Source: Rhizobiaceae bacterium (GTDB taxonomy: Bacteria; Pseudomonadota; Alphaproteobacteria; Rhizobiales; Rhizobiaceae). From it: 64,000 nucleotides of DNA. The translations under genes and the position numbers were made by a program. Numbering within the stretch: position 1 is the stretch's first letter; the number at the start of each line of letters is the position of its first letter. Of this stretch, positions 1-64,000 are shown piece by piece. The notes under the pieces were generated by a model. It saw nothing but the letters and a program-made list of their open reading frames with translations, searched no databases and had not been told where the DNA came from. Location: positions 1-64,000 of the forward strand of contig JARGOF010000007.1 of assembly GCA_029212415.1 (NCBI GenBank), read 5' to 3'.

Positions 1-52
1 TCAGAGACCAGAGAAAATGGAACGAAAATATGGCTTGATCACAACGGATACT

Positions 53-1060
53 CTAGGTACGCGAGAAAACATAGTCCGTTTCCTGCACAAGCTTCTCGCC
101 GGGCCGCAGGACAGCGCTTGGAAAATGCGCATGATTCGGTGAATCCGGCCAGACCTGGCTTTCAAGACAGAAACCGGCATGGGCGCCATAGGGCTGCCCC
201 ATCAGTCCCGGCACCGGCACGGCAATGCTGCCCCCGGTGTAGAACTGCAGGCCCGGTTCTCCCGTCCACACATTCATGGTCACGCCGGAACGCGGGCTGC
301 GCACCAGCGCCACAGGCCGTTTTTCCACCCGCCGGTCAGACAGGCAGAAATTGTGGTCATAGCCCATCGGCGATTGCGCAACCATGGGACGCATTTCGCT
401 GAATTCGAAGTCCGTTCCTCTGACAGGTCGCACCTCGCCGGTCGGAATCAATTCCGCATCAACCGGCAGGTAATGATCAGCCGCCACAAAGATGTCATGA
501 TAAAGGATGTCCTCATCGCCATCCAGGTTGAAATAGCTGTGGTGGGCCATGTTGCAAAGGGTCGGCTTGTCGGTCTCGGCCTCATGGACAAGGCTCAGAA
601 CGCCGTCCGGCTTCAAGCGATAGGTGCAGGCTGCCCTGCAGCGTCCCGGATAGCCCATATGCCCGTCCGGATCATCGAGCTCGAAGCGCACGAAGTCCGT
701 GCCGAGATCGGCGATCTGCCAGACCTGGCTGGCGAAGCCATCAGACCCGCCATGCAGGTGGTGCTTGCCCTTTTCGTTGCGATCAAGCTGGTAGGTTGCG
801 CCGTCCAGTTCAAAGCGGCCACCGGCAATGCGATTGGCATACCGTCCGGGCGTTGCGCCGAAATAGGGTGAATGGGCCAAATAGGGGTCAAATTCCGCAA
901 AGCCCAGAACCAGGGGCGCCTGGAAACCATCCATCCGCAGATCCTGAAGGGCCGCGCCCCAACTCATCACATGCGCCGTCAAACCGCCGCCTGTCAGCTT
1001 GACGCGGTGGACATCCGTGCCCTGCGATGTCCTGCCGAACAATTCCTTGCTCACCTTCAT
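53..1060 (-). CDS. galM: Aldose 1-epimerase (mutarotase)
   Basis: A 335-residue protein of the GalM/aldose-epimerase fold, which interconverts alpha and beta anomers of free sugars in the cytoplasm. Family marks visible are the YANRIAGGRF segment, the HLHGG motif, the NMAHHSYFNLDG segment with catalytic-type histidines, and the C-terminal LESQVWPDSPNH stretch typical of galactose mutarotases. The ATG at 1060 is chosen because a GGGGGT Shine-Dalgarno-like run precedes it; the open frame extends 22 codons upstream without support. It is the last gene of a minus-strand series, about 100 bases downstream of the VWA gene. Substrate range is not visible. Confidence 0.9.
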   Translation of the reverse strand: MKVSKELFGRTSQGTDVHRVKLTGGGLTAHVMSWGAALQDLRMDGFQAPLVLGFAEFDPYLAHSPYFGATPGRYANRIAGGRFELDGATYQLDRNEKGKHHLHGGSDGFASQVWQIADLGTDFVRFELDDPDGHMGYPGRCRAACTYRLKPDGVLSLVHEAETDKPTLCNMAHHSYFNLDGDEDILYHDIFVAADHYLPVDAELIPTGEVRPVRGTDFEFSEMRPMVAQSPMGYDHNFCLSDRRVEKRPVALVRSPRSGVTMNVWTGEPGLQFYTGGSIAVPVPGLMGQPYGAHAGFCLESQVWPDSPNHAHFPSAVLRPGEKLVQETDYVFSRT

Positions 1061-1156
1061 GCAACACCCCCGTTTTCTTGCAGATATGTGTTCTTGCCGA
1101 TTATCTTCATGCAAACCGCGCGCCATTCAAACCGGCCGCGCCGAAGAATATCACCA

Positions 1157-2341
1157 TCAGCGGGACAATTCCCTTGTCGCCGCATCCAGCCCGGACAGCG
1201 TCAGGGGAAACATCCGGTCGGCAAAGATCTGCTTGATCAGGCCGATGGAATGGGTGTAGCCCCAGTTCTTTTCCTGCGTCGGATTGATCCAGACAGCCCT
1301 GGAAAAATGATCCAGCACGCGGCCCAGCCAGACCTGACCGGCTTCCTCGTTCCAATGTTCGACGGCACCGCCCGGATAGACGATCTCATAGGGACTCATC
1401 GAGGCATCGCCAACGAAGATCACCCGGTAATCGGAGCCATAGGTGCGCAACACATCATAGGTCGACAGGACCTCGCTGCGTCGCCGGCTATTATCCTTCC
1501 AGACGCCCTCATAGAGGCAATTGTGGAAATAATAATATTCAAGCTGCTTGAATTCCATCCGCGCGGCGGAAAACAATTCCTCGACCACCTTGATGTGATC
1601 ATCCATGGAACCACCGACATCGAAGAACATCAAAAGCTTCAGGGCATTGCGTCTTTCGGGCCGGGTCTGAACGTCGAGGTAGCCGTGTTCGGCTGTCGAG
1701 CGAATGGTGCCCGACAGGTCAAATTCCTCGTCAGCGCCCGAACGGATCCAGCGCCGCAGCCGTTTCAGCGCCACCTTGATATTACGGGTGCCCAGTTCGA
1801 CGGAATCGTCAAAATTGCGGAATTCGCGTTTGTCCCAGACCTTCACGGCCCGGCGATGACGGCTTTCATCCTGGCCAATGCGGATGCCCTCGGGATTGTA
1901 GCCATAGGCGCCAAAGGGCGAGGTCCCTGCCGTGCCGATCCATTTGCTGCCGCCCTGATGCCTGCCCTTTTGTTCTTCCAGACGCTTTTTCAGCGTCTCC
2001 ATCAGCTTGTCGAAGCCGCCAAGGCTTTCAACCAGCTTCTTTTCTTCCTCGCTCAGATGCTTTTCCGCCAGCCTTTTCAGCCATTCCTCGGGCAATTCGG
2101 TGACCTCGGCGCCCGCCTCGCCGGAGACGGCCGCGACACCGCGAAAAGCATGGGCAAAGACCTGGTCGAACCGGTCGATATAGCGTTCATCCTTGATCAG
2201 CGCCGCTCTGGCCAGATAGTAGAAACCCTCCACATCATAATTGACCAATTGCGCATCCATGCCTTCCAGCAGGGTCAGATATTCGCGCAGCGAGACCGGA
2301 AGCTTTGCGGCTTTCAGTTCGAGGAAAAAGGGTAGGAACAT
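1157..2341 (-). CDS. VWA domain protein, CoxE-like
   Basis: A 394-residue soluble protein of the CoxE-like VWA family. The N-terminal half is helical and charged; the C-terminal half carries a von Willebrand A fold with a MIDAS-like DVGGSMDDH motif, where the first serine of the usual DxSxS is glycine as is common in this family, and a later FVGDASMSPYE segment. Such proteins usually work with a MoxR-type AAA+ ATPase as a metal-insertion or maturation pair. A MoxR gene lies 1.5 kb upstream on the same strand, separated by metA and a GNAT gene. No carbon monoxide dehydrogenase genes are nearby, so the client is unknown. Confidence 0.85.
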   Translation of the reverse strand: MFLPFFLELKAAKLPVSLREYLTLLEGMDAQLVNYDVEGFYYLARAALIKDERYIDRFDQVFAHAFRGVAAVSGEAGAEVTELPEEWLKRLAEKHLSEEEKKLVESLGGFDKLMETLKKRLEEQKGRHQGGSKWIGTAGTSPFGAYGYNPEGIRIGQDESRHRRAVKVWDKREFRNFDDSVELGTRNIKVALKRLRRWIRSGADEEFDLSGTIRSTAEHGYLDVQTRPERRNALKLLMFFDVGGSMDDHIKVVEELFSAARMEFKQLEYYYFHNCLYEGVWKDNSRRRSEVLSTYDVLRTYGSDYRVIFVGDASMSPYEIVYPGGAVEHWNEEAGQVWLGRVLDHFSRAVWINPTQEKNWGYTHSIGLIKQIFADRMFPLTLSGLDAATRELSR

Positions 2342-2410
2342 CCGTTGAGCCCTTTCATCTTGCGGTAAATGGTTCGCCAGGCAGTCAAACCAAAACCCAT
2401 TGTCACAATC

Positions 2411-2863
2411 TTACGTTTGTGCGCGCACATATTTGATGAACGGCGTCTTTTCAGCAACACGATCATAAAGATGCCGCGCCGTTTCGTTGAAATCCTGCGT
2501 GAGCCAGTAAACCGAGGGGCAACCAGCCTCGTCAGCCCGGCGATAGACAGCCTCGATCAACGCGCGTCCCACACCGGTCCCGCGGACCTGCGGATCGGCA
2601 TAGAGATCCTGCAGATAACAGACATTTTCGATGCGCCAGCAATGGCGATGAAAAAGAAAATGGACCAGCCCTGTCAAGTGACCATCCTGCTCGGCGACAA
2701 GGGCACAATATTCATTGTCAGCGCCCGACAGCAGCCGCTCAAAAGTTATCTGATAGACATCTTCACCCACGCTGGTCTCGTAAACGGCAAGATAATCACC
2801 CCAAAGACGCCGCCATTGCGCCGCGTCCGCTTTTGCCAGCGGTCTGATCAATCGGCCTGTCAT
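2411..2863 (-). CDS. GNAT family N-acetyltransferase
   Basis: A 150-residue single-domain GNAT protein. The acetyl-CoA binding loop is visible as [14 protein letters not shown], with the preceding beta strand YLQDLYADP and a C-terminal [10 protein letters not shown] helix. Its ATG overlaps the TGA of metA by four bases (ATGA), so the two are probably translationally coupled. The acceptor substrate cannot be read from sequence; coupling to metA might mean a role near methionine or amino acid metabolism, but this is only inference from position. Confidence 0.85.
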
Positions 2864-3804
2864 GACACGTCCCCTGGCAGCTTGCGATCATTGCCGATAT
2901 CGTTCAGGTCAAAACAGGTCGTCTGGTAGATCGTGTTGATCCAGTTTCCGAACAGCAGATGGGCATGGCTGCGCCAGCGGTTCAGGGGTTTGCGCGTCGG
3001 ATCATCATCGGGGAAATAATTATGCGGAATCTCGATGGCTTTGCCCTGGCTGACATCGCGCTGATATTCCTCTCCGAGCGAGAATGAATCATATTCGATA
3101 TGATTGAAAATATACAGCCGGTTGCACAATTCCTCATGCACGAAACACACGCCCGTCTCGTCGGATTTCATCAGCACTTCGAGGCCGGAAGCCGGATCAA
3201 TATCCTTGTCACGGATTTCGGTCCAGCGGGAAACCGGAATCTGGAAATCATCGGAAAACCCGTTCAGATAGGGCGATGAGGGTCTCAGGATGTGGTGCCG
3301 GTAAACGCCGAAAGCCTTCTTGTCCAAGGTGTATTTGGGCACCCCGTGGAAATGATGAATGGCGGCCATCGCGCCCCAGCAGATGTTGAAGCTGGAATGA
3401 ACATTGGTCGTCGTCCAGTCCAGAATCTGGGTCATCTTGTCCCAATAGGCCACCTCTTCGAAATCCAGCAGTTCAATCGGCGCACCGGTGATGATGAAGC
3501 CGTCAAACTTGCGGTGCTGAACCTCTTCCCAGGTGTCATAGAAGGCCAGCAGATGTTCTTCCGAGGTGTTTTTTGCCTTGTGCTCGCCAATGCGCACCAG
3601 CGACAGTTCCACCTGCAGCGGCGTCGCGCCGATCAGCCGGGCAATCTGCACCTCCGTGCGGATCTTGTCCGGCATCAGATTGAGCAGGCCGATCTGCAAG
3701 GGACGGATATCCTGCCGGATGGCAGCCGAATCCGTCATGATCGTCACACCCTCGTGTTCGAGGGTCTTTCGGGCCGGCAACTGGTCAGGGATCTTGATGG
3801 GCAT
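2860..3804 (-). CDS. metAA: Homoserine O-acyltransferase (predicted acetyl type)
   Basis: A 314-residue MetA enzyme activating homoserine at the first committed step of methionine synthesis. The catalytic triad is in place at canonical numbering: Cys142 in NICWGA, and His235 and Glu237 in FNHIEYD. Position 111 is Glu ([10 protein letters not shown]), where the succinyl-specific E. coli enzyme has Gly. In characterised MetA proteins Glu111 goes with acetyl-CoA use, so the product is probably O-acetylhomoserine. It is coupled by a four-base overlap to the GNAT gene. The ATG at 3804 gives a standard-length protein. Confidence 0.95.
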
Positions 3805-3875
3805 GGGACTATTGACTGCTTGTGGCGCGTTTCACAAATACGCGTGGAAAGTTGAGAAGGGACGATCGATCGGCA

Positions 3876-4727
3876 TCAACCACCGTTGCGCCGTGCCATG
3901 AAGGCCAGCCTTTCAAACAGATGCACATCCTGCTCGTTCTTGAGCAAGGCACCGTGCAATTTGGGCAGCGCATTGTTGGCATTGCCGCGCAGGTCGGCGG
4001 GATCGACATCATCTGAAACCAGCAGACGGATCCAGTCGAGCGCCTCCGATGTGGAAGGTTTCTTCTTCAGGCCCGGAACATCGCGCACGTCGTAAAACTG
4101 CGTCAGCGCCGCGCGCACCAGATCCTGCTTGATGCCTGGATAATGCACATCAACGATCCGCTGCAGGGTCTCCAGATCGGGGAATTTGATGAAGTGAAAG
4201 AAACACCGCCGCAGGAATGCGTCCGGCAGCTCCTTTTCATTGTTCGAGGTGATGATGACGACGGGTCGCTGAATGGCCTTCACGGTTTCGCCGGTCTCGT
4301 AGACAAAGAACTCCATCTTGTCGAGTTCCTGCAACAGGTCGTTGGGAAACTCGATATCGGCCTTGTCAATCTCGTCGATCAGCAGCACGACCTTCTTGTC
4401 GGACGCAAAGGCCTCCCACAATTTGCCGCGCTTGATGTAATTGGCCACATCATTGACGCGTCCATCTCCAAGTTGGCTATCACGCAGCCGCGATACGGCA
4501 TCATATTCGTAAAGCCCCTGCTGCGCCTTGGTGGTGGATTTGATGTGCCACTCGAACAATTCAAGGCCAAGCGCTTCGGCAACCTGTTTGGCAAGCTCTG
4601 TCTTGCCCGTACCGGGCTCTCCCTTGACCAGCAAAGGCCGCTCCAGGGTGATGGCGGCATTGACCGCAACCGTCAGATCTTTTTCCGCAATATAGGCTTT
4701 TGTACCTTCAAACCGCATGTTTTCCAT
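3876..4727 (-). CDS. MoxR-type AAA+ ATPase
   Basis: A 283-residue AAA+ ATPase of the MoxR/CoxD branch. Walker A is GEPGTGKTELA, Walker B is VVLLIDEIDKAD, and sensor 1 lies in the VVIITSNNEKELP stretch. These ATPases act with VWA proteins in remodelling or cofactor insertion; the likely partner is the CoxE-like gene at 1157-2341. Starts are ambiguous: TTG 4736, ATG 4727 and ATG 4718 are in frame. The last begins MRFEGTKAYIA as many relatives do and has a GGA four bases upstream. The gene lies between the ABC-F gene and metA on the same strand. Confidence 0.88.
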   Translation of the reverse strand: MENMRFEGTKAYIAEKDLTVAVNAAITLERPLLVKGEPGTGKTELAKQVAEALGLELFEWHIKSTTKAQQGLYEYDAVSRLRDSQLGDGRVNDVANYIKRGKLWEAFASDKKVVLLIDEIDKADIEFPNDLLQELDKMEFFVYETGETVKAIQRPVVIITSNNEKELPDAFLRRCFFHFIKFPDLETLQRIVDVHYPGIKQDLVRAALTQFYDVRDVPGLKKKPSTSEALDWIRLLVSDDVDPADLRGNANNALPKLHGALLKNEQDVHLFERLAFMARRNGG

Positions 4728-4826
4728 CTTTCGCAAATTTTTTTCGGACCCTACAGCGGATTGTCATCAAATAGAACCATGTGATGACGGAAAACCGCCG
4801 GGCCAATACCCGCTACAGGTGCGTCT

Positions 4827-6644
4827 TCAATCGCTGCTTTCAAACGTTTCGCGCAGCATTTCCAGTTCCAGCCATTCTTCTTCCATTTTCGCCAGCTTTT
4901 CGCGCAGGCCCGCCAGATCTGCTGCTGTCCGGTTGAAACCTTCCGGGTCACGGGCAAAAAACTTCTGATCCGCCAGTTTTTTCTCCAGCGCCTCGGCCTT
5001 GCTTTCCGATTCGCTGATCTTCCCCGGCAGGCTCTCCAGTGCAAATTTCTGCTTGTAGGACAATTTGCTCCTTTGCTCCGCAGGCTTTGCAGACTGCGTC
5101 TTGGCCGATGTTTTTTCGCGCGCCTGCTTTGCGGCAATGGCCGCCTGCCCGCGTTGCGCCAGCATGTCCGTATAGCCACCGGCATAAAGCAGCCAGTGAC
5201 CATCGGGTGCTGCGGAATTGGCCGGAGCGATGGTGGAGGTTACCGTGCGGTCGAGAAAGTCTCGGTCATGGCTTACCAGAATGACGGTTCCGGCAAAGCC
5301 TGCAACAATCTCCTGCAACAGGTCCAGCGTTTCCATGTCGAGATCATTGGTCGGCTCATCAAGGATGATCAGATTGGCAGGTTTTGCCAGATTGCGCGCC
5401 AGGATCAGCCGCGCCCGTTCACCGCCGGACAAATCTCGGATGGGCGTGCGTGCCTGTTCGGGCTGAAACAGAAAGTCCTTCATATAGCCGGTGACATGGC
5501 GCTGCTCGCCATTGACCAGCAGGGTGCTGCCGCGCCCGTCGGTCAGAAAATCTTCCAGGGTTCTGTTCAGATCGAGATCATCGCGTTTTTGATCAAGCGT
5601 CGCGATTTCCAGATTGGCGCCCAGACGGATGGTGCCGCTGTCGGGCTCAATCTGCCCGGTCAGCATCTTCAGGAGCGTTGTCTTGCCGGCGCCATTGGGA
5701 CCCACCAGACCGATGCGATCACCGCGGTGAATGCGGATGGAGAAATCCTCGACTATTCCCCGGTCCCCATAGGATTTGCCAATGCCTTCGGCCTCGATGA
5801 CAAGCTTGCCCGATTCACGGATTTGCGACGCAGTCACCTCGATGGAACCGGTAGGACGCTTGTGATCGCGAAAACGCGAACGCATGTCATAGAGTTCCGA
5901 AAGGCGGCGCACATTGCGCTTGCGGCGTGCCGTGACGCCATAGCGCAGCCAATGTTCTTCGCGCTGGACAGCACGGCCCAGCTTGTGCTGTTCAATTTCC
6001 TCTTCCTCGAGAACCCGGTCACGCCAGGCCTCGAATCCGCCAAAACCTTCATTCAACCGGCGCGCCACACCGCGATCCAGCCAGATGGTCGACCGCGATA
6101 CATTCTCTAAAAAACGCCGGTCATGGGAGATCACCACAAGGGCGCCGCGGGTGCGCTTCAGTTCGTTTTCGAGCCATTCAATGGTTGGCAGGTCAAGATG
6201 GTTCGTCGGCTCATCAAGCAGCAGGACATCCGGTTGCGGAGCAAGCACCCGCACCAGGGCTGCGCGGCGCGCCTCTCCGCCCGACAATTGCTGCGGATCT
6301 TCCTCGCCTGTCAGTCCGAGGTTCTCCAGCAGATAGGTCACTCTGTGGGCATCATCGCCCGGCCCCATGCCGGCTTCCGCATAGGCCTGGACTGTTGAAA
6401 AACCCTCAAAATCCGGTGCCTGCTCCAGATAACGTACGGTTGCGGAAGGATGTTTGAATATCTCACCCGATTGCGCTTCAACGATACCGGCAGCAATTTT
6501 CATCAGGGTCGACTTGCCCGACCCATTGCGCCCGACGAGGCAGATCCGGTCATCCGGTTCCACCTGCAGGTCAACATCTGCCAGCAGCGGTGTGCCACCA
6601 AAGGTCAATGCGATATGATCGAGTTTGAGAATCGGCGGAGCCAT
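4827..6644 (-). CDS. ABC-F family ATPase (Uup-like)
   Basis: A 605-residue protein with two ABC cassettes in tandem and no membrane segment, as in the ABC-F family that acts at the ribosome. Walker A motifs are GRNGSGKSTLM and GPNGAGKTTLL; signature motifs are LSGGEARRAALV and LSGGERARLIL; Walker B regions end in LLLDEPTNHLD and IILDEPTNDLD. A charged coiled-coil tail follows (KISESESKAEALEKKLADQK region), as in Uup. The stop is two bases from the start of downstream features of the thiamine pyrophosphokinase gene, indicating one transcript. The exact ABC-F subfamily is inferred from the C-terminal coiled coil. Confidence 0.93.
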   Translation of the reverse strand: MAPPILKLDHIALTFGGTPLLADVDLQVEPDDRICLVGRNGSGKSTLMKIAAGIVEAQSGEIFKHPSATVRYLEQAPDFEGFSTVQAYAEAGMGPGDDAHRVTYLLENLGLTGEEDPQQLSGGEARRAALVRVLAPQPDVLLLDEPTNHLDLPTIEWLENELKRTRGALVVISHDRRFLENVSRSTIWLDRGVARRLNEGFGGFEAWRDRVLEEEEIEQHKLGRAVQREEHWLRYGVTARRKRNVRRLSELYDMRSRFRDHKRPTGSIEVTASQIRESGKLVIEAEGIGKSYGDRGIVEDFSIRIHRGDRIGLVGPNGAGKTTLLKMLTGQIEPDSGTIRLGANLEIATLDQKRDDLDLNRTLEDFLTDGRGSTLLVNGEQRHVTGYMKDFLFQPEQARTPIRDLSGGERARLILARNLAKPANLIILDEPTNDLDMETLDLLQEIVAGFAGTVILVSHDRDFLDRTVTSTIAPANSAAPDGHWLLYAGGYTDMLAQRGQAAIAAKQAREKTSAKTQSAKPAEQRSKLSYKQKFALESLPGKISESESKAEALEKKLADQKFFARDPEGFNRTAADLAGLREKLAKMEEEWLELEMLRETFESSD

Positions 6645-6646
6645 AT

Positions 6647-7300
6647 TTACCTGCCTGATTGATCGAATGGACGTGACAGCAACAGGGCCGACCCGGACTT
6701 CAATGATATGGTGACCGGACCTTCAGCCACATTGGAAAGTGTGCGCGACGATCCGAATTCCAGTTCGAAAGCCTGCAATTCATAACGGGCGCCCGTGATG
6801 TGCAAACCGGAAACATCCGCAAAATTCAAGATTGAAAAAAGCGACGATGGCGGCAGATCAAACGTGCGGCTGCCGGTCAAGAGCGGCCAAGCCTCTTCTG
6901 TACCCGATGTCAGCAGCACATCAATGCCCCGCTGACTGAGGGCGCAAGCGAAGGTCATGTGCATAAAGGCATGATCGCTGCGTTCACCGCCCAGGGCGCC
7001 GGCCATGATGATCCGTTCGGCGCCAAGCGCCAGGGCCTCTTCCACAGCAATCTCGCCATCGGTCAGATTCTTGGCCACCGGATAGGGCTTGCGGCGCGTA
7101 TCCGGCCAGGCCTCGATGAGTTGCTCCGGCGAGGAATCAAAATCACCCACCCACAGTTCCGGTTCAACCGAAAGCATCTGCGCATGGCGCATGCCGCCAT
7201 CAGCCGCAATCACCCGCGCCCCGGCGATCTGCTGCACCAGGCGTTCGGTTTTGTCGAGATTCCCGCCAAGCAGGATCAAAAATGTGTTCTGTCTGATCAT
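6647..7300 (-). CDS. thiN: Thiamine pyrophosphokinase
   Basis: A 217-residue TPK that transfers pyrophosphate from ATP to thiamine, giving the active cofactor. Family marks are FLILLGGNLD, VIAADGGMRHA, VGDFDSSPE, PVAKNLTDGEIAVEEAL and GALGGERSDHAF, which build the active site. ATG 7300 is used; an in-frame GTG at 7312 is possible and neither has a clear Shine-Dalgarno. It ends two bases before the ABC-F gene starts. Across the 5' side lies the TPP riboswitch and thiBPQ importer on the other strand, so thiamine uptake and activation form a divergent salvage pair. Confidence 0.92.
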   Translation of the reverse strand: MIRQNTFLILLGGNLDKTERLVQQIAGARVIAADGGMRHAQMLSVEPELWVGDFDSSPEQLIEAWPDTRRKPYPVAKNLTDGEIAVEEALALGAERIIMAGALGGERSDHAFMHMTFACALSQRGIDVLLTSGTEEAWPLLTGSRTFDLPPSSLFSILNFADVSGLHITGARYELQAFELEFGSSRTLSNVAEGPVTISLKSGSALLLSRPFDQSGR

Positions 7301-7370
7301 CTTGCGATGCACATAGCAGCTTTTCAGGCACTTGCCAGCGCCGATAACGCATATTAAGACGGTACTTGCT

Positions 7371-7457
7371 CTAACGGGGTGCCGGCCATTTGTGGTCTGC
7401 TGAGAGGCTTTGCCAACCCGAAGAACCTGATCCGGCTCATACCGGCGGAGGGATTAG
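7371..7457 (+). promoter_or_regulatory. TPP riboswitch (THI element)
   Basis: The conserved THI-box blocks are present in order: ACGGGGTGCC (7374-7383), CTGAGA (7400-7405), ACCCGAAGAACCTGATC (7416-7432) and the closing GGCGGAGGGATTAG. The aptamer lies about 50 bases upstream of thiB. A T-rich tract (7471-7486) follows a short GCC/GGC pairing, possibly part of the expression platform. TPP binding is expected to reduce expression of the thiamine importer. Confidence 0.95.
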
Positions 7458-7504
7458 ACGCCATAAGCGGCTTTTTCCTTTTCTTTCAATCACAGGAGGC
7501 GCTT

Positions 7505-8527
7505 ATGCCCATGAAATCTCTATTCCATTCCATCACCCTTGCTGCAGCCCTGCTGACGGCCTCGTCGCTTTTGACCAGCCCGATGGCGGCTGACCGGGAG
7601 TTGACGGTCTACACCTATGACAGCTTCGTTTCGGACTGGGGTCCGGGCCCCCTTGTCAAAACCGCTTTTGAAGAACAGTGCGACTGCACCTTGAACTGGG
7701 TTGGCATTGCCGATGGTGTGGCCTTGCTCAATCGCCTGAAGCTCGAAGGCGCCAGCACCAAGGCCGATATCGTGCTCGGACTGGACACCAATCTGGTCAC
7801 GGAAGCCAAGAAGACCGGCCTGTTTGCCAAAAGCGGCACAGACCTGACACCGGTTGCCGTGCCTGGTGGCTGGAGCGATGACATTTTCGTCCCCTACGAC
7901 TTCGGGTATTTTGCCGTCGTCTATGACACGGACGCACTGGCCACGCCGCCAGCCAGCCTGAAAGAACTGGTGGAAGGCGATCCCGAAACCAAGATCGCCA
8001 TTCAGGATCCGCGCACCTCGACACCAGGCCTTGGCCTGCTTCTGTGGATCAAGTCCGTCTATGGTGACGAGGCGCCCGCGGCCTGGAAAAAACTCCAGAA
8101 AAGAGTGCTGACAGTGACCCCCGGCTGGTCCGAGGCCTATGGGCTGTTTACCGCCGGCGAAGTGCCGATGGTGCTTTCCTACACCACGTCGCCCGCCTAC
8201 CACATGGTTGCCGAAGACACCGACCGCTATCAGGCCGCATCCTTCGAAGAGGGGCATTACCTGCAGATTGAAGTGGCCGCCATGCTGAAATCGGCCAAGG
8301 ACAAGGACCTGGCCCGGGAATTTCTGACATTCATGACCGGACCGGGCTTTCAAAACGCCATTCCGACAACCAACTGGATGTTCCCGGCCGGCAAGACAAC
8401 CGAGCCTTTGCCGGCGGCATTTTCCGAACTGGTCACGCCATCAAAAACCCTGCTCTATACGCCCGATGAAGTGGCCCGTAATCGCAAGGCATGGATTGAC
8501 GAATGGCTTGCCGTCATGAGCCGGTAA
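7505..8527 (+). CDS. thiB: Thiamine ABC transporter, substrate-binding protein
   Basis: A 340-residue periplasmic thiamine-binding protein. An N-terminal signal peptide ([20 protein letters not shown], cleaved near PMAADRE) is followed by the ThiB-typical [18 protein letters not shown] segment, [13 protein letters not shown] with a cysteine pair, and [11 protein letters not shown]. The ATG at 7505 has AGGAGG five bases upstream, which decides the start; a second in-frame ATG lies at 7511. It is first in the thiBPQ operon under the TPP riboswitch, six bases ahead of thiP. Confidence 0.95.
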
Positions 8528-8533
8528 AAACCG

Positions 8534-10168
8534 ATGCTGACCCGGCGGCAGACCGTCACGAGCCTTGCCGCCGGCTATGGTGTGCTGGCCGGCATGGCCC
8601 TGGTGATTGGCGCGGCTGTCATTGCCCTGCTGATTGCGGCGGCGGACCTGTCGGTCGATGATACCGGGTTCTTCAACATCTATGTGTGGCGGGTCACCCG
8701 CTTCACCCTGCTGCAGGCAGTGCTTTCAACAGCGCTGTCTGTGACGTTCGCCATACCGCTGGCACGTGCCCTGGCGCGGCGACAGTCATTTTTCGGGCGC
8801 AAATGGCTGCTGCGCCTGCTGGCCGTGCCGATAGGCCTGCCACCCATCGTTGCGGCCCTCGGGCTTATCGAAATTTGGGGGCGGCACGGGCTTATCAACA
8901 CGGCAATGTTAGCTGCCGGCCTCGACAATCCCATTTCGATCTATGGATTGCCGGGCATATTGATCGCCCATGTGTTTTTCAACATGCCACTGGCCACCCG
9001 GCTGTTGCTGACGCAGCTTGACCGCGTGCCATCGGAATACTGGCGCAATGCCAGCCAATTGGGCCTGAGCCAATGGGCAATCTTCCGGTTGATTGAATGG
9101 CCCTATATGCGAAGTCATATTGCGGGCATTGCCGGGCTGGTCTTCATGCTGTGCGTTACCAGCTTCACGCTGGTGCTGCTGCTGGGTGGCGGGCCTGCAG
9201 CGACCACAATCGAAGTTGCCATCTATCAGGCGCTGCGGTTCGACTTCGATCCGCAACGCGCCGTGATTCTCGCCCTGCTGCAATTGCTGCTGACCGGCAT
9301 CCTGCTGGCCGTGCTGGCATCGATTGGCGGCGCGCCGCAGGAAAATCCGACCCTGGGCCAGCCCACACGACGTTTTCCCGGCCCGGGGTATCTGGCCCGC
9401 AGCGCGGATTTTTGCCTGATCATCCTCATGGCGCTCTTTTTGGTCACACCGCTGCTGTCCATCGCGCTTTCCGGGCTGAGTGCCGATTTCATGCAATTGT
9501 TCAGCGAGTCAATTGTCTGGCGCGCCATCACCACCAGCCTGGCGATTGCTTCACTGGCGGCGCTTTGCGCCGTGACACTGGCACTGGTGCTGATCCGGGC
9601 GCGCTATGCGGCGCTGCCGCTGGTCAGCCACAATGGCTGGGCCCGATGGTTTCGGGCTCTGGCGGCGGCGGCATCCAGCCTCGTGCTTCTGGTACCCCCC
9701 ATTGTGCTGGGAGCCGGCTGGTTTGTCCTCCTGCGCAACCGGCTGGACGTCTTTTCACTGGCACCCGTCATCGTCGTTACCATCAATGCCCTGATGGCCC
9801 TGCCATTCGTCATGCGGGTTCTGGAACCGGCCCATACCACCCATATGGCCAGAACAGGTCGCCTGACCGCATCGCTGGGGATCAGCGGCATCAGCCGCTT
9901 TCTTCTGGTCGACTGGCCGGGCCTGCGCCGGGCCTTTCTGCTTGCCACCGCCTTTGCAGCGGCGCTTTCGCTGGGCGACCTTGGCGCCATCGCGCTGTTT
10001 GGCAGCCAGGACGTCGTCACCCTGCCCTATTTGCTGCTGCAGCGCATGGGCAGCTACCGGTCAAATGATGCCGCAGGCCTTGCGCTCATCCTTGGCCTTG
10101 TCTGCCTGATCCTGATGGTCATTGCCGATCAGGAGAGGCCTCGAGCCAGAACGGAGACAGCCGCATGA
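8534..10168 (+). CDS. thiP: Thiamine ABC transporter, permease
   Basis: A 544-residue inner-membrane permease with about twelve hydrophobic segments, built of two fused permease halves as in ThiP. Each half carries an EAA-type loop for docking the ATPase: around EYWRNASQLGLSQ in the first half and GRLTASLGISG in the second. It forms the channel of the thiamine/TPP importer with ThiB and ThiQ. Its stop overlaps the thiQ start by four bases (ATGA), so the two are coupled. It is a full-length family member. Confidence 0.95.
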   Translation: MLTRRQTVTSLAAGYGVLAGMALVIGAAVIALLIAAADLSVDDTGFFNIYVWRVTRFTLLQAVLSTALSVTFAIPLARALARRQSFFGRKWLLRLLAVPIGLPPIVAALGLIEIWGRHGLINTAMLAAGLDNPISIYGLPGILIAHVFFNMPLATRLLLTQLDRVPSEYWRNASQLGLSQWAIFRLIEWPYMRSHIAGIAGLVFMLCVTSFTLVLLLGGGPAATTIEVAIYQALRFDFDPQRAVILALLQLLLTGILLAVLASIGGAPQENPTLGQPTRRFPGPGYLARSADFCLIILMALFLVTPLLSIALSGLSADFMQLFSESIVWRAITTSLAIASLAALCAVTLALVLIRARYAALPLVSHNGWARWFRALAAAASSLVLLVPPIVLGAGWFVLLRNRLDVFSLAPVIVVTINALMALPFVMRVLEPAHTTHMARTGRLTASLGISGISRFLLVDWPGLRRAFLLATAFAAALSLGDLGAIALFGSQDVVTLPYLLLQRMGSYRSNDAAGLALILGLVCLILMVIADQERPRARTETAA

Positions 10169-10905
10169 CCGGCCAGCAGGTTACCATTGATAATGTCTCC
10201 ATTGCCCATGCCAATGTATCAATGCATTTCGACGTGCAGTTCGAGCCGGAAAAAATCACGGCCATCATCGGCCCTTCGGGCGGCGGAAAATCAACCCTGC
10301 TCAATCTGGTTGCCGGCTTCGAAATGCCTCACAGCGGCCATGTGCGCATCGGCGATGCAGACTATACGCACGCCGACCCGGCAGATCGCCCGGTATCAAT
10401 GGTCTTTCAGGAGAACAATCTGTTCTCCCATCTCGATATCCAGACCAATATTGCGCTGGGCATTCGGCCACATCTTGTCGCCGATGCCGGCGACCGGGCC
10501 ACGGTGGCGGATGCGCTGCAACGGGTCGGTCTGAGCGGCTTTGAAAAACGCATGCCCGGAACCCTCTCGGGGGGCGAACGCCAGCGCGTTGCCATTGCCC
10601 GCGCTCTGGTGCGGCGCAAGCCCGTTTTGCTGCTGGACGAACCCTTCGCCGCCCTCGGACCACGGCTGCGCCATGATATGCTCGATCTGATCGACCAATT
10701 GCAGCGCGAGATGGCGATGACCGTGCTGCTCGTCACCCATCAGCCTGAAGACGCCTTGCGCATTGCTGACGCGGTTGTATTCCTTGATGGTGGCCGGATT
10801 GTCGCCGCTGGAGCCGTGTCCGGCTTTTTTGACCGACTTGATATTCCCGGACTTGGGGATTATCTGGGAGACAGAAGTCCTCAAACGGGACTACCAGCTG
10901 ATTGA
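10165..10905 (+). CDS. thiQ: Thiamine ABC transporter, ATPase
   Basis: A 246-residue ABC ATPase powering thiamine import. Walker A is GPSGGGKSTLL, the Q-loop lies at VFQENNLF, the signature is LSGGERQRVAIARAL, Walker B is VLLLDEPFAAL, and the switch histidine sits in LLVTHQPEDA. The start overlaps the thiP stop. About 30 bases past the stop there is a weak hairpin with a TTTATT tail (near 10915-10942) that might end the operon; this terminator is too poor to call separately. Confidence 0.95.
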   Translation: MTGQQVTIDNVSIAHANVSMHFDVQFEPEKITAIIGPSGGGKSTLLNLVAGFEMPHSGHVRIGDADYTHADPADRPVSMVFQENNLFSHLDIQTNIALGIRPHLVADAGDRATVADALQRVGLSGFEKRMPGTLSGGERQRVAIARALVRRKPVLLLDEPFAALGPRLRHDMLDLIDQLQREMAMTVLLVTHQPEDALRIADAVVFLDGGRIVAAGAVSGFFDRLDIPGLGDYLGDRSPQTGLPAD

Positions 10906-11002
10906 GAAGTCAGCTAAAAGCGGTAATGAAACCGTTTATTGACAAGGTGTTGAACCGATTTCTGCATTTTCATCCCATGACAGCTTCACGCGCACCGCGA
11001 CC

Positions 11003-12484
11003 GTGCGGGAAAAACTGCGTCTGATTGCCCGGAAATCCTGCGTTGTTGCAGCACTTTGTCTGACAATCAGCGGGTGCCAGTCCCTGCTTGGCGAAACCTA
11101 CCCGACATCATTGGAGCCATCGGCAAATCCGCAGACGGTGGGTCGGCTTGAACAAAATGACCCGCGCTCGCAGGTCGGTGCCCGTGAACATCCGCGAATC
11201 GTTGCCAGCTATGGCGGTGAATACGGCGATCCCAAGGTGGAACGGCAGCTTGCCCGTATCGTCGGCGCCCTGACCCTTGTTTCGGAAAATCCAAAACAGA
11301 CCTACCGCATAACCATTCTCAATTCTCCAGCCGTCAATGCCTTCGCATTGCCTGGCGGTTATCTCTATATCACCCGTGGATTGCTGGCTTTGGCCAATGA
11401 TTCCGCTGAAGTGGCCGCTGTCATTGCCCACGAGATGGCCCATGTGACAGCCAATCACGGTGTTCAGAGAAAACAGCGCGAGGAGGCCGAGGTCATTGCC
11501 AGCCGCGTTGCCGCGGAGGTTCTGTCCAATGAAATTTCCGGAAAGAAGGCGCTTGCCCGCAGCAAACTGAGATTGGCGGCCTTCTCCCGGCAACAGGAAC
11601 TGCAGGCCGACGTCATTGGTGTGCGCATGCTTGGCGAGGCAGGTTTTGATCCCTATGCCGCAGGCCGCTTCCTGCAGTCGATGGAAGCCTACAGCCGCTA
11701 CCGCGCAGGCGACACCGACAATGACCAAAGTCTCGATTTTCTCTCCAGCCATCCCGATGCGCCAAAGCGACTGGAGCTTGCCACACGGCACGCCCGCGCC
11801 TTCGGGCCGGAGGGAACCGGCATACGCGACCGCGAGAAATATCTCGAATCCATCAACGGGCTGTTGTACGGCGACAGTCCCAAAGAAGGTTACGTGCGCG
11901 GGCTGGCCTTTCTGCATCCCAATCTTGGTATCCAGTTCTCCGTGCCCACGGGATTTCAGATCGACAACACGGCGCAGGCCGTTCTGGCGACCGGTTCGGG
12001 TGATATAGCCATTCGTTTTGATGGTGTTTCCGACAATGGCAGGACCGCGCTGACCGATTATATTGCCAGCGGATGGGTCAGCGGTCTTGATCCTTCAACC
12101 ATCCGCAAGACCCGCATCCACGGCCTGGACGCGGCAACGGCCAGAGCATCGGCAGATCAGTGGGATTTTGACGTGACGGTCATTCGCGTCAAGACCAGCA
12201 TCTATCGTTTGTTGACGGCAGCGCCTGCTGGCAGCACAGAGCTTGCGGCCACAGCAGCGCAGGTGCGCAATTCATTCCGGAAAATGACCGCTGCGGAAAT
12301 AAGAACCCTGCGGCCTTTGAGCATTGCGCTTGAGACGGTGACCCCCGGAACAAACATAACCGCCCTGGCAGGTCTGATGCGCGGCACCAACCGGCAATTG
12401 GAGCTTTTCCGTTTGCTTAATGCCCTGCCGTCCGGTGCCAGCCTTTCAACCGGGCAAAGCGTCAAGATCGTGACGGATCGGTAA
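11003..12484 (+). CDS. M48 family metalloprotease, lipoprotein
   Basis: A 493-residue BepA-like zinc protease predicted to be anchored as a lipoprotein: the signal segment ends in TISGC with the lipid-attachment Cys at residue 25. The zinc motif HEMAH is at residues 143-147, and ELQAD, supplying the third ligand, follows. The C-terminal portion ends in a LysM-like segment (NITALAGLMRGTNRQLELF region), suggesting peptidoglycan contact. The only start codon in frame downstream of the preceding stop at 10940 is GTG 11003. Likely role is quality control of envelope proteins; substrates are not visible. Confidence 0.88.
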   Translation: MREKLRLIARKSCVVAALCLTISGCQSLLGETYPTSLEPSANPQTVGRLEQNDPRSQVGAREHPRIVASYGGEYGDPKVERQLARIVGALTLVSENPKQTYRITILNSPAVNAFALPGGYLYITRGLLALANDSAEVAAVIAHEMAHVTANHGVQRKQREEAEVIASRVAAEVLSNEISGKKALARSKLRLAAFSRQQELQADVIGVRMLGEAGFDPYAAGRFLQSMEAYSRYRAGDTDNDQSLDFLSSHPDAPKRLELATRHARAFGPEGTGIRDREKYLESINGLLYGDSPKEGYVRGLAFLHPNLGIQFSVPTGFQIDNTAQAVLATGSGDIAIRFDGVSDNGRTALTDYIASGWVSGLDPSTIRKTRIHGLDAATARASADQWDFDVTVIRVKTSIYRLLTAAPAGSTELAATAAQVRNSFRKMTAAEIRTLRPLSIALETVTPGTNITALAGLMRGTNRQLELFRLLNALPSGASLSTGQSVKIVTDR

Positions 12485-12500
12485 GGCGTCTTGCCTGCGT

Positions 12501-14459
12501 TTAGGCGATTTGCCTGATATCGGCATTGTCCTTGATGTGCTGCATGGCAGTGGCAACGTCCATCGGTCGGCTAAACAGATATCCCTGAATTTTGGTGCAA
12601 CCGATTTCCCTCAGGATTTGCAACTGTTCGTCGGTTTCGACGCCTTCGACAATACACTCAAGTTTCAGATTGCGACACAGATCAAGGATCGTTCGTACAA
12701 CGGCGCGCGATGCCGGATCACTTGCAATATCAATGACAAAACTTCGGTCAACCTTGAGGCGGTTCAGTGGCAGATTGCGCACGTGGCTGAGGCTGGAAAA
12801 GCCGGTACCGAAGTCATCAAGCGCAATCCTGCAACCCAGGCTCTTCAATATTTGCAATGATTCGAGCGCCCGTTGAAAATCATGCATGAATGATGATTCC
12901 GTGATCTCGAACGTGAACCGATGTGGCGCGATGCCCGATAGCTCGACCAGTGACGCAAGGTGTCTTATGTGCTCCGGCATACCAATATCGTGAGGTGAAA
13001 GGTTGAATGAAACAAAGAGATCATCCGGCCAGAAGGCGACGGCTTCGATGGTTTTCCGGAACATGATCTCCGTCAGCCTGTTGATCGAACCGGAACGCTC
13101 TGCCGCCGGGATAAAGGCGGCAGGCGACACCCAGCCCAGAACCGGATTTGTCCAGCGCGCCAGTGCTTCCGCGCCCACTATTTTGCCAATGGAGTCATCG
13201 ACCACGAATTGAAACACCACAGACAGCTCGTTTTCCAGGTCCGCATCCTGCAGGCGGCGGTCAATGCTGCGCTCATCGCGAATTTTTTCACCGTGTCCCT
13301 CCGTGAACAGAACCGATTTCCCTCTGGAGATAGACTTGGCATGAAAGAGCGCATAATCGGCACATTCGAAGAGTTTTTCTGCTGTATCCGCGCTGTCTGG
13401 AAACTTGCAAATACCCAAAGACCCTGACATTTGCGCCATGGTGGAACCGGTATTGACGGGCGCCTGGAGAAGCCCGCAAATACACGCTCCCATTTCAATG
13501 AGTTCTTCATCCGTCACATAGTTTTCTATGATCAGGCCGAACTCGTCGCCGCCCAATCTGGTTGCGAAGACGTCATCACTGAATTCCGACAGCCGACGGG
13601 CCACCTCGATAAGAACCCGATCACCCGCTGCATGGCCGTAAATATCGTTGATTGGTTTGAAGCCATCCAGATCAAGCACGGCAACAGCGAGCCCGAACTT
13701 TCGCGCGCGACCGGTCTCTATACGCATCTTGAGTTCGGAAAAGAAATGTCGGCGGTTTGCCAGATCGGTCAGACTGTCCTGATTGGCCATGCGCAGGTTC
13801 TCGTCACTCAACTCCTGCGTCTCTTCCTGCCTGGTAATCATCGCCTGCTGATGCGCAACCAGCCGGGCAAAGTCCCGTGAATATCGGTGCAGCACCAACA
13901 GCACAACCACGGCGACCAGCAAAAGGTTGATGCTTACGGTCGTGAATTCAGTAGCACCGGTCACAAGCATATAGGTAGACACAACACCGATGGTGGAGAT
14001 AACCAATACCACGGCAGAGTTCCACAGCGGCATGAGGCAGACCATCATGCCAAAACAGGTCACTCCGGTAATCAGCAAGATCTGGACCTGGGTATAGGCG
14101 TTGCCATAGGCGTACAACGACAATGTCCAGATCGAGAACATTCCTCCCAACACCGCTGCCAGGACAGTCATCTGCCGAAGCCGGCTTTTGACCTGGTCGT
14201 CAGACAGGGAATTTCGACCAAAACTCCAGTAGGTGATCATCCGGATGGCAGAAAGAATGACCAATCCGGCCGGCAAATAAAGACTGAGTAATTTTGGGGC
14301 GAAGGGAAAATAAACATAGGCCAATGCAATCGTATCAATGATGACGATGACATACATCAGCGGAATCTGCTTGGAAAATGACTGCATTTGCGCTTGTGCC
14401 AGAGCCGGATTGGCCTTCCCAGCATTCAAGCCCAACCGCCACTTGCGAAACAAATCCAT
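12501..14459 (-). CDS. GGDEF-EAL c-di-GMP enzyme, membrane bound
   Basis: A 652-residue protein with five or six N-terminal hydrophobic segments (to about residue 200), a GGDEF domain with intact RLGGDEFGL (about residue 303), and an EAL domain with GAEALARW (about residue 429), ESSFMHD, LDDFGTGFSSL and ECIVEGVET. Key residues of both domains look intact, so it could make and degrade c-di-GMP. ATG 14459 is preferred over TTG 14462 because GGGG lies seven bases upstream. It converges closely with the M48 gene. A perfect CtrA-type box lies 45 bases upstream. Confidence 0.93.
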   Translation of the reverse strand: MDLFRKWRLGLNAGKANPALAQAQMQSFSKQIPLMYVIVIIDTIALAYVYFPFAPKLLSLYLPAGLVILSAIRMITYWSFGRNSLSDDQVKSRLRQMTVLAAVLGGMFSIWTLSLYAYGNAYTQVQILLITGVTCFGMMVCLMPLWNSAVVLVISTIGVVSTYMLVTGATEFTTVSINLLLVAVVVLLVLHRYSRDFARLVAHQQAMITRQEETQELSDENLRMANQDSLTDLANRRHFFSELKMRIETGRARKFGLAVAVLDLDGFKPINDIYGHAAGDRVLIEVARRLSEFSDDVFATRLGGDEFGLIIENYVTDEELIEMGACICGLLQAPVNTGSTMAQMSGSLGICKFPDSADTAEKLFECADYALFHAKSISRGKSVLFTEGHGEKIRDERSIDRRLQDADLENELSVVFQFVVDDSIGKIVGAEALARWTNPVLGWVSPAAFIPAAERSGSINRLTEIMFRKTIEAVAFWPDDLFVSFNLSPHDIGMPEHIRHLASLVELSGIAPHRFTFEITESSFMHDFQRALESLQILKSLGCRIALDDFGTGFSSLSHVRNLPLNRLKVDRSFVIDIASDPASRAVVRTILDLCRNLKLECIVEGVETDEQLQILREIGCTKIQGYLFSRPMDVATAMQHIKDNADIRQIA

Positions 14460-14503
14460 CAATCACCCCAATAATATTGATGAATAGTTCTAGCTATAAC
14501 GGA

Positions 14504-14518
14504 TTAAAACTGCATTAA
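14504..14518 (-). promoter_or_regulatory. CtrA-type box upstream of GGDEF-EAL gene
   Basis: TTAA-N7-TTAA (spacer AACTGCA) is seen directly, 45 bases upstream of the GGDEF-EAL start, and a further TTAA follows four bases later at 14523. This matches the binding consensus of the alphaproteobacterial cell-cycle regulator CtrA. Function is inferred from consensus and position only. Confidence 0.55.
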
Positions 14519-14629
14519 TCTTTTAACACTGTTCGAAGACGTCAGATTTTCCGAAATCTCTCAGTTCAACAGACCCATAGATGTCAGGTCTTTTCAAATC
14601 CTTGTGAATTGCACTTCGGGACCAGCACT

Positions 14630-15490
14630 TCAAATGCTGGTGATAGCGGGCGAATCTTTTTCCAGAGCGCATTTCAGCTTTTGCAAGGCCCGGCTCTCAA
14701 TCTGCCGCACTCTTTCCTTTGAAATACCAAGACTGCTGCCGAGCGATTCCAGAGTTGCCCCGTCTTCACTCAAACGCCGCTCCTGAATGATCTGCATTTC
14801 CCTTGCATTGAGTTTTGCCAAGGCCGATTTGATCCACTTGGTTCGTCTCTCATTGTCTATCATGATACCCACCTGTTCATCAGGCAATGGTTCTTCGCTC
14901 CTCAGGAAATCGATGCGGTCCGAACCGGGGGATTCTGAATCGGATACCGGTGAATTCAAAGACGTATCCGAGCCCGAGAGCCGCGCATCCATGACGGCCA
15001 CGTCTTTGACATTCACGCCGACGGCGAGCGCAATTTCCTCATGCATCGCACTTTCGGAAAAGTCTTCATGATTGCCCCATAGCTTGGCCCGCAGGCGCCG
15101 CAGGTTGAAGAACAGGGCTTTTTGAGCGGAACTTGTACCGCCACGCACGATCGACCAGTTGCGCAATATATAATCCTGCATGGAAGCTCTGATCCACCAG
15201 GTGGCATAGGTCGAGAATCGCACATCGCGATCCGGTTCAAAGCGTGCCGCCGCTTCCAGAAGACCCACATGGCCTTCCTGTATGAGATCATTCATCGGCA
15301 AACCGAAATTGCGAAATTTGGCAGCCATCGAAATCACCAGCCGCATATGCGCCGTCGCGATCTTGTGCATTGCCTCCTGATCGCGGTTTTCCTTCCAGCT
15401 GACCGCCAGTTGATGCTCCTCGTCACGACCAAGGTAAGGCGCTGCCAAAGCCGCTCTGATCATACTCTGTCCTGTACGAACGTCACGCAT
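14630..15490 (-). CDS. rpoH: RNA polymerase heat-shock sigma factor (sigma-32)
   Basis: A 286-residue group 2/3 sigma factor. Region 2 is seen in NDLIQEGHVGLLEAAARFEP and RFSTYATWWIRASMQDYIL; the RpoH box QKALFFNLRRLRAKLW assigns it to the heat-shock type; region 4 contains SLGISKERVRQIESRALQKL. It directs RNA polymerase to heat-shock promoters. The ATG at 15490 has GGGAG six bases upstream. Many Hyphomicrobiales carry two rpoH paralogues; which one this is cannot be decided here. It is monocistronic, with carD upstream on the same strand behind a terminator. Confidence 0.95.
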   Translation of the reverse strand: MRDVRTGQSMIRAALAAPYLGRDEEHQLAVSWKENRDQEAMHKIATAHMRLVISMAAKFRNFGLPMNDLIQEGHVGLLEAAARFEPDRDVRFSTYATWWIRASMQDYILRNWSIVRGGTSSAQKALFFNLRRLRAKLWGNHEDFSESAMHEEIALAVGVNVKDVAVMDARLSGSDTSLNSPVSDSESPGSDRIDFLRSEEPLPDEQVGIMIDNERRTKWIKSALAKLNAREMQIIQERRLSEDGATLESLGSSLGISKERVRQIESRALQKLKCALEKDSPAITSI

Positions 15491-15630
15491 GTCGAACTCC
15501 CGATTGATATAGGCCCGTTGTTAGCGTCTACGGTTCAATCGTGAGTTCAGATCACCTTTTAAGCAAGGAAACGCAGTGTTCACCTTTTGGAACCAATCGT
15601 TCCAAAATTGAATTTGCCGACGATAAATGC

Positions 15631-15657
15631 AAAAAACCCGGCCATTGGCCGGGTTTT
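15631..15657 (-). terminator. Rho-independent terminator of carD
   Basis: CCCGGCC and GGCCGGG form a seven-pair stem with a three-base loop, extended by AAAA/TTTT pairs. On the minus strand the stem is followed by six T. It lies about 75 bases past the carD stop and before rpoH. Confidence 0.9.
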
Positions 15658-15729
15658 CCTGATATTATATGGGCAACATCTATCGAGGCAGCATGTTCAC
15701 TTTACGGTGAACAGGTCCCGATTCAATGT

Positions 15730-16329
15730 TCAAGCAGCAGCTTCCTGTGTTTCGCCATCGGCTGCAGCAGCAGCCGCAGCGGCTTCTTCTTCCGCTGCCT
15801 TGCCGCGTTTCGGCCCCTTGTTCAAATTGACCTCGATCAGTCGAACAGCTTCCGTATCGGAAAGCTTGTTGACCGCCGCAAGTTCACGGGCCATCCGATC
15901 CAGTGCGGCCTCATAAAGCTGACGCTCCGAATAGGATTGTTCCGGCTGATTGTCGGCGCGATAGAGGTCACGAACCACTTCAGCAATCGAGATCAGATCG
16001 CCAGAATTGATTTTGGCATCATATTCCTGGGCACGACGCGACCACATGGTGCGTTTGACGCGCGCCCGTCCCTGAACAACCTTCAAGGCACGCTCGACGA
16101 AATCGGTTTCCGAAAGTTTCCGCATTCCAATGGACAGCGCTTTGGCAACAGGTACCTTGAGCCGCATCTTGTCCTTGTCAAAATCAATAACAAACAATTC
16201 GAGCTTGTGCCCTGCGACCTCCTGATCTTCAATTGTCGCAATTTGTCCGACGCCGTGGGCCGGATAGACAATAAATTCGCCGGTTTTAAAACCCTGGCGC
16301 TGAGAAGGCTTTTTTTGCTGGGTTGTCAT
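15730..16329 (-). CDS. carD: CarD family transcriptional regulator
   Basis: A 199-residue CarD/CdnL protein. The N-terminal Tudor-like RNA polymerase interaction domain is recognisable from FKTGEFIVYPAHGVGQI and the following LELFVIDFDKDKM; the C-terminal helical domain contains WSRRAQEYDAKINSG and ends in an acidic, alanine-rich tail. CarD proteins bind RNA polymerase beta and stabilise open complexes, notably at rRNA promoters. The ATG at 16329 gives the family N-terminus MTTQQKK; twelve extra upstream codons look unconvincing. It has a predicted promoter about 260 bases upstream and a structured leader between. Confidence 0.93.
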   Translation of the reverse strand: MTTQQKKPSQRQGFKTGEFIVYPAHGVGQIATIEDQEVAGHKLELFVIDFDKDKMRLKVPVAKALSIGMRKLSETDFVERALKVVQGRARVKRTMWSRRAQEYDAKINSGDLISIAEVVRDLYRADNQPEQSYSERQLYEAALDRMARELAAVNKLSDTEAVRLIEVNLNKGPKRGKAAEEEAAAAAAAADGETQEAAA

Positions 16330-16351
16330 ACGCTTCCAATACTCCCTGTTA

Positions 16352-16420
16352 CAACCGGCGACCACCCGGTTGGTACAAATCCGGTCATCGGACCCGTGTC
16401 TGAACCCCGTCGGGGTTCAG
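16352..16420 (-). promoter_or_regulatory. Two hairpins in the carD leader
   Basis: In the roughly 255-base leader of carD two stems are seen. The first (16400-16420) has ten-base perfect arms CTGAACCCCG and CGGGGTTCAG around one base. The second (16352-16372) has seven-base arms CAACCGG and CCGGTTG with a seven-base loop, and ends 23 bases before the start codon. No T-run follows either, so they are not simple terminators. The rest of the 417-base gap to fdxA (16421-16746) shows only the promoter below. Regulatory role is inference. Confidence 0.5.
16365..16380. repeat. 16-bp repeat, copy 1
   Basis: CCCGGTTGGTACAAAT occurs here in the carD leader and again, without mismatch, at 17280-17295 upstream of fdxA. 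This copy supplies one arm of the carD-proximal hairpin. Confidence 0.75.
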
Positions 16421-16591
16421 GCACTTGTACCTGCGAGGCAGACTGCGCACTGGTCAAACAACATCCGGCAATATCCGAAAGCCGAACACTCGAGCGGCCT
16501 TCGATAAAGATTGATTTCGCGGGGATGTTTATCTTCCGTGGTCGTGGCAATCGTGGCTGGCCCATCAGACCAGCTTGAGGTCAGTTGTTCA

Positions 16592-16620
16592 CTTATAACA
16601 CAAAATATAGTGCAAATCAA
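16592..16620 (-). promoter_or_regulatory. Sigma-70 type promoter of carD
   Basis: On the minus strand TTGATT and TATAAG are separated by 17 bases, with an AT-rich spacer. Predicted transcription start is near 16585, about 255 bases upstream of the carD start codon. Confidence 0.55.
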
Positions 16621-16746
16621 TAATTTGGCGCAGAACTACCTGACGGGCCAGCCGTCATTTCATATTCTGGTTAAGGCAACTTGATCCTGGCATGTATTGG
16701 CGCAGGCGACCACCATGAAAGCCCAAAGCATCAGATAAATCGTGAA

Positions 16747-17085
16747 TCAGTCACCTTCGCCCGGATTTGCAGAGAAGTATTTTTCGAACTTGCCTTCCAT
16801 GCCGTCAAAGTCTGCTGCATCGGCAGGTGGATCCCGTTTAACGGTCAGGTTTGGCCATTTGTCGGCAAATTCCGTATTGATCTGCAGCCATTTGTCGAGG
16901 CCGGGTTCCGTGTCGGGCTTGATGGCTTCTGCCGGGCATTCGGGCTCGCAAACGCCACAATCTATGCATTCATCGGGATGAATGACGAGCATATTCTCGC
17001 CCTCGTAGAAACAGTCAACCGGACATACTTCCACGCAATCGGTATATTTGCATTTGATGCAATCATCGGTGACGATATATGTCAT
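16747..17085 (-). CDS. fdxA: Ferredoxin FdxA (7Fe type)
   Basis: A 112-residue ferredoxin with cysteines at 9, 12, 17, 21 and 25 ([14 protein letters not shown]) and a second set in [12 protein letters not shown]. The pattern is that of the FdxA family holding one [3Fe-4S] and one [4Fe-4S] cluster, with the usual C-terminal extension ([11 protein letters not shown]). It is a soluble low-potential electron carrier. It lies between an S4 gene and carD on the same strand; a conserved neighbourhood in Hyphomicrobiales to my knowledge. The ATG begins the canonical MTYIVTDDC. Confidence 0.96.
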
Positions 17086-17279
17086 GGACGGCTCCGGTAA
17101 TTCTTGCTCGGCTCTATGCCATTGTCAGGTAGCGGCTTTGTTTTGCATTGGCAAGACCAGCCACCAGCTGCCGCCATCAGTCTCACAAAATTGAGCCCAT
17201 CTTCCAGAAATGGCGTTCTAATATTTCCACTCCGCAAGGGTATATCCATCTCGCAGAATCAGCAGCAAGCAAACAATCG

Positions 17280-17295
17280 CCCGGTTGGTACAAAT
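17280..17295. repeat. 16-bp repeat, copy 2
   Basis: Exact second copy of CCCGGTTGGTACAAAT (first copy 16365-16380). It lies 15 bases past the S4 gene stop and about 195 bases upstream of fdxA. Here the pairing arm seen in the carD leader is missing. Confidence 0.75.
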
Positions 17296-17310
17296 TGTCG
17301 CATGGGCACG

Positions 17311-17697
17311 TCAGTCCCCGGATGAATTCCACTTGTCCAGCACGCGTCGTTCACGCTTTGTCGGCCTGCCACTGCCAGCTTCACGCTGGATCGCATGACC
17401 CGCAAATTGTTTTTCCTTGTTGGTCACCGGTGGTGGACTGATATCCTCGTAAAGCAGCTTTGCCTCTTCATAGGGACCACGCCGTTCGCCAGGCTCCAGA
17501 ATTTTCAGGATCAGGATCTGCCGTTCAAGCGTGATGGTCAGAACCTCGCCTGGAACAACCTGCCTGCTGGCCTGGCTGACCTTGTCCCCATTGACCCGCA
17601 CCCGTCCCGATTGCACCAGTTTGGCGGCCAGCGATCGGGATTTCACCACGCGGGCAAAAAACAACCACTTGTCGATACGCTGCCGCTGTTCGCTCAT
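17311..17697 (-). CDS. RNA-binding S4 domain protein (Hsp15-like)
   Basis: A 128-residue protein starting with a clear S4 RNA-binding domain: RIDKWLFFARVVKSRSLAAKLV, then GRVRVNGDKVSQASRQVVPG. The tail is basic and ends KRERRVLDKW. Relatives of Hsp15 bind stalled 50S subunits carrying peptidyl-tRNA and help recycle them. The ATG at 17697 gives MSEQRQRIDKW; an upstream eight-codon extension is unlikely. It lies downstream of the helicase gene on the same strand. Confidence 0.9.
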   Translation of the reverse strand: MSEQRQRIDKWLFFARVVKSRSLAAKLVQSGRVRVNGDKVSQASRQVVPGEVLTITLERQILILKILEPGERRGPYEEAKLLYEDISPPPVTNKEKQFAGHAIQREAGSGRPTKRERRVLDKWNSSGD

Positions 17698-17789
17698 TGC
17701 TTCACAACCGGACACACGCACAGCATAGCCGAAGATCCTGGCAATTTGGACTGACGTTCAAATGCGTCCTCCCATGCAATCGGTACCTC

Positions 17790-20700
17790 TTACTTTTTCA
17801 TCTGCTCCTTGAGGGCAGCGAGTTTGGCAAAGGGTGAATCCGGATCAATGGGTTTTTCCTTGCGCGGTGGGCGCGCAGCAAACTGATTGCCTTTCGCCGG
17901 TTTGTGCGCCTTGCCTTTGAAGCCGCCCTTGCCCCTTGGTTTGTCATTGGGCCGATCGTTTGATCTGTCCTGAGGCTTGCCGGAACGATCGCCTTCGCTG
18001 TTGTTCCTGTTGTTGCCCCGGCCAGCGCCCTGGCCTGGCTTCTGCTGATTCCTGTTGCGCCCGCGGTTGTTGTCGGTGCGTCCCGCCGGGTGCCACAACA
18101 ACACCGGCTTTGGCGCTTCAACGTCTGGGGCGTCTGCTTGTCCCTCAGTTGCCGGGACATCTGCGGACTGAACCTCTGGGCTTTGCCCCTCCGGTTGTTG
18201 TCCATCCGATTGTTGTCCATCCGGGGCACTGGAAACGGCTGCTGCTTCCACAGCGCCTTCTGCAACGGCTGCAGGGTCTTGAGAGGCCGCTTCGGTTTTG
18301 TCTGCCTCAACTTTGGAATCAACACTGGCCGGTTCGGCCTCCGGCTGTGCAGCCGTTGCCTCCGGCACCGCCTCTGCCTCGGCAGTCGGCTCTGCAGCAG
18401 TGGTCGCTTCTGTTTGCGCTGCGGCAGTCTTTTCCGCCTGCACTGCGGCCGCCTCGGCTTCAGCCGCCTTGGTTGCCTCGGCCTCCTGGATCTTTTTGTC
18501 AACAGATGCCAGATGCGCCGAAACCTCCTCGGCGGTGACCGTGTCGGCACGATACCCGAGACCTTTGAGAATTTCCTCTATATCATCAGGCGTCGCACCA
18601 AGGATCGACAACATGGCCGGTGTGGTGACAAAACGGCGGCCATCATAGGCGCCGTCCGGACGCGCGGCCCCATTGGGCTTCCATTGCAACAGCGGTCGGA
18701 TCAGATCGGAAAGCCGCTCCAGAATATCAACCCGCACAGCGCGCTTGCCAAGAAAGCGGAAGCCCGAAAGCCGGTAGAATTCCCGCTCGAAGGACGCATC
18801 GGTCACGATCGAGGTCCGACCGGCTGCCAATGCGCCGGTGATTTCGCCATAGCCTGGCTTGTCAAACCCGTTGTTGCGCAGTGACCAAAGCAATGTGATC
18901 AATTCTGCGGGTGCCGGTTTGAGCAGAGCGGGCATGAAAATGTGATAGGCGCCGAAGCGCACGCCATAACGCCGCAAAGAACCACGGGCGTCCTGATCCA
19001 GCGCCTTGACATCATCGGCCACATCACGGCGGAACAGAATGCCCAGAGCTTCAACAAGCCGGAAAGCCAGTCCCTTTGCCAGTCCTTCCAGATCCTCGGC
19101 GCGCGCAAGTTCGTCCAGCGGCTTGAGGATCGTGCTGATATGGTGATTTACGAAACGCTCGATGCGGGCGACAACAACCTCTTTGGCCTGCGCTGACAAT
19201 TGTTCGTCGGCCAGCAAAATGCATCGCGGTCGCAAAATCGAATCGCTATCGGTCAATCGTGCAACAGGATCACCCATCCAGCGCAGAACGGCATCTGATC
19301 CAAGGGCAAAGTCGCTATTGCCGGAAGCGTGCAGGCGCGCCGCCCGCGCCTCGAATTCCAGCCCCAGAGATTTTTGCGCAGCTGCCAGGACAGCCTTGGC
19401 GTCCGGCCCCTCTGCACTTGCGTCCAGCGTAAAGCGGAATCCCGCCAATTGTCCTACATGATGTCCTTCAACAAAAACATCACCATCAACACCAATTTCA
19501 GCTTCAAGCATCGCATTCTCTCTTAACCGCTTCATGAGCACAGATGTCCTGCGGTCAACGAAGCGTTTCGTCAACCTCTCATGCAGTGCATCTGACAGTC
19601 GATCCTCGATTTCTCGAGTCTTTTCTTGCCAGTGTGACGGATTCGCAAGCCATCCGGGTCTGTGCGCAGCATAAGTCCATGTTCTTATCTGGGAAACGCG
19701 CGCTGATAAAGTGTCGATCTCACCGTCTGTTCGGTCAGCCCTGCGTATCTGTTCGGCAATGTAATCTTCGCGGATAGCGCCGGAGCGCACAATATCCCCA
19801 TAGATCGTGGATATCATATCCGCATGCTGGGCAGGCGTGATCCTGCGATAATCGGGAAGCGCACATATATCCCACAGTTGTTCCACCCGTTCTGGCGTCG
19901 ACGCCAGATCAACCACATCGCGATCGCGCACCAGATGTTCAAGCGCCTGCTGATCGACAACCGGCAGGGACCGGGTCAATCCCGGTAGCGTCGGTGTCGT
20001 GTCGAGACTGGCCTGCAGCGATGCCAGAGAACTGAAATCAAATTGCTTGCTGCGCCACTGCAACACTTTCAACGGCGCAAAATCATGGCTTTCAATGCGC
20101 TCGACCAGATCATTCGAAAACGAATCGACCCGGCCCGTCACGCCAAAAGTGCCATCACGCAAATGTCGCCCCGCACGCCCTGCCACCTGCCCCAGCTCGG
20201 AGGGGTTCAATTTGCGATACTGGTAGCCATCAAACTTCTGATCCTGCGCAAATGCCACATGATCAACATCCAGATTGAGCCCCATGCCGATCGCGTCGGT
20301 GGCCACCAGATATTCGACATCTCCGGCCTGATAAAGCGCGACCTGCGCATTGCGGGTTCGCGGGCTCAGCGCGCCCAGAACGACAGCTGCCCCGCCGCGC
20401 TGGCGACGGATAAGCTCGGCGATGGCGTAAACCTCATCAGCAGAAAATGCCACAATGACGGACCGGCGCGGCAGCCGCGTAATCTTCTTTGCGCCCGCAT
20501 AGGCAAGATGGGAAAGGCGCGGCCTTGAAATCACGGTCAGGCCCGGCAGCAGTTTTTCAAGAATGCCGCGCATGGTTCCAGCACCCAGCAACAGGGTTTC
20601 CTGGCGTCCCCGCAAATTGAGAATCCGGTCGGTGAACACATGGCCGCGCTCCAGGTCACCTGCCAGTTGAACCTCGTCAATGGCAACAAATGCCGCGTCG

Positions 20701-20993
20701 GTCTGCTGCGGCATGGCTTCCACCGTGCAGACCTGATAGCGCGCGCCCGCCGGACTGATCTTTTCCTCCCCGGTCACCAGCGCGACTTTATCGCGGCCGA
20801 CTTTCAGACAAATGCGCTCATAGACTTCGCGTGCCAGCAATCGAAGCGGCAATCCGATGACACCGCTCTCATGGGCCACCATGCGTTCAATCGCATAATG
20901 CGTTTTGCCCGTATTGGTCGGCCCAAGAACCGCAACGACATCGCGGCCGCTGAATATCATGGGTTGATCTTGCCTGGGAGGGGATTGGGACAT
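17790..20993 (-). CDS. SUV3-like superfamily 2 helicase with low-complexity tail
   Basis: A protein of about 1067 residues. The N-terminal motor has Walker A GPTNTGKTH (about residues 24-32) and a DEVQ box (AFVAIDEVQ), followed by the helicase C-terminal domain with TDAIGMGLNLD and QVAGRAGR. This pattern resembles the mitochondrial RNA helicase SUV3 and its alphaproteobacterial relatives. From about residue 820 the sequence becomes alanine/glutamate rich (AEAEAAAVQAEKTAAAQTE and similar), then an Asn/Arg/Gly basic segment, ending in a Lys-rich tail. ATG 20993 is used, but no good Shine-Dalgarno is seen; GTG 21056 is an alternative. Confidence 0.88.
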   Translation of the reverse strand: MSQSPPRQDQPMIFSGRDVVAVLGPTNTGKTHYAIERMVAHESGVIGLPLRLLAREVYERICLKVGRDKVALVTGEEKISPAGARYQVCTVEAMPQQTDAAFVAIDEVQLAGDLERGHVFTDRILNLRGRQETLLLGAGTMRGILEKLLPGLTVISRPRLSHLAYAGAKKITRLPRRSVIVAFSADEVYAIAELIRRQRGGAAVVLGALSPRTRNAQVALYQAGDVEYLVATDAIGMGLNLDVDHVAFAQDQKFDGYQYRKLNPSELGQVAGRAGRHLRDGTFGVTGRVDSFSNDLVERIESHDFAPLKVLQWRSKQFDFSSLASLQASLDTTPTLPGLTRSLPVVDQQALEHLVRDRDVVDLASTPERVEQLWDICALPDYRRITPAQHADMISTIYGDIVRSGAIREDYIAEQIRRADRTDGEIDTLSARVSQIRTWTYAAHRPGWLANPSHWQEKTREIEDRLSDALHERLTKRFVDRRTSVLMKRLRENAMLEAEIGVDGDVFVEGHHVGQLAGFRFTLDASAEGPDAKAVLAAAQKSLGLEFEARAARLHASGNSDFALGSDAVLRWMGDPVARLTDSDSILRPRCILLADEQLSAQAKEVVVARIERFVNHHISTILKPLDELARAEDLEGLAKGLAFRLVEALGILFRRDVADDVKALDQDARGSLRRYGVRFGAYHIFMPALLKPAPAELITLLWSLRNNGFDKPGYGEITGALAAGRTSIVTDASFEREFYRLSGFRFLGKRAVRVDILERLSDLIRPLLQWKPNGAARPDGAYDGRRFVTTPAMLSILGATPDDIEEILKGLGYRADTVTAEEVSAHLASVDKKIQEAEATKAAEAEAAAVQAEKTAAAQTEATTAAEPTAEAEAVPEATAAQPEAEPASVDSKVEADKTEAASQDPAAVAEGAVEAAAVSSAPDGQQSDGQQPEGQSPEVQSADVPATEGQADAPDVEAPKPVLLWHPAGRTDNNRGRNRNQQKPGQGAGRGNNRNNSEGDRSGKPQDRSNDRPNDKPRGKGGFKGKAHKPAKGNQFAARPPRKEKPIDPDSPFAKLAALKEQMKK

Positions 20994-21119
20994 GACTGGG
21001 GAAACATCTTCACTTTGGAAAGGGGTGCCTATTAGCACGACAATGGACCGTGACACACGGCAAAACGAACATTCTTTGAAGCCCTTGGAAGGCCGGCCAT
21101 TAACGTTTGGAACAGGGGT

Positions 21120-21146
21120 GGAACGAATCAGCGACGAATCGCTGAC
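21120..21146. repeat. Partial repeat core, copy 0
   Basis: The 27-base heart of the core is present (GAACGAATCAGCGACGAATC and onward), including the perfect CAGCGA-CGAA-TCGCTG hairpin. The flanks have diverged beyond alignment. Four GANTC sites lie within 34 bases here (21125-21158). Confidence 0.75.
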
Positions 21147-21307
21147 TCGGGATGATTCAGGTTTTGTTCACGGCAAGATGTGTCCTTTCCGGTGAAGGCT
21201 GGCACTAGATACTGAATCTTCACGCGGGACCAGCGGCTGAATATCGATCGAATTTGCCTCAAATCTTAACCTTTGGCGCCGTTGCGGATTTCATACGAAA
21301 TTTCCCG

Positions 21308-21322
21308 TTAACTTTTTGTTAA
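21308..21322 (+). promoter_or_regulatory. CtrA-type box of repeat unit 1
   Basis: Perfect TTAA-N7-TTAA with spacer CTTTTTG, 69 bases upstream of the first complete repeat core. Match to the CtrA consensus is direct; occupancy is inferred. Confidence 0.55.
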
Positions 21323-21370
21323 ACAACAATAATCCTCAATATCCGGTTAACAGAAACCTACCTATATATA

Positions 21371-21463
21371 GTGATTTTTGTTAGGAATACGACCAAAAGC
21401 GGAACGAATCGGCGACGAATCACTGACCTGCTCAGATTCTCTTTATGTTCTCACAACATCTAG
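21371..21463 (+). CDS. Possible 30-codon ORF in repeat unit 1
   Basis: GTG-initiated frame that shares its C-terminal 24 residues' pattern (TKSGTN-RRIxDL-RF-xCSHNI) and its stop with the 38-codon ORFs of units 2 and 3. The N-terminal half and ATG of those ORFs are missing, so this is either a decayed copy or evidence that the frame is accidental. Confidence 0.2.
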   Translation: MIFVRNTTKSGTNRRRITDLLRFSLCSHNI

Positions 21464-21490
21464 CGTTCAGCCGTGGGCGCAGACACAATT
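21391..21490. repeat. Repeat core, copy 1
   Basis: 100-base core starting GACCAAAAGCGGAACGAATC and ending ACACAATT. It differs from copy 2 at about 10 of 100 positions by eye. It holds three GANTC sites. Confidence 0.85.
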
Positions 21491-21715
21491 TCTATCGCCA
21501 CCGGGCACAGGCGGCAGTCAGAAATGCAGCCTGATTTTAACCTATGGCGGCCAAATGGCCAAAATCCTGCCGGATGACGTGGCATGCAAGATTGCAACAA
21601 ACAGGTGAAATCACCCGATCAAAGGCAATGGCCGAATCACTCTCGCAACACATGGCATTTTTCAAGCCATCCCGGTCGCACTGCACCACCTATCGAACGT
21701 GGACACCCTATCCTG

Positions 21716-21729
21716 TTAAGTTTTGTTAA
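21716..21729 (+). promoter_or_regulatory. CtrA-like box of repeat unit 2 (N6)
   Basis: TTAA-GTTTTG-TTAA, one base shorter than the CtrA consensus spacer, in the position of the perfect boxes of units 1 and 3. It ends 23 bases before the ATG of the 38-codon ORF. Confidence 0.4.
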
Positions 21730-21752
21730 GAATAGACATATGTAAAGTTTTA

Positions 21753-21869
21753 ATGAATGAAAATCCGCCAGAAATCATGCTTTGCGTTAGGGTTTCGACC
21801 AAAAGCGGAACGAATCAGCGACGAATCACCGACCTGTACAGATTCCGCATTTGTTCTCACAACATCTAG
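21753..21869 (+). CDS. Possible 38-residue protein, repeat unit 2
   Basis: ATG to TAG frame of 38 codons, beginning MNENPPEIM and ending CSHNI. The unit 3 ORF has the same length, start and stop positions in the repeat, no indels, and most residues unchanged. Between units 2 and 3, six of ten substitutions in the core part of this frame fall at third codon positions, a hint of protein-level constraint. There is no strong Shine-Dalgarno and conservation runs past the stop, so a noncoding role remains possible. No family is recognised. Confidence 0.35.
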   Translation: MNENPPEIMLCVRVSTKSGTNQRRITDLYRFRICSHNI

Positions 21870-21896
21870 CGTTCAGCCGTGGGCGCAGGCACAATT
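21797..21896. repeat. Repeat core, copy 2
   Basis: Same 100-base length as copies 1 and 3. It differs from copy 3 at about 17 positions by eye, with the sequence AGCGTTCAGCC kept in all complete copies. The hairpin is weakened here (CAGCGA/TCACCG). Three GANTC sites. Confidence 0.85.
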
Positions 21897-22088
21897 TTCC
21901 CGCTCTGCGAACAGGTTTGACTGACAGTAAGCGCCCCTGCCGTTAACCTTTGGCAGCCAAACGACCCGATTGCGACCATGGGTTCAACGTTAAGAACACA
22001 AGATTGGGCTCATTGGCGAATCAGAAGTCATCGTTTGGCCAGGACAGCGCGAATCGGTCAGGACATCGTTTTGATGTAAATAGTCCCA

Positions 22089-22103
22089 TTAACCTTCTGT
22101 TAA
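22089..22103 (+). promoter_or_regulatory. CtrA-type box of repeat unit 3
   Basis: Perfect TTAA-N7-TTAA with spacer CCTTCTG, ending 23 bases before the ATG of the unit 3 ORF, the same distance as in unit 2. Confidence 0.55.
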
Positions 22104-22126
22104 AAATAGATATTCGTAAATTTTTA

Positions 22127-22243
22127 ATGAATGCAAATCCGCCAGAAATCGTGTGCCGCGTTAGGTTTCCGACCAAAAGCGGAACGAATCAGCGACGAAT
22201 CGCTGACCTGAACAGGTTCCCTGTCTGTTCACACAATATCTAG
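22127..22243 (+). CDS. Possible 38-residue protein, repeat unit 3
   Basis: Paralogue of the ORF at 21753-21869: MNANPPEIV at the start, TKSGTNQRRIADL in the middle, CSHNI at the end, basic overall. It has the same start, stop and length. No signal peptide or membrane segment is visible and no family is recognised. Translation is unproven; the CtrA-type box would place a transcription start close to this ATG, which argues against a normal leader. Confidence 0.35.
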   Translation: MNANPPEIVCRVRFPTKSGTNQRRIADLNRFPVCSHNI

Positions 22244-22270
22244 CGTTCAGCCTTCCACGCGGACACTATT
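22171..22270. repeat. Repeat core, copy 3
   Basis: Third complete 100-base core, with the perfect CAGCGA-CGAA-TCGCTG hairpin and two GANTC sites; the third GATTC of the other copies has become GGTTC. Divergence is strongest in the last 20 bases. Confidence 0.85.
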
Positions 22271-22451
22271 TTCGTGCCGGTCAGGCCTGTCCAACACGCC
22301 AGAAAGGGGCCAGCCGTTAACCTTTGACGGTCCATTGACCAAAACCTGGCCCTCCAACAACAGCGCGAAACGCGATGCCGGAGACAATGGGCGAATCACT
22401 CACCGCGCTGGGTGGACCGAAGGCAGAACACGCGATTGCAGAATTGCCGCC

Positions 22452-22480
22452 AAAAAAAACGGCGCCCGATGGGACGCCGT
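22452..22480 (-). terminator. Rho-independent terminator of phaB
   Basis: ACGGCG and CGCCGT arms with a ten-base loop; on the minus strand the stem is followed by a run of eight T. It lies about 27 bases past the phaB stop. Confidence 0.88.
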
Positions 22481-22506
22481 CTTTTGGATACAGAAGATCA
22501 AAAGGA

Positions 22507-23232
22507 TCAGATGAGATATTGACCGCCATTGGCGCTGATCGTTGAGCCGGTGATAAAGCCGGCATCGTCGGATGCCAGGAAGACCACGCAACGGGCGATC
22601 TCTTCTGGTTCGCCAAGCCGTCCCACTGGGATCTGCGGTATGATACGCTCATTGAGCACCTTCTCAGGCACCGCACGCACCATTTCCGTTCCGATATAAC
22701 CGGGACAAATGGCATTGACCGTAATGCCCTTCGCAGCACCCTCCTGGGCCAGCGCCTTGGTCATGCCCAGGTCACCTGCCTTGGCGGCTGAATAATTGAC
22801 CTGACCCATCTGGCCCTTTTGGCCATTGATCGAGGAAATATTGATAATCCGGCCAAAACCACGATCCCGCATGCCAACCCAGACCGGATGGGTCATGTTG
22901 AACAGGCCTGTCAGATTCGTGTTGATCACCGCACTCCACTGTTCGGGGAGCATCTTGTGGAACATGGCGTCGCGGGTAATGCCCGCATTATTGACCAGCA
23001 CCTCGACCGGACCGAGGTCGGCTTCAACCTGTGCGATGCCATCAACGCAGGCCTGATAGTCGCCGACGTCCCACTTGTAGACCGCAATACCGGTCTCTGC
23101 CTTGAATGCATTGGCCTTCTCGTCATTGCCCGCATAACTTGCGGCAACGCGATAACCGGCCTCCTTGAGAGCAACGGCAATTGCGGCACCTATTCCGCGT
23201 GTTCCTCCGGTAACGACTGCAACTCTGCTCAT
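22507..23232 (-). CDS. phaB: Acetoacetyl-CoA reductase
   Basis: A 241-residue short-chain dehydrogenase making (R)-3-hydroxybutyryl-CoA from acetoacetyl-CoA with NADPH, the second step of polyhydroxybutyrate synthesis. Seen: nucleotide-binding TGGTRGIG near the N-terminus, NNAGITRD, the SSINGQKGQMGQVNYSAAKAG catalytic stretch with Ser, Tyr and Lys, and CPGYIGTEMV. ATG 23232 has GGGGAG five bases upstream, deciding against the TTG four codons earlier. It is 60 bases downstream of phaA, with which it probably shares a transcript. Confidence 0.95.
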   Translation of the reverse strand: MSRVAVVTGGTRGIGAAIAVALKEAGYRVAASYAGNDEKANAFKAETGIAVYKWDVGDYQACVDGIAQVEADLGPVEVLVNNAGITRDAMFHKMLPEQWSAVINTNLTGLFNMTHPVWVGMRDRGFGRIINISSINGQKGQMGQVNYSAAKAGDLGMTKALAQEGAAKGITVNAICPGYIGTEMVRAVPEKVLNERIIPQIPVGRLGEPEEIARCVVFLASDDAGFITGSTISANGGQYLI

Positions 23233-23294
23233 GGTACTCCCCAATAGCTGATAGGATGCAAAGTGGCCTTGCGGCCACCTTGCACAGATTCAAA

Positions 23295-24812
<1,518 letters not shown>

Positions 24813-25403
24813 ATGACCAAGTCTGACGGTCAGATTGTTATCAAGAAATACGCCAATCGTCGGCTCTACAATACCGGCACCAGTTCCTATGTGACACTGG
24901 ACGATCTGGCCATTATGGTGCGCAGTGGCGATGATTTCATCGTGGTGGACGCCAAATCGGGTGACGATATCACCCATACGGTCCTCACACAGATCATATT
25001 CGAGCAGGAATCAAAGACCGGCAACACCTTGCTGCCCGTATCCTTCCTGCGCCAGCTCATCTCCTACTACGGTGACCAGATGCAGATGATTGTTCCCTCC
25101 TATCTGGAACAATCCATGACGGCATTTTCAGCGCAGCACGACCAGATGCGCGAACAATTGACCAAGGCTTTCGGCGAGACCCCGATAACCCGAAACATGC
25201 AGATGCCGATACAGGTGATGGAAGAACAGGTGCGGCGCAATACGGAGGTCTTCCAGAAGGCCATGCAGATGTTTTCCCCCTTTGGCGGCATCGAGGAAAC
25301 AAAGCCTGAAGGCGAAAAACCCAAATCCGACAACACGGATCTGCAGGAACTGAAAGAGCAGTTACGCGCCCTGCAGGACAAGCTCGACACACTTGGCGAT
25401 TGA
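24813..25403 (+). CDS. phaR: Polyhydroxyalkanoate synthesis repressor
   Basis: A 196-residue PhaR protein. The N-terminal DNA-binding domain is recognised from IVIKKYANRRLYNTGTSSYV and LDDLAIMVRSGDDF; the PHB accumulation domain follows (LTQIIFEQESKTG, LPVSFLRQLISYYG), and the tail is a charged coiled coil. Such proteins bind both DNA and PHB granules and release phasin and pha promoters when polymer accumulates. ATG 24813 has GGGAGG eight bases upstream; the GTG two codons earlier is too close to it. Confidence 0.95.
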   Translation: MTKSDGQIVIKKYANRRLYNTGTSSYVTLDDLAIMVRSGDDFIVVDAKSGDDITHTVLTQIIFEQESKTGNTLLPVSFLRQLISYYGDQMQMIVPSYLEQSMTAFSAQHDQMREQLTKAFGETPITRNMQMPIQVMEEQVRRNTEVFQKAMQMFSPFGGIEETKPEGEKPKSDNTDLQELKEQLRALQDKLDTLGD

Positions 25404-25429
25404 TCAATCGCCAAGTATAGCGGATTCAT

Positions 25430-26185
25430 TCATAATCCGTTGTTGCGCCTGCGCGTTGCCCGTGAAGCGCCCTGCGTTGCAAGCGCCGGCACAAAAACCC
25501 GCCGTGATGCGCGCTCCGCTACTGGCAAACCCTGGTAGAGCCTTTTTTGTGCCTCCACGATGATCAATCCGCTCAGGAATGGCCAATAGCGCCGACCCAG
25601 ACGTTCTGTCGTGCGTGCCATGCTCTGTATGGCCTTGTGGCGTGAAGGCGGAAAGAACAGGGCTTCGGCAACGGCGCCGGGTGTGAAGCTTGCTTCGCGC
25701 AACAGTCCGGTCAGCTGGTTGCGCGTATAGGGGGTGCCGGAACCAAACGGGGTATGATCAAAGCGCGCCCACACACCCCGGCGGTTGGGCACGACGATGA
25801 GCAACCGGCCACCCGGCGCCAGAACACGCCAGGCCTCCATCAGGGTTTCTCTGGGATTTTCCGCAAATTCAAGCAGATGAATCATCAGGACCCGGTCGAG
25901 CGCCGCATCCGGCAGGGGCAGCTCCTCGTCAAAGACCAGGGCTGTGGCCGATGCCTCATGGGCTGGCCAGTTGACGGCACCCTGGGCCGCGGGCATGAAG
26001 GCAAAGGTGCGTTCCGCGTCGGCCCTGAACCGGTCAAGATAGGGCGCCGCATAGCCCAGGCCCATCAACCGCTCGCCCGGCAACTCCGTCCAAAGCGACG
26101 CAAGCGCCATGGCAATGGCCTCCTGGGCCAGCAGGCCAAGCCGGCTATGATAAAATTGCCGTAAATCTACAATATCGCTATGCAT
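25430..26185 (-). CDS. SAM-dependent methyltransferase
   Basis: A 251-residue class I methyltransferase. The SAM-binding region is divergent (LMGLGYAAPYLDRF in place of a classic GxGxG), while the later motifs LDRVLMIHLLEF and APGGRLLIVVPN are clear for the methyltransferase 11 type. The substrate is unknown. ATG 26185 is preferred over GTG 26191. It is divergent from gloB, a pairing I recall from other Hyphomicrobiales. It converges with phaR, 26 bases apart. Confidence 0.85.
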   Translation of the reverse strand: MHSDIVDLRQFYHSRLGLLAQEAIAMALASLWTELPGERLMGLGYAAPYLDRFRADAERTFAFMPAAQGAVNWPAHEASATALVFDEELPLPDAALDRVLMIHLLEFAENPRETLMEAWRVLAPGGRLLIVVPNRRGVWARFDHTPFGSGTPYTRNQLTGLLREASFTPGAVAEALFFPPSRHKAIQSMARTTERLGRRYWPFLSGLIIVEAQKRLYQGLPVAERASRRVFVPALATQGASRATRRRNNGL

Positions 26186-26290
26186 GGGCACAATCTAAAG
26201 TGTTTGCCGAAGCGTGGGAAGCAATTTTCAATGCAGCCATGATGACCTATATGTGATTGACAAGAGCAATGTATCCTTGCCCAACAGGAG

Positions 26291-27067
26291 ATGAATTTGA
26301 CCCGTTTGCAGATAGAACAGTTTCCGTGCCGCAGTGACAATTTCGGGGTTTTGATACACGACCCGGCAACGGGCGCAACCGCGTCGATTGACGCACCGGA
26401 GGAAGCGGCCATTCTTTCGGCGCTGAAACGCACCGGTTGGTCCTTGAGCCATATTCTGGTCACCCACCATCATCTTGATCATGTCGAAGGCATCGCAGCA
26501 CTGAAGTCCAGATTTTCCGCGAAGGTCATTGCGCCGCAAAAAGAGGCCGACAAAATTCCCGAAGTCGACGAAACAGTGGTCGGTGGCCAGACCTTCGAAT
26601 TCGCAAATCATACTGTTGAAGTGATCGAGACGCCCGGCCATACATTGGGCCATATCTGCTACTACATGCCCGAGGCGGCCACCGCCTTTACGGCAGATAC
26701 GCTGTTTGCGCTGGGTTGCGGACGGATTTTCGAGGGCACCCCCCTGCAGATGCACCAGTCCCTGCAGAAACTGGCGGCATTGCCCGATGAGACGGTCGTC
26801 TATTGCGGCCATGAATATACCGAAGCCAATGCGCGCTTCGCCGTGACGATTGACCCGGAAAATGAAAAGCTGATGGCACGAGCCGAGGAAATTCACGCGT
26901 TGCGGGCGGCTGGCAAACCGACATTGCCAACCACCATCGGCATCGAGAAGGAAACCAACCCCTTTCTGCGGGCAGACGATCCAAAAATCCGGGCGCTCCT
27001 CCATATGCCGGACGCAGAAGACAGTGATGTCTTCGCCGAAATCCGCCGTCGCAAGGACAGCTTTTAG
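26291..27067 (+). CDS. gloB: Hydroxyacylglutathione hydrolase (glyoxalase II)
   Basis: A metallo-beta-lactamase fold enzyme of 258 residues hydrolysing S-lactoylglutathione to lactate and glutathione, finishing methylglyoxal detoxification. The metal motif THHHLDHVEG, the later TPGHTLGH and YCGHEYTEANA, and the C-terminal NPFLRADDP are all intact. The AGGAG sits directly against ATG 26291, whereas TTG 26297 is six bases from it. The real start may therefore be the TTG two codons later, giving MTRLQIEQFPC. Confidence 0.93.
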   Translation: MNLTRLQIEQFPCRSDNFGVLIHDPATGATASIDAPEEAAILSALKRTGWSLSHILVTHHHLDHVEGIAALKSRFSAKVIAPQKEADKIPEVDETVVGGQTFEFANHTVEVIETPGHTLGHICYYMPEAATAFTADTLFALGCGRIFEGTPLQMHQSLQKLAALPDETVVYCGHEYTEANARFAVTIDPENEKLMARAEEIHALRAAGKPTLPTTIGIEKETNPFLRADDPKIRALLHMPDAEDSDVFAEIRRRKDSF

Positions 27068-27396
27068 AGCGCAGCCGGCCCATACGACAATGGAGGGCGG
27101 CCATACGCTTCATGGCCGCGATAATCCCCTCATCAATTCCCGCGCAAATCAACAGAGCTGAGGCTTGATTGCCCGGCCCCTTTATTTTTCCACGGGTCAA
27201 CGCAGACAGTGTCCGGCAAAGCGGGCTGGGGAACCGGGGCTGAGAACCCCGGCAGCGGCAGCGTTTTCCACCACCGCCACGACGCTGATCCAGCCCCATT
27301 CCCAGCAGATGCCAAAGGCCTTGCAAGATCGTTGTCGATTGGGCTTGCGCAATATTACTTATTATAATAATTATTAGAGAAACCAGCGGGGAGAAT
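27068..27396. other. gloB-FAD gene intergenic region with two hairpins
   Basis: The 329-base gap holds a perfect eight-pair hairpin at 27097-27119 (arms GCGGCCAT/ATGGCCGC), about 30 bases past gloB and possibly its transcript end although no T-run follows. A six-pair hairpin lies at 27234-27252 (CCGGGG/CCCCGG). The 18-bp operator candidate is at 27359-27376. No gene is seen. Confidence 0.5.
27359..27376. promoter_or_regulatory. Operator candidate, copy 1 (upstream of FAD gene)
   Basis: TTATTATAATAATTATTA, containing the perfect 12-bp palindrome TAATAATTATTA. An identical 18-mer precedes the TRAP operon at 29449-29466, beside the MarR gene. This site ends 20 bases before the FAD gene start. 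MarR-family proteins bind such AT-rich palindromes. Confidence 0.7.
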
Positions 27397-28842
27397 ATGC
27401 CAATGTCAGACGAAAATCAGCTAGCCACTGGAGAGAAATCCATTATCCCGATGGCCGCTGACGTGCCCGTATCCTATGATGCCGACGTGGTTGTTGTCGG
27501 CGCCGGACCGTCCGGCTTTGCAGCAGCACTCAAGGCCGCCCGGATGGGCGCCAGCGTCATTGTGGTTGAAAAGCTCGACGCGCCGGGAGGCGTTCACACA
27601 TCGGGTCTTCAGGGCCATGCATCGGAAGGCATTGGCGGCATTCACACCGAACTGATGGAGCGTTTTGACGCCCACGGTTACATTTACCGCGCCGACAATA
27701 CCTCCCATGCCGATTGGGCCGGCAACCCCCTGTCGCACTATGAACGCAAGAAAAGCCCCGGCGATGATTTTATCCGTCTGTCCTTCAATCCTGAAGGTTC
27801 GGGAAGCGTCATGTCCCAAATGCTGGACGAGGCGGGCGTCTTCGCCCTCTACGACACGCGTTTTGTCGACAGCGTTGTCGATGCGGGCAATGGCGACGGG
27901 CACATCCGTGCAATCGTCGTGGAAAACAACAGCGGTCGTTTCGCCATCACCGGCCGCATCTTCATTGAGGGATCAGGCACCGGCCAGCTCGCCGCCAGTG
28001 CCGGTGTGCCCTATGTCTCCGGCGGCGGTGGTCAGCCCGACACAGCTCAATGGGACGGCGTTCAGCGGCCTGTGCCAGGGGGCCTGCTCTGGACGATGCA
28101 TGGTGTTGACCTGCCGTCTCTTGTGCGCCATCAACAACAGGCCGACGACCCTTTGCTGCAGAAAGTCATCGCCGAGGCCCGTGCTGCAGGGGATATCCCT
28201 GAAGGACTTTATCGGCCAACGATGCAGGGCGCGCATGTTTATGCCAGCATGTATATCGGCCACCCGACCCTTGATATGAGCCCCATGTCAGCCGACGGGA
28301 GCTACTGTCTGTGGCAGAATGTGCCCTATGAGCTGAATCTGCATATGGACGAAAGTGGTGAAGACAATTCAGCCGCGACGCGCCTGCTGCGCAGCTATGT
28401 TGATGCAGAGGCGCGGTTCCTTCGCAAATATGTCCCCGGTTTCGACAATGCGCGGATCGGCAGCGTTGGCCGCTATGTCGGCGTGCGCGACGGTCGCCAT
28501 CCGATCGGTGAACATGTCTTTACCATAGACGATGCGCGCAATGGCCACCGCTTTCGCGATGCCGTGACCCATCCGATGAAGAAAGTATTCTTCTGGGACA
28601 CCTATACACCCTATGAATTCGAAGTGCCCTACCGCTGCTTCCTGCCAAAAAAGATCGACAACCTGCTGCTGGCGGGCGCTTCCCTGTCTTTCAGCTATGA
28701 AACGATCTTCATGGTCATGCGGAATTTCCCCTGGACCACCCTGACCGGAGAAATTGCCGGTTATGCCGCCGGGCGATGCATCGAGAAAAAGATCGGACCG
28801 AAAGAGTTGGAGTGGACGTCCCCCTATGGACCGGGCGGTTGA
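27397..28842 (+). CDS. FAD-dependent oxidoreductase
   Basis: A 481-residue protein of the FAD_oxidored type. The dinucleotide fold is near the N-terminus (VVVVGAGPSGFAAALKAARMG, about residues 28-50), followed by VEKLDAPGGVHTSGLQGH, and the C-terminal FAD closure LLLAGASLSFSYE. No signal peptide. The start ATG is preceded by GGGGAG. Its substrate is not visible; placement beside a TRAP importer under what looks like the same operator suggests oxidation of an imported organic acid or amine. It converges with the MarR gene, overlapping by 19 bases. Confidence 0.85.
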   Translation: MPMSDENQLATGEKSIIPMAADVPVSYDADVVVVGAGPSGFAAALKAARMGASVIVVEKLDAPGGVHTSGLQGHASEGIGGIHTELMERFDAHGYIYRADNTSHADWAGNPLSHYERKKSPGDDFIRLSFNPEGSGSVMSQMLDEAGVFALYDTRFVDSVVDAGNGDGHIRAIVVENNSGRFAITGRIFIEGSGTGQLAASAGVPYVSGGGGQPDTAQWDGVQRPVPGGLLWTMHGVDLPSLVRHQQQADDPLLQKVIAEARAAGDIPEGLYRPTMQGAHVYASMYIGHPTLDMSPMSADGSYCLWQNVPYELNLHMDESGEDNSAATRLLRSYVDAEARFLRKYVPGFDNARIGSVGRYVGVRDGRHPIGEHVFTIDDARNGHRFRDAVTHPMKKVFFWDTYTPYEFEVPYRCFLPKKIDNLLLAGASLSFSYETIFMVMRNFPWTTLTGEIAGYAAGRCIEKKIGPKELEWTSPYGPGG

Positions 28843-29342
28843 TGTTCAGCACCGGTCAGACGCGGATATTTCTGCGGCATGTCGATGACCATCTCCAGCA
28901 GTTCGCCGAGCCGGGCAAATTCCGCTGCCTCCGGCGTCTTCAAAAGCTCCGCAGTACGCGCTTCGATATGACGCCCTATGCGCACCGTGGCTGCGCGTCC
29001 GGTTTCCGTCAGGGCAATGCGCGCCCGGCGCTGGTCTTTACCGGAGGCAACGCGGGTGACGTAGTTCAGGGCGGTGAGTTCGTTCAACACGCGCGACACG
29101 TTTGGCGGCTGCATGAAAGCACGAACGGCCACTTCGGATGGCTCAAGAAATGGTGCGTCAAACAGATTGCGCAGGACGCGCCACTGCCGTTCCGTGATGC
29201 CGGTCGCCTGGAAGAGCGGTCTGTAGAATTGCATGATCGCTTCGCGCGCCCGCAGAAGCCGCACCGGCAGCGCCTCGCCGAGCGTTGCAGAGGGCATCCA
29301 TTCGGGTTCCGGCTTCGATATCTCGGTGGTTTCTGCAGGCAT
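28824..29342 (-). CDS. MarR family transcriptional regulator
   Basis: A 172-residue MarR-type winged-helix regulator (ITERQWRVLRNLFD, then PPNVSRVLNELTALNYVTRV as recognition helix and wing, and SGKDQRRARIALTETG). The start is placed at ATG 29342 with GAGA nearby; a TTG 25 codons upstream is possible. It is divergent from the TRAP operon and convergent with the FAD gene. Identical AT-rich palindromic sites upstream of both targets make it the likely shared regulator. Ligand unknown, perhaps the TRAP substrate. Confidence 0.88.
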   Translation of the reverse strand: MPAETTEISKPEPEWMPSATLGEALPVRLLRAREAIMQFYRPLFQATGITERQWRVLRNLFDAPFLEPSEVAVRAFMQPPNVSRVLNELTALNYVTRVASGKDQRRARIALTETGRAATVRIGRHIEARTAELLKTPEAAEFARLGELLEMVIDMPQKYPRLTGAEHQPPGP

Positions 29343-29410
29343 ATCAACCGTCTCTGGGTGATGTTGATTGGCTTCGTCCCCGGGGAACCGGGATGGAGCC
29401 AGGAAGGGCG

Positions 29411-29441
29411 AAATCAAGCTGATACACCGTCAGCTTGATTT
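29411..29441. repeat. 31-bp perfect inverted repeat upstream of MarR gene
   Basis: Twelve-base arms AAATCAAGCTGA and TCAGCTTGATTT match perfectly around seven bases. It lies between the MarR start and the operator candidate. It may be a second protein site or a hairpin in the marR leader. Confidence 0.75.
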
Positions 29442-29448
29442 TATCAAT

Positions 29449-29466
29449 TTATTATAATAATTATTA
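29449..29466. promoter_or_regulatory. Operator candidate, copy 2 (upstream of TRAP operon)
   Basis: Exact copy of the 18-mer at 27359-27376, about 77 bases upstream of the dctQ-like start and within the divergent MarR/TRAP control region. Confidence 0.7.
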
Positions 29467-29543
29467 CGGCAACTATAGTCAATGAGACGCGAAATGACGG
29501 AAGACCGTTGTTCGGTTGATTGGCATCTGGGAGAGGGAAATAA

Positions 29544-30053
29544 ATGGCAAGGATCCTGACGGTCCTGGACAGGGCCTTGTTGGCCGTTGCGATTGCCGGG
29601 CTGGTTCTGATGCTGGGGCATGTCACGCTTGAGGTTGTTCTTCGACTTCTGGGTGTTGTGTCGCAATTGCAGACCATTACCTTCGTCTCGGCCTGGTACA
29701 TGGTTGCAGTCGTATTCTGCGCCCTGCCCTATGCCGAAAAATCGGAGGGCCATATCAGCGTCGATCTTTTCACCTCCATGCTTCCCGATCACATCCGCCA
29801 CGCGATACGGCGCATCAGTCTTGCCGTCATCGCCATTTGTCTTGGTCTGGTGGCATGGCTGTCCTTTGAAGAGGCGTGGGACAAGACCCTGCGCGGCGAA
29901 ATCTGGGAAACATCGACGGGCTACTTCCTTGTCTGGCCCGGACGCTGGGCCGTTGCCGTGGCCTTTGCCTTGCTCGCCCTGCGCTTTTTGCAGAACGAAA
30001 AGCCCCCGCAAAAGGCTTCGCCCGCACACACGTCTTCAATGGAGGGCATTTGA
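29544..30053 (+). CDS. dctQ: TRAP transporter small permease (DctQ)
   Basis: A 169-residue membrane protein with four hydrophobic segments, the DctQ architecture. Segment YAEKSEGHISVDLF after the second helix is typical of the family. GAGAGGGA lies upstream of the ATG. It is the small membrane partner of DctM in a sodium-driven tripartite importer for organic acids. The stop at 30053 is one base before the dctM start, so the pair is closely coupled. Confidence 0.93.
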   Translation: MARILTVLDRALLAVAIAGLVLMLGHVTLEVVLRLLGVVSQLQTITFVSAWYMVAVVFCALPYAEKSEGHISVDLFTSMLPDHIRHAIRRISLAVIAICLGLVAWLSFEEAWDKTLRGEIWETSTGYFLVWPGRWAVAVAFALLALRFLQNEKPPQKASPAHTSSMEGI

Positions 30054-30054
30054 C

Positions 30055-31365
30055 ATGGATGGTCTATGGATCGGCGCCGGCGGTTTTGCGCTCGTTCTTG
30101 TGCTGGTGGCGCTGGAATTTCCCGTGGGTGTTGCTCTGGGGCTTGTCGGTGCTGCCGGAATCTATTGGCAGATCGGCCTGCGCCCGACCATCAGCATCCT
30201 CGATTCTACACCTTTCGAGTTCACTGCAAGCTGGTCCCTGTCGGCAATTCCGCTGTTTTTGCTGATGGGCAGCATCATCCAGCGCTCTGGACTGGCGACC
30301 AAGATCTACCATGCGGCCCGTCTGTGGATGGGAACCATGCCGGGTGGTCTGGCCGTTGCAACCAATGTCGCGGCAGCAGGCTTTGCCGCAATGTCCGGAT
30401 CAAGCATGGCGACAGCCGCTGCCATGGCGCGGCTTTCCGTGCCCGAAATGCTGCGCGCAGGTTATGACCGCAAACTCGCCGCCGGCTGCGTTGCCAGCGC
30501 CGGTACACTCGGCGCGCTGATCCCACCCAGCCTGCTGATGATCCTCTATGCAATTTTTGCCGAGGTCTCGATTGCCAAGATGCTGATTGCCGGCATCCTG
30601 CCGGGATTGCTCACCCTGTTTGTCTATGTCGCGATGATCATGCTGCGCTGTATCGCCAATCCTGCGCTGGCACCCGGCCTCGACATCCGACCCGGACGTC
30701 GTGAACGATGGGAAAGCCTGATTCCGATCTGGCCCTTGCCTGTCATCTTTTTCGGTGTCCTTGGCGGCATCTACGGGGGCGTGGTCACGGCCACCGAGGC
30801 CGCCGCCCTTGGTGTGCTACTGTCTTTGGTTGCCGCAGCCTTTATCGGTGGGCTGAATTGGGCGTTGATCAGCGATAGCATCATCGAAACCCTGACAAGC
30901 ACGGCACGCATATTCTTCATTGCCATGGGCGCGATCATTTTCACAAAGTTCCTCGCCCTGACCGGGATATCGTCGACCCTTGCGCGCACCTTCAGCGATT
31001 TCAGCGACAATTATCTGATACTGGTGCTTGCCGCCTCGCTGTTGTTCCTGGTCCTGGGCATGTTCCTGGATCCGCTGGGTGTCATGCTGATCAGTCTTCC
31101 GGTGATCCTGCCGGTCTTCCATTCCGTTGGGGCAGACCCGATCTGGCTTGGGGTCATCGTTGTCAAATACATTGAAATAGGCCTGCTGACACCGCCCGTG
31201 GGGCTGAATGTCTATGTAGTCAAAAGTGCGCTCGGAGACCGCATTGCGCTGGGCGAGATATTCCACGGCGTGACGTGGTTCCTGCTGTGCGAATTGATCA
31301 TCATGGGTCTTCTCATCGGATTTCCGGAAATTTCACTGTTCCTGCCCAACCAGGTTGGAAACTGA
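30055..31365 (+). CDS. dctM: TRAP transporter large permease (DctM)
   Basis: A 436-residue permease with about twelve hydrophobic stretches. Characteristic family segments are GSIIQRSGLATKIY, AAGFAAMSGSSMATAAAMA, CVASAGTLGALIPPSLLMI and the C-terminal VKYIEIGLLTPPVGLNVYV. The long open frame starts earlier, but ATG 30055, with GGAGGG upstream, gives the normal N-terminus and follows dctQ directly. It carries the transport path of the TRAP system. Confidence 0.94.
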   Translation: MDGLWIGAGGFALVLVLVALEFPVGVALGLVGAAGIYWQIGLRPTISILDSTPFEFTASWSLSAIPLFLLMGSIIQRSGLATKIYHAARLWMGTMPGGLAVATNVAAAGFAAMSGSSMATAAAMARLSVPEMLRAGYDRKLAAGCVASAGTLGALIPPSLLMILYAIFAEVSIAKMLIAGILPGLLTLFVYVAMIMLRCIANPALAPGLDIRPGRRERWESLIPIWPLPVIFFGVLGGIYGGVVTATEAAALGVLLSLVAAAFIGGLNWALISDSIIETLTSTARIFFIAMGAIIFTKFLALTGISSTLARTFSDFSDNYLILVLAASLLFLVLGMFLDPLGVMLISLPVILPVFHSVGADPIWLGVIVVKYIEIGLLTPPVGLNVYVVKSALGDRIALGEIFHGVTWFLLCELIIMGLLIGFPEISLFLPNQVGN

Positions 31366-31387
31366 CGCATCATACAGGAGGACAATC

Positions 31388-32488
31388 ATGCGTAACTATA
31401 TAAAGACGATCACCGCCGCGACGATCGCCATGGGGCTTGCTGCAGGCCCGGGCCTTGCCAAGGATTACAGATACGCCGCCTTTGTCGGAACGCAACATCC
31501 CTCGCTCAGCGTCGCGCTGGAGCCGATGTTCGAACGCATCGCCAAAGCCACCGACGGCGAGATGAACTGGACCACCTTTCCGCTTGGCCAGCTGCTTGGC
31601 GCACGCGCCATTCTCGGCGGAATAGAAGACGGGGTTGCTGATGCCGGGATGGTGATTCCGCAATGGTATCCGTCTGATATTCCGTCAGCCGTGATTTTTG
31701 CCAATATGGCAATGTATGGCACCGACCCTTTCGCCATTGCAGGCGCAGTCAATGAGGCCATGCTGCTCAATTGCCCCGATTGCGTCAAGGAGTACGCCAA
31801 TGCCGGAGCGCGGTTATTCGGAGCCTATTCAACCACACCATTTGTGCTGCAATGCACGACACCGGTTGCTTCGCTCGCCGATCTGAAAGGTCTGCGCGTC
31901 AAGACAACGGGCATCATGGGCCCCAGAATGGGACGCCTCAACGCCATCCCGTCGAACATTCCCTCGCCCGAAATGGCCGAAGGGCTGCAACGCAACCAGC
32001 TCGATTGCGTACTGGCCTCTATGGACTGGTATTCCTCATACGGTCTTCAGGGCATTGTGACAAACGTCACGGAAGCGCCACTGGGCACTGTACGCGCCAT
32101 GTCGCTGATGGCGCTCAGCACCGAAACCTGGGATGATCTCGAAGCCGACCACAAAAAACTGCTGCTCAAGGAAATCACCTATGGCGTGGCGGATATGATG
32201 ATCGGACAGAATGCACTGGCTGAAAAGTCGCGCAAGAATGCCGAGGCCGCGGGCGTGAAGTTCCACAAGGGGGACGAAAGCCTGGTCGCAGCCCTGGCGC
32301 CTTCCGACGCTGACAGGGAACTGATTGCTGACTACGCCGCCGACATCGGAGTGGAGAATTACGCCGAACAGATCGACGCCTTCAACATGGCCTTGGAAAA
32401 ATGGCAGGGCATCATCGCTCGGACCGGCCACGATCGTGAAGCCTTTGCCCAGGCCCTTTGGGACGAAGTCTATAGCAAGCTCGATTGA
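31388..32488 (+). CDS. dctP: TRAP transporter substrate-binding protein (DctP)
   Basis: A 366-residue periplasmic binding protein with signal peptide (MRNYIKTITAATIAMGLAAG, cleaved near GLAKD). The DctP fold is recognised by LGARAILGGIEDGVADAGMV, LKGLRVKTTG and QLDCVLASMDWY; the conserved substrate-binding Arg lies in the LKGLRVKT stretch. AGGAGG lies upstream of ATG 31388. A cysteine pair (NCPDC) may form a disulfide. Substrate is unknown. A terminator follows after about 90 bases. Confidence 0.92.
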   Translation: MRNYIKTITAATIAMGLAAGPGLAKDYRYAAFVGTQHPSLSVALEPMFERIAKATDGEMNWTTFPLGQLLGARAILGGIEDGVADAGMVIPQWYPSDIPSAVIFANMAMYGTDPFAIAGAVNEAMLLNCPDCVKEYANAGARLFGAYSTTPFVLQCTTPVASLADLKGLRVKTTGIMGPRMGRLNAIPSNIPSPEMAEGLQRNQLDCVLASMDWYSSYGLQGIVTNVTEAPLGTVRAMSLMALSTETWDDLEADHKKLLLKEITYGVADMMIGQNALAEKSRKNAEAAGVKFHKGDESLVAALAPSDADRELIADYAADIGVENYAEQIDAFNMALEKWQGIIARTGHDREAFAQALWDEVYSKLD

Positions 32489-32578
32489 TCGGGCTCCCGG
32501 TCAACGGTGAAGTGCTCCCTGTCCGCTGAGATGCAGGGCTTCACCGGCTGACAGCAAAAGTCAAGATCAGACAACAAT

Positions 32579-32610
32579 GGGGCCGTGTCCATGACAGGAC
32601 GCGGCCCTTT
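32579..32610 (+). terminator. Terminator after the TRAP operon
   Basis: Strong stem of GGGCCGTGTCC with GGACGCGGCCC around a five-base loop, with a short TTTC tail. It lies between dctP and the convergent YhhN gene and may serve both strands. Confidence 0.65.
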
Positions 32611-32616
32611 CACGTG

Positions 32617-33285
32617 TCAGACAAGCGCCAGCACGGAGAGAGTCATCAACAGCTGCGCAAGATAATAGCTGATCCAGACAAATGAAGCGCGCAAATAGGG
32701 GCTTCTTTCAGGGGCAAGCAGGAACTTTTGTGCAGCCAGAACCGTGTCGGAAGCCATGAACAGGGCGGCGCCGACGGCAACGCCCCACCCCGGCACCGCC
32801 AGCGCAGACAGGGCCATGGCAACAATCACCACGATATAAATTGCCACGGGAATGCGCAGTTCGCCGGCGACCGGCAGCAATCGGCGGCCCATCTCGAGCG
32901 CTGCCAGGATGATGACGACGCCAAGGACGATGCGCCACGGCTGCCCCATGATCAGATCAAGATTGCCACGGCTGACGAAGACGATGACGAAAAGGACATG
33001 ACCGACAAGAAAGGCCAGCAGACCCGGCAGGAATGCCCTTTCATCGTCCTGCGCCAGAAACGCGTCCCCTGCAGCACAGGCCAGAAGCGCCAGGGTCAAA
33101 ACAAGCGGCCCGTCCACCAGCACGCATAGAACGGCCAGCAAGGCCACTGACAGGGTCTTCACGCCGGTTCTGCGGGCGGACGGTTTGCCGGCCACCATAA
33201 AGAGATAGAGGAACGCCGCCACCGCAGACAGCAACAGGGTTCCGGGCTGAGGCGCATCAAGACCATATTCGAAAATCTTGCCCAT
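32617..33285 (-). CDS. YhhN/TMEM86 family membrane protein
   Basis: A 222-residue integral membrane protein with about eight hydrophobic helices. It belongs to the YhhN (TMEM86, lysoplasmalogenase-like) family: conserved segments are LACAAGDAFLA with an acidic residue, FLVGHVLFVIVF, and FMASDTVLA with Asp, and YYLAQLLMTLS at the C-terminus. ATG 33285 is preferred; the open frame runs 14 codons further up through a tandem repeat. Enzyme activity in bacteria is not certain. Confidence 0.85.
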   Translation of the reverse strand: MGKIFEYGLDAPQPGTLLLSAVAAFLYLFMVAGKPSARRTGVKTLSVALLAVLCVLVDGPLVLTLALLACAAGDAFLAQDDERAFLPGLLAFLVGHVLFVIVFVSRGNLDLIMGQPWRIVLGVVIILAALEMGRRLLPVAGELRIPVAIYIVVIVAMALSALAVPGWGVAVGAALFMASDTVLAAQKFLLAPERSPYLRASFVWISYYLAQLLMTLSVLALV

Positions 33286-33310
33286 GTTTGCTGCAGCCTT
33301 CCTGTCATCG

Positions 33311-33336
33311 CCATCTGTGATCACCATCTGTGATCA
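33311..33336. repeat. Tandem duplication of a 13-bp word
   Basis: CCATCTGTGATCA occurs twice head to tail without mismatch, 26 bases upstream of the YhhN start. Each copy contains the palindrome TGATCA. It may be a regulator site or a simple slippage duplication. Confidence 0.7.
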
Positions 33337-33453
33337 CCAAAAGAACCCGGTTCAGGAAACCCGCAAAAACGGGTCTATTTTTGCCAAACAGGGTGTCTCA
33401 TTGTTTTTCTTGCCGTTATCTATCTGAATCAGCCCCCTCATGCCACCTTAGAC

Positions 33454-33482
33454 TTGACGGGCAAGCCGCCTGAGACTATAGA
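33454..33482 (+). promoter_or_regulatory. Sigma-70 type promoter of rpmB
   Basis: TTGACG and TATAGA with a 17-base spacer, about 93 bases upstream of rpmB. It is the best consensus match noticed in the window. Upstream at 33359-33374 lies a small hairpin (ACCCG/CGGGT) with a T-rich tail of unknown use. Confidence 0.7.
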
Positions 33483-33574
33483 ACCAAAAATTCCATTTAC
33501 AGGCCTGATAGCTGCGGCCGGGGCACGGCACCGGATACGTATTGCTGCAAGCCAACAGACTTAAGGTGAAACCC

Positions 33575-33874
33575 ATGTCCCGCAGTTGTGAATTGACGAG
33601 CAAATCTGTTCAGTCGGGCAATAATGTCAGCCACGCAAACAACAGATCACGTCGCAAATTCTTGCCGAATCTGTGCAATGTGACCTTGATCTCCGATGCT
33701 CTTGGCCAGCGTTTCCGTATGCGGATTTCTGCTGCTGCCCTGCGCACAGTGGAGCATCGCGGTGGTCTGGACGCCTTTCTTGCCAAGGCAAACGAAAAAG
33801 AACTGTCCATGCGGGCTCGCCTGCTGAAGCGCCAGATCGCAAAAAAGTCGGTTGAAACTGAAGCTGCAGCCTGA
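33575..33874 (+). CDS. rpmB: 50S ribosomal protein L28
   Basis: A 99-residue L28 protein: [20 protein letters not shown] at the N-terminus, then [27 protein letters not shown] and [16 protein letters not shown], as in other alphaproteobacteria. L28 binds 23S rRNA near the E site. ATG 33575 gives the canonical start; 11 upstream codons in the open frame are not used. It stands alone with its own promoter. Confidence 0.97.
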
Positions 33875-33981
33875 TTGGGCTGCACTGCAGATTTTAACCT
33901 TTTGGTGCGGACTGATTGAGACATTGGCGCAATGCCGTATCTCCGCATGCCGCGCCAGAAATCTCTGACTGTCTGTCTTGT

Positions 33982-34009
33982 GGCCTACCGGATTGTCATC
34001 CGTAGGGCC
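33982..34009 (+). other. Hairpin upstream of the queuosine-precursor transporter
   Basis: A long stem: CGGAT pairs with ATCCG around TGTC, continued by CCTA/TAGG and GG/CC with single-base bulges. It ends about 30 bases before the transporter start and has no T-run. It could be an attenuation or ligand-sensing leader, but it does not match the preQ1 riboswitch patterns I know. Confidence 0.4.
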
Positions 34010-34038
34010 TCGCTGGTGGCATACCCCAGGATAAAAAA

Positions 34039-34698
34039 ATGCTTGCAACGCCCAATCGTTCAGCTTTCAGCACTTTGACGTCGATCTTCCCCTACATGCT
34101 TGCCATGGCAGCGGTGGTGATTGCGTCAAACTTTCTTGTGCAATTTCCGGTCCACTATGATCTGGGGCCATTCGTCCTCAGTGACCTGCTGACCTGGGGC
34201 GCATTCACCTACCCCATAGCCTTTCTGGTCACGGACCTGTCCAACCGTCATTTCGGCCCTGCAAAGGCGCGCCTGATTGTCACCGTCGGATTTATTCTGG
34301 CCGTCGCCATCTCCATTTATGTCGCCTCACCCCGCATCGCGATCGCCTCCGGAACAGCTTTTATCCTGGCGCAATTCCTCGATGTTTCGATCTTCGACCG
34401 GCTGCGCCATTCAAGATGGTGGCACGCGCCGTTGCTTTCATCCGCTTTGGGATCGGTCCTTGATACCATATTGTTCTTTACACTGGCCTTTGCCGCAAGC
34501 CTGAGCGTGCTGGGCGCCAATGACGCCTTTGCAACGGGCTCAGCGCCTCTGCTGGGTTATTTCGCCCTGGAGGCACCCAGGTGGCTCTCCTGGGCGCTGG
34601 GTGATCTCGCCGTCAAGCTGCTGGTGTCTCTGGCCATGCTGGCGCCCTACCGCATGCTGCTGGCGCTGTTTCGCACGCCAGCCGCCGCCGATATTTAA
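34039..34698 (+). CDS. yhhQ: Queuosine precursor transporter (YhhQ/VUT family)
   Basis: A 219-residue integral membrane protein with about six helices. VUT-family marks are SDLLTWGAFTYPIAFLVTDL, NRHFGP, and the AQFLDVSIFDRLRH segment. In E. coli YhhQ imports preQ0/preQ1 for tRNA queuosine modification. A structured region lies upstream. It converges with the phytase-like gene 12 bases away. Confidence 0.9.
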   Translation: MLATPNRSAFSTLTSIFPYMLAMAAVVIASNFLVQFPVHYDLGPFVLSDLLTWGAFTYPIAFLVTDLSNRHFGPAKARLIVTVGFILAVAISIYVASPRIAIASGTAFILAQFLDVSIFDRLRHSRWWHAPLLSSALGSVLDTILFFTLAFAASLSVLGANDAFATGSAPLLGYFALEAPRWLSWALGDLAVKLLVSLAMLAPYRMLLALFRTPAAADI

Positions 34699-34710
34699 TC
34701 CTGGGGCGAC

Positions 34711-35763
34711 TTATTCGTGCAAACGAAATTCAAGGATCAGGCTGCGCTGCAATATTGAAAAATTGTCATCGGATGCCAGCATCACATGGGTGCTTCCATC
34801 GGCGGCCTCAAAGACATCCAGACTTTCCATATTATCGATCTGGAATCCGAAACCTGCATCAACAAGCACCGCACCGTCGACAGTTTTTCCCGGGCGTATG
34901 TCCGCGGCCTTGATGCGACGAATGCGCATACCCACGCCCCGAGCGACAGAAAAACGCCGCTCCAGCAACAACAGGTCGCCATTGGGCAGGAAATCCCCGT
35001 CCGTGATATCAAAAGGAGCCTGGCGGCGCACATAGAACACACCCTTTTGCGGCCCATCGACGATCGCCGCAAAAACATCGCCATCCCTGTTGAGGCTTTT
35101 TTCGCTGACCACGACAATCGCACCTGCAAGCGCAGAATCCGTCGGCGCAACGGCGATGGCTTCCATGCCGCGATTGCTGCGGAACTCGGATATCGGTATC
35201 GGCTGGGACACCGTGCCCATCGGCACCGCTTCGCCAATGTCTGAAAGACGGTATTGCTCAATGCGGTGCAGCCGCTCAAAACTGACAAGCACCCTGTCCC
35301 CGTCAATCGCCAGTCCTTCCGCATCGGCACTCCAGCGCTGCGGCACCAGTTGGCCATCAAGCCCGTGCATGGGAGCGACGACAAAATCGGAAAGGCCCGA
35401 CAAGCGCCCTTCACTGTCGCGAACAAGCCTTCCGGTAAACAGATATCCGGTATCCATGGCACCGACAAAACGCACACCATCCGGCAGCAGACGCATTGCA
35501 GAAATGCCGCCCAGAAGGGCATCGGGCGAATTGATCTGCATCCCGCCAATATATTCAAGAGCGCCAAAACGGGTCTCATTGGAGCGGATGTCAAAGGTTG
35601 GAATCTGGCGCGCATTCACGCGGATTTCACGCGCCGCAAGGGCCCGCTGTTCATCCGCCTTCGCGGAATTGAGCACCACAGGATTGAACAGGGCAGGTGC
35701 CGAACCCAAAAATGCGACCAGCGCCATGGCTGCCCTGAATTTCAAGGAGATAGCCGTGCTCAT
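34711..35763 (-). CDS. Secreted esterase-like phytase family protein
   Basis: A 350-residue protein with an N-terminal signal segment ([14 protein letters not shown]) and a beta-propeller-like phytase-like domain (PF13449 type): [53 protein letters not shown] and [14 protein letters not shown]. Probably periplasmic. The activity is unproven in this family. Its ATG overlaps the cobT stop by four bases, so it is translated from the cobS-cobT message, an unexpected pairing of an exported protein with a cytoplasmic chelatase. Confidence 0.85.
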
Positions 35764-37655
35764 CGGCCCCGGCGCATGCGCGAACCGCTGCCATTCTCGT
35801 CCTCGAACAGCGATGCAAGCTGCTCGGTCATGGCGCCGGCAAGTTCTTCGGCATCAACGATTGTCACAGCGCGGCGATAATAGCGCGTCACATCATGCCC
35901 GATACCAATGGCCAGCAGTTCAACGGGTGAATTGGTTTCAATCTCTTCGATAACCGCACGCAAATGCCGCTCGAGATAATTGCCCGGATTGACCGAAAGC
36001 GTCGAATCATCCACCGGCGCACCGTCTGAAATCATCATCAGAATCTGACGCTGTTCCGGCCTTGCCAGCAAACGGTTATGTGCCCAGATCAAGGCCTCCC
36101 CGTCGATATTTTCCTTCAACAGGCCTTCGCGCATCATCAGACCGAGATTGCGCCGGGCGCGACGCCAGGGCGCATCCGCCGACTTGTATATGATATGGCG
36201 CAGATCATTGAGGCGTCCCGGGTTGGCGGGCTTTCCTTCTCCCAGCCATTTTTCCCGTGCCTGACCACCCTTCCATGCCTTGGTGGTAAATCCGAGGATT
36301 TCCACTTTGACACCACACCGTTCCAGCGTTCGCGCAAGAATATCGGCGCAGGTGGCAGCAACGGTGATGGGTCGGCCGCGCATGGAACCGGAATTGTCGA
36401 TCAACAGGGTGACGACCGTATCGCGAAAATTGGTATCCTGCTCCATCTTGAACGACAGCGGCTGCATGGGATCGATCACCATACGCACCAGGCGTGCGGA
36501 ATCGAGATAGCCTTCTTCCAGGTCAAATTCCCAGGATCTGTTCTGCTGCGCCATCAGGCGTCGCTGCAGCCGGTTGGCCAATCGTCCGACGACGCCTTGC
36601 AGATGCGCAAGCTGCTTGTCGAGAAAGGCTCTCAAACGATCAAGCTCGGCTTCATCGCACAATTCATCCGAGGCAATTATCTCGTCGAATTCCGAGGTGA
36701 AGACCTTGTAATCGACCTTCTGCTCGAGATTGTCGAATGGCGTATTGGGCCGGCGGGATTCGCCCGGCGTATCAGCATCTTCGTCCTGATCATCGACCAT
36801 ATCCTCATCAGAGACCTCGGCGCCATCCATTTCGCCATCGTCCATCTGATCGTCGGCCGATTCATTTTCCTCTGCCGGAGCCGCCTCGGAGCCGGCCTCA
36901 TCTTCGGCTGACTGCTCGTTCTCCTCGTTGGATTGCGGCTGATCCTCGTCTTCGGAATTGTCCTGCTGATCCTGCGGGTCCTGATCTTCACCGTATTCCT
37001 CGGCGACATCCATATGCGCAAGCATATCGCGCACCACACGGGCAAAGCCTTTTTGGTCCTCCAAGGCATCACCCAGATGCTCCAGATCCTGGCCGGCCTT
37101 TTCTTCAATCCAGTTGCGCCACAGATCCAGCACGGGACCGGCGCTTTCCGGCGGCTTTTGCCCCGTCAGCTTTTCACGCACCATCATCGACAGCGCTTCA
37201 TGAAGCGGAGCCTCGGCCTGACCGGAAATATTGCGATAGTTGGCTTTGGCGTATCGATCAGACAGGGCAGCTGTCAGATTGTCGGACACACCGGTCATGC
37301 GTTTGGAACCGATGGCCTCAACACGCGCCTGCTCCACGGCGTCAAATATTTCCCGCGCATCATCACCCTGCGGCGCCATGACATTATGGATCGCATCATC
37401 ATGACAGGCCTTGCGCAAAGCAAGCGAATCCCCGACACCGCGCGTCACCGCAATATCGGCGCGCGTCGGTCGCTTGGGCAACTCGGGCAGCCGCATGCGA
37501 TCGCCGGCAAGCCCCGGACGATCATTGGCAAAAACCACTTCGAGTTCGTGATCGCTGGCAATCGACCGGACACAACCGGTCAAAGCCCGTTTGAACGGCT
37601 CAGAATCGACCGGTAGACCGGACTTTGCCCTGGAATTGTCTCCGCGCGCAGCCAT
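35760..37655 (-). CDS. cobT: Aerobic cobaltochelatase subunit CobT
   Basis: A 631-residue CobT. The middle is a long acidic segment (Asp/Glu/Gln rich, about residues 215-310), followed by a VWA domain with intact [15 protein letters not shown] and a later [12 protein letters not shown]. With CobS it forms the AAA+/VWA motor that drives insertion of cobalt into hydrogenobyrinic diamide by CobN, a step of aerobic B12 synthesis. cobN is not in the window. It is 11 bases downstream of cobS and overlaps the phytase-like gene. Confidence 0.96.
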
Positions 37656-37666
37656 AAAATGATATC

Positions 37667-38659
37667 CTATGCATCAAGGACGATGTTGGCGGCGCTTTCC
37701 TTGAGCTCCTCACCGAAAGCCCGCTGGTACTGTTCGGCCACCAGGGAGCGCTCCAGTTCATCACATTTGTTGAGGAAGGTCAGCCGGAAGGCAAAGGACA
37801 CATCTCCAAAAATTTCGGCGTTCTCAGCCCAGGTGATCACCGTACGCGGGCTCATGACGGTCGACAGGTCACCGTTGACAAAAGCCGCACGCGTCATGTC
37901 GGCAACGCGCACCATCTTGGAAATCGTTTCGCGCCCTGCGTCGTCCTTGTTGAAGCTCTTGACCTTTGCCAGCACAATATTGACTTCGTTGTCATGCGGC
38001 AAATAGTTGAGCACGGTTACAATGGACCAACGGTCCATCTGCGCCTGGTTGATCTGCTGTGTACCATGATACAGGCCCGTCGTATCACCAAGTCCCACCG
38101 TATTGGCCGTGGCAAACAGGCGGAATGCAGGATGCGGACGAATGACCCTGCTCTGATCAAGCAGCGTCAGCCGACCGGATGATTCCAGCACGCGCTGGAT
38201 GACAAACATCACATCGGGTCGTCCGGCGTCATACTCGTCAAAGACCAGCGCGACATTATGCTGATAGGCCCAGGGAAGAATGCCATCCTTGAACTCGGTG
38301 ATCTGCTTGCCATCCTTCAAGACGATGGCGTCCTTGCCAACCAGATCGATACGGCTGACGTGACTGTCGAGATTGACGCGCACGCAGGGCCAGTTCAATC
38401 GTGCTGCAACCTGTTCGATATGGGTCGACTTGCCAGTCCCGTGATAGCCCGAAACCATGACGCGACGGTTGTGCGCAAACCCGGCCAGAATGGCCAGTGT
38501 CGTTGCTCTGTCAAACAGATAATCGGTGTCCAACTCAGGCACATAGGCGTCCGCCTTCGAATAGGCGGGGACTCTCAAATCGGAATCGATATCAAAGGCT
38601 TCGCGCACAGAAACTGTGGTGTCCGGCAGATTTGAAATATCCATATCAATCTTGTTCAT
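37667..38659 (-). CDS. cobS: Aerobic cobaltochelatase subunit CobS
   Basis: A 330-residue AAA+ ATPase. Walker [11 protein letters not shown] lies near residues 71-80, Walker B is [11 protein letters not shown], and sensor segment [12 protein letters not shown] follows. The start [13 protein letters not shown] at ATG 38659 has GGAG upstream. CobS oligomerises into rings under CobT in the cobalt chelatase. The gene begins the cobS-cobT-phytase-like unit; upstream is the J-domain gene on the same strand. Confidence 0.96.
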
Positions 38660-38747
38660 TTTGTCTCCAACGCGGCCCTGTTTTTCAAGCCGTCTCACGA
38701 TTCACGGCAATCATTTTGCCCGTGAATTATCCATCAGCAGGCACCCT

Positions 38748-39392
38748 CTAGCAGAAACCGGACTGTTTTAACAATTGGTAAGCTTGAATCACTTCACGAA
38801 AGCGTTCCTCAGAGCCGCGGTCGCCACCATTGGCATCCGGATGGTTCTGTTTAACCAGGTCCTTGTATCGTGTCTTGATTTCTTCGGCTGGGGCATTTGC
38901 AGGAATCCCCATTGTCTCGAACGCCTTGGATTCCAAAGCCTTGAGCTTGCGCTTGCGCGGCTGAGGCCGTGATGCTGCACCCTTTTCGTCAAACAGACGA
39001 AACGGATCGCGCATATTGGCATAGGCCGCCGCACTGCCGGAGCGCGATTGTGACTGTTCGGGATTTGTCTGTGCCGATGCAGCCTTGTTCACTCCCAGCG
39101 TCCAGGTGGGTCTGTGTCCGGTCAGCGCTTCTTTCTGGTAGCGCGCAATGTCGCCATCGGAGAGGCCGGAAAAATAATTGTACCCCTTGTTGTATTCGCG
39201 CACGTGGTCGGCACAGAAGAGGAAATACTCTCCCTCTGCATCGCGCCCCACCGGCGCGCGAAACTCACCCTTTTTTTCACAGCCGTCCCATTGACAATCC
39301 GGGGTCGTCGGCTTGGCACTTACCTTGCTCTTGCCCTTGCCTTTTTTCTTCGAAGAACGAATGCTATCAAAATATTTGGAATCAAGTTTCAT
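38748..39392 (-). CDS. J-domain (DnaJ-like) protein
   Basis: A 214-residue protein with an unusual C-terminal J domain: ALESKAFETMGIPANAPAEE, YKDLVKQNHPDANGGD with the HPD motif, and FREVIQAYQLLKQ. The N-terminal part is basic (RSSKKKGKGKSK) and holds a short cysteine/histidine segment CQWDGCEKKG with a later FCADHVREYN, possibly a metal-binding knuckle. ATG 39392 gives MKLDSKYFDSIR, the start known from rhizobial relatives. It lies between bolA (divergent) and cobS. Confidence 0.88.
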   Translation of the reverse strand: MKLDSKYFDSIRSSKKKGKGKSKVSAKPTTPDCQWDGCEKKGEFRAPVGRDAEGEYFLFCADHVREYNKGYNYFSGLSDGDIARYQKEALTGHRPTWTLGVNKAASAQTNPEQSQSRSGSAAAYANMRDPFRLFDEKGAASRPQPRKRKLKALESKAFETMGIPANAPAEEIKTRYKDLVKQNHPDANGGDRGSEERFREVIQAYQLLKQSGFC

Positions 39393-39537
39393 GAGCTCAT
39401 TTTTGGACTTTACCGCAATGTGAACAAGGATTGACTTGTTGCCCATTGCACTATTTTCAGGATCGGGTCGACAAGACGAAAAAACAGATCGTCCCGCGTT
39501 GGCCCGGGGCGCGACACCATAGCAGGAAAGAGCAGTC

Positions 39538-39834
39538 ATGACAGAACAAAACGGACCAATTGCATTGAGCATGACAAAAAAACTTGATGACGCCCTCCAG
39601 CCGGAGCGTCTCGAGGTGATCAATGAAAGCCATCTGCATGCCGGCCATCAGGACAGTTTCGATGGTTCAGGTGAGACCCATTTTAGAATTCGCCTTGTAA
39701 GCCCCATATTTGCAGGCATGCCGCGCATTGCAAGACACCGGATGATAAATGAGCTGCTGAAAGACGAATTGTCTGCCAGCGTTCACGCTCTGGCAATCGA
39801 ACCGGCAGCGCCCGGCGAAACCGTGCGCTGGTAG
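39538..39834 (+). CDS. bolA: BolA family protein
   Basis: A 98-residue BolA-like protein. The fold is seen from LEVINESHLHAGH, then THFRIRLVSPIFAGMPRIARHRMI and a basic LLKDEL helix. BolA proteins bind monothiol glutaredoxins and act in iron-sulfur cluster handling or morphology control. It is divergent from the J-domain gene with a shared control region of about 145 bases. Confidence 0.92.
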   Translation: MTEQNGPIALSMTKKLDDALQPERLEVINESHLHAGHQDSFDGSGETHFRIRLVSPIFAGMPRIARHRMINELLKDELSASVHALAIEPAAPGETVRW

Positions 39835-39903
39835 ATCCGAGAGCATGTCCGGCTTTCATTGATTCACACTGCCGGTTGTTTTTGGTCAGGATCAAGTTGG
39901 TTC

Positions 39904-39956
39904 GCGACCATTGGTCGCCCACTGCGTCTGACGTCTCGACCGATGCGAAAGCATCG
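39904..39956. other. Two perfect hairpins between bolA and corC
   Basis: GCGACCA/TGGTCGC around one base (39904-39918) and CGATGC/GCATCG closed by a GAAA tetraloop (39941-39956), the latter followed by CTCTTT. They lie between the convergent bolA and corC genes; either may help end bolA transcription. A weaker stem with TTGTTTTT (39849-39883) comes before them. Confidence 0.5.
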
Positions 39957-40028
39957 CTCTTTACCGCCTTCCTGGCCGATCGACTCACTGGATCACGAAC
40001 ACAGTGGGTAATCAAAGCCAGACATGCG

Positions 40029-41309
40029 CTAACCCTTTTGCTCGGCTTCCACCGGCCTGATTCGCAATTTCGTGATTCGGTTTTTAACCCGCTTCATCAC
40101 GATGAACCGCTTGCCGTGATAGGTGAACGCCTGACGCTCTTCGGGAATGGTCTGTGATTCGTGGATCACAAGCCCGGCAACGGTGGTGGCTTCCTCGTCG
40201 GGCAGGGTCCAGTCGAGTGCCCGGTTAAGATCGCGAATGGGCACCGTGCCGTCGACAACCACCGAACCATCGGCCTCCTGCACGACGCCCTGAATATCCA
40301 GGTCATGCTCGTCGGCAATGTCGCCGACGATCTCCTCCAGAATATCCTCCAGCGTCACCAGGCCTTCCACCTCACCATATTCATCGACAACGATGGCAAA
40401 ATGGGTCTTGCGCCGCAGAAACGCATTGAGCTGATCTTTCAGATTTGTCGTGTCCGGCACGAACCAGGGTTTTTGTGCAATCTTGACAATATCAATGGTC
40501 TGCCGGTCTCCGCCGGCGCCAGCCAGGGCCCGCAGAACATCCTTGGCATGGATGACGCCAATGATGTTGTCCGTCTCGTCGCGCCATACCGGCATACGCG
40601 TATAGGGGCTTTCCAGAATCTGCCTGACCGCAACATCGGATTCCTCATCGGCGTTGATCATCCGCATGGTCGTGCGATGCACCATGACATCCGACACTTC
40701 CAGCTCGCCCAGATCCAGAACACCGCCAAGCCGGTCGCGGTCTGCCTTGATCACCGAACCCTCGCGATGCAGCAGCGCAACCGCGCCTCGCAGCTCCTCA
40801 TGTGCAGAAAGCATGGATGTATCGGTCGACAGGGTAATCCCCAGAACCGACAGCAACTGACGCACGATCCAGTTTACCCCGGAAGAAAGCGGGCCGATGA
40901 CAATGACAAACAAACGCACCGCAGGCGCGACCGCCATCGACACCCGCTCCGGTGACGATATGGCCCAGCTTTTCGGCAGGACTTCGGCAAAAATAACCAG
41001 CAGTATCGTCATCACGATGGTCGCATAGGCAACGCCGCTTTCGCCAAAAAGCCCAAGAAAGACACTTGTCGCCAGCGATGACGCCAGAATATTGACCATG
41101 TTGTTGCCAATCAGCAGCGCCCCGATCAGGCGATCCTGCCTGTCAATCAATCGCGATACGATTCCGGCATTGACCTGGCCGTTCGATTCCAGCTGGTGCA
41201 TGCGCGAGCGCGACGCTGCCGTCAGCGCCGTTTCCGAACCGGAAAAAAATCCGGACAGAACAATCAGGCCAAGAATGATGAGAATTACCAGCCAATATTC
41301 ACCAATCAT
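40029..41309 (-). CDS. CorC/HlyC family membrane protein with CBS domains
   Basis: A 426-residue protein in the order DUF21 membrane domain (four hydrophobic helices, [20 protein letters not shown]), paired CBS domains ([54 protein letters not shown]), and C-terminal CorC/HlyC transporter-associated domain. Family members take part in magnesium or cobalt efflux; the hemolysin name is historical. Its ATG overlaps the aroB stop by four bases, so it is co-translated with aroK-aroB. Confidence 0.93.
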
Positions 41310-42439
41310 TGTGTGTGCTTTTCCTTCAAGAAACCAAGAACCTCGGAGATGGGTACATCATCGGCAACGAATGATTGCCCTATCCCTCTCGTCAGAATGA
41401 ATGTCAGTTTGCCGCGTTTGACCTTCTTGTCCTGCGCAATATGTTCCAGCAATATATCGGGTGGCGGCAGGGTGCCTTCAATATCACTCAATTGTGTCGG
41501 CAAACCAACCGTTTTCAAATGCGCTGCAACCCTTTGCCCATCATCCGGACTTGCCAGGTTCATCCGGGTCGAGAATTCATGCGCAAGCACCATGCCGATG
41601 GCCACTCCTTCACCGTGAACCAACCGCCCGCTGTCGTAGCCGGTAGCAGCTTCCAGTGCGTGCCCGAATGTATGACCAAGGTTCAAAAGCGCCCTTTTGC
41701 CACCTTCATACTCGTCAGCGGCAACAACATCCGCCTTGGCCTGACAACTGGTCGCAATGGCATGAATACGCGGCGCTCCCCCGGCAAAAACCTGCTGCCA
41801 GTTTTTCTCAAGCCAGGCAAAAAATTCCGGCTGGTCGATCAGACCGTATTTTGCCATCTCGGCATAGCCGGCACGAAACTCCCGTCCGGAAAGTGAATCA
41901 AGCACATCCGTATCCGCAAGCACCAGCGCCGGCTGATGGAACACGCCGATGAGGTTTTTGCCATGCGACGTATTGATACCGGTCTTGCCACCCACGGAAG
42001 AATCCACCTGGGCCAGCAGCGATGTGGGAATCTGCACAAAATTCATGCCGCGGCGTACAATGCCTGCAACGAATCCGGTCAAGTCACCCACGACACCGCC
42101 ACCCAGCGCAATCACCGCATCACCGCGTTCCAGACGCGCCGTCAGGACCGCCTCGGAGACGGCGATGACCTGCTCGAAATTCTTGGTTTTCTCGCCTGCA
42201 GGAAGAACAATGGAGGTGCTTTCTATTCCGGCCTTTGAAAGGCTTTCTGCAAGCTTTTCAAGATAGACACCGGCGACATTTTCGTCGCTGACAATGGCAG
42301 CACGGATACCGGGCAGCCGGGCGGCAATCTGCGCGCCGGCCGAAGCAATCAGCCCGGGGCCAATCAGAATGTCATAGGACCGTTCTCCAAGATTGACGTG
42401 AACGCGCGCTTCGCCTGGCGCTGTTGTATTATCGCTCAT
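41306..42439 (-). CDS. aroB: 3-dehydroquinate synthase
   Basis: A 377-residue AroB converting DAHP to 3-dehydroquinate in the shikimate pathway with NAD+ and a divalent metal. Motifs: [46 protein letters not shown], and metal ligands in [12 protein letters not shown] and [13 protein letters not shown] 42439 overlaps the end of aroK by 11 bases. Conserved neighbourhood aroK-aroB-corC. Confidence 0.97.
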
Positions 42440-43046
42440 TGTTGCTGCCCCTGACAGTCTGCTTCGATGAAACGGCCGCATAGGCAATGATCGCCTCCAG
42501 CACCTCATCAACGATGATTTCCTTGCCCGTATCGCGTGATTGCACAATCATGTCGGCTTCGCCATAAATCGGATATCTGGCGCCAAGCAAGGCAGACAAA
42601 GTGGCTTTCGGATCCGCTGTTTTCAGCAAAGGCCGATGATACCGCCGTTTGACACGCTCCCACAAGACGTCGAGATCGGCCCGAAGCCAGACCGACAGGC
42701 CGCTTTCTTTGATATCGGCACGCACTGATTCCTGCATGAATGCGCCGCCGCCCGTCGAAAGCACCATTGGCCCGCCTTTCAAAAGACGGCTGATAACCCG
42801 TGCTTCCAGCGCCCGAAACTCGACCTCGCCGTATTTCTCAAACAAATCGGCAATCGACATGCGTGAAACATGTTCAATTTCGTGGTCGGAATCGACAAAG
42901 GGCACCTGCATTGCAGCAGCGGTCATTTTTCCGATGACCGATTTGCCTGCGCCCATCAGACCAACAAACACCACCGTACGATCCCCGAGGCACTGACGTG
43001 CCTGCGCGGCTTTCGTCAATTCGGTTCTGATTGGCTGGGTCTTCAT
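42429..43046 (-). CDS. aroK: Shikimate kinase
   Basis: A 205-residue shikimate kinase. Walker [12 protein letters not shown], the shikimate-binding DSDHEIE motif, the STGGGAFM loop and RPLLKT lid region are all present. It makes shikimate-3-phosphate. ATG 43046 is taken; the open frame starts 22 codons earlier without family support. It starts the aroK-aroB-corC operon, divergent from the small membrane protein gene and xerD. Confidence 0.96.
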
Positions 43047-43232
43047 CAGGTCTTTTCCATGGTTTGCTTCTCCGGTATCGACAAATGTGTCTGGTCCGTC
43101 AAGCATCAGCATGGATCGCGTCCATTATCTGCAACTGGAACGGCGGCAACGCGATGGCGGGAAATGCGACCTTGCATCAAAATTGTCCCTCGCCCATAAA
43201 TGACCTGTTGTATTCGAACCAATGGATGATGC

Positions 43233-43379
43233 ATGCCGTCTTTGTTCCGGTTTCTTCTGTTTTGCGCCGTCTTGGCTGGCGTGGCCTATGGTGCGATGTT
43301 CGCATTGACGGTTTATGTCGATCCGACACCGCGTGAAATTTCGGTGCGAATCCCGACTGAAAAGGTCAATCCACGCTGA
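43233..43379 (+). CDS. 48-residue single-pass membrane protein
   Basis: A short gene: MPSLFRFLLFCAVLAG starts a single hydrophobic helix of about 20 residues, followed by a polar tail VYVDPTPREISVRIP. It ends 33 bases before xerD and is divergent from aroK. I recall similar tiny proteins with a xxPTPREIxVRIP tail upstream of xerD in rhizobia, sometimes misnamed histidine kinase; nothing in it supports kinase function. The Shine-Dalgarno is weak (GGATGATG). Confidence 0.65.
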   Translation: MPSLFRFLLFCAVLAGVAYGAMFALTVYVDPTPREISVRIPTEKVNPR

Positions 43380-43412
43380 AAAGCGCTATCTGCAACCCAC
43401 AGGCAGGATGCC

Positions 43413-44375
43413 ATGGCCGATATGAGCCTTGCACATCTTGAGGCTTTTCTCGAGATGATGAGTGTTGAACGCGGAGCCGCAGTCAACACATTGACGTCCT
43501 ATCGCAATGATCTGGAGGATTGCCTCGCATTTTTACGCGGCATGCAATCCAACCTCACAAGCGCAACCAGTGATGAATTGCGCGCCTGCCTGGCGGACGT
43601 GGCAAATCGGGGATTTGCTGCAAGTTCTCAGGCAAGACGCCTTTCTGCGCTGCGACAGTTCTATCGGTTCCTCTATTCAGAAGGCATTCGCGATGTCGAC
43701 CCGACAGGCGTGCTTGATTCTCCACGCAAAGAGCGACCATTGCCGAAATCGCTCAGCCAGGAAGACGTCACCCGGTTGATTGATCAGGCAAGGGACGAAG
43801 CAGCAGAAGCCGGCCTGACGGACGCAAAAAAACTGCAACGCCTGCGCCTGATGACTTTGCTCGAAATGCTCTATGCAACTGGCATGCGCGTATCCGAACT
43901 GGTCAGTCTGCCTCTGTCTGTCGCCGCGCAGGAGGACGATCGGTTTCTGATCATTCGCGGCAAAGGCAACAAGGAACGACTGGTCCCCCTGTCTTCGGCA
44001 TCGCGCCAGGCTCTCGCCGACTATGTCGACGTGCTCAAGAGGCAGGTCGACGCAGACAATGGCGCTCCTTCGACCTTTCTTTTTCCATCACGCGTTCCCG
44101 GCAAACATATTCCCCGACAGGTTTTTGCCCGCGATCTGAAAAACCTGGCCATACGATGCGGTCTGGGCGCGCAAAACCTGTCGCCGCACGTTCTGCGACA
44201 CGCCTTTGCCAGCCATCTGCTTCACAATGGCGCGGACCTGCGCGTCGTGCAGGAATTGCTTGGCCATGCAGATATTTCGACAACGCAGATTTACACGCAT
44301 ATTCTGGAAGAACGGCTTCATAGACTGGTCAGTGAACACCATCCTCTTGCAATTGCCGCAAAAAACAGCACATAG
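43413..44375 (+). CDS. xerD: Site-specific tyrosine recombinase XerD
   Basis: A 320-residue tyrosine recombinase. The N-terminal SAM-like core-binding domain ([17 protein letters not shown]) is followed by the catalytic domain with Arg in [11 protein letters not shown], His and Arg in [11 protein letters not shown], and Tyr in [10 protein letters not shown]. Full length. With XerC it resolves chromosome dimers at dif during division. AGGA lies five bases upstream of the ATG. No attachment or transposon context, so it is the housekeeping Xer enzyme. Confidence 0.94.
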
Positions 44376-44472
44376 AACACAGTTTTTAGCCTTTTTGCTT
44401 GCTTTGCCAGACAATGGCTCTTAGCCAGAAGCAACCAAAGCCCGATGCAACAGCCCGAGATCACCAAACTCC

Positions 44473-45426
44473 ATGCTTAACTATCTCGACTTTGAAAAAC
44501 CGCTTTCCGACATTGAAGGAAAAATCCACGAGCTTCGACGGCTCGCCGGTGACGATGAAATCATTGATACGAGTGCGGAAATCGCAAATCTGCAAGCCAA
44601 GGCGAAAGAGACCCTCAAGGATCTTTATGCCAAGCTGACGCCGTGGCAGAAGACCCAGGTTGCACGCCACCCGCAACGCCCGCATTTTCGTGACTATGTC
44701 GAGGGTCTGTTCGAGGAATTCACGCCGCTGGCCGGCGACAGAAAATTCTCCAACGATGAGGCCATTCAGGCCGGTCTGGGCCGGTTCCGTGGTCAGGGGG
44801 TCGCCATTATCGGCCAGGAAAAAGGCCATGACACCAAATCACGTATACGCCACAACTTCGGCAGCGCCCGGCCGGAAGGTTATCGCAAGGCGGTGCGGAT
44901 CATTGAGTTGGCAGACCGGTTCCACCTGCCGATTATAACGCTGATCGACACATCCGGTGCCTATCCGGGTATCGGCGCCGAAGAACGCGGCCAGGCAGAG
45001 GCAATCGCCCGCTCGACCGAAATGTGCCTGAATGCCAAAGTCCCGATCATATCCATCATCATCGGTGAAGGCGGGTCCGGCGGCGCCATTGCAATTGCCA
45101 CCGGCAACCGCGTCCTCATGCTCGAACATGCCATCTACGGTGTGATCTCACCTGAGGGTGCCGCATCGATCCTGTGGCGCGACGCCACCCGTGCAAGAGA
45201 TGCTGCGGCCAATATGAAGATCACCGCGCAGGATCTGAAGGGCCTGGGCGTGATCGACGGCATCATCGAAGAACCAATGGGTGGTGCGCATCGCGATCCG
45301 CAGCGGGTTCTGGCCAGCACCGGCACGGCGATTGCAGCCGCTCTTGCGGAACTGAAGACACAGGATGGCGATACCTTGCGCAACAACCGCCGCAAGAAAT
45401 TCCTGAATATGGGCCGCAACCTTTAA
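44473..45426 (+). CDS. accA: Acetyl-CoA carboxylase carboxyltransferase subunit alpha
   Basis: A 317-residue AccA. It begins [18 protein letters not shown] and contains [46 protein letters not shown] and [13 protein letters not shown], all family blocks. With AccD it moves the carboxyl group from biotin to acetyl-CoA, giving malonyl-CoA for fatty acid synthesis. It lies about 100 bases downstream of xerD on the same strand. Shine-Dalgarno is not obvious. Confidence 0.97.
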
Positions 45427-45550
45427 GATCTTCAGGATGTGATGCTGACATCTGTCAGAGCGTCACAGCGTGCACCGACGAACCAGCTGTTGGTCTTTGC
45501 AGTGCCGCTGATCATTACATTATCGTGAACGCATGAAAATTCATGGTTGT

Positions 45551-45569
45551 GGTAAACATTTGGTAAACC
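45551..45569. promoter_or_regulatory. Direct repeat resembling a degenerate CtrA box
   Basis: GGTAAAC occurs twice, eleven bases apart; read on the minus strand this is TTTA-N7-TTTA followed by CC. It lies 133 bases upstream of the L,D-transpeptidase start, with a consensus DnaA box (TGTGGATAA) at 45671-45679 nearer the gene. Function unproven. Confidence 0.3.
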
Positions 45570-45670
45570 TATCTGCCATATTTTTGGCGACTTGAAATGT
45601 TTCCCTCCCAATGGCCGATTGGCTGTTGGAACAATGAAACCGTACAGTGGTCTGCAGCCGGCAACGGTTC

Positions 45671-45679
45671 TGTGGATAA
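45671..45679 (+). promoter_or_regulatory. Consensus DnaA-box sequence
   Basis: TGTGGATAA, an exact match to the R-type DnaA box, 22 bases upstream of the L,D-transpeptidase start. A single exact nonamer is expected by chance about every 130 kb, so this may be coincidental. Confidence 0.3.
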
Positions 45680-45701
45680 ACGCATGCCGCGCGGATGGAC
45701 T

Positions 45702-46772
45702 ATGAGCTTTAATTCTTCTTTGGGTTGGAAATCCCTGTTGCTGGTCTCAGCGCTGAGCGTCGCCCTCGTGGGCTGTCAGGATGTGCTGGAATCCGTTGAC
45801 AACAAGGCTGAATACCGCCTTCCAACAAAATTGGTCAACAAGATGAAAGCCCAGGACCAGCGTGTGCGTGCGCCGATCCTGATACGCATTTTCAAGCAGG
45901 AAGGCGTGCTGGAAGTCTGGAAGGCCAAGGGCAATGGTCGCTATGCGCTCGTCAAGGATTATGAAATCTGCAAGTGGTCGGGCAAACTCGGACCAAAATT
46001 CAAGGAAGGTGACCGGCAGGCACCTGAGGGTTACTACCATATCAACCCCTACCAAATGAATCCGAAATCCAGCTACTATCTGTCATTCAACATGGGCTAT
46101 CCCAATCGCTATGACCGGGCGCACGGACGCACGGGCAGCAATCTGATGGTTCATGGTGCCTGCTCATCGGCCGGTTGCTATTCGATGACCGACGAGCAGG
46201 TTCTGGAAATCTACGCATTTGCCCGCGAGGCATTTCGCGGTGGACAGACCTCGTTTCAGGTGCAGGCCTATCCGTTCCGCATGACGGCGGAAAACATGGC
46301 CGCGCACAGCGACAATGAACATTTTGAATATTGGCAGATGATCAAGGTCGGCTATGACCATTTCGAACTGACGAAACGACCCCCGAAAGTCGATGTTTGT
46401 GATGGGAAATATGTTTTCAACCAGATTCCCGAAGACGGCGGAACATTCCACCCGACACGGGCCTGTCCTGCCTCCGCGTCACCGCAATCGCTGCAACTGG
46501 CCTATGCTGCCCAGTCCAAACGCTATGATGCGGCTTTTGCCAAGGCTCTGGAAAAGGCGGAAAAAAACAAGAAGCCCGCCGCCATCGAACCACCAATTGT
46601 CACTGCTGCAAAACCCCAGCAAAGTGATCGTCAGTTGACCAGCGCTGTAACCTCTCCGTCAGACGGCGCCAACACGGCAATTCCAACGCCCTCTCCTGCA
46701 AATCAGCTAAACGCATCCAATGAGGCAGCGGAACAATCCTCCACCAAAAAATCCTGGTGGAAGGTCTGGTAG
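45702..46772 (+). CDS. L,D-transpeptidase family lipoprotein (YafK-like)
   Basis: A 356-residue envelope protein. The signal segment ends in ALVGC with the lipid-attachment Cys at residue 25. The YkuD-type catalytic region is MVHGACSSAGCYSM with His and the nucleophilic Cys, resembling YafK/DpaA-type enzymes that act on lipoprotein-peptidoglycan links. The C-terminal 100 residues are Ser/Pro/Ala-rich and end KKSWWKVW. ATG 45702 is chosen for the lipoprotein signal; the open frame begins 35 codons earlier. Confidence 0.88.
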   Translation: MSFNSSLGWKSLLLVSALSVALVGCQDVLESVDNKAEYRLPTKLVNKMKAQDQRVRAPILIRIFKQEGVLEVWKAKGNGRYALVKDYEICKWSGKLGPKFKEGDRQAPEGYYHINPYQMNPKSSYYLSFNMGYPNRYDRAHGRTGSNLMVHGACSSAGCYSMTDEQVLEIYAFAREAFRGGQTSFQVQAYPFRMTAENMAAHSDNEHFEYWQMIKVGYDHFELTKRPPKVDVCDGKYVFNQIPEDGGTFHPTRACPASASPQSLQLAYAAQSKRYDAAFAKALEKAEKNKKPAAIEPPIVTAAKPQQSDRQLTSAVTSPSDGANTAIPTPSPANQLNASNEAAEQSSTKKSWWKVW

Positions 46773-46777
46773 CCCCC

Positions 46778-47014
46778 ATGAATGATCCCAAAGCGGTCGA
46801 AAATTACGACCTTCGCGGACTGAAGTGCCCCCTGCCCGTGCTGAAAACACGCAAGAAATTGTCAACTCTTGAAACCGGGTGCAGCCTCTGGGTCGAGACA
46901 AGCGATCCGCTGGCGGTTGTCGATATTCCGCATTTTTGCAGCGAATACGGCCACAGGCTTGTCGAAACGCAAAGTGTTGATGGTGGGCACCGGTTTCTGA
47001 TTGAAAAGGGCTGA
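46778..47014 (+). CDS. TusA-like sulfurtransferase
   Basis: A 78-residue TusA/SirA family protein with the hallmark YDLRGLKCPLPVLKTRKKL carrying the active Cys in the CPxP motif. Relatives pass sulfur for tRNA thiolation or other sulfur transfer. ATG 46778 is five bases past the transpeptidase stop, so both are likely on one transcript. It converges with the CobW gene, 24 bases apart. Confidence 0.9.
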   Translation: MNDPKAVENYDLRGLKCPLPVLKTRKKLSTLETGCSLWVETSDPLAVVDIPHFCSEYGHRLVETQSVDGGHRFLIEKG

Positions 47015-47038
47015 TTGCCGAGCGCTTTCCGCCCGACG

Positions 47039-48136
47039 CTATGGTTTGTACCCGGGAATGGAAAGCGGATTGTTTTCCAACGCCGCCCTGTCCGGCGTGT
47101 CGATCTGCGGCTTTCCGACAAATGCATCAAACAGCCTGGCCACATAATCCTTTTCCAGATCACGGGTGATCAGCACCAGGCGCGTGCGGTGATCGCTGTC
47201 AGGCCATGCCGGCAGCCGCGCCGGCGGATGAAAGATGGACTGGACACCGTGAATGACCACGGGCCGTTCGGGATCATCGGACAGGCAGACTATGCCCTTC
47301 ATGCGCAACAGGCGTTCGCTCTGACTTGAGCGCAACAGATCGATAAAACACTCCAGAGCGTCTGGATCGATAGGCTTGTCCTCAACGAGTGTAAACGCCC
47401 TGATATGGTCATCGTGCCGATTGACGTCATGCGCATGACCATGATGCTCATCGTGGTAAGCCTCATCACGCAGCCACCGGGAAACATCCGCCGTTTTGGT
47501 CGCCGGATCAAACAACCCGCATTCGAAAAGGTCGGCCTTGATGGCCCCTGCATCACTGGCGGAAATCTGCAGGGCACCAGGATTGAGAAGCATCAGGCGG
47601 GCGGTCAAATGTGCAAATGCTTCCGACGTCGGGTCAATCAGGTCTGTTTTTGTCAGCACGATACGATCCGCAACAGCCACCTGCTTGACCGCTTCTTCGT
47701 GGCGATCGAGTGTCTGGTCACCGTTGACCGCATCCACCACTGTGATCACACCGTCGAGGCGCAGGCTCTGGACGAGCGCCGGATGGCCCATGATGGCGTG
47801 GAGAACCGGCGCCGGATCGGCAAGACCGGTGGTTTCGATAATCACCCGCTTCAGGGATTTTATGCGCCCTGTCTGCACCCGGTCCACAAGATCTGCAAGT
47901 GTATCGACAAGTTCCCCACGCACCGTGCAACACAGGCACCCATCAGCCAGTTCGATGATTCCATCGCTCGAACGTTCCACCAGCAGATGGTCGATACCAA
48001 CATCACCAAACTCGTTGATGATAACGGCCGTATCCTGCAAGGAGGGGTCTTTCAACAGTCGGTTGAGCAAGCTCGTCTTGCCCGATCCGAGAAATCCGGT
48101 GAGCACTGAAACTGGAATCGGTTCCATTGGGGTCAT
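47039..48136 (-). CDS. CobW/COG0523 family GTPase metallochaperone
   Basis: A 365-residue G3E GTPase. Walker A is GFLGSGKTSLL, INEFGDVGIDH is the switch region, and the metal-binding CxCC motif lies in ADGCLCCTVRGEL; LTKTDL is the guanine-specificity motif. A His-rich loop EAYHDEHHGHAHDVNRHDDH separates the domains, suggesting zinc or cobalt handling. It starts four bases downstream of the carboxypeptidase stop. The role (zinc allocation versus cobalamin) cannot be decided here. Confidence 0.9.
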   Translation of the reverse strand: MTPMEPIPVSVLTGFLGSGKTSLLNRLLKDPSLQDTAVIINEFGDVGIDHLLVERSSDGIIELADGCLCCTVRGELVDTLADLVDRVQTGRIKSLKRVIIETTGLADPAPVLHAIMGHPALVQSLRLDGVITVVDAVNGDQTLDRHEEAVKQVAVADRIVLTKTDLIDPTSEAFAHLTARLMLLNPGALQISASDAGAIKADLFECGLFDPATKTADVSRWLRDEAYHDEHHGHAHDVNRHDDHIRAFTLVEDKPIDPDALECFIDLLRSSQSERLLRMKGIVCLSDDPERPVVIHGVQSIFHPPARLPAWPDSDHRTRLVLITRDLEKDYVARLFDAFVGKPQIDTPDRAALENNPLSIPGYKP

Positions 48137-48140
48137 GTCG

Positions 48141-49301
48141 TTACAGACTGGGGCGCGAAATGGGAACAGGCACATCAAATGTCGGCTTGAAAGCCGAAGC
48201 CGCAACCGGGCTGCCCGCGCTTTCAATCTGATCGGGGCGCGGACGGGGCACAGGAATATTGCCGCGTGTCAATGCGGCTGGAATCCTGCCTGACAGTCCA
48301 ACCCTGACCGCCTTGGCCTGCCGCTTCATGCTGTTGATATAGTTGGAATTCAGCACCATTTTCCCTTCAACGTCGCGGCCCTCATAGCGCTTTTTCCGGG
48401 CTGCAGGCGTACAGATTGAAGAACTGATATCAGCAATTCTCGAGCGTTTGTCGCCATAGGGCCGCATGGAATAGAGCGATGGTTTGGCAAGGGTTCCGGT
48501 TGTCAGCCCCTTGTTCAACAGGCGGGCGGATTCTTCCGCTCTTTCTTCCTGGCTGGCAGCGCCGAATACAACAGAAACAACAGTCCTGCCGTTGCGGGTA
48601 GCCGACGAAACCTGATTGAAGCCGGATGCGCAGATGAACCCGGTTTTCATGCCGTTGGCACCGGCAAAACGGCCGATCAGGATATTATAGTTGGAATAGG
48701 TCTTTTTGCCCGTGCTGATGGCTTCAATCGCAAAGTAGTGCGCATATTGCGGAAAATCCCGCCTGAGCGCCACACCCAGAACCGCCATGTCCCGTGCGGT
48801 GGTCCGCTGGCCCTTGCCCGGCAGCCCGTTTGCGTTGACAAACCTGCTATCGAGCATGCCCAGGCGCTTTGCTTCGGCATTCATCATCTGTACAAATCTC
48901 TCGTGACTTCCGGCTACCGATTCCGCAATGGCAACCGATACGTCATTGGCTGACTTGACCAGAATGATCTTCATGGCGTTGTCCAGCGAAAGCTGCGAGC
49001 CCGGCTTGTAGTACATCTTGCTGGGCGGTTCCTTTGCCGCAATTGCGCTCATGGTCACAGGTGACTGCAGGGTCAATTTGCCTGACTGGATCTGCCGGAA
49101 GACCACATAGGCTGTCATCAATTTCGTCAAAGATGCCGGATACCAGCGCTGGAATGCCTGGTTGTGTTCAAGCACGCTGCCGGTTTTCACATCGACGACA
49201 ATCGACGGACCGGCACTGTTGGCAGGGGCCGTCGTGGCCAGCAGCAACCAGAAGAATGCAAGAAGAACACCTGTGAAACTGGTTTTACAGCGCATTGGCA
49301 C
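48141..49301 (-). CDS. D-alanyl-D-alanine carboxypeptidase (S11 family)
   Basis: A 386-residue secreted penicillin-binding protein of the DacA/DacF type. Signal peptide at the N-terminus (LLAFFWLLLATTAPANSAG); catalytic SxxK in YPASLTKLM, SxN in VKSANDVS, and KTG in NGMKTGFIC. It trims pentapeptide stems in the periplasm. GTG 49301 is preferred: GGAG lies seven bases upstream of it, but thirteen before ATG 49295. The gene runs into the CobW gene with a four-base gap. Confidence 0.92.
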   Translation of the reverse strand: MPMRCKTSFTGVLLAFFWLLLATTAPANSAGPSIVVDVKTGSVLEHNQAFQRWYPASLTKLMTAYVVFRQIQSGKLTLQSPVTMSAIAAKEPPSKMYYKPGSQLSLDNAMKIILVKSANDVSVAIAESVAGSHERFVQMMNAEAKRLGMLDSRFVNANGLPGKGQRTTARDMAVLGVALRRDFPQYAHYFAIEAISTGKKTYSNYNILIGRFAGANGMKTGFICASGFNQVSSATRNGRTVVSVVFGAASQEERAEESARLLNKGLTTGTLAKPSLYSMRPYGDKRSRIADISSSICTPAARKKRYEGRDVEGKMVLNSNYINSMKRQAKAVRVGLSGRIPAALTRGNIPVPRPRPDQIESAGSPVAASAFKPTFDVPVPISRPSL

Positions 49302-49405
49302 AATAAGACTCCGGCAAAGGGGTGGGATGTAAATTGTATGTACCCGAAACCTGTCCTATATGCCATACATTGAGATGGACATTTGCAAAATCAAGGACAG
49401 ACTCC

Positions 49406-50575
49406 ATGCCGATACTGAACCGTGCAGCCGAGATGCAGGACGAAATAACCGAATGGCGCCGTCATCTTCATTCCAACCCTGAATTGCTTTTTGACGTTCA
49501 TGAAACGGCAGCCTTTGTCGAAGAAAAGCTGAAAGCGTTTGGCTGTGACGACGTGGTCACCGGGATAGGACGCACCGGCGTCGTTGCCGTGATCAAGGGC
49601 CGCAATGGGGGCGAAGGCAAAACAATCGGTCTGCGCGCCGATATGGATGCGCTGCCGATCAACGAGATCACCGGAAAGTCCTGGGCCTCCAAAACCACGG
49701 GCAAAATGCATGCCTGTGGCCATGATGGCCACACGGCCATGTTGCTGGGTGCCGCAAAATACCTTGCCGAAACCCGCAATTTTGATGGCTCGGTCGCCGT
49801 CATTTTTCAGCCCGCGGAAGAAGGTGGCGCCGGCGGCGATGAAATGGTCAAGGACGGCATGATGGAGCGCTTTGACATCGAAGAGGTTTTCGGCATGCAC
49901 AACATGCCAGGCCTTGCTGTGGGGCAATTTGCAACCCGCGCCGGTGGCATCATGGCTGCCACGGACGAATTTACCATCACCATCAAGGGAAGAGGCGGAC
50001 ATGCCGCCATGCCCAATCAGACCGTGGATCCGATTGCCATTGGCGCCCAGATCGTCTCGGGACTGCAATTGATTGCATCACGCAATGTCGACCCACTCGA
50101 GTCCGTCGTTGTTTCCGTGACAAAGTTCAATGCCGGAAACGCCTATAACGTCATTCCCGAAGAGGCGCTGCTTGCCGGAACCGTTCGCACCCTGGATGCC
50201 GATGTGCGCGCTTTGGCAGAAAAACGCATTACGCAGATCGTCAATAATATTGCGCAGGCCCACGATGCCGAGGCGTCCATCCACTATCACCGCGGTTATC
50301 CTGTGACCTTCAACCACGCCGACCAGACCGATTTTTCAGTCTCCGTCGCCGCCGAAATATCCGGCGCGGACCATGTCGACGAGAATATTGCGCCGACAAT
50401 GGGCGGAGAGGATTTTTCCTTCATGCTGGAAGCGCGGCCGGGATCATTCATCTTCATCGGCAATGGCGATACGGCAGGCCTGCATCACCCGGCCTATGAT
50501 TTCAACGACGACATCATTCCGCTTGGTGTGACCTATTGGGTAAAACTCGCCGAAACGTCTCTGGCACGCACTTAA
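49406..50575 (+). CDS. M20 family amidohydrolase (hippurate hydrolase-like)
   Basis: A 389-residue M20D metallopeptidase. It contains EWRRHLHSNPELLFDVHET, LRADMDALPI, HACGHDGHTAMLL with metal ligands, and PAEEGGAGGDEM. Such enzymes release acyl groups from N-acyl amino acids (hippurate, indole-acetyl amino acids). AAGGA lies nine bases upstream of ATG 49406; a longer open frame upstream is not used. Substrate is not visible. It stands alone. Confidence 0.92.
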   Translation: MPILNRAAEMQDEITEWRRHLHSNPELLFDVHETAAFVEEKLKAFGCDDVVTGIGRTGVVAVIKGRNGGEGKTIGLRADMDALPINEITGKSWASKTTGKMHACGHDGHTAMLLGAAKYLAETRNFDGSVAVIFQPAEEGGAGGDEMVKDGMMERFDIEEVFGMHNMPGLAVGQFATRAGGIMAATDEFTITIKGRGGHAAMPNQTVDPIAIGAQIVSGLQLIASRNVDPLESVVVSVTKFNAGNAYNVIPEEALLAGTVRTLDADVRALAEKRITQIVNNIAQAHDAEASIHYHRGYPVTFNHADQTDFSVSVAAEISGADHVDENIAPTMGGEDFSFMLEARPGSFIFIGNGDTAGLHHPAYDFNDDIIPLGVTYWVKLAETSLART

Positions 50576-50632
50576 GCCGCTCAAACGTGAACCGATCACT
50601 GCCCTGATATAACAGCCGCAGTGATCGGTGCC

Positions 50633-51040
50633 TTAAAGTCCGATGGATACGTCACGCCCGGCCGATTTGATGGAAACCGAAAAGCCGGCAACCAGATCGA
50701 CAAGAGCAATAACGGTCAGGACGAAAAAGATATCCGTTGCCGCATCCGCGACAAGCAGAAACTCAATCAGAAATGCAATGAATACAAAAGCAGACAACAT
50801 GTGATCCACCACCGACCAACTGCCCGTGCGCGTGGATTTCAGCACTTCGAAAAACAGCAGGACCAACGCTGTGACGATCACGGTATCGCCGAGATCCATC
50901 GACCATTGCGCACCGGAAATCATTTGCACGCTGAATATGTCGGAGGTCAGCGCAGCGACACCTGAGCTTCCCAGGAATCCGAAGATCAGTGCATTGTAAA
51001 AAATCAATGGAACGATCATCAATGGGATTATCGTCAACAT
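50633..51040 (-). CDS. Hypothetical four-helix membrane protein
   Basis: A 135-residue protein with four hydrophobic helices (LTIIPLMIVPLIFYN, DTVIVTALVLLFFEV, SAFVFIAFLIEFLLV, IFFVLTVIALVDLVAGF). The family is not recognised, though it looks like a conserved alphaproteobacterial membrane protein. ATG 51040 has AAGGGC nearby; the open frame starts 39 codons upstream. It converges with the M20 gene and lies downstream of rpmF behind that gene's terminator. Confidence 0.7.
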   Translation of the reverse strand: MLTIIPLMIVPLIFYNALIFGFLGSSGVAALTSDIFSVQMISGAQWSMDLGDTVIVTALVLLFFEVLKSTRTGSWSVVDHMLSAFVFIAFLIEFLLVADAATDIFFVLTVIALVDLVAGFSVSIKSAGRDVSIGL

Positions 51041-51172
51041 GCCAGTGCCCTTGCCTTGTTTGACCAGAGTATGGCGCTTCTGACGCGCCCCTGTCGGAAG
51101 ACCGCTGTGCATTCCTCCAGGAACTCTGATGTAATAATTGATCCTCAATTGAAACAATAGGTAAAAGCAAGC

Positions 51173-51201
51173 AAAAAAGGCCGGTGGGACACCAGCCTTT
51201 T
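51173..51201 (-). terminator. Rho-independent terminator of rpmF
   Basis: AAAAGGC and GCCTTTT, with inner GGTG/CACC pairs around a three-base loop, form an eleven-pair stem with one mismatch. On the minus strand six T follow. It lies about 80 bases past the rpmF stop. Confidence 0.88.
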
Positions 51202-51278
51202 GTTTTTTACTTATAAAGAGACATGCGGCATAGCCGTCACATCAGCCACCAATCCGAAAATTGGTCTATCGTTGAGGA

Positions 51279-51464
51279 TCAGGCGTTTTCTTTGACCGTC
51301 AGCACCTGACGACCGCGATACATACCGGTCTTCAGATCGATATGGTGCGGACGACGAAGTTCGCCGGAATTCTTGTCTTCCACATAGGAAGGAGCTTTCA
51401 GCGCATCGGTTGCGCGGCGCATGCCGCGCCTTGAGCGGGAAATCTTACTTTTTGGTACAGCCAT
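51279..51464 (-). CDS. rpmF: 50S ribosomal protein L32
   Basis: A 61-residue L32: [20 protein letters not shown] at the start and [12 protein letters not shown] near the end. The zinc-ligand cysteines of some L32 proteins are absent, as usual in alphaproteobacteria. It lies upstream of its own terminator, with a mtgA/GST block further up on the same strand. Confidence 0.97.
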
Positions 51465-51647
51465 TGCTTTACTCCACTCGCAGGCAATGCGTATTCTTCG
51501 GCCAGATGGCGACCGAAACAGACGCGTATGAATCTCGGAAATTGGGCGGGCTTATACCGCGCATGTGAGCGCTTGACCAGCACCTTCACGCATTTTTTTA
51601 TGATTTAGGCGATTATGCAGCAGTGAAGCCACCTTTTTCCTGCAAAG

Positions 51648-52295
51648 TCACACCTCATCCTCATCAACCACCCATTTTTCAGCCCGCCCGGCAGTCTGCC
51701 ATTCCTGCCAGGCCGAATGTGATTGCATCGCCTGCATATAGGCCTTCACCGCCGGTTTTTCGCTCAGGCAATAGACTTCAAACCGATTGATCACAGGCGC
51801 AAACATGGCGTCTGCGGCGCACAGGTCGCCGAATAGAAACGGCCCGCCATAACGCTCAAGGCAAGTCTCCCAGATCTGTTCGATACGCTTGATATCCCGG
51901 CGCGTCTCTGCCGATAGATCGATCGAGGAAGGAATCCTGCGCATATTCATCGGACATTGCGCGCGAAGCCCGAAAAAGCCGCTGAGCATCTCACAACTGA
52001 CCGCGCGCGCATGGGCTCTGGCCCTCTGATCGGACGGCCACAGGCCCGTTTCGGGAAAGAGCTCGTTCAGATATTCAATGATGGCCAGAGATTCCCAAAG
52101 CCTGAACGGACCATGTTTGAGCACGGGAACCTTGTTTGTAGGCGAAAACGCTGAAAAAGCCGGATTGCCGGCCGCCATGTCAAAGGGAACCAGTTCTTCG
52201 TGAAAATGGATACCTGATGCCCGCAGGGCAAACCATGGACGCAGCGACCACGACGAATAGTTCTTGTTGCCTATATAGAGCGTCAGATCGGTCAT
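51648..52295 (-). CDS. Glutathione S-transferase family protein
   Basis: A 215-residue soluble GST. The thioredoxin-like N-terminal domain starts TLYIGNKNYSSWSLRPW with a Ser as the likely glutathione-activating residue, and holds the NKVPVLKHG and WESLAIIEYL motifs; a helical C-terminal domain follows. ATG 52295 is used. It conjugates glutathione to electrophiles or acts as a related reductase; the substrate is unknown. It lies between mtgA and rpmF. Confidence 0.9.
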   Translation of the reverse strand: MTDLTLYIGNKNYSSWSLRPWFALRASGIHFHEELVPFDMAAGNPAFSAFSPTNKVPVLKHGPFRLWESLAIIEYLNELFPETGLWPSDQRARAHARAVSCEMLSGFFGLRAQCPMNMRRIPSSIDLSAETRRDIKRIEQIWETCLERYGGPFLFGDLCAADAMFAPVINRFEVYCLSEKPAVKAYMQAMQSHSAWQEWQTAGRAEKWVVDEDEV

Positions 52296-52425
52296 CAGCG
52301 GCTTCCTTGCACCCCAATGGTAATTCGCCAACCCCGCATCCAAACACGCGTCCAGAAGCAACCTTGGCTCTCAATGGTTGATGTTAAGGGACCCACCAGT
52401 TGCAGGTCCAGCCAATAGAATTGAT

Positions 52426-53172
52426 CTACGCATCAAGACATTTGATATAGGCACCGGACTGATGCGCCCGGCGTTCAACAATCGAGGCCAGCCGGGTCAT
52501 GCCGCGTGACGGCTTCAAGGGATTTCGAACATGCGGATTGGGCAACGTCACGGCCAGATAGGCCGCCCGCCGACGCGACAACTGTGAGGCGGGGATGCCA
52601 TAATAGTGCTGCGCGGCGGCCTCGATACCGAAAATACCCGGACCCCATTCGGCCACATTGAGATAAATCTCCATCATTCTGCGTTTCGACCAGATGGCGT
52701 CGGCACTCATGGCAAGCGGCACTTCCAGGGCCTTGCGAAGATAGGACCGGCTGGACCACAGAAAAAGGTTCTTGGCTGTCTGCATGGCTATGGTGCTTGC
52801 CCCGCGCGTCTTTTCACCGTCCAACGCGCCGTCAAGAACGATATTGAGCTGTTTCCAGTCGACACCGCCATGGAAACAATATTGACCGTCCTCGGACATC
52901 AGTACCGATTGCACCAGCGCCGGCGCTATATCATCCAGAGCCACCCATTGACGTTGGTACCCGCGCAACAAAACCGCGTCGCGCAGCATAACTGTCGAGA
53001 CGGGGTGAACCGCAGAAGGGGTGTAAGCAACAAGCAATGATGCCGGCACAAGAACAATCGCGAGCAGCAGATAGAAAAACCATCGTCTGAGCAGATTGCC
53101 GGTCGGCCTGCTCGGTTGCTTTTTCTTTTTTTGCGCCAATAGTTCAACTTTCCTGACAGGTGCGATCTTCAT
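52426..53172 (-). CDS. mtgA: Monofunctional peptidoglycan transglycosylase
   Basis: A 248-residue glycosyltransferase-51 enzyme polymerising lipid II without a transpeptidase domain. A basic N-terminus and one membrane helix ([19 protein letters not shown]) precede the catalytic domain with [27 protein letters not shown] and [18 protein letters not shown] 53172 gives the family start; the open frame continues 37 codons upstream. It is divergent from ispA. Confidence 0.94.
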
Positions 53173-53297
53173 AAAGCAGCCCGACACGAAATTGAACAAC
53201 CATTTTGACAAAGTCGGCCCCGGTTGTTGCAGGGGAAGCTGTTGCAAACGGCAGGAAATCCATTGCCGATCGTTGCTCATCATGGCATGAGGGCACC

Positions 53298-54212
53298 ATG
53301 AAAGACGAAATGCAGGAATTCAGCGAGCGCATGGCGCAGCGTGCGGATCAGGTCGACATGATGCTGTCCAAATTGCTTGATGCCCGCCTTCGCGGCGATG
53401 AGATTGCGCGGCCAGACACCTTGCTGGCTGCCATGCGGCACGGTGTATTGAATGGTGGAAAGAGGCTGCGCCCCTTCCTGCTGCTTGAGACCGCCGAATT
53501 GCTTGGGGGCGATCAGGAAGCGGCATTGCGTGTGGCTGCCGCCACCGAATGCCTGCACTGCTATTCACTGATCCATGATGATCTTCCGGCCATGGATGAC
53601 GACAGTCTTCGCCGCGGCTTGCCGACGGTTCATGTCGCCTTTGATGAAGCCACGGCCATTCTGGCTGGCGACGCCCTGCTGACCATGGCCTTCGAAATCA
53701 TCGCTGCGCCACAAACGGAACTGGCCGCAGGCCTGAAATCGGAACTGGTTCTGGCGCTGGCACAGGCATCCGGGCTTGGCGGCATGGCCGGTGGTCAGGC
53801 ACTGGACCTGCAGGCTGAAAAATATCCGCCCGATGAGGCCGGAATCATTACTTTGCAATCCATGAAGACGGGTGCGCTGATCCGCTTTGCCTGCGAAGCC
53901 GGGGCAATTCTTTCCGCATCAAATCCGACCGACAGGGAATGCATGAAGCGTTTCGGCGAAGCAGTCGGACTTGCTTTTCAGCTTGCTGATGATCTGCTCG
54001 ATGTCACATCGGACAGCCAGTCCATGGGCAAGGCAACTGGCAAGGATACCGGGCGCGGCAAGGGCACGCTCGTTGCCCTGCATGGCGCTGACTGGGCGCG
54101 AACCCAGCTGGCCGGTCTGGTCAGCGAAGCATCCAGCCTATTGGCCCCCTATGGTGAACGGGCGAGAATTCTGCTTGATGCGGCGCAATTCGTCGCCAAT
54201 CGCAAGCACTGA
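53298..54212 (+). CDS. ispA: Farnesyl/geranyl diphosphate synthase
   Basis: A 304-residue trans-prenyltransferase of the IspA type. The first Asp-rich motif is [15 protein letters not shown] (DDxxxxD, bacterial form), the second is QLADDLLDV, and [11 protein letters not shown] is the N-terminal substrate site. It makes farnesyl diphosphate from IPP and DMAPP for quinones and undecaprenol. ATG 53298 is used; GAGGG lies nearby. The gene ispG of the same pathway is 3 kb away but on the other strand. Confidence 0.93.
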
Positions 54213-54363
54213 ACATCAGGCGGCGCTGCCATTCACAAAAGTGAAATTCCCGGCAAGCATTAACCGTTCCTTGAAAAAATCACACTACCATTCAGCCGAT
54301 AAAAGTGCAGCAAAGTGCGCGCGCCAGCAATTTCCAACGCGCCCATGACAATTAGTCGGCTTC

Positions 54364-54407
54364 CTTGATATTCAGGAAACCCGGGCTTGATATGCAGGAA
54401 CCCCGGG
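54364..54407. repeat. Tandem 22-bp direct repeat upstream of hybrid kinase
   Basis: Two 22-base units follow each other directly, 54364-54385 and 54386-54407. They differ at two or three positions and share CTTGATAT-CAGGAA-CCCGGG. The spacing is two helical turns, a layout typical for response-regulator dimers. The array ends 69 bases before the kinase start. Confidence 0.8.
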
Positions 54408-54476
54408 CCATGCGGCCTCGCAAAGATATTTTTGACGCTTCCTCCGAACCGGCTGAAGCATAGAACATGGTTTTTA

Positions 54477-56927
54477 ATGGAAAAACTCAAGGACGATAAA
54501 CGAAGCACGCGAAGGCTCTCCATCAGCCTGCGCGTCGGTTACGTCGCCAATCTCCTGCTGATCGGCGCCATATGCGTCTGGTTCTATGCCGAACAATCTG
54601 CCCAGAACAGGGAAATCCGCCATCTCGGTCGCTTGATAAAACAGGTGGAAAAGCTGGACAATTCATTGGCTTTTCTTGCCGAACGCGCCGAACTGCTGGG
54701 TGAAATCAAAGATGGCGCACCGTTCGAGAGCGCCAGAAAGGCGTTTTTGTACCGTCAGGCGGCGGTAAAGGGTCAGTTTCTTGAATTTCACCAACTTTGG
54801 GACGCACCTCAAACACCCGATGCGCTGAAACAGGGCGTCTATCTGATTGATCGGGAAATACGGTCGGACATACCCTTCCGGCACTACCGGCAGATGACTG
54901 ATCCTGAAGAAATCGAGGCTGCAACCAATGTTGACGAACTGCGGCGCGCTGGCCAGATGCTGTCTGCAACCTATGAACAATACCTGCAAAATTCGGGCAG
55001 AAACATCTCGCGGGTGATTCTCAACTCCCTGAAGGATTCGATTGTTTCCCAGGGCAACAAGATTCTGACCTATCTGCTCACGACAATCGCGGTTCTTCTG
55101 GCGCTCGGCTTGCTGGTTTTCATGCCGATCGACATTCTGTTGCGCCGTACCCTGCGCGATCTGGACGCGGCCACCGCCCAGGCGCGCGAAGAAAGCCGCA
55201 GGGCCAAAGCTGCTGAAAAGGCAAAGTCGGAATTTCTGGCCAATATGAGCCACGAAATCAGAACCCCGATGAATGGTGTGCTCGGAATGTCGGAACTGCT
55301 TTCACGCACCGAATTGGATCACAAACAACAAACGTTCACGGACATTATCGTAAAATCCGGCCAGACATTGCTGACCATCATCAACGATATATTGGATTTT
55401 TCGAGAATCGATGCCAAGCAGATGAAATTGAATCCGACCTCCTTCAATCTGCGCGAGGCAGTGGAAGATATTACCACACTGCTGGCAGGCAATGCGGCGG
55501 AAAAAGATCTGCATTTGATCGTTCGCTATGATCCGGAATTGCCCGAAGTCTTCGTCGGCGATTTGGGCCGGATCCGTCAGGTGCTGACGAACATTGTGGG
55601 CAATGCCGTAAAATTCACGGAAAAAGGGCAGATACTGGTCAACATCACCGGCACCAAACAGGATGATCATGCGGATGTTCTCATCCGCGTCGAAGATACA
55701 GGACCCGGCATCCCCGCCGACAAGCTCAATATCATTTTCGAAAAATTCAACCAGGTGGATGCGTCCTCGACACGCAGGCATGAAGGAACCGGTTTGGGTC
55801 TGGCCATTGCCGCCGGCCTCGTCGATCTGATGGGCGGCCGTTTTGGTGTGGACAGCACATTGGGTCGGGGGTCCACATTCTGGCTCGAAATGCATCTGCC
55901 GCTATGCCTCGACAATCAGAACACCTCAGGGAAAAATCCGGTTGACCTGTCAGATGCGCGCATCGTGGTCATCGACGCAAACCCCACCAGTCAACACGTC
56001 ATCCGCGAACAAATGCAAAGTTGGGCGCTCGATTGTGCGGTCGTGGAATCCATTGCGGTGGCGGACCAGGTTGTGAAGAAATCGATCGAACTTGGCGCGC
56101 CCATCAGTCTGATCATACTCGACACCCATACGCCTGAAGAATCCGGTAGACAATTGCGTGACATATTCGCCGGCTCAAAACAGATCAGCGATATTCCGGT
56201 ATTGCTGATGACCGCCGTCGACCACCATGGCACCGCCGATCTGTGCAAACATTTTGGCTTTGCGGGCTACCTGACCAAACCGGTTCGCGCCTCCCTTATG
56301 CTGGAAACAATCACATCCATTCTGGGCGGCGCGCGCAACGACGTCCCCATCACCGAAATGGCGGCCAAGCCAACGGCCCATGCCAGCACAGAAATCCATG
56401 AAGAAAAGTCAAGACCTGCCACACCGCGCCCGCCTTACGGCCCTGTCAACCACTCCGGCCAGATCGACCCCACCGATAATCCTTCGCAAGTTGACATCCT
56501 CGTTGCTGAAGACAACGATGTTAATCAGATGGTTTTCAAGCATATGCTTGGGGAAACCGGTTATTCCTTCTGCATTGCCAAAGACGGTCAGGAGGCCGTT
56601 GAACTGTGGCAAGAGCTCAATCCGAAAGTGATTTTGATGGATGTCTCGATGCCACGCAGGAATGGCTATCAGGCAACAGCCTTTATCCGCGGCAAGGAAA
56701 GGGACACTGGCACCTATACGCCGATCATCGGTGTAACGGCACATGCCTTGAAAGATGATCGTAACCTGTGCATTGAAGCAGGCATGGATGATTACCTGCC
56801 GAAGCCCATATCAACGGAAAAACTGGTCGTCTTGATTGAACGATGGCTGGACAACAGCACAGCGAAAAGCGGCAGATCAACAGACAGGGACGTGCAAAAC
56901 GGCTTGTCGGCAAATGGGATTATTTGA
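54477..56927 (+). CDS. Hybrid sensor histidine kinase
   Basis: An 816-residue membrane kinase. Order: two transmembrane helices (about 18-36 and 196-222) bracketing a 160-residue periplasmic sensor of unknown type, HisKA with phospho-acceptor His259 in [12 protein letters not shown], an HATPase domain ([27 protein letters not shown]), a first receiver with Asp549 but an incomplete acidic pocket, and a second complete receiver with Asp722 (VILMDVSMP) and EDN pocket. The shape is that of CckA/BarA-type phosphorelay starters. No histidine phosphotransfer domain is present, so an external one is needed. The 3' end overlaps ispG by eight bases. Confidence 0.93.
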
Positions 56928-58224
56928 CGGTGGCAAGCGCCTCTGAGCCTTGCACCATATTTCCCTTGTCCTCACCACCCTCGCCGACCCTGTTCTGGCC
57001 GAATCGGTTTTTGATGTAATCTCCCACCATGGCCTCGAATTCGGCGGCAATATTTGCCCCGCGCAGGGTTTTGACCTTTTTTCCATCGACAAACACAGGC
57101 GCCGCCGGGCTTTCACCGGTACCGGGAAGAGAGATTCCGATATCGGCCTGCTTTGATTCACCGGGGCCATTGACGATACAGCCCATGACGGCAACGCTGA
57201 GGGCCTCGACACCCGGATATTCTTCACGCCATGTCGGCATGTTGCGACGAAGATCACCCTGAATTTTTTCAGCCAGTTCCTGAAATGTTGTGGACGTAGT
57301 CCGACCACAACCCGGGCAGGCGGCTACAATGGGCATGAACTGCCTGAAGCCCATGACTTGAAGCAGTTCCTGCGCCACCTGGACTTCTCTGGTCCTGTCT
57401 CCGCCCGGCGCCGGCGTCAGCGAGATGCGAATCGTATCACCAATGCCCTGCTGCAGCACAATGCCGAGGGCCGCTGATGAAGCAACAATACCCTTGGTCC
57501 CCATTCCGGCTTCGGTCAGACCCAGATGCAGCGCATGGTCCGACCGGCGCGCCAGTTCCGTATAGACGGCAATCAGGTCCTGCACCTGGCTGACCTTGGC
57601 CGACAATATGATCTTGTCGCGCGGCAGCCCGATCTCTTCGGCCAGATCCGCCGACAACAATGCCGATTGGACAATCGCTTCCTGCATGACCTGCTGGGCG
57701 TTCTGCGGGCCGCCTTTTTGCGCGTTTTCATCCATCAGCCGCATCAGCAACACCTGGTCCAGCGAGCCCCAATTGACGCCGATCCGCACCGGTTTTCCAT
57801 GGCGGATGGCGATCTCGATGATCTGCGCAAACTGCTTGTCTTTTTTGTCCTTGAAACCGACATTTCCAGGATTGATGCGGTATTTTGCCAGCGCTTCGGC
57901 ACAGGCCGGGTGGTTTTGCAGCAATGTATGGCCGATATAGTGGAAATCGCCAATCAGCGGCACATCCAGACCAAGTCTTTCCAGCCGCTCGCGAATCTTT
58001 GGAACGGCAGCCGCACTCTCATCCCGGTCCACTGTTATACGCACGATCTCCGATCCGGCTTTCGACAGCGCGGCCACCTGGGCCACCGTTGCGTCGATAT
58101 CTGCCGTATCGGTATTGGTCATCGACTGGACAACGATCGGATGCGCGCCACCGATCAACACACCGCCGACATCAACGGCAACGGACGGACGCCTTGCAAA
58201 AACCTGAGAATGATACGTATTCAT
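56920..58224 (-). CDS. ispG: 4-hydroxy-3-methylbut-2-enyl diphosphate synthase
   Basis: A 434-residue IspG (GcpE), an iron-sulfur enzyme of the methylerythritol phosphate route that reduces MEcPP to HMBPP. Cluster cysteines lie in ACPGCGRTT and GCIVNGPGE. The N-terminal TIM-barrel half includes [13 protein letters not shown] and [13 protein letters not shown] 58224 is used; GTG 58242 is in frame. The C-terminus overlaps the end of the hybrid kinase by eight bases on the other strand. Confidence 0.96.
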
Positions 58225-58323
58225 GGACTGTTCGGGCTCCACTTGGCCGATTCACCTGATTACCGGGAGGTGGTATAATCGACCTGTTTTGTCAACACGA
58301 TGACCGCTTCATTGGCCAGCGGC

Positions 58324-58917
58324 CTATTTATTTGTTCCCGCTATCACGATCAACTTTACGATCGTCCTGAGTTCGGCTTCGATCTGATCAATGGACCCGG
58401 CGCGCATCTTGGTCCCCTCGGCCGCATTGACCAGCACGCGTGCCAGCCGTGCACAGGTCAGGGAAGGAGCGGGCAGGTGAAATTCTCCACGCTCAACCGA
58501 ACTCTGCAAGCCCTCGGTCAGGGCATTTTCCATATCCGACATCCATTCATCAAACAGATCGCCGGCAATTTCCTTGTTCAATCCGATCAATTCCTCGCCA
58601 TGCGGGGTCTGCGCAATGTCACGGTGCACCTGCACGAAGCCGCATTCAAGCGCCGCATATAATCTGTCCTCAAGCGGCAGATCGGACAGAAAGGCCTTCT
58701 GCAGATTGGAAATCATCTGCACCTTCAGCGCCTGGACAAAGGCTCTGAAGATATCCGCCTTGTTCTTGTAATGCTGGTAGAGCGCCGGGCGCGAGGTGCC
58801 GGCGGCATTGGCGATATCCTCCATTGACGTGCGCTTGAAACCATAGGTCACAAACCGTTCAAAGGCAGCCTCAAGGATAAGGTCACGTCGCGGATCACCG
58901 GTGCTTGGTATCATCAT
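58324..58917 (-). CDS. TetR/AcrR family transcriptional regulator
   Basis: A 197-residue TetR-type regulator: helix-turn-helix in FVTYGFKRTSMEDIANAAGTSRPALYQHYKNK, then a helical ligand domain. The start is one of two adjacent ATG codons (58917, 58914). It is divergent from the iorA-iorB genes with 118 bases between, where a perfect 14-bp palindrome lies, so it probably controls them and itself. The inducer is unknown, perhaps an N-heterocycle or aldehyde. Confidence 0.9.
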   Translation of the reverse strand: MMIPSTGDPRRDLILEAAFERFVTYGFKRTSMEDIANAAGTSRPALYQHYKNKADIFRAFVQALKVQMISNLQKAFLSDLPLEDRLYAALECGFVQVHRDIAQTPHGEELIGLNKEIAGDLFDEWMSDMENALTEGLQSSVERGEFHLPAPSLTCARLARVLVNAAEGTKMRAGSIDQIEAELRTIVKLIVIAGTNK

Positions 58918-58976
58918 CTTGACATTCTGACACTTTTTGTTATTTTGTCATTACTGCACTCTGCTGCCATCAGCAA

Positions 58977-58990
58977 GTGCACTAGTGCAC
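58977..58990. promoter_or_regulatory. Palindromic operator candidate of the iorAB/TetR unit
   Basis: GTGCACTAGTGCAC, a perfect 14-bp palindrome, 45 bases upstream of iorA. A second, looser inverted pair TGACA-N13-TGTCA lies at 58928-58950, nearer the TetR start. Either could be the TetR site. Confidence 0.6.
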
Positions 58991-59035
58991 CATAGACGAT
59001 GCTTAACGCAAGTCCGGCCCAAAGGAAGAAAAGCC

Positions 59036-59494
59036 ATGAAACTCTCTGTCAACGGGACTGTTCATGATCTGGACATTGAACCCGAAATGCCTCTCCTTTG
59101 GGTTTTACGCGACGAACTCGACATCAAGGGACCAAAATTCGGGTGCGGCATTGCCGCCTGCGGTGCCTGCACCGTGCATGTTGATGGGGAACCGGTTCGC
59201 TCCTGTACATTGCCGATCGGCGACGTGGAGGGCGAAGTCACCACCATAGAGGCCATTGGCAGCGCTGATTCCCTGCATGCGGTTCAACAGGCCTGGATTG
59301 AAGAACAGGTGCCCCAATGCGGCTATTGCCAGTCGGGTCAGATCATGAGTGCGGTCGCCCTGCTGCGCGAAATACCCAATCCCAGCGACGAGGACATTGA
59401 CAGCGCCCTGTCGGGAAATCTTTGCCGTTGTGGCACCTACCCGGCAATTCGCGCCGCCATAAGGCGCGCGGCAACCAAGAATATCGGAGCCTGA
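59036..59494 (+). CDS. iorA: Isoquinoline 1-oxidoreductase-type small subunit (2Fe-2S)
   Basis: A 152-residue iron-sulfur subunit of a molybdenum hydroxylase. Plant-type [2Fe-2S] ligands are in [13 protein letters not shown] with a further Cys after VRSC; the second cluster ligands are in QCGYCQSGQ and [18 protein letters not shown] lies upstream of ATG 59036. It passes electrons from the IorB molybdopterin subunit; no FAD subunit is adjacent, as usual for the IorAB type. Confidence 0.93.
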
Positions 59495-59497
59495 GCC

Positions 59498-61801
59498 TTG
59501 AGCGAGCAGCAACACAAACCGAAAAAATCCCGCCTCGGCAAAATTGCACGACGGACGTTTCTGATTGGCACCGGCGCCATCGCTGGCGGATTGGCCGTCG
59601 GCTACTATTCTTACCAGCGCGGTTTTGACAACCCGCTTCTGAGCGATCTGGACAGGGGTGAATCGACCTTCAATCCTTTCGTCAAAATCGCCACAGACAA
59701 CACCATCACGATCATCGTTCCGCGTGCCGAAATGGGTCAGGGCGTCACCACCACACTGGCGGCGCTGGTTGCCGAGGAACTGGATGTCGCGCTTGATGCC
59801 GTGACAGTTGAACACGGCCCTGCATCCTCCGCCTATCTCAATCAGGCAATGCTCATCGACGCCGCGCCGGTGCCGGCCTTCGACGACAGTTTTACCGCTG
59901 GTGGATATCGCGGCGCCATGGAAATCCTGTCCAAATTCCTCGCCATTCAGGCCACCGGCGGTTCCTCTTCAACCGTCGATGCATTTGAAAAAATGCGCTT
60001 TGCCGGTTGCGCGGCAAGGGAAGTGCTCAAACAGGCAGCAGCGGAAAAATTTGACGTGTCGCCCGCCGCTCTGGCTACCAACAACGGCAGGGTAGAGGAC
60101 ACGGCCAGCGGCCGTTCAGCGACCTATGGCGAACTGGCAGCACGCGCGGCTACAATGTCGCCGCCGGCCAACATGCAACTGCGCACCCGTTCGCAATGGA
60201 AGCTGCTGGGCAAGTCGCAGCCCCGCACGGATATCAGGCAGAAGGTAACCGGCGCTCCAATATTCGGCATCGACGTGGACCTTCCCGACATGGTCTACGC
60301 CACCGTCAAGATGAATCCGCATCTTGGCGGCCGCGTCAATTCCATCGATGCCAGCCAGGCGGCAGATATGAAGGGCGTCATCAAGGTTGTGCCGATCGAA
60401 AGCCAGACCGGCAACGGATTTGCCGTTATCGCCGACAACAGCTGGCGCGCCTTCCAGGCCGCCGAAGCCGTCACTGTCGACTGGGGACCAGCGCCCTACC
60501 CGGCTGAAACGGCACAAATCACCGGGCAATTGCGCGAAACCCTGGAGACCGGCGATCGCTTTTCACTGCGCGAAGCCGGCGATCCGGACACGGCCTTTTC
60601 AAACAGCGCCCCGGACCAGGTTCTGGAGGCCGAATATGAAGTTCCCTTTCTGGCCCATGCCACGATGGAGCCGATGAATGCCACTGCGCGCTTCAAGGAC
60701 GGCAAGCTGGATATCTGGTCCCCTAACCAATCGCCGACGATCATCCGGTCCGTCTGCGCTTCGGTCGCCAACCTCGACCCAGATCAGGTCCACGTGCATA
60801 CAACATTTCTGGGCGGCGGTTTCGGTCGGCGCTCCGAGGTTGATTTCTCGATTTATGCGGTCAAATTGGCCATGGAAACCGGCGGCAGGCCCGTCAAGGT
60901 TACCTGGACGCGCGAGGAAGACATCACCCACGACACCTATCGCCCTGCAGCACTGGCCCGTTACCAGGCGCTGCTGAACGATCAGGGCATGCCCACCGCG
61001 CTGCGGGCGACGGTGGCATCACCCTCCATCATCCCCAGTCTGATCGGGCGCACCTACCCCAGCCTGCCTGCGGGCGGTCCCGACAAGACCCTCATCGAGG
61101 GTGCCTATGACCAACCCTATGCAATCGACAATTACCGCATTGATGCGGCCAAGGCAGAGATTGCGGTCCCGGTTGGTTTCTGGCGTTCGGTCGGCAATTC
61201 CTTCAACGCCTTCATGCAGGAAAGTTTTCTTGACGAAATTGCCGCAAGCACCGGCAAGGACCCACTGGCCCTGCGCCTGGAACTGAGCAAATCCTGGCCG
61301 GTCGCCACCCGGGTTCTGGAAAAAGTCGCACAGATGGCCCATTGGGGCGAGACATTGCCGAATGGCCGGGCACAGGGCATTGCCTTCACGCTCTCGTTTG
61401 GAACCTGGGTCGCGCAGATCGTCCAGGTCAGGGAGATTGATGGTTCGATCAAGATCGAAAAGGTCTGGTGTGTCGCCGATCCCGGAGAAGTCCTGGATCC
61501 AGCCATATTCAAGGCGCAGATGGTGTCGGGGATCATCTTTGGCCTGTCATCGGCCATCGGCCAGGAAATCACCTTCTCCGAGGGCATGGTTGAACAATCG
61601 AATTTTCACGATTTTGACGCGATGCGGATGAATCAGTGCCCCGCCATAGAAGTGGAGATACTGGAAAATTCCCCGCATATGGGTGGTGCGGGCGAACCGG
61701 GAACACCGCCGTCCATACCCGCCCTTGCCAACGCCATTTTCGCACTCAATGCAAAACGCATCCGGCACCTGCCGCTGTCGCGGGAGGTTGATTTCGCCTG
61801 A
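59498..61801 (+). CDS. iorB: Isoquinoline 1-oxidoreductase-type large subunit (molybdopterin)
   Basis: A 767-residue molybdopterin-binding subunit of the xanthine dehydrogenase family. It begins at TTG 59498, three bases after iorA, with GGAG upstream; no ATG lies near the N-terminus. A twin-arginine signal KIARRTFLIGTGAIAGG points to export by Tat, probably with IorA carried along. Further marks are RAEMGQGVTTTLAAL, LGGGFGRRSEVDF, WRSVGNSFNAFMQESFLDE and GAGEPGTPP near the cofactor. The substrate (N-heterocycle or aldehyde) is not determined. Confidence 0.92.
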   Translation: MSEQQHKPKKSRLGKIARRTFLIGTGAIAGGLAVGYYSYQRGFDNPLLSDLDRGESTFNPFVKIATDNTITIIVPRAEMGQGVTTTLAALVAEELDVALDAVTVEHGPASSAYLNQAMLIDAAPVPAFDDSFTAGGYRGAMEILSKFLAIQATGGSSSTVDAFEKMRFAGCAAREVLKQAAAEKFDVSPAALATNNGRVEDTASGRSATYGELAARAATMSPPANMQLRTRSQWKLLGKSQPRTDIRQKVTGAPIFGIDVDLPDMVYATVKMNPHLGGRVNSIDASQAADMKGVIKVVPIESQTGNGFAVIADNSWRAFQAAEAVTVDWGPAPYPAETAQITGQLRETLETGDRFSLREAGDPDTAFSNSAPDQVLEAEYEVPFLAHATMEPMNATARFKDGKLDIWSPNQSPTIIRSVCASVANLDPDQVHVHTTFLGGGFGRRSEVDFSIYAVKLAMETGGRPVKVTWTREEDITHDTYRPAALARYQALLNDQGMPTALRATVASPSIIPSLIGRTYPSLPAGGPDKTLIEGAYDQPYAIDNYRIDAAKAEIAVPVGFWRSVGNSFNAFMQESFLDEIAASTGKDPLALRLELSKSWPVATRVLEKVAQMAHWGETLPNGRAQGIAFTLSFGTWVAQIVQVREIDGSIKIEKVWCVADPGEVLDPAIFKAQMVSGIIFGLSSAIGQEITFSEGMVEQSNFHDFDAMRMNQCPAIEVEILENSPHMGGAGEPGTPPSIPALANAIFALNAKRIRHLPLSREVDFA

Positions 61802-61916
61802 ATTTTCAAGCGCAACAGACAGCAAGCGCCGTCAATGATGCATTGCCACCGTGTTTCCGGAAAGACACAACTCCCGGAAACACCTTCGTTTTCACTGCAC
61901 GTGAGACAGGCATAGT

Positions 61917-62891
61917 TCAGGCGACAACGGGGAGATTCTCCGGGCGCACAGCCGGTGCGATCACACCCAGCTCAGCAAGTGAGGTGGCAATGGCTGTCTG
62001 TGTGTCTGTTATCGGTATCGCACCGATCAGAACCTCCAATTTGTGCCCATCCAGCGCATGCGGCTCCTTCCACAGGTAGGACATTTCACAGACCTCCCTC
62101 AGCATCGGCACGACCAGGGCGCCCAGCCGAAACAACAGCCAGGGAACATTGGCGCGCTTGAGGTCGGAACCAATGGCCACTTCACAGTGGTGCTTCATTT
62201 CATTGCCGGTCATTGCATGCCCCGGAAACAGAAACTGCTCAAATGGCGACAGTTCATCGGCGTGAGCGGCCAATTGCACAAAGCTGTCGGCAAGGTCCGG
62301 CAGATAGGCCCAGCTGTGCACCACATTCATCGGACCGGGATAGGTAAAGACACCCTTCTTCATCTTCGCAGCAATGGCAAGATCAAACCACGACCCGGGC
62401 ATTTTGCCACCGTAAAAGTCGCCCGCGCGCAGGATGATGGTCTGTACGCCATGGCTGGATGACTGCTGCCTGAAATAGTCTTCCACTGCACAGCGCAGGG
62501 TGCCCTTGCGTGTCGTCTTCGAAATGGCCGTATCGTCCTTGACGAGGGGCGGGATCTTGTGGCCGTAATTGTAGACATTGCCCGGGAAAAGGTGGATGGC
62601 GCCGTGCTCCCGGCACGCAGCCATGACATTTTCGCCCATCGGCATCAGGTTTTTTTTCCACTGCGTGTAGATTGGATTGAGGCCATTGAAGATGAAATCC
62701 GAACCGTGGGTGGCCTGCACCAGGGATTGCCGGTCGAGCGCATTGGCGGCCCGTTGTTCTATTGCTGCCGGAAGCCCTTTTGCCGTGCCTGTCCGTGTGA
62801 TGGCAACGACATGGTATCCGGCGCGATAGAACGCCTTTGCCGCCATATTCGAAAGCCTGCCATTGGCACCAAGTATTGCGATCGTTTTCAT
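61917..62891 (-). CDS. NAD(P)-dependent epimerase/dehydratase family protein
   Basis: A 324-residue extended short-chain dehydrogenase. The Rossmann motif ILGANGRLSNMAAKAFYRAG is at the N-terminus (GxxGxx variant); a YNYG segment and downstream substrate-binding part follow. The substrate is unknown. AAGGAG lies eight bases upstream of ATG. It is divergent from a LysR regulator that probably controls it. Confidence 0.85.
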   Translation of the reverse strand: MKTIAILGANGRLSNMAAKAFYRAGYHVVAITRTGTAKGLPAAIEQRAANALDRQSLVQATHGSDFIFNGLNPIYTQWKKNLMPMGENVMAACREHGAIHLFPGNVYNYGHKIPPLVKDDTAISKTTRKGTLRCAVEDYFRQQSSSHGVQTIILRAGDFYGGKMPGSWFDLAIAAKMKKGVFTYPGPMNVVHSWAYLPDLADSFVQLAAHADELSPFEQFLFPGHAMTGNEMKHHCEVAIGSDLKRANVPWLLFRLGALVVPMLREVCEMSYLWKEPHALDGHKLEVLIGAIPITDTQTAIATSLAELGVIAPAVRPENLPVVA

Positions 62892-62981
62892 GTGAGACTC
62901 CTTTGAATCAGTCTGTACGGGATCGGTCTCGACAATATCGCTTCAATTTCGTATCTTAAATCGACATAAATGGATAATTGT

Positions 62982-62997
62982 AATTCAAATTTGAATT
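62982..62997. promoter_or_regulatory. Palindromic operator candidate between epimerase and LysR
   Basis: AATTCAAATTTGAATT, a perfect 16-bp palindrome, ends five bases before the LysR ATG at 63003. A further AT-rich T-N11-A-like arrangement suits LysR binding. Binding here would block LysR gene translation or transcription, i.e. autorepression, while activating the divergent gene. Confidence 0.6.
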
Positions 62998-63002
62998 GAG
63001 GG

Positions 63003-63917
63003 ATGATGGACTGGCAACAGGTACAGTGTTTTCTTGCAGTCGCAGAACGTGGAACGCTGGCCGCCGCAGCGAGTCATCTGGGCATGAGCCAGCCGACGCT
63101 GGGACGGCACATCAATGCGCTGGAGGCCTCTTTGGGGCTGGCATTGTTTATCCGCAGCCGAAAAGGCATGGCGCTGACTGAAGCCGGCCTGTCGATCGTC
63201 GATGACGCCAGAGGCATGCGGGACGAAGCCGACCGTATTGCCCTCAAGGCCGCCGGCAGCGCACAATCGGTCAGCGGTTCCATACGGATCACCGCCAGCG
63301 ATATCGTCTCCACCTATGTTTTGCCGCCGATCATTGCGGCCCTGGGCATTGCCGAACCCGACATTGAGGTCGAACTTGTCCCCAGCAATACGCTTGAAAA
63401 CCTGCTCAGACGTGATGCCGACATCGCCGTCAGGATGGTGCGTCCCATGCAAAATGATGTCATCGCCCGCAAGACCAACGAAATGGGCATGGGGATCTAT
63501 GCCCATGAGCATTATCTTGCCCGCCGGGGCGAACCAGCCAACATGGAAGAGTTTTTCCGGCACCGGCTTATCGGCATGGATCGGTCCAACCTGATCATCG
63601 ACGGCATGCACGATTTTGGAATTGCCGCAGAGCGAAACATGTTTTCGGTGCGCACCGATGATCAGGTTGCCTATTGGGAATTGATCAAAGCGGGTGCGGG
63701 AATTGGATTTGCGGCACATTTTCTGGCCAATGGCGCGCCGGGCCTGCGACGTATTCTGCCCGACATCACGATCCGGGCTCTGCCGGTCTGGCTGGCTTCG
63801 CACCGCGAATTGCGCACCAGCCAGCGTATCCGCCGCGTGATGGATTTCCTGCATGAACACATCAGTGCCTTGCCATTGAAGCAGGGGATGCCGGAACACG
63901 ATACAGTTGAGCACTGA
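63003..63917 (+). CDS. LysR family transcriptional regulator
   Basis: A 304-residue LysR-type protein. The N-terminal helix-turn-helix is in GTLAAAASHLGMSQPTLGRHI, followed by a periplasmic-binding-protein-like effector domain (IRITASDIVSTYVLPPII, AYWELIKAGAGIGFAAHF). ATG 63003 abuts GAGGG; the adjacent in-frame ATG 63006 is three bases from it and may be the true start. It is divergent from the epimerase gene, its likely target. The long opposite-strand frame over it is a shadow. Confidence 0.9.
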   Translation: MMDWQQVQCFLAVAERGTLAAAASHLGMSQPTLGRHINALEASLGLALFIRSRKGMALTEAGLSIVDDARGMRDEADRIALKAAGSAQSVSGSIRITASDIVSTYVLPPIIAALGIAEPDIEVELVPSNTLENLLRRDADIAVRMVRPMQNDVIARKTNEMGMGIYAHEHYLARRGEPANMEEFFRHRLIGMDRSNLIIDGMHDFGIAAERNMFSVRTDDQVAYWELIKAGAGIGFAAHFLANGAPGLRRILPDITIRALPVWLASHRELRTSQRIRRVMDFLHEHISALPLKQGMPEHDTVEH

Positions 63918-64000
63918 AGCCGGGTGATGGTTAAATACCGCGATTGCAAACCAAAGCCATAGGCGCAAATCGACGCGCGCAGTCAGATATCAAGTCAACT

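Follow-up and report, generated by a model that had tools for sequence, protein, structure and literature searches.

The gap between a Suv3-type helicase gene and a phaB-type reductase gene, in the 64,000-nucleotide stretch of Rhizobiaceae DNA analysed here (the window), holds an array of tandem repeats, and the question is what such an array is for. It appears to be a DNA control element, long kept beside one helicase gene in related bacteria, with a build that would suit binding by NrdR, the sensor of dNTP levels, and by cell-cycle regulators.

Anatomy of the array

Self-comparison of the window gave copies of a 179-nt repeat starting at 21315, 21721 and 22095 (spacing 406 and 374), the middle one being 72% and 83% identical to the outer two. 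The E-value of the third copy (4.3e-47) puts the repeats far above chance. The initial annotation had counted about 3.5 units; the tandem repeats are real, but there are in fact four cores in the helicase-phaB gap, a divergent first one that is 61-63% identical to the others and three that are alike (87-88% among themselves). The three 100-base cores that it had placed at 21391, 21797 and 22171 differ pairwise by 10, 16 and 17 bases, in agreement with its estimate of about 10 and 17. Likeness among units peaks in the core: the 80 nt preceding it are 78.5% alike in units 3 and 4 and 46.8% in units 2 and 3, and the spacers 3' of cores 2 and 3 are 45% alike. The features are as follows.

17790-20960, minus strand: Suv3-type helicase (Pfam DEXQc_Suv3 1.7e-26, Helicase_C 3.6e-9), with an alternative GTG start at 21056 open
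21109-21169, plus strand: unit 1 core, helicase-proximal type (core matrix 86.5; first-core logo)
21110 and 21121, plus strand: GAAC sites of unit 1, with 7 bp between them (LexA-box spacing); GAATC at 21125 and 21136
within 21109-21169, plus strand: further unit 1 sites (GACTC, GATTC and a reverse GAAC-type site)
21171-21186 (weak, -8.4) and 21202-21217 (11.6), plus strand: unit 1 NrdR-like pair, 31 bp apart
21308-21322, plus strand: full CtrA-type box TTAA-N7-TTAA, upstream of unit 2
21390-21450, plus strand: unit 2 core, second type (core matrix 76.9)
21451-21466 (13.4) and 21483-21498 (5.1), plus strand: unit 2 NrdR-like pair, 32 bp apart
21796-21856, plus strand: unit 3 core, second type (core matrix 75.3)
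21857-21872 (13.4) and 21889-21904 (degenerate, -7.6), plus strand: unit 3 NrdR-like pair
22089-22103, plus strand: full CtrA-type box TTAA-N7-TTAA, upstream of unit 4
22170-22230, plus strand: unit 4 core, second type (core matrix 74.3)
22231-22246 (19.9) and 22263-22278 (weak, -3.0), plus strand: unit 4 NrdR-like pair, 32 bp apart
22449-22490, no strand assigned: hairpin read from the sequence, with A8 before and TCTTTT after; plus-strand terminator-like site at 22468
22507-23244, minus strand: phaB-type reductase (Pfam adh_short_C2)

In each unit, GAAC/GANTC half-sites recur with an 11-bp phase and a pair of palindromes is spaced by 31-32 bp, and conservation itself has a periodicity of 11 bp (p 0.0006, column shuffle). 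In sequence terms, the invariant part of each unit is this GAAC array with the NrdR-like palindrome pair, and not the CtrA box. The hairpin at 22449-22490 is likely a two-way terminator that separates phaB from the array.

The enrichment of CtrA and GANTC sites described earlier is borne out: CtrA half-sites (TTAAC/GTTAA) and GANTC each occur at 12.5 per kb in the array, against 0.84 and 2.66 per kb in the 7,153 bp of other intergenic DNA in the window. Around the cores of relatives we counted 656 CtrA half-sites where 58.5 were expected. Full TTAA-N7-TTAA boxes are present at 7 of 108 relatives' loci and in 6 of 15 among the other in-family stretches listed; outside the family the TTAA preceding the first core is mostly missing (5/26), and in some species the first GANTC is degenerate while the rest of the motif is intact. 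The array shares with CtrA/CcrM-type regions, such as the cell-cycle promoters of Caulobacter and Rhizobiales, the TTAA-N7-TTAA boxes, the many TTAAC half-sites and the GANTC clusters; it differs in that its invariant block is not a CtrA box. The cell-cycle link proposed in the initial annotation is supported by the over-representation of motifs, here and in relatives. The region may titrate CtrA. As candidates for other regulators, ChvI and CenR operators were set aside, since by eye the motifs reported in PMC9731502 and PMC9275681 do not fit.

Conservation beside the helicase gene

Among 119 public stretches matching the core pattern, 108 have a GPTNTGKT-type helicase motif near the core; of the remaining 11, nine carry phaA or phaB and two look like chance. 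These 108 helicase loci hold one to four core copies each, upstream of the helicase and, without exception, in a single orientation, and the distance from core to GPTN codon is near-constant, with a median of 240.5 bp. The helicase is the constant neighbour across relatives, and the phaB side of the array varies: L058 and L068 have no phaB match between the helicase and phaA or phaR.

A pattern allowing one mismatch matched in 133 of 199 family genomes, a few of these being clearly chance matches elsewhere, against 8 of 199 for the reversed pattern used as control, and it matched in none of the five helicase-free genomes examined. Of 25 helicase loci in family genomes, most of which gave no pattern match, 16 have no core. 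Conservation reaches into other families of the order: 27 of their 85 helicase loci were covered, with a core at 26 of these and, on the reverse strand, at 0 of 52 loci. The core matrix found nothing upstream of the helicase in one record each of Methylobacterium bullatum, from the same order, and of Paracoccus versutus and Indioceanicola profundi, from outside it. Compared with genome G004, the cores are 94.3% identical and the spacers 83.0%; some blocks 3' of a core are conserved within Mesorhizobium, and S. meliloti Ak57 keeps just one full unit.

The search of the core against its own and other genomes that had been proposed at the outset gave a single locus here, conserved in relatives. 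The full core being confined to one locus, we rejected a dispersed repeat or mobile element (REP, MITE or palindromic element); a shorter 16-letter pattern has three one-mismatch matches elsewhere in the source genome. BLAST of the core against plasmid records gave one match, in which the whole helicase-pha block lies on a Rhizobium plasmid. Nothing in the literature covered (titles and abstract openings) pointed to such an element, and the core in four spellings led to no paper. The initial annotation did not contain the NrdR-like palindrome pairs, the association with the helicase or the breadth of the conservation.

Palindrome pairs and a proposed NrdR operator

NrdR boxes have their usual home at RNR genes. 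The array locus has no RNR gene, its neighbours being the helicase and phaB, and the two PF02867 matches of the genome both sit on another contig. We built an NrdR matrix solely from RNR promoters of the family (32 boxes from 16 promoters, found at 16 of 30 loci searched), whose genes we take to be nrdJ. Run over 217 cores at 220 offsets, this matrix scored highest on average at two offsets, 50 and 81, which lie 31 bp apart and score 2.27 and -8.1 against a mean of -23.8 (sd 4.0). Only 1 of 2000 column-permuted palindromic matrices equalled the 31-bp pair; 12 of 2000 equalled the single-box score, which counts against an NrdR reading. The best pair scored at least 10 in 45 of 108 helicase gaps and in 0 of 48 carD gaps, although these controls (343-678 bp) mostly span less DNA than do the helicase gaps, whose median is 558 bp (range 125-2222). 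In 94 of the 108 helicase gaps, the offset of the best pair from a core is 49-51.

C..G contacts of NrdR have been reported at positions 9/18 and 40/49 (PMC9110341). Contacts of this type occur in most first cores (C53..G62 in 93/106, C84..G93 in 91/106); in later cores they are kept in 86/112 and 26/112, so that the second box is often weak. The signal is weaker in the first cores of other families (12/26 and 11/26), where position 50 leads the offset profile (3.4 sd) and the unrelated offsets 27 and -17 (2.5 sd) outscore offset 81 (2.3 sd). Published spacers between NrdR boxes are 15-16 bp (PMC12051234), a spacing of about three helix turns between box centres. The boxes are spaced at 31 bp in first cores and in the RNR promoters used, and at 32 bp in units 2-4 of the window. 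The only units there with two passable boxes are 2 and 4; the unit 2 pair has the top pair score of the window (18.5), and the unit 4 pair is among three genomic sites that differ from ACACNATATNTNGTGT by at most one mismatch, although such matches alone are near chance. The plain NrdR pattern is itself near chance in the source genome (22+30 matches against 20+20 for the reversed pattern), so the NrdR case rests on the matrix and on conservation. The top-scoring single NrdR-like box in the window lies at 16598-16613, in the carD gap; it is not conserved in 48 relatives, exceeding 10 in one of them, and was therefore treated as chance.

The palindrome pairs are thus probably NrdR boxes, an identification well supported by the sequence. 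They share with the NrdR operator of the family's RNR promoters two 16-bp palindromes 31-32 bp apart and, in each box, a C and a G nine bases apart, and they match the family's own RNR boxes. The array differs in that it precedes a helicase and no RNR gene, is repeated one to four times, often has a weak second box and has the GAAC/GANTC array attached; the core matrix finds no such array in the 30 RNR loci (best -33.6).

Our preferred reading, at even chances, is of a composite operator that works as DNA and controls transcription at the helicase locus. The NrdR tetramer binds DNA when it carries both dATP and ATP (PMC12051234). When dNTPs are plentiful, the tetramer would occupy the box pair of each unit and repress local transcription starts; when dNTPs are low, it would leave the units. 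The 11-bp phased GAAC/GANTC array would be bound on one helix face by a putative second factor, the CtrA half-sites and GANTC sites would link this stretch to the cell cycle, and the tandem copies would multiply the operator. The anatomy, its conservation and orientation, the association with the helicase and the match to the family's NrdR boxes are computed results; from them we infer that NrdR binds here, that it represses, and that regulation acts on the helicase and not on a divergent transcript. The core showed no conserved sigma-70 promoter and, by eye, no conserved -35 on either strand; in Mesorhizobium, a likely helicase promoter (also by eye) lies between unit 1 and the gene, about 150 bp from the NrdR pair. 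The lack of a sigma-70 promoter in the core and the place of the Mesorhizobium one count against the proposal and make the helicase start no more than a candidate for the regulated start.

Alternative readings and possible meaning

Each unit could instead be a plus-strand promoter that fires away from the helicase and yields a non-coding transcript; the GAAC array would then provide activator sites and the first NrdR box would cover the -10, like the apparent layout of RNR promoters. By eye, the first NrdR box of the 16 RNR promoters contains TATATT, or a sequence close to it, that resembles a -10, and that layout, taken in the plus direction, places the array upstream of box 1; plus-strand ORFs lie 170-240 bp after two later cores of L108, and the gap is closed by the likely two-way terminator. 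This reading is nonetheless unlikely. Promoter-like sites number 3 against 1.7 expected and all three are on the minus strand, terminator-like sites number 2 against 2.3 expected (one of them on the minus strand, at 21617-21602, between units 2 and 3), and the low likeness of the spacers 3' of cores 2 and 3 speaks against a transcript. The consensus fold of 25 first cores (-1.96 kcal/mol, covariation term -0.17) gives no conserved structure; its alignment comprised the first core of the window and 24 of 28 located stretches, L154, L271, L273 and L288 being omitted because their first matrix match may not be the first core. Fold z-scores for one unit are -1.40 (plus) and -0.29 (minus), and Rfam gave no match at gathering level, and none near it in the window gap. 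On these folds, Rfam results and chance-level terminators we rejected a small RNA gene family, which the initial annotation had considered.

The same annotation had also raised an association with the origin or a partition site, for which we found no basis: there is no GC-skew switch at 21 kb, and parS lies elsewhere, 102-477 kb from the array in 9 of 13 searched genomes (those with both on one contig). Such a distance would suit a cluster on the origin side, made up of NrdR, CtrA and methylation sites, that doubles in early S phase and so titrates a regulator or reports replication, as would the very high site density within 1.3 kb, the copy number of 1-4 per locus and the DnaA-box-like sequences outside cores (18 against 3.5 expected, at 15 of 108 loci; conserved in Mesorhizobium). 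We consider such a sink or timing site distinctly improbable, since the fixed orientation and near-constant distance to one gene favour local regulation, nearness to parS may be mere synteny, and S. meliloti Ak57 has only its one full unit. The array does share 11-bp phased direct repeats with internal methylation sites, and an origin-side position, with iteron and replication-control sites (RctB iterons, crtS, datA); the resemblance goes no further, the array having no replication gene or origin, with parS elsewhere, and being tied to a helicase gene.

The GAAC array may also be read as a LexA operator, which would place the locus in the SOS regulon and make the NrdR-like part secondary. The spacing reported for alphaproteobacterial LexA is GAAC-N7-GAAC (PMC3323433, PMC8565304). 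Among first cores, 103/106 in the family and 25/26 in other families show it; unit 1 has this exact half-site spacing and an inverted second site. A LexA matrix made from 9 boxes gave its two best offsets at -11 (plus) and 34 (minus), in first and later cores alike, but it is a weak matrix, as two of the nine true boxes fail the 95% level when left out (-6.6 and -3.4 against 0.6). Outside the GAAC halves, the bases of later cores score above the random 95% level in 55/112 (site A) and 43/112 (site B); those of first cores, where the spacing is exact, do so in 5/106 and 12/106, spacer and flanks there appearing unlike the 9 SOS boxes compared. Later units seldom keep both halves (15/112 later cores), the array runs on in four 11-bp steps, and the invariant CGACGAATC block is unexplained by LexA, all of which leaves this operator a doubtful candidate, with little probability.

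Decaying or selfish repeat DNA without function, for which the tandem layout and the between-species change in copy number might speak, is refuted in practice, position and orientation being conserved in family and order, the locus single and the cores more conserved than the spacers; the initial annotation had reserved this outcome for an array with no transcription, no CtrA occupancy and no conservation in closely related genomes, and in such relatives we found it conserved.

To return to the composite operator, NrdR box pairs before an RNA/DNA helicase, interwoven with cell-cycle motifs, would, if real, put an enzyme of RNA metabolism under dNTP control. NrdR regulons in Proteobacteria are small (186 regulons with 591 genes, 3.2 per regulon, as we understand the columns of PMC5343134), and they are filed there under deoxyribonucleotide biosynthesis. 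An operator of this kind would also connect nucleotide level with the cell cycle of alphaproteobacteria in a way open to direct testing. A more ambitious version, which we think quite unlikely, is a dedicated device coupling dNTP supply to the cell cycle, in which NrdR, CtrA, CcrM methylation and a putative protein on the 11-bp array would meet on the origin side, so that replication would set RNA turnover by the Suv3-type helicase or the availability of NrdR; RNA turnover by the helicase might then supply RNR with ribonucleoside diphosphates. The invariant block with its 11-bp phasing also suggests a DNA-binding protein, and this single locus may be its main target.

Repeat units between the helicase gene and phaB

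Four repeat units, each composed of a core and a palindrome pair, lie between a Suv3-type helicase gene and phaB.

17790-20960, minus strand: Suv3-type helicase gene (Pfam DEXQc_Suv3)
21109, 21390, 21796 and 22170: starts (-12 position) of the four cores, in the helicase/phaB gap
22507-23244, minus strand: phaB, the other border of the array gap

The initial annotation described three 100-base cores and a partial unit. The three are the last cores of the array and are indeed close, with pairwise differences of 10, 16 and 17 bases; the supposed partial unit is a fourth core. Core identity is 87-88% among units 2-4, and the helicase-proximal core of unit 1 is a separate type (61-63% identity to the others). 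In the 80 nt preceding the core, units 3 and 4 share 78.5% identity and units 2 and 3 share 46.8%; for the spacers 3' of cores 2 and 3 the figure is 45%. The array is missing from the TRF tandem-repeat output.

Numbered from the G of the second GAAC (position 0), the first-core consensus reads GGAAC (-12), GGAACGAATC (-1), G-CGACGAATC (10), -CTGACtc (21), TTC (35-37), TTTGTTC (42-48), CnAnATnTnG (53-62) and C..A.AT...G (84-93), and its conservation follows an 11-bp period (p 0.0006, column shuffle). Among the matches listed from public genomes, a TTAA near -20 is present in 76/106 first and 99/112 later cores. In other families, it is present in just 5/26 first cores. GANTC sites per 62 bp average 4.0 in first cores and 1.9 in later cores of the listed loci, and 3.6 in other-family first cores. 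The richness in CtrA-type and GANTC motifs reported initially holds in the listed relatives: around the cores of 108 loci there are 656 TTAAC/GTTAA sites where first-order Markov sequences predict 58.5, and 984 GANTC sites against a predicted 261 (329 against 126 with the cores removed). In some species the fourth base of the first GANTC varies while GGAACGAA and the next C are constant, which suggests that a protein reads the sequence here, and not methylation alone. Directly 3' of core 2 in L050 and other Mesorhizobium loci lie the DnaA-box-like TTATCCACC and AATCCACAG, or near forms, largely kept across 20 aligned Mesorhizobium loci.

Distribution and association with the helicase gene

In its own genome, the 179-nt unit has no match outside the array. 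Searched with as many as 3 mismatches, a 27-letter core pattern hits the four cores plus a single site at 3 mismatches, and a 16-letter pattern has three 1-mismatch matches at other places. DNA BLAST found matches in 18 of 41 genomes (40 relatives plus this one): 16 among the 25 in-family genomes, all adjoining the helicase motif, and two short ones outside the family, away from that motif. Comparison with other genomes, a check proposed in the initial annotation, yields matches both within the family and beyond it. A pattern allowing one mismatch occurs in 133/199 family genomes, a few of them clear chance matches elsewhere (reversed-pattern control, 8/199).

A scan of public genomes returned at least 119 stretches; the genera among the matches listed (Mesorhizobium, Rhizobium, Ensifer, Hoeflea, Nitratireductor, Chelativorans, Bartonella and Brucella/Ochrobactrum) led us to take the family as Rhizobiaceae in the wide sense. 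Of the 119 stretches listed, 108 contain the helicase motif; nine of the remaining 11 carry phaA or phaB and end short of the helicase, and two look like chance. Within the stretch held, the 108 listed loci have one core (18 loci), two (74), three (10) or four (6), none in the opposite orientation. The distance separating the first core and the GPTN codon has a median of 240.5 bp and runs from 138 to 511 bp, and spacings between neighbouring cores peak at 270-274 bp (35/112) and 280-284 bp (36/112). Cores remain beside the helicase in two loci where no phaB match was found (L058, L068), at loci with inserted genes, and on a 489-kb Rhizobium plasmid (L190, NZ_CP072868.1) that carries S4, helicase, core array, phaB, phaA and phaR as a block; the helicase is therefore the constant partner.

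Individual loci vary. On the Rhizobium plasmid, two genes, annotated there as DUF3309 and glycine zipper, separate the array from phaB (L190:4438-4881), and in L067 and L107 similar small ORFs follow core 2 and precede the last core. In Rhizobium sp. L1K21 (L108:3400-7300), inserted ORFs split the array, and two later cores each lie 170-240 bp ahead of a plus-strand ORF. The L297 record (CP090106.1) bears the name S. meliloti plasmid pSymB but looks like a mislabelled chromosome, since it measures 3.72 Mb and carries the helicase-pha locus and lexA; its second core has mostly lost the GAAC array and retains a good-looking NrdR box.

In a depth sample of 30 genomes from the family, of which 27 had no pattern match and three had one (G015, G017, G018), 25 have the helicase, nine of these with a matrix-detected core; the five lacking the helicase (G012, G013, G067, G079, G095) have no pattern match. 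Of 91 genomes sampled across the order, 88 carry the helicase. At a matrix score above -5, a core lies upstream of the helicase on the same strand in 26 of the 27 most similar out-of-family loci (from the 85 helicase-bearing genomes of that sample outside the family), and the best reverse-strand score was -15.3 (52 loci scanned). With the nine of 25 sampled family loci, this means that the element extends past the family, with losses. Run on the helicase upstream region of one record each from Paracoccus versutus, Indioceanicola profundi and Methylobacterium bullatum, the same matrix detects no core.

Palindrome pairs and proposed function

The first-core palindrome CnAnATnTnG corresponds to the centre of the box bound by NrdR, a sensor of dNTP level, and a second block follows 31 bp further. 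We searched 30 ribonucleotide reductase (RNR) loci for box pairs using the NrdR consensus and spacings of 26-47 bp; 31-bp-spaced pairs scoring at least 24 were found in 16, of the long-protein type that we take to be nrdJ. The 32 boxes of these 16 loci made up our matrix, the other 14 loci being left out. The pair of the genome's own RNR gene is ATACTATATTTAGTAT, 15 bp and GCACCATATATAGCGC.

Over 217 cores and 220 offsets, the top mean scores of this matrix fall at offsets 50 and 81. With 190 non-redundant cores, 12 of 2000 column-permuted palindromic matrices reach the single-box score and one of 2000 column-permuted matrices the 31-bp pair score. The best pair scores at least 10 in 45/108 listed helicase gaps versus 0/48 fdxA-carD gaps, and lies at offset 49-51 from the core in 94/108. 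In the 64-kb window, the 1.3-kb array holds five of the seven top single-box places. For the NrdR-DNA structure, PMC9110341 gives C..G contacts at 9/18 and 40/49, which match C53..G62 and C84..G93 of the core in spacing and offset. On the other side, the window has weak boxes in three units (the first box in unit 1, the second in units 3 and 4), the second box is often poor in later cores, other-family first cores have the C..G contacts in just 12/26 (C53..G62) and 11/26 (C84..G93), two unrelated offsets outscore 81 outside the family, and the plain NrdR pattern is near chance level in the own genome. On balance, the palindrome pairs are quite probably NrdR boxes.

Two further NrdR-like palindromes were noted. 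One, TACCTATATATAGTGA (score 15.4, 21359-21374), precedes the unit 2 GAAC by 43 bp, off the usual positions. The top single box of the window (20.6; 16598-16613, between carD and fdxA) is probably chance, because it has poor neighbours at 31-32 bp and lacks conservation in 48 relatives.

On the most economical reading, the array would act as a set of operators governing transcription at the helicase locus, with NrdR as the predicted repressor. The controlled start may instead point away from the helicase: the first NrdR box seems to overlap the -10 region at RNR promoters, and the same layout fits such a start, but the array's tie to the helicase argues for the helicase as the controlled gene. 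As speculation, RNA turnover supplying ribonucleoside diphosphates for RNR could link the helicase to RNR. Small RNA genes, suggested initially, gained no support from tests for Rfam matches, a consensus fold (25 first cores) or terminators; the two terminator-like sites, one of which lies in the minus strand of the stretch separating units 2 and 3, are at chance level. The origin and partition readings, also raised initially, fail, with no GC-skew switch at 21 kb and parS elsewhere. The locus does lie on the origin side, though: of 13 genomes, nine have it on the same contig as parS, at a distance of 102-477 kb. Within the terms searched, no title or abstract start in the open-access collection pointed to the element.

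GAAC array and LexA-like sites

According to PMC3323433 and PMC8565304, GAAC-N7-GAAC is the alphaproteobacterial form of the LexA site. Among the matches listed, it is present in 103/106 first versus 15/112 later cores. The core matrix found nothing similar to the GAAC array in the 30 RNR loci or in the own genome's three SOS loci (best -26.8). A LexA matrix of nine boxes was built from loci of the own genome that we take to be imuA, lexA and ssb/uvrA, and from gaps at lexA or imuA in public records; its best offsets fall on the GAAC array. With the GAAC halves omitted, the two LexA-like positions of the core, sites A and B, exceed the random 95% level in 5/106 and 12/106 first cores and in 55/112 and 43/112 later cores of the listed loci, by a weak matrix: two of its nine true boxes miss that level themselves when left out. 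Upstream of lexA in Methylobacterium bullatum (L305:304-329), three GAAC half-sites in 11-bp steps form an extended LexA-type array ahead of lexA itself.
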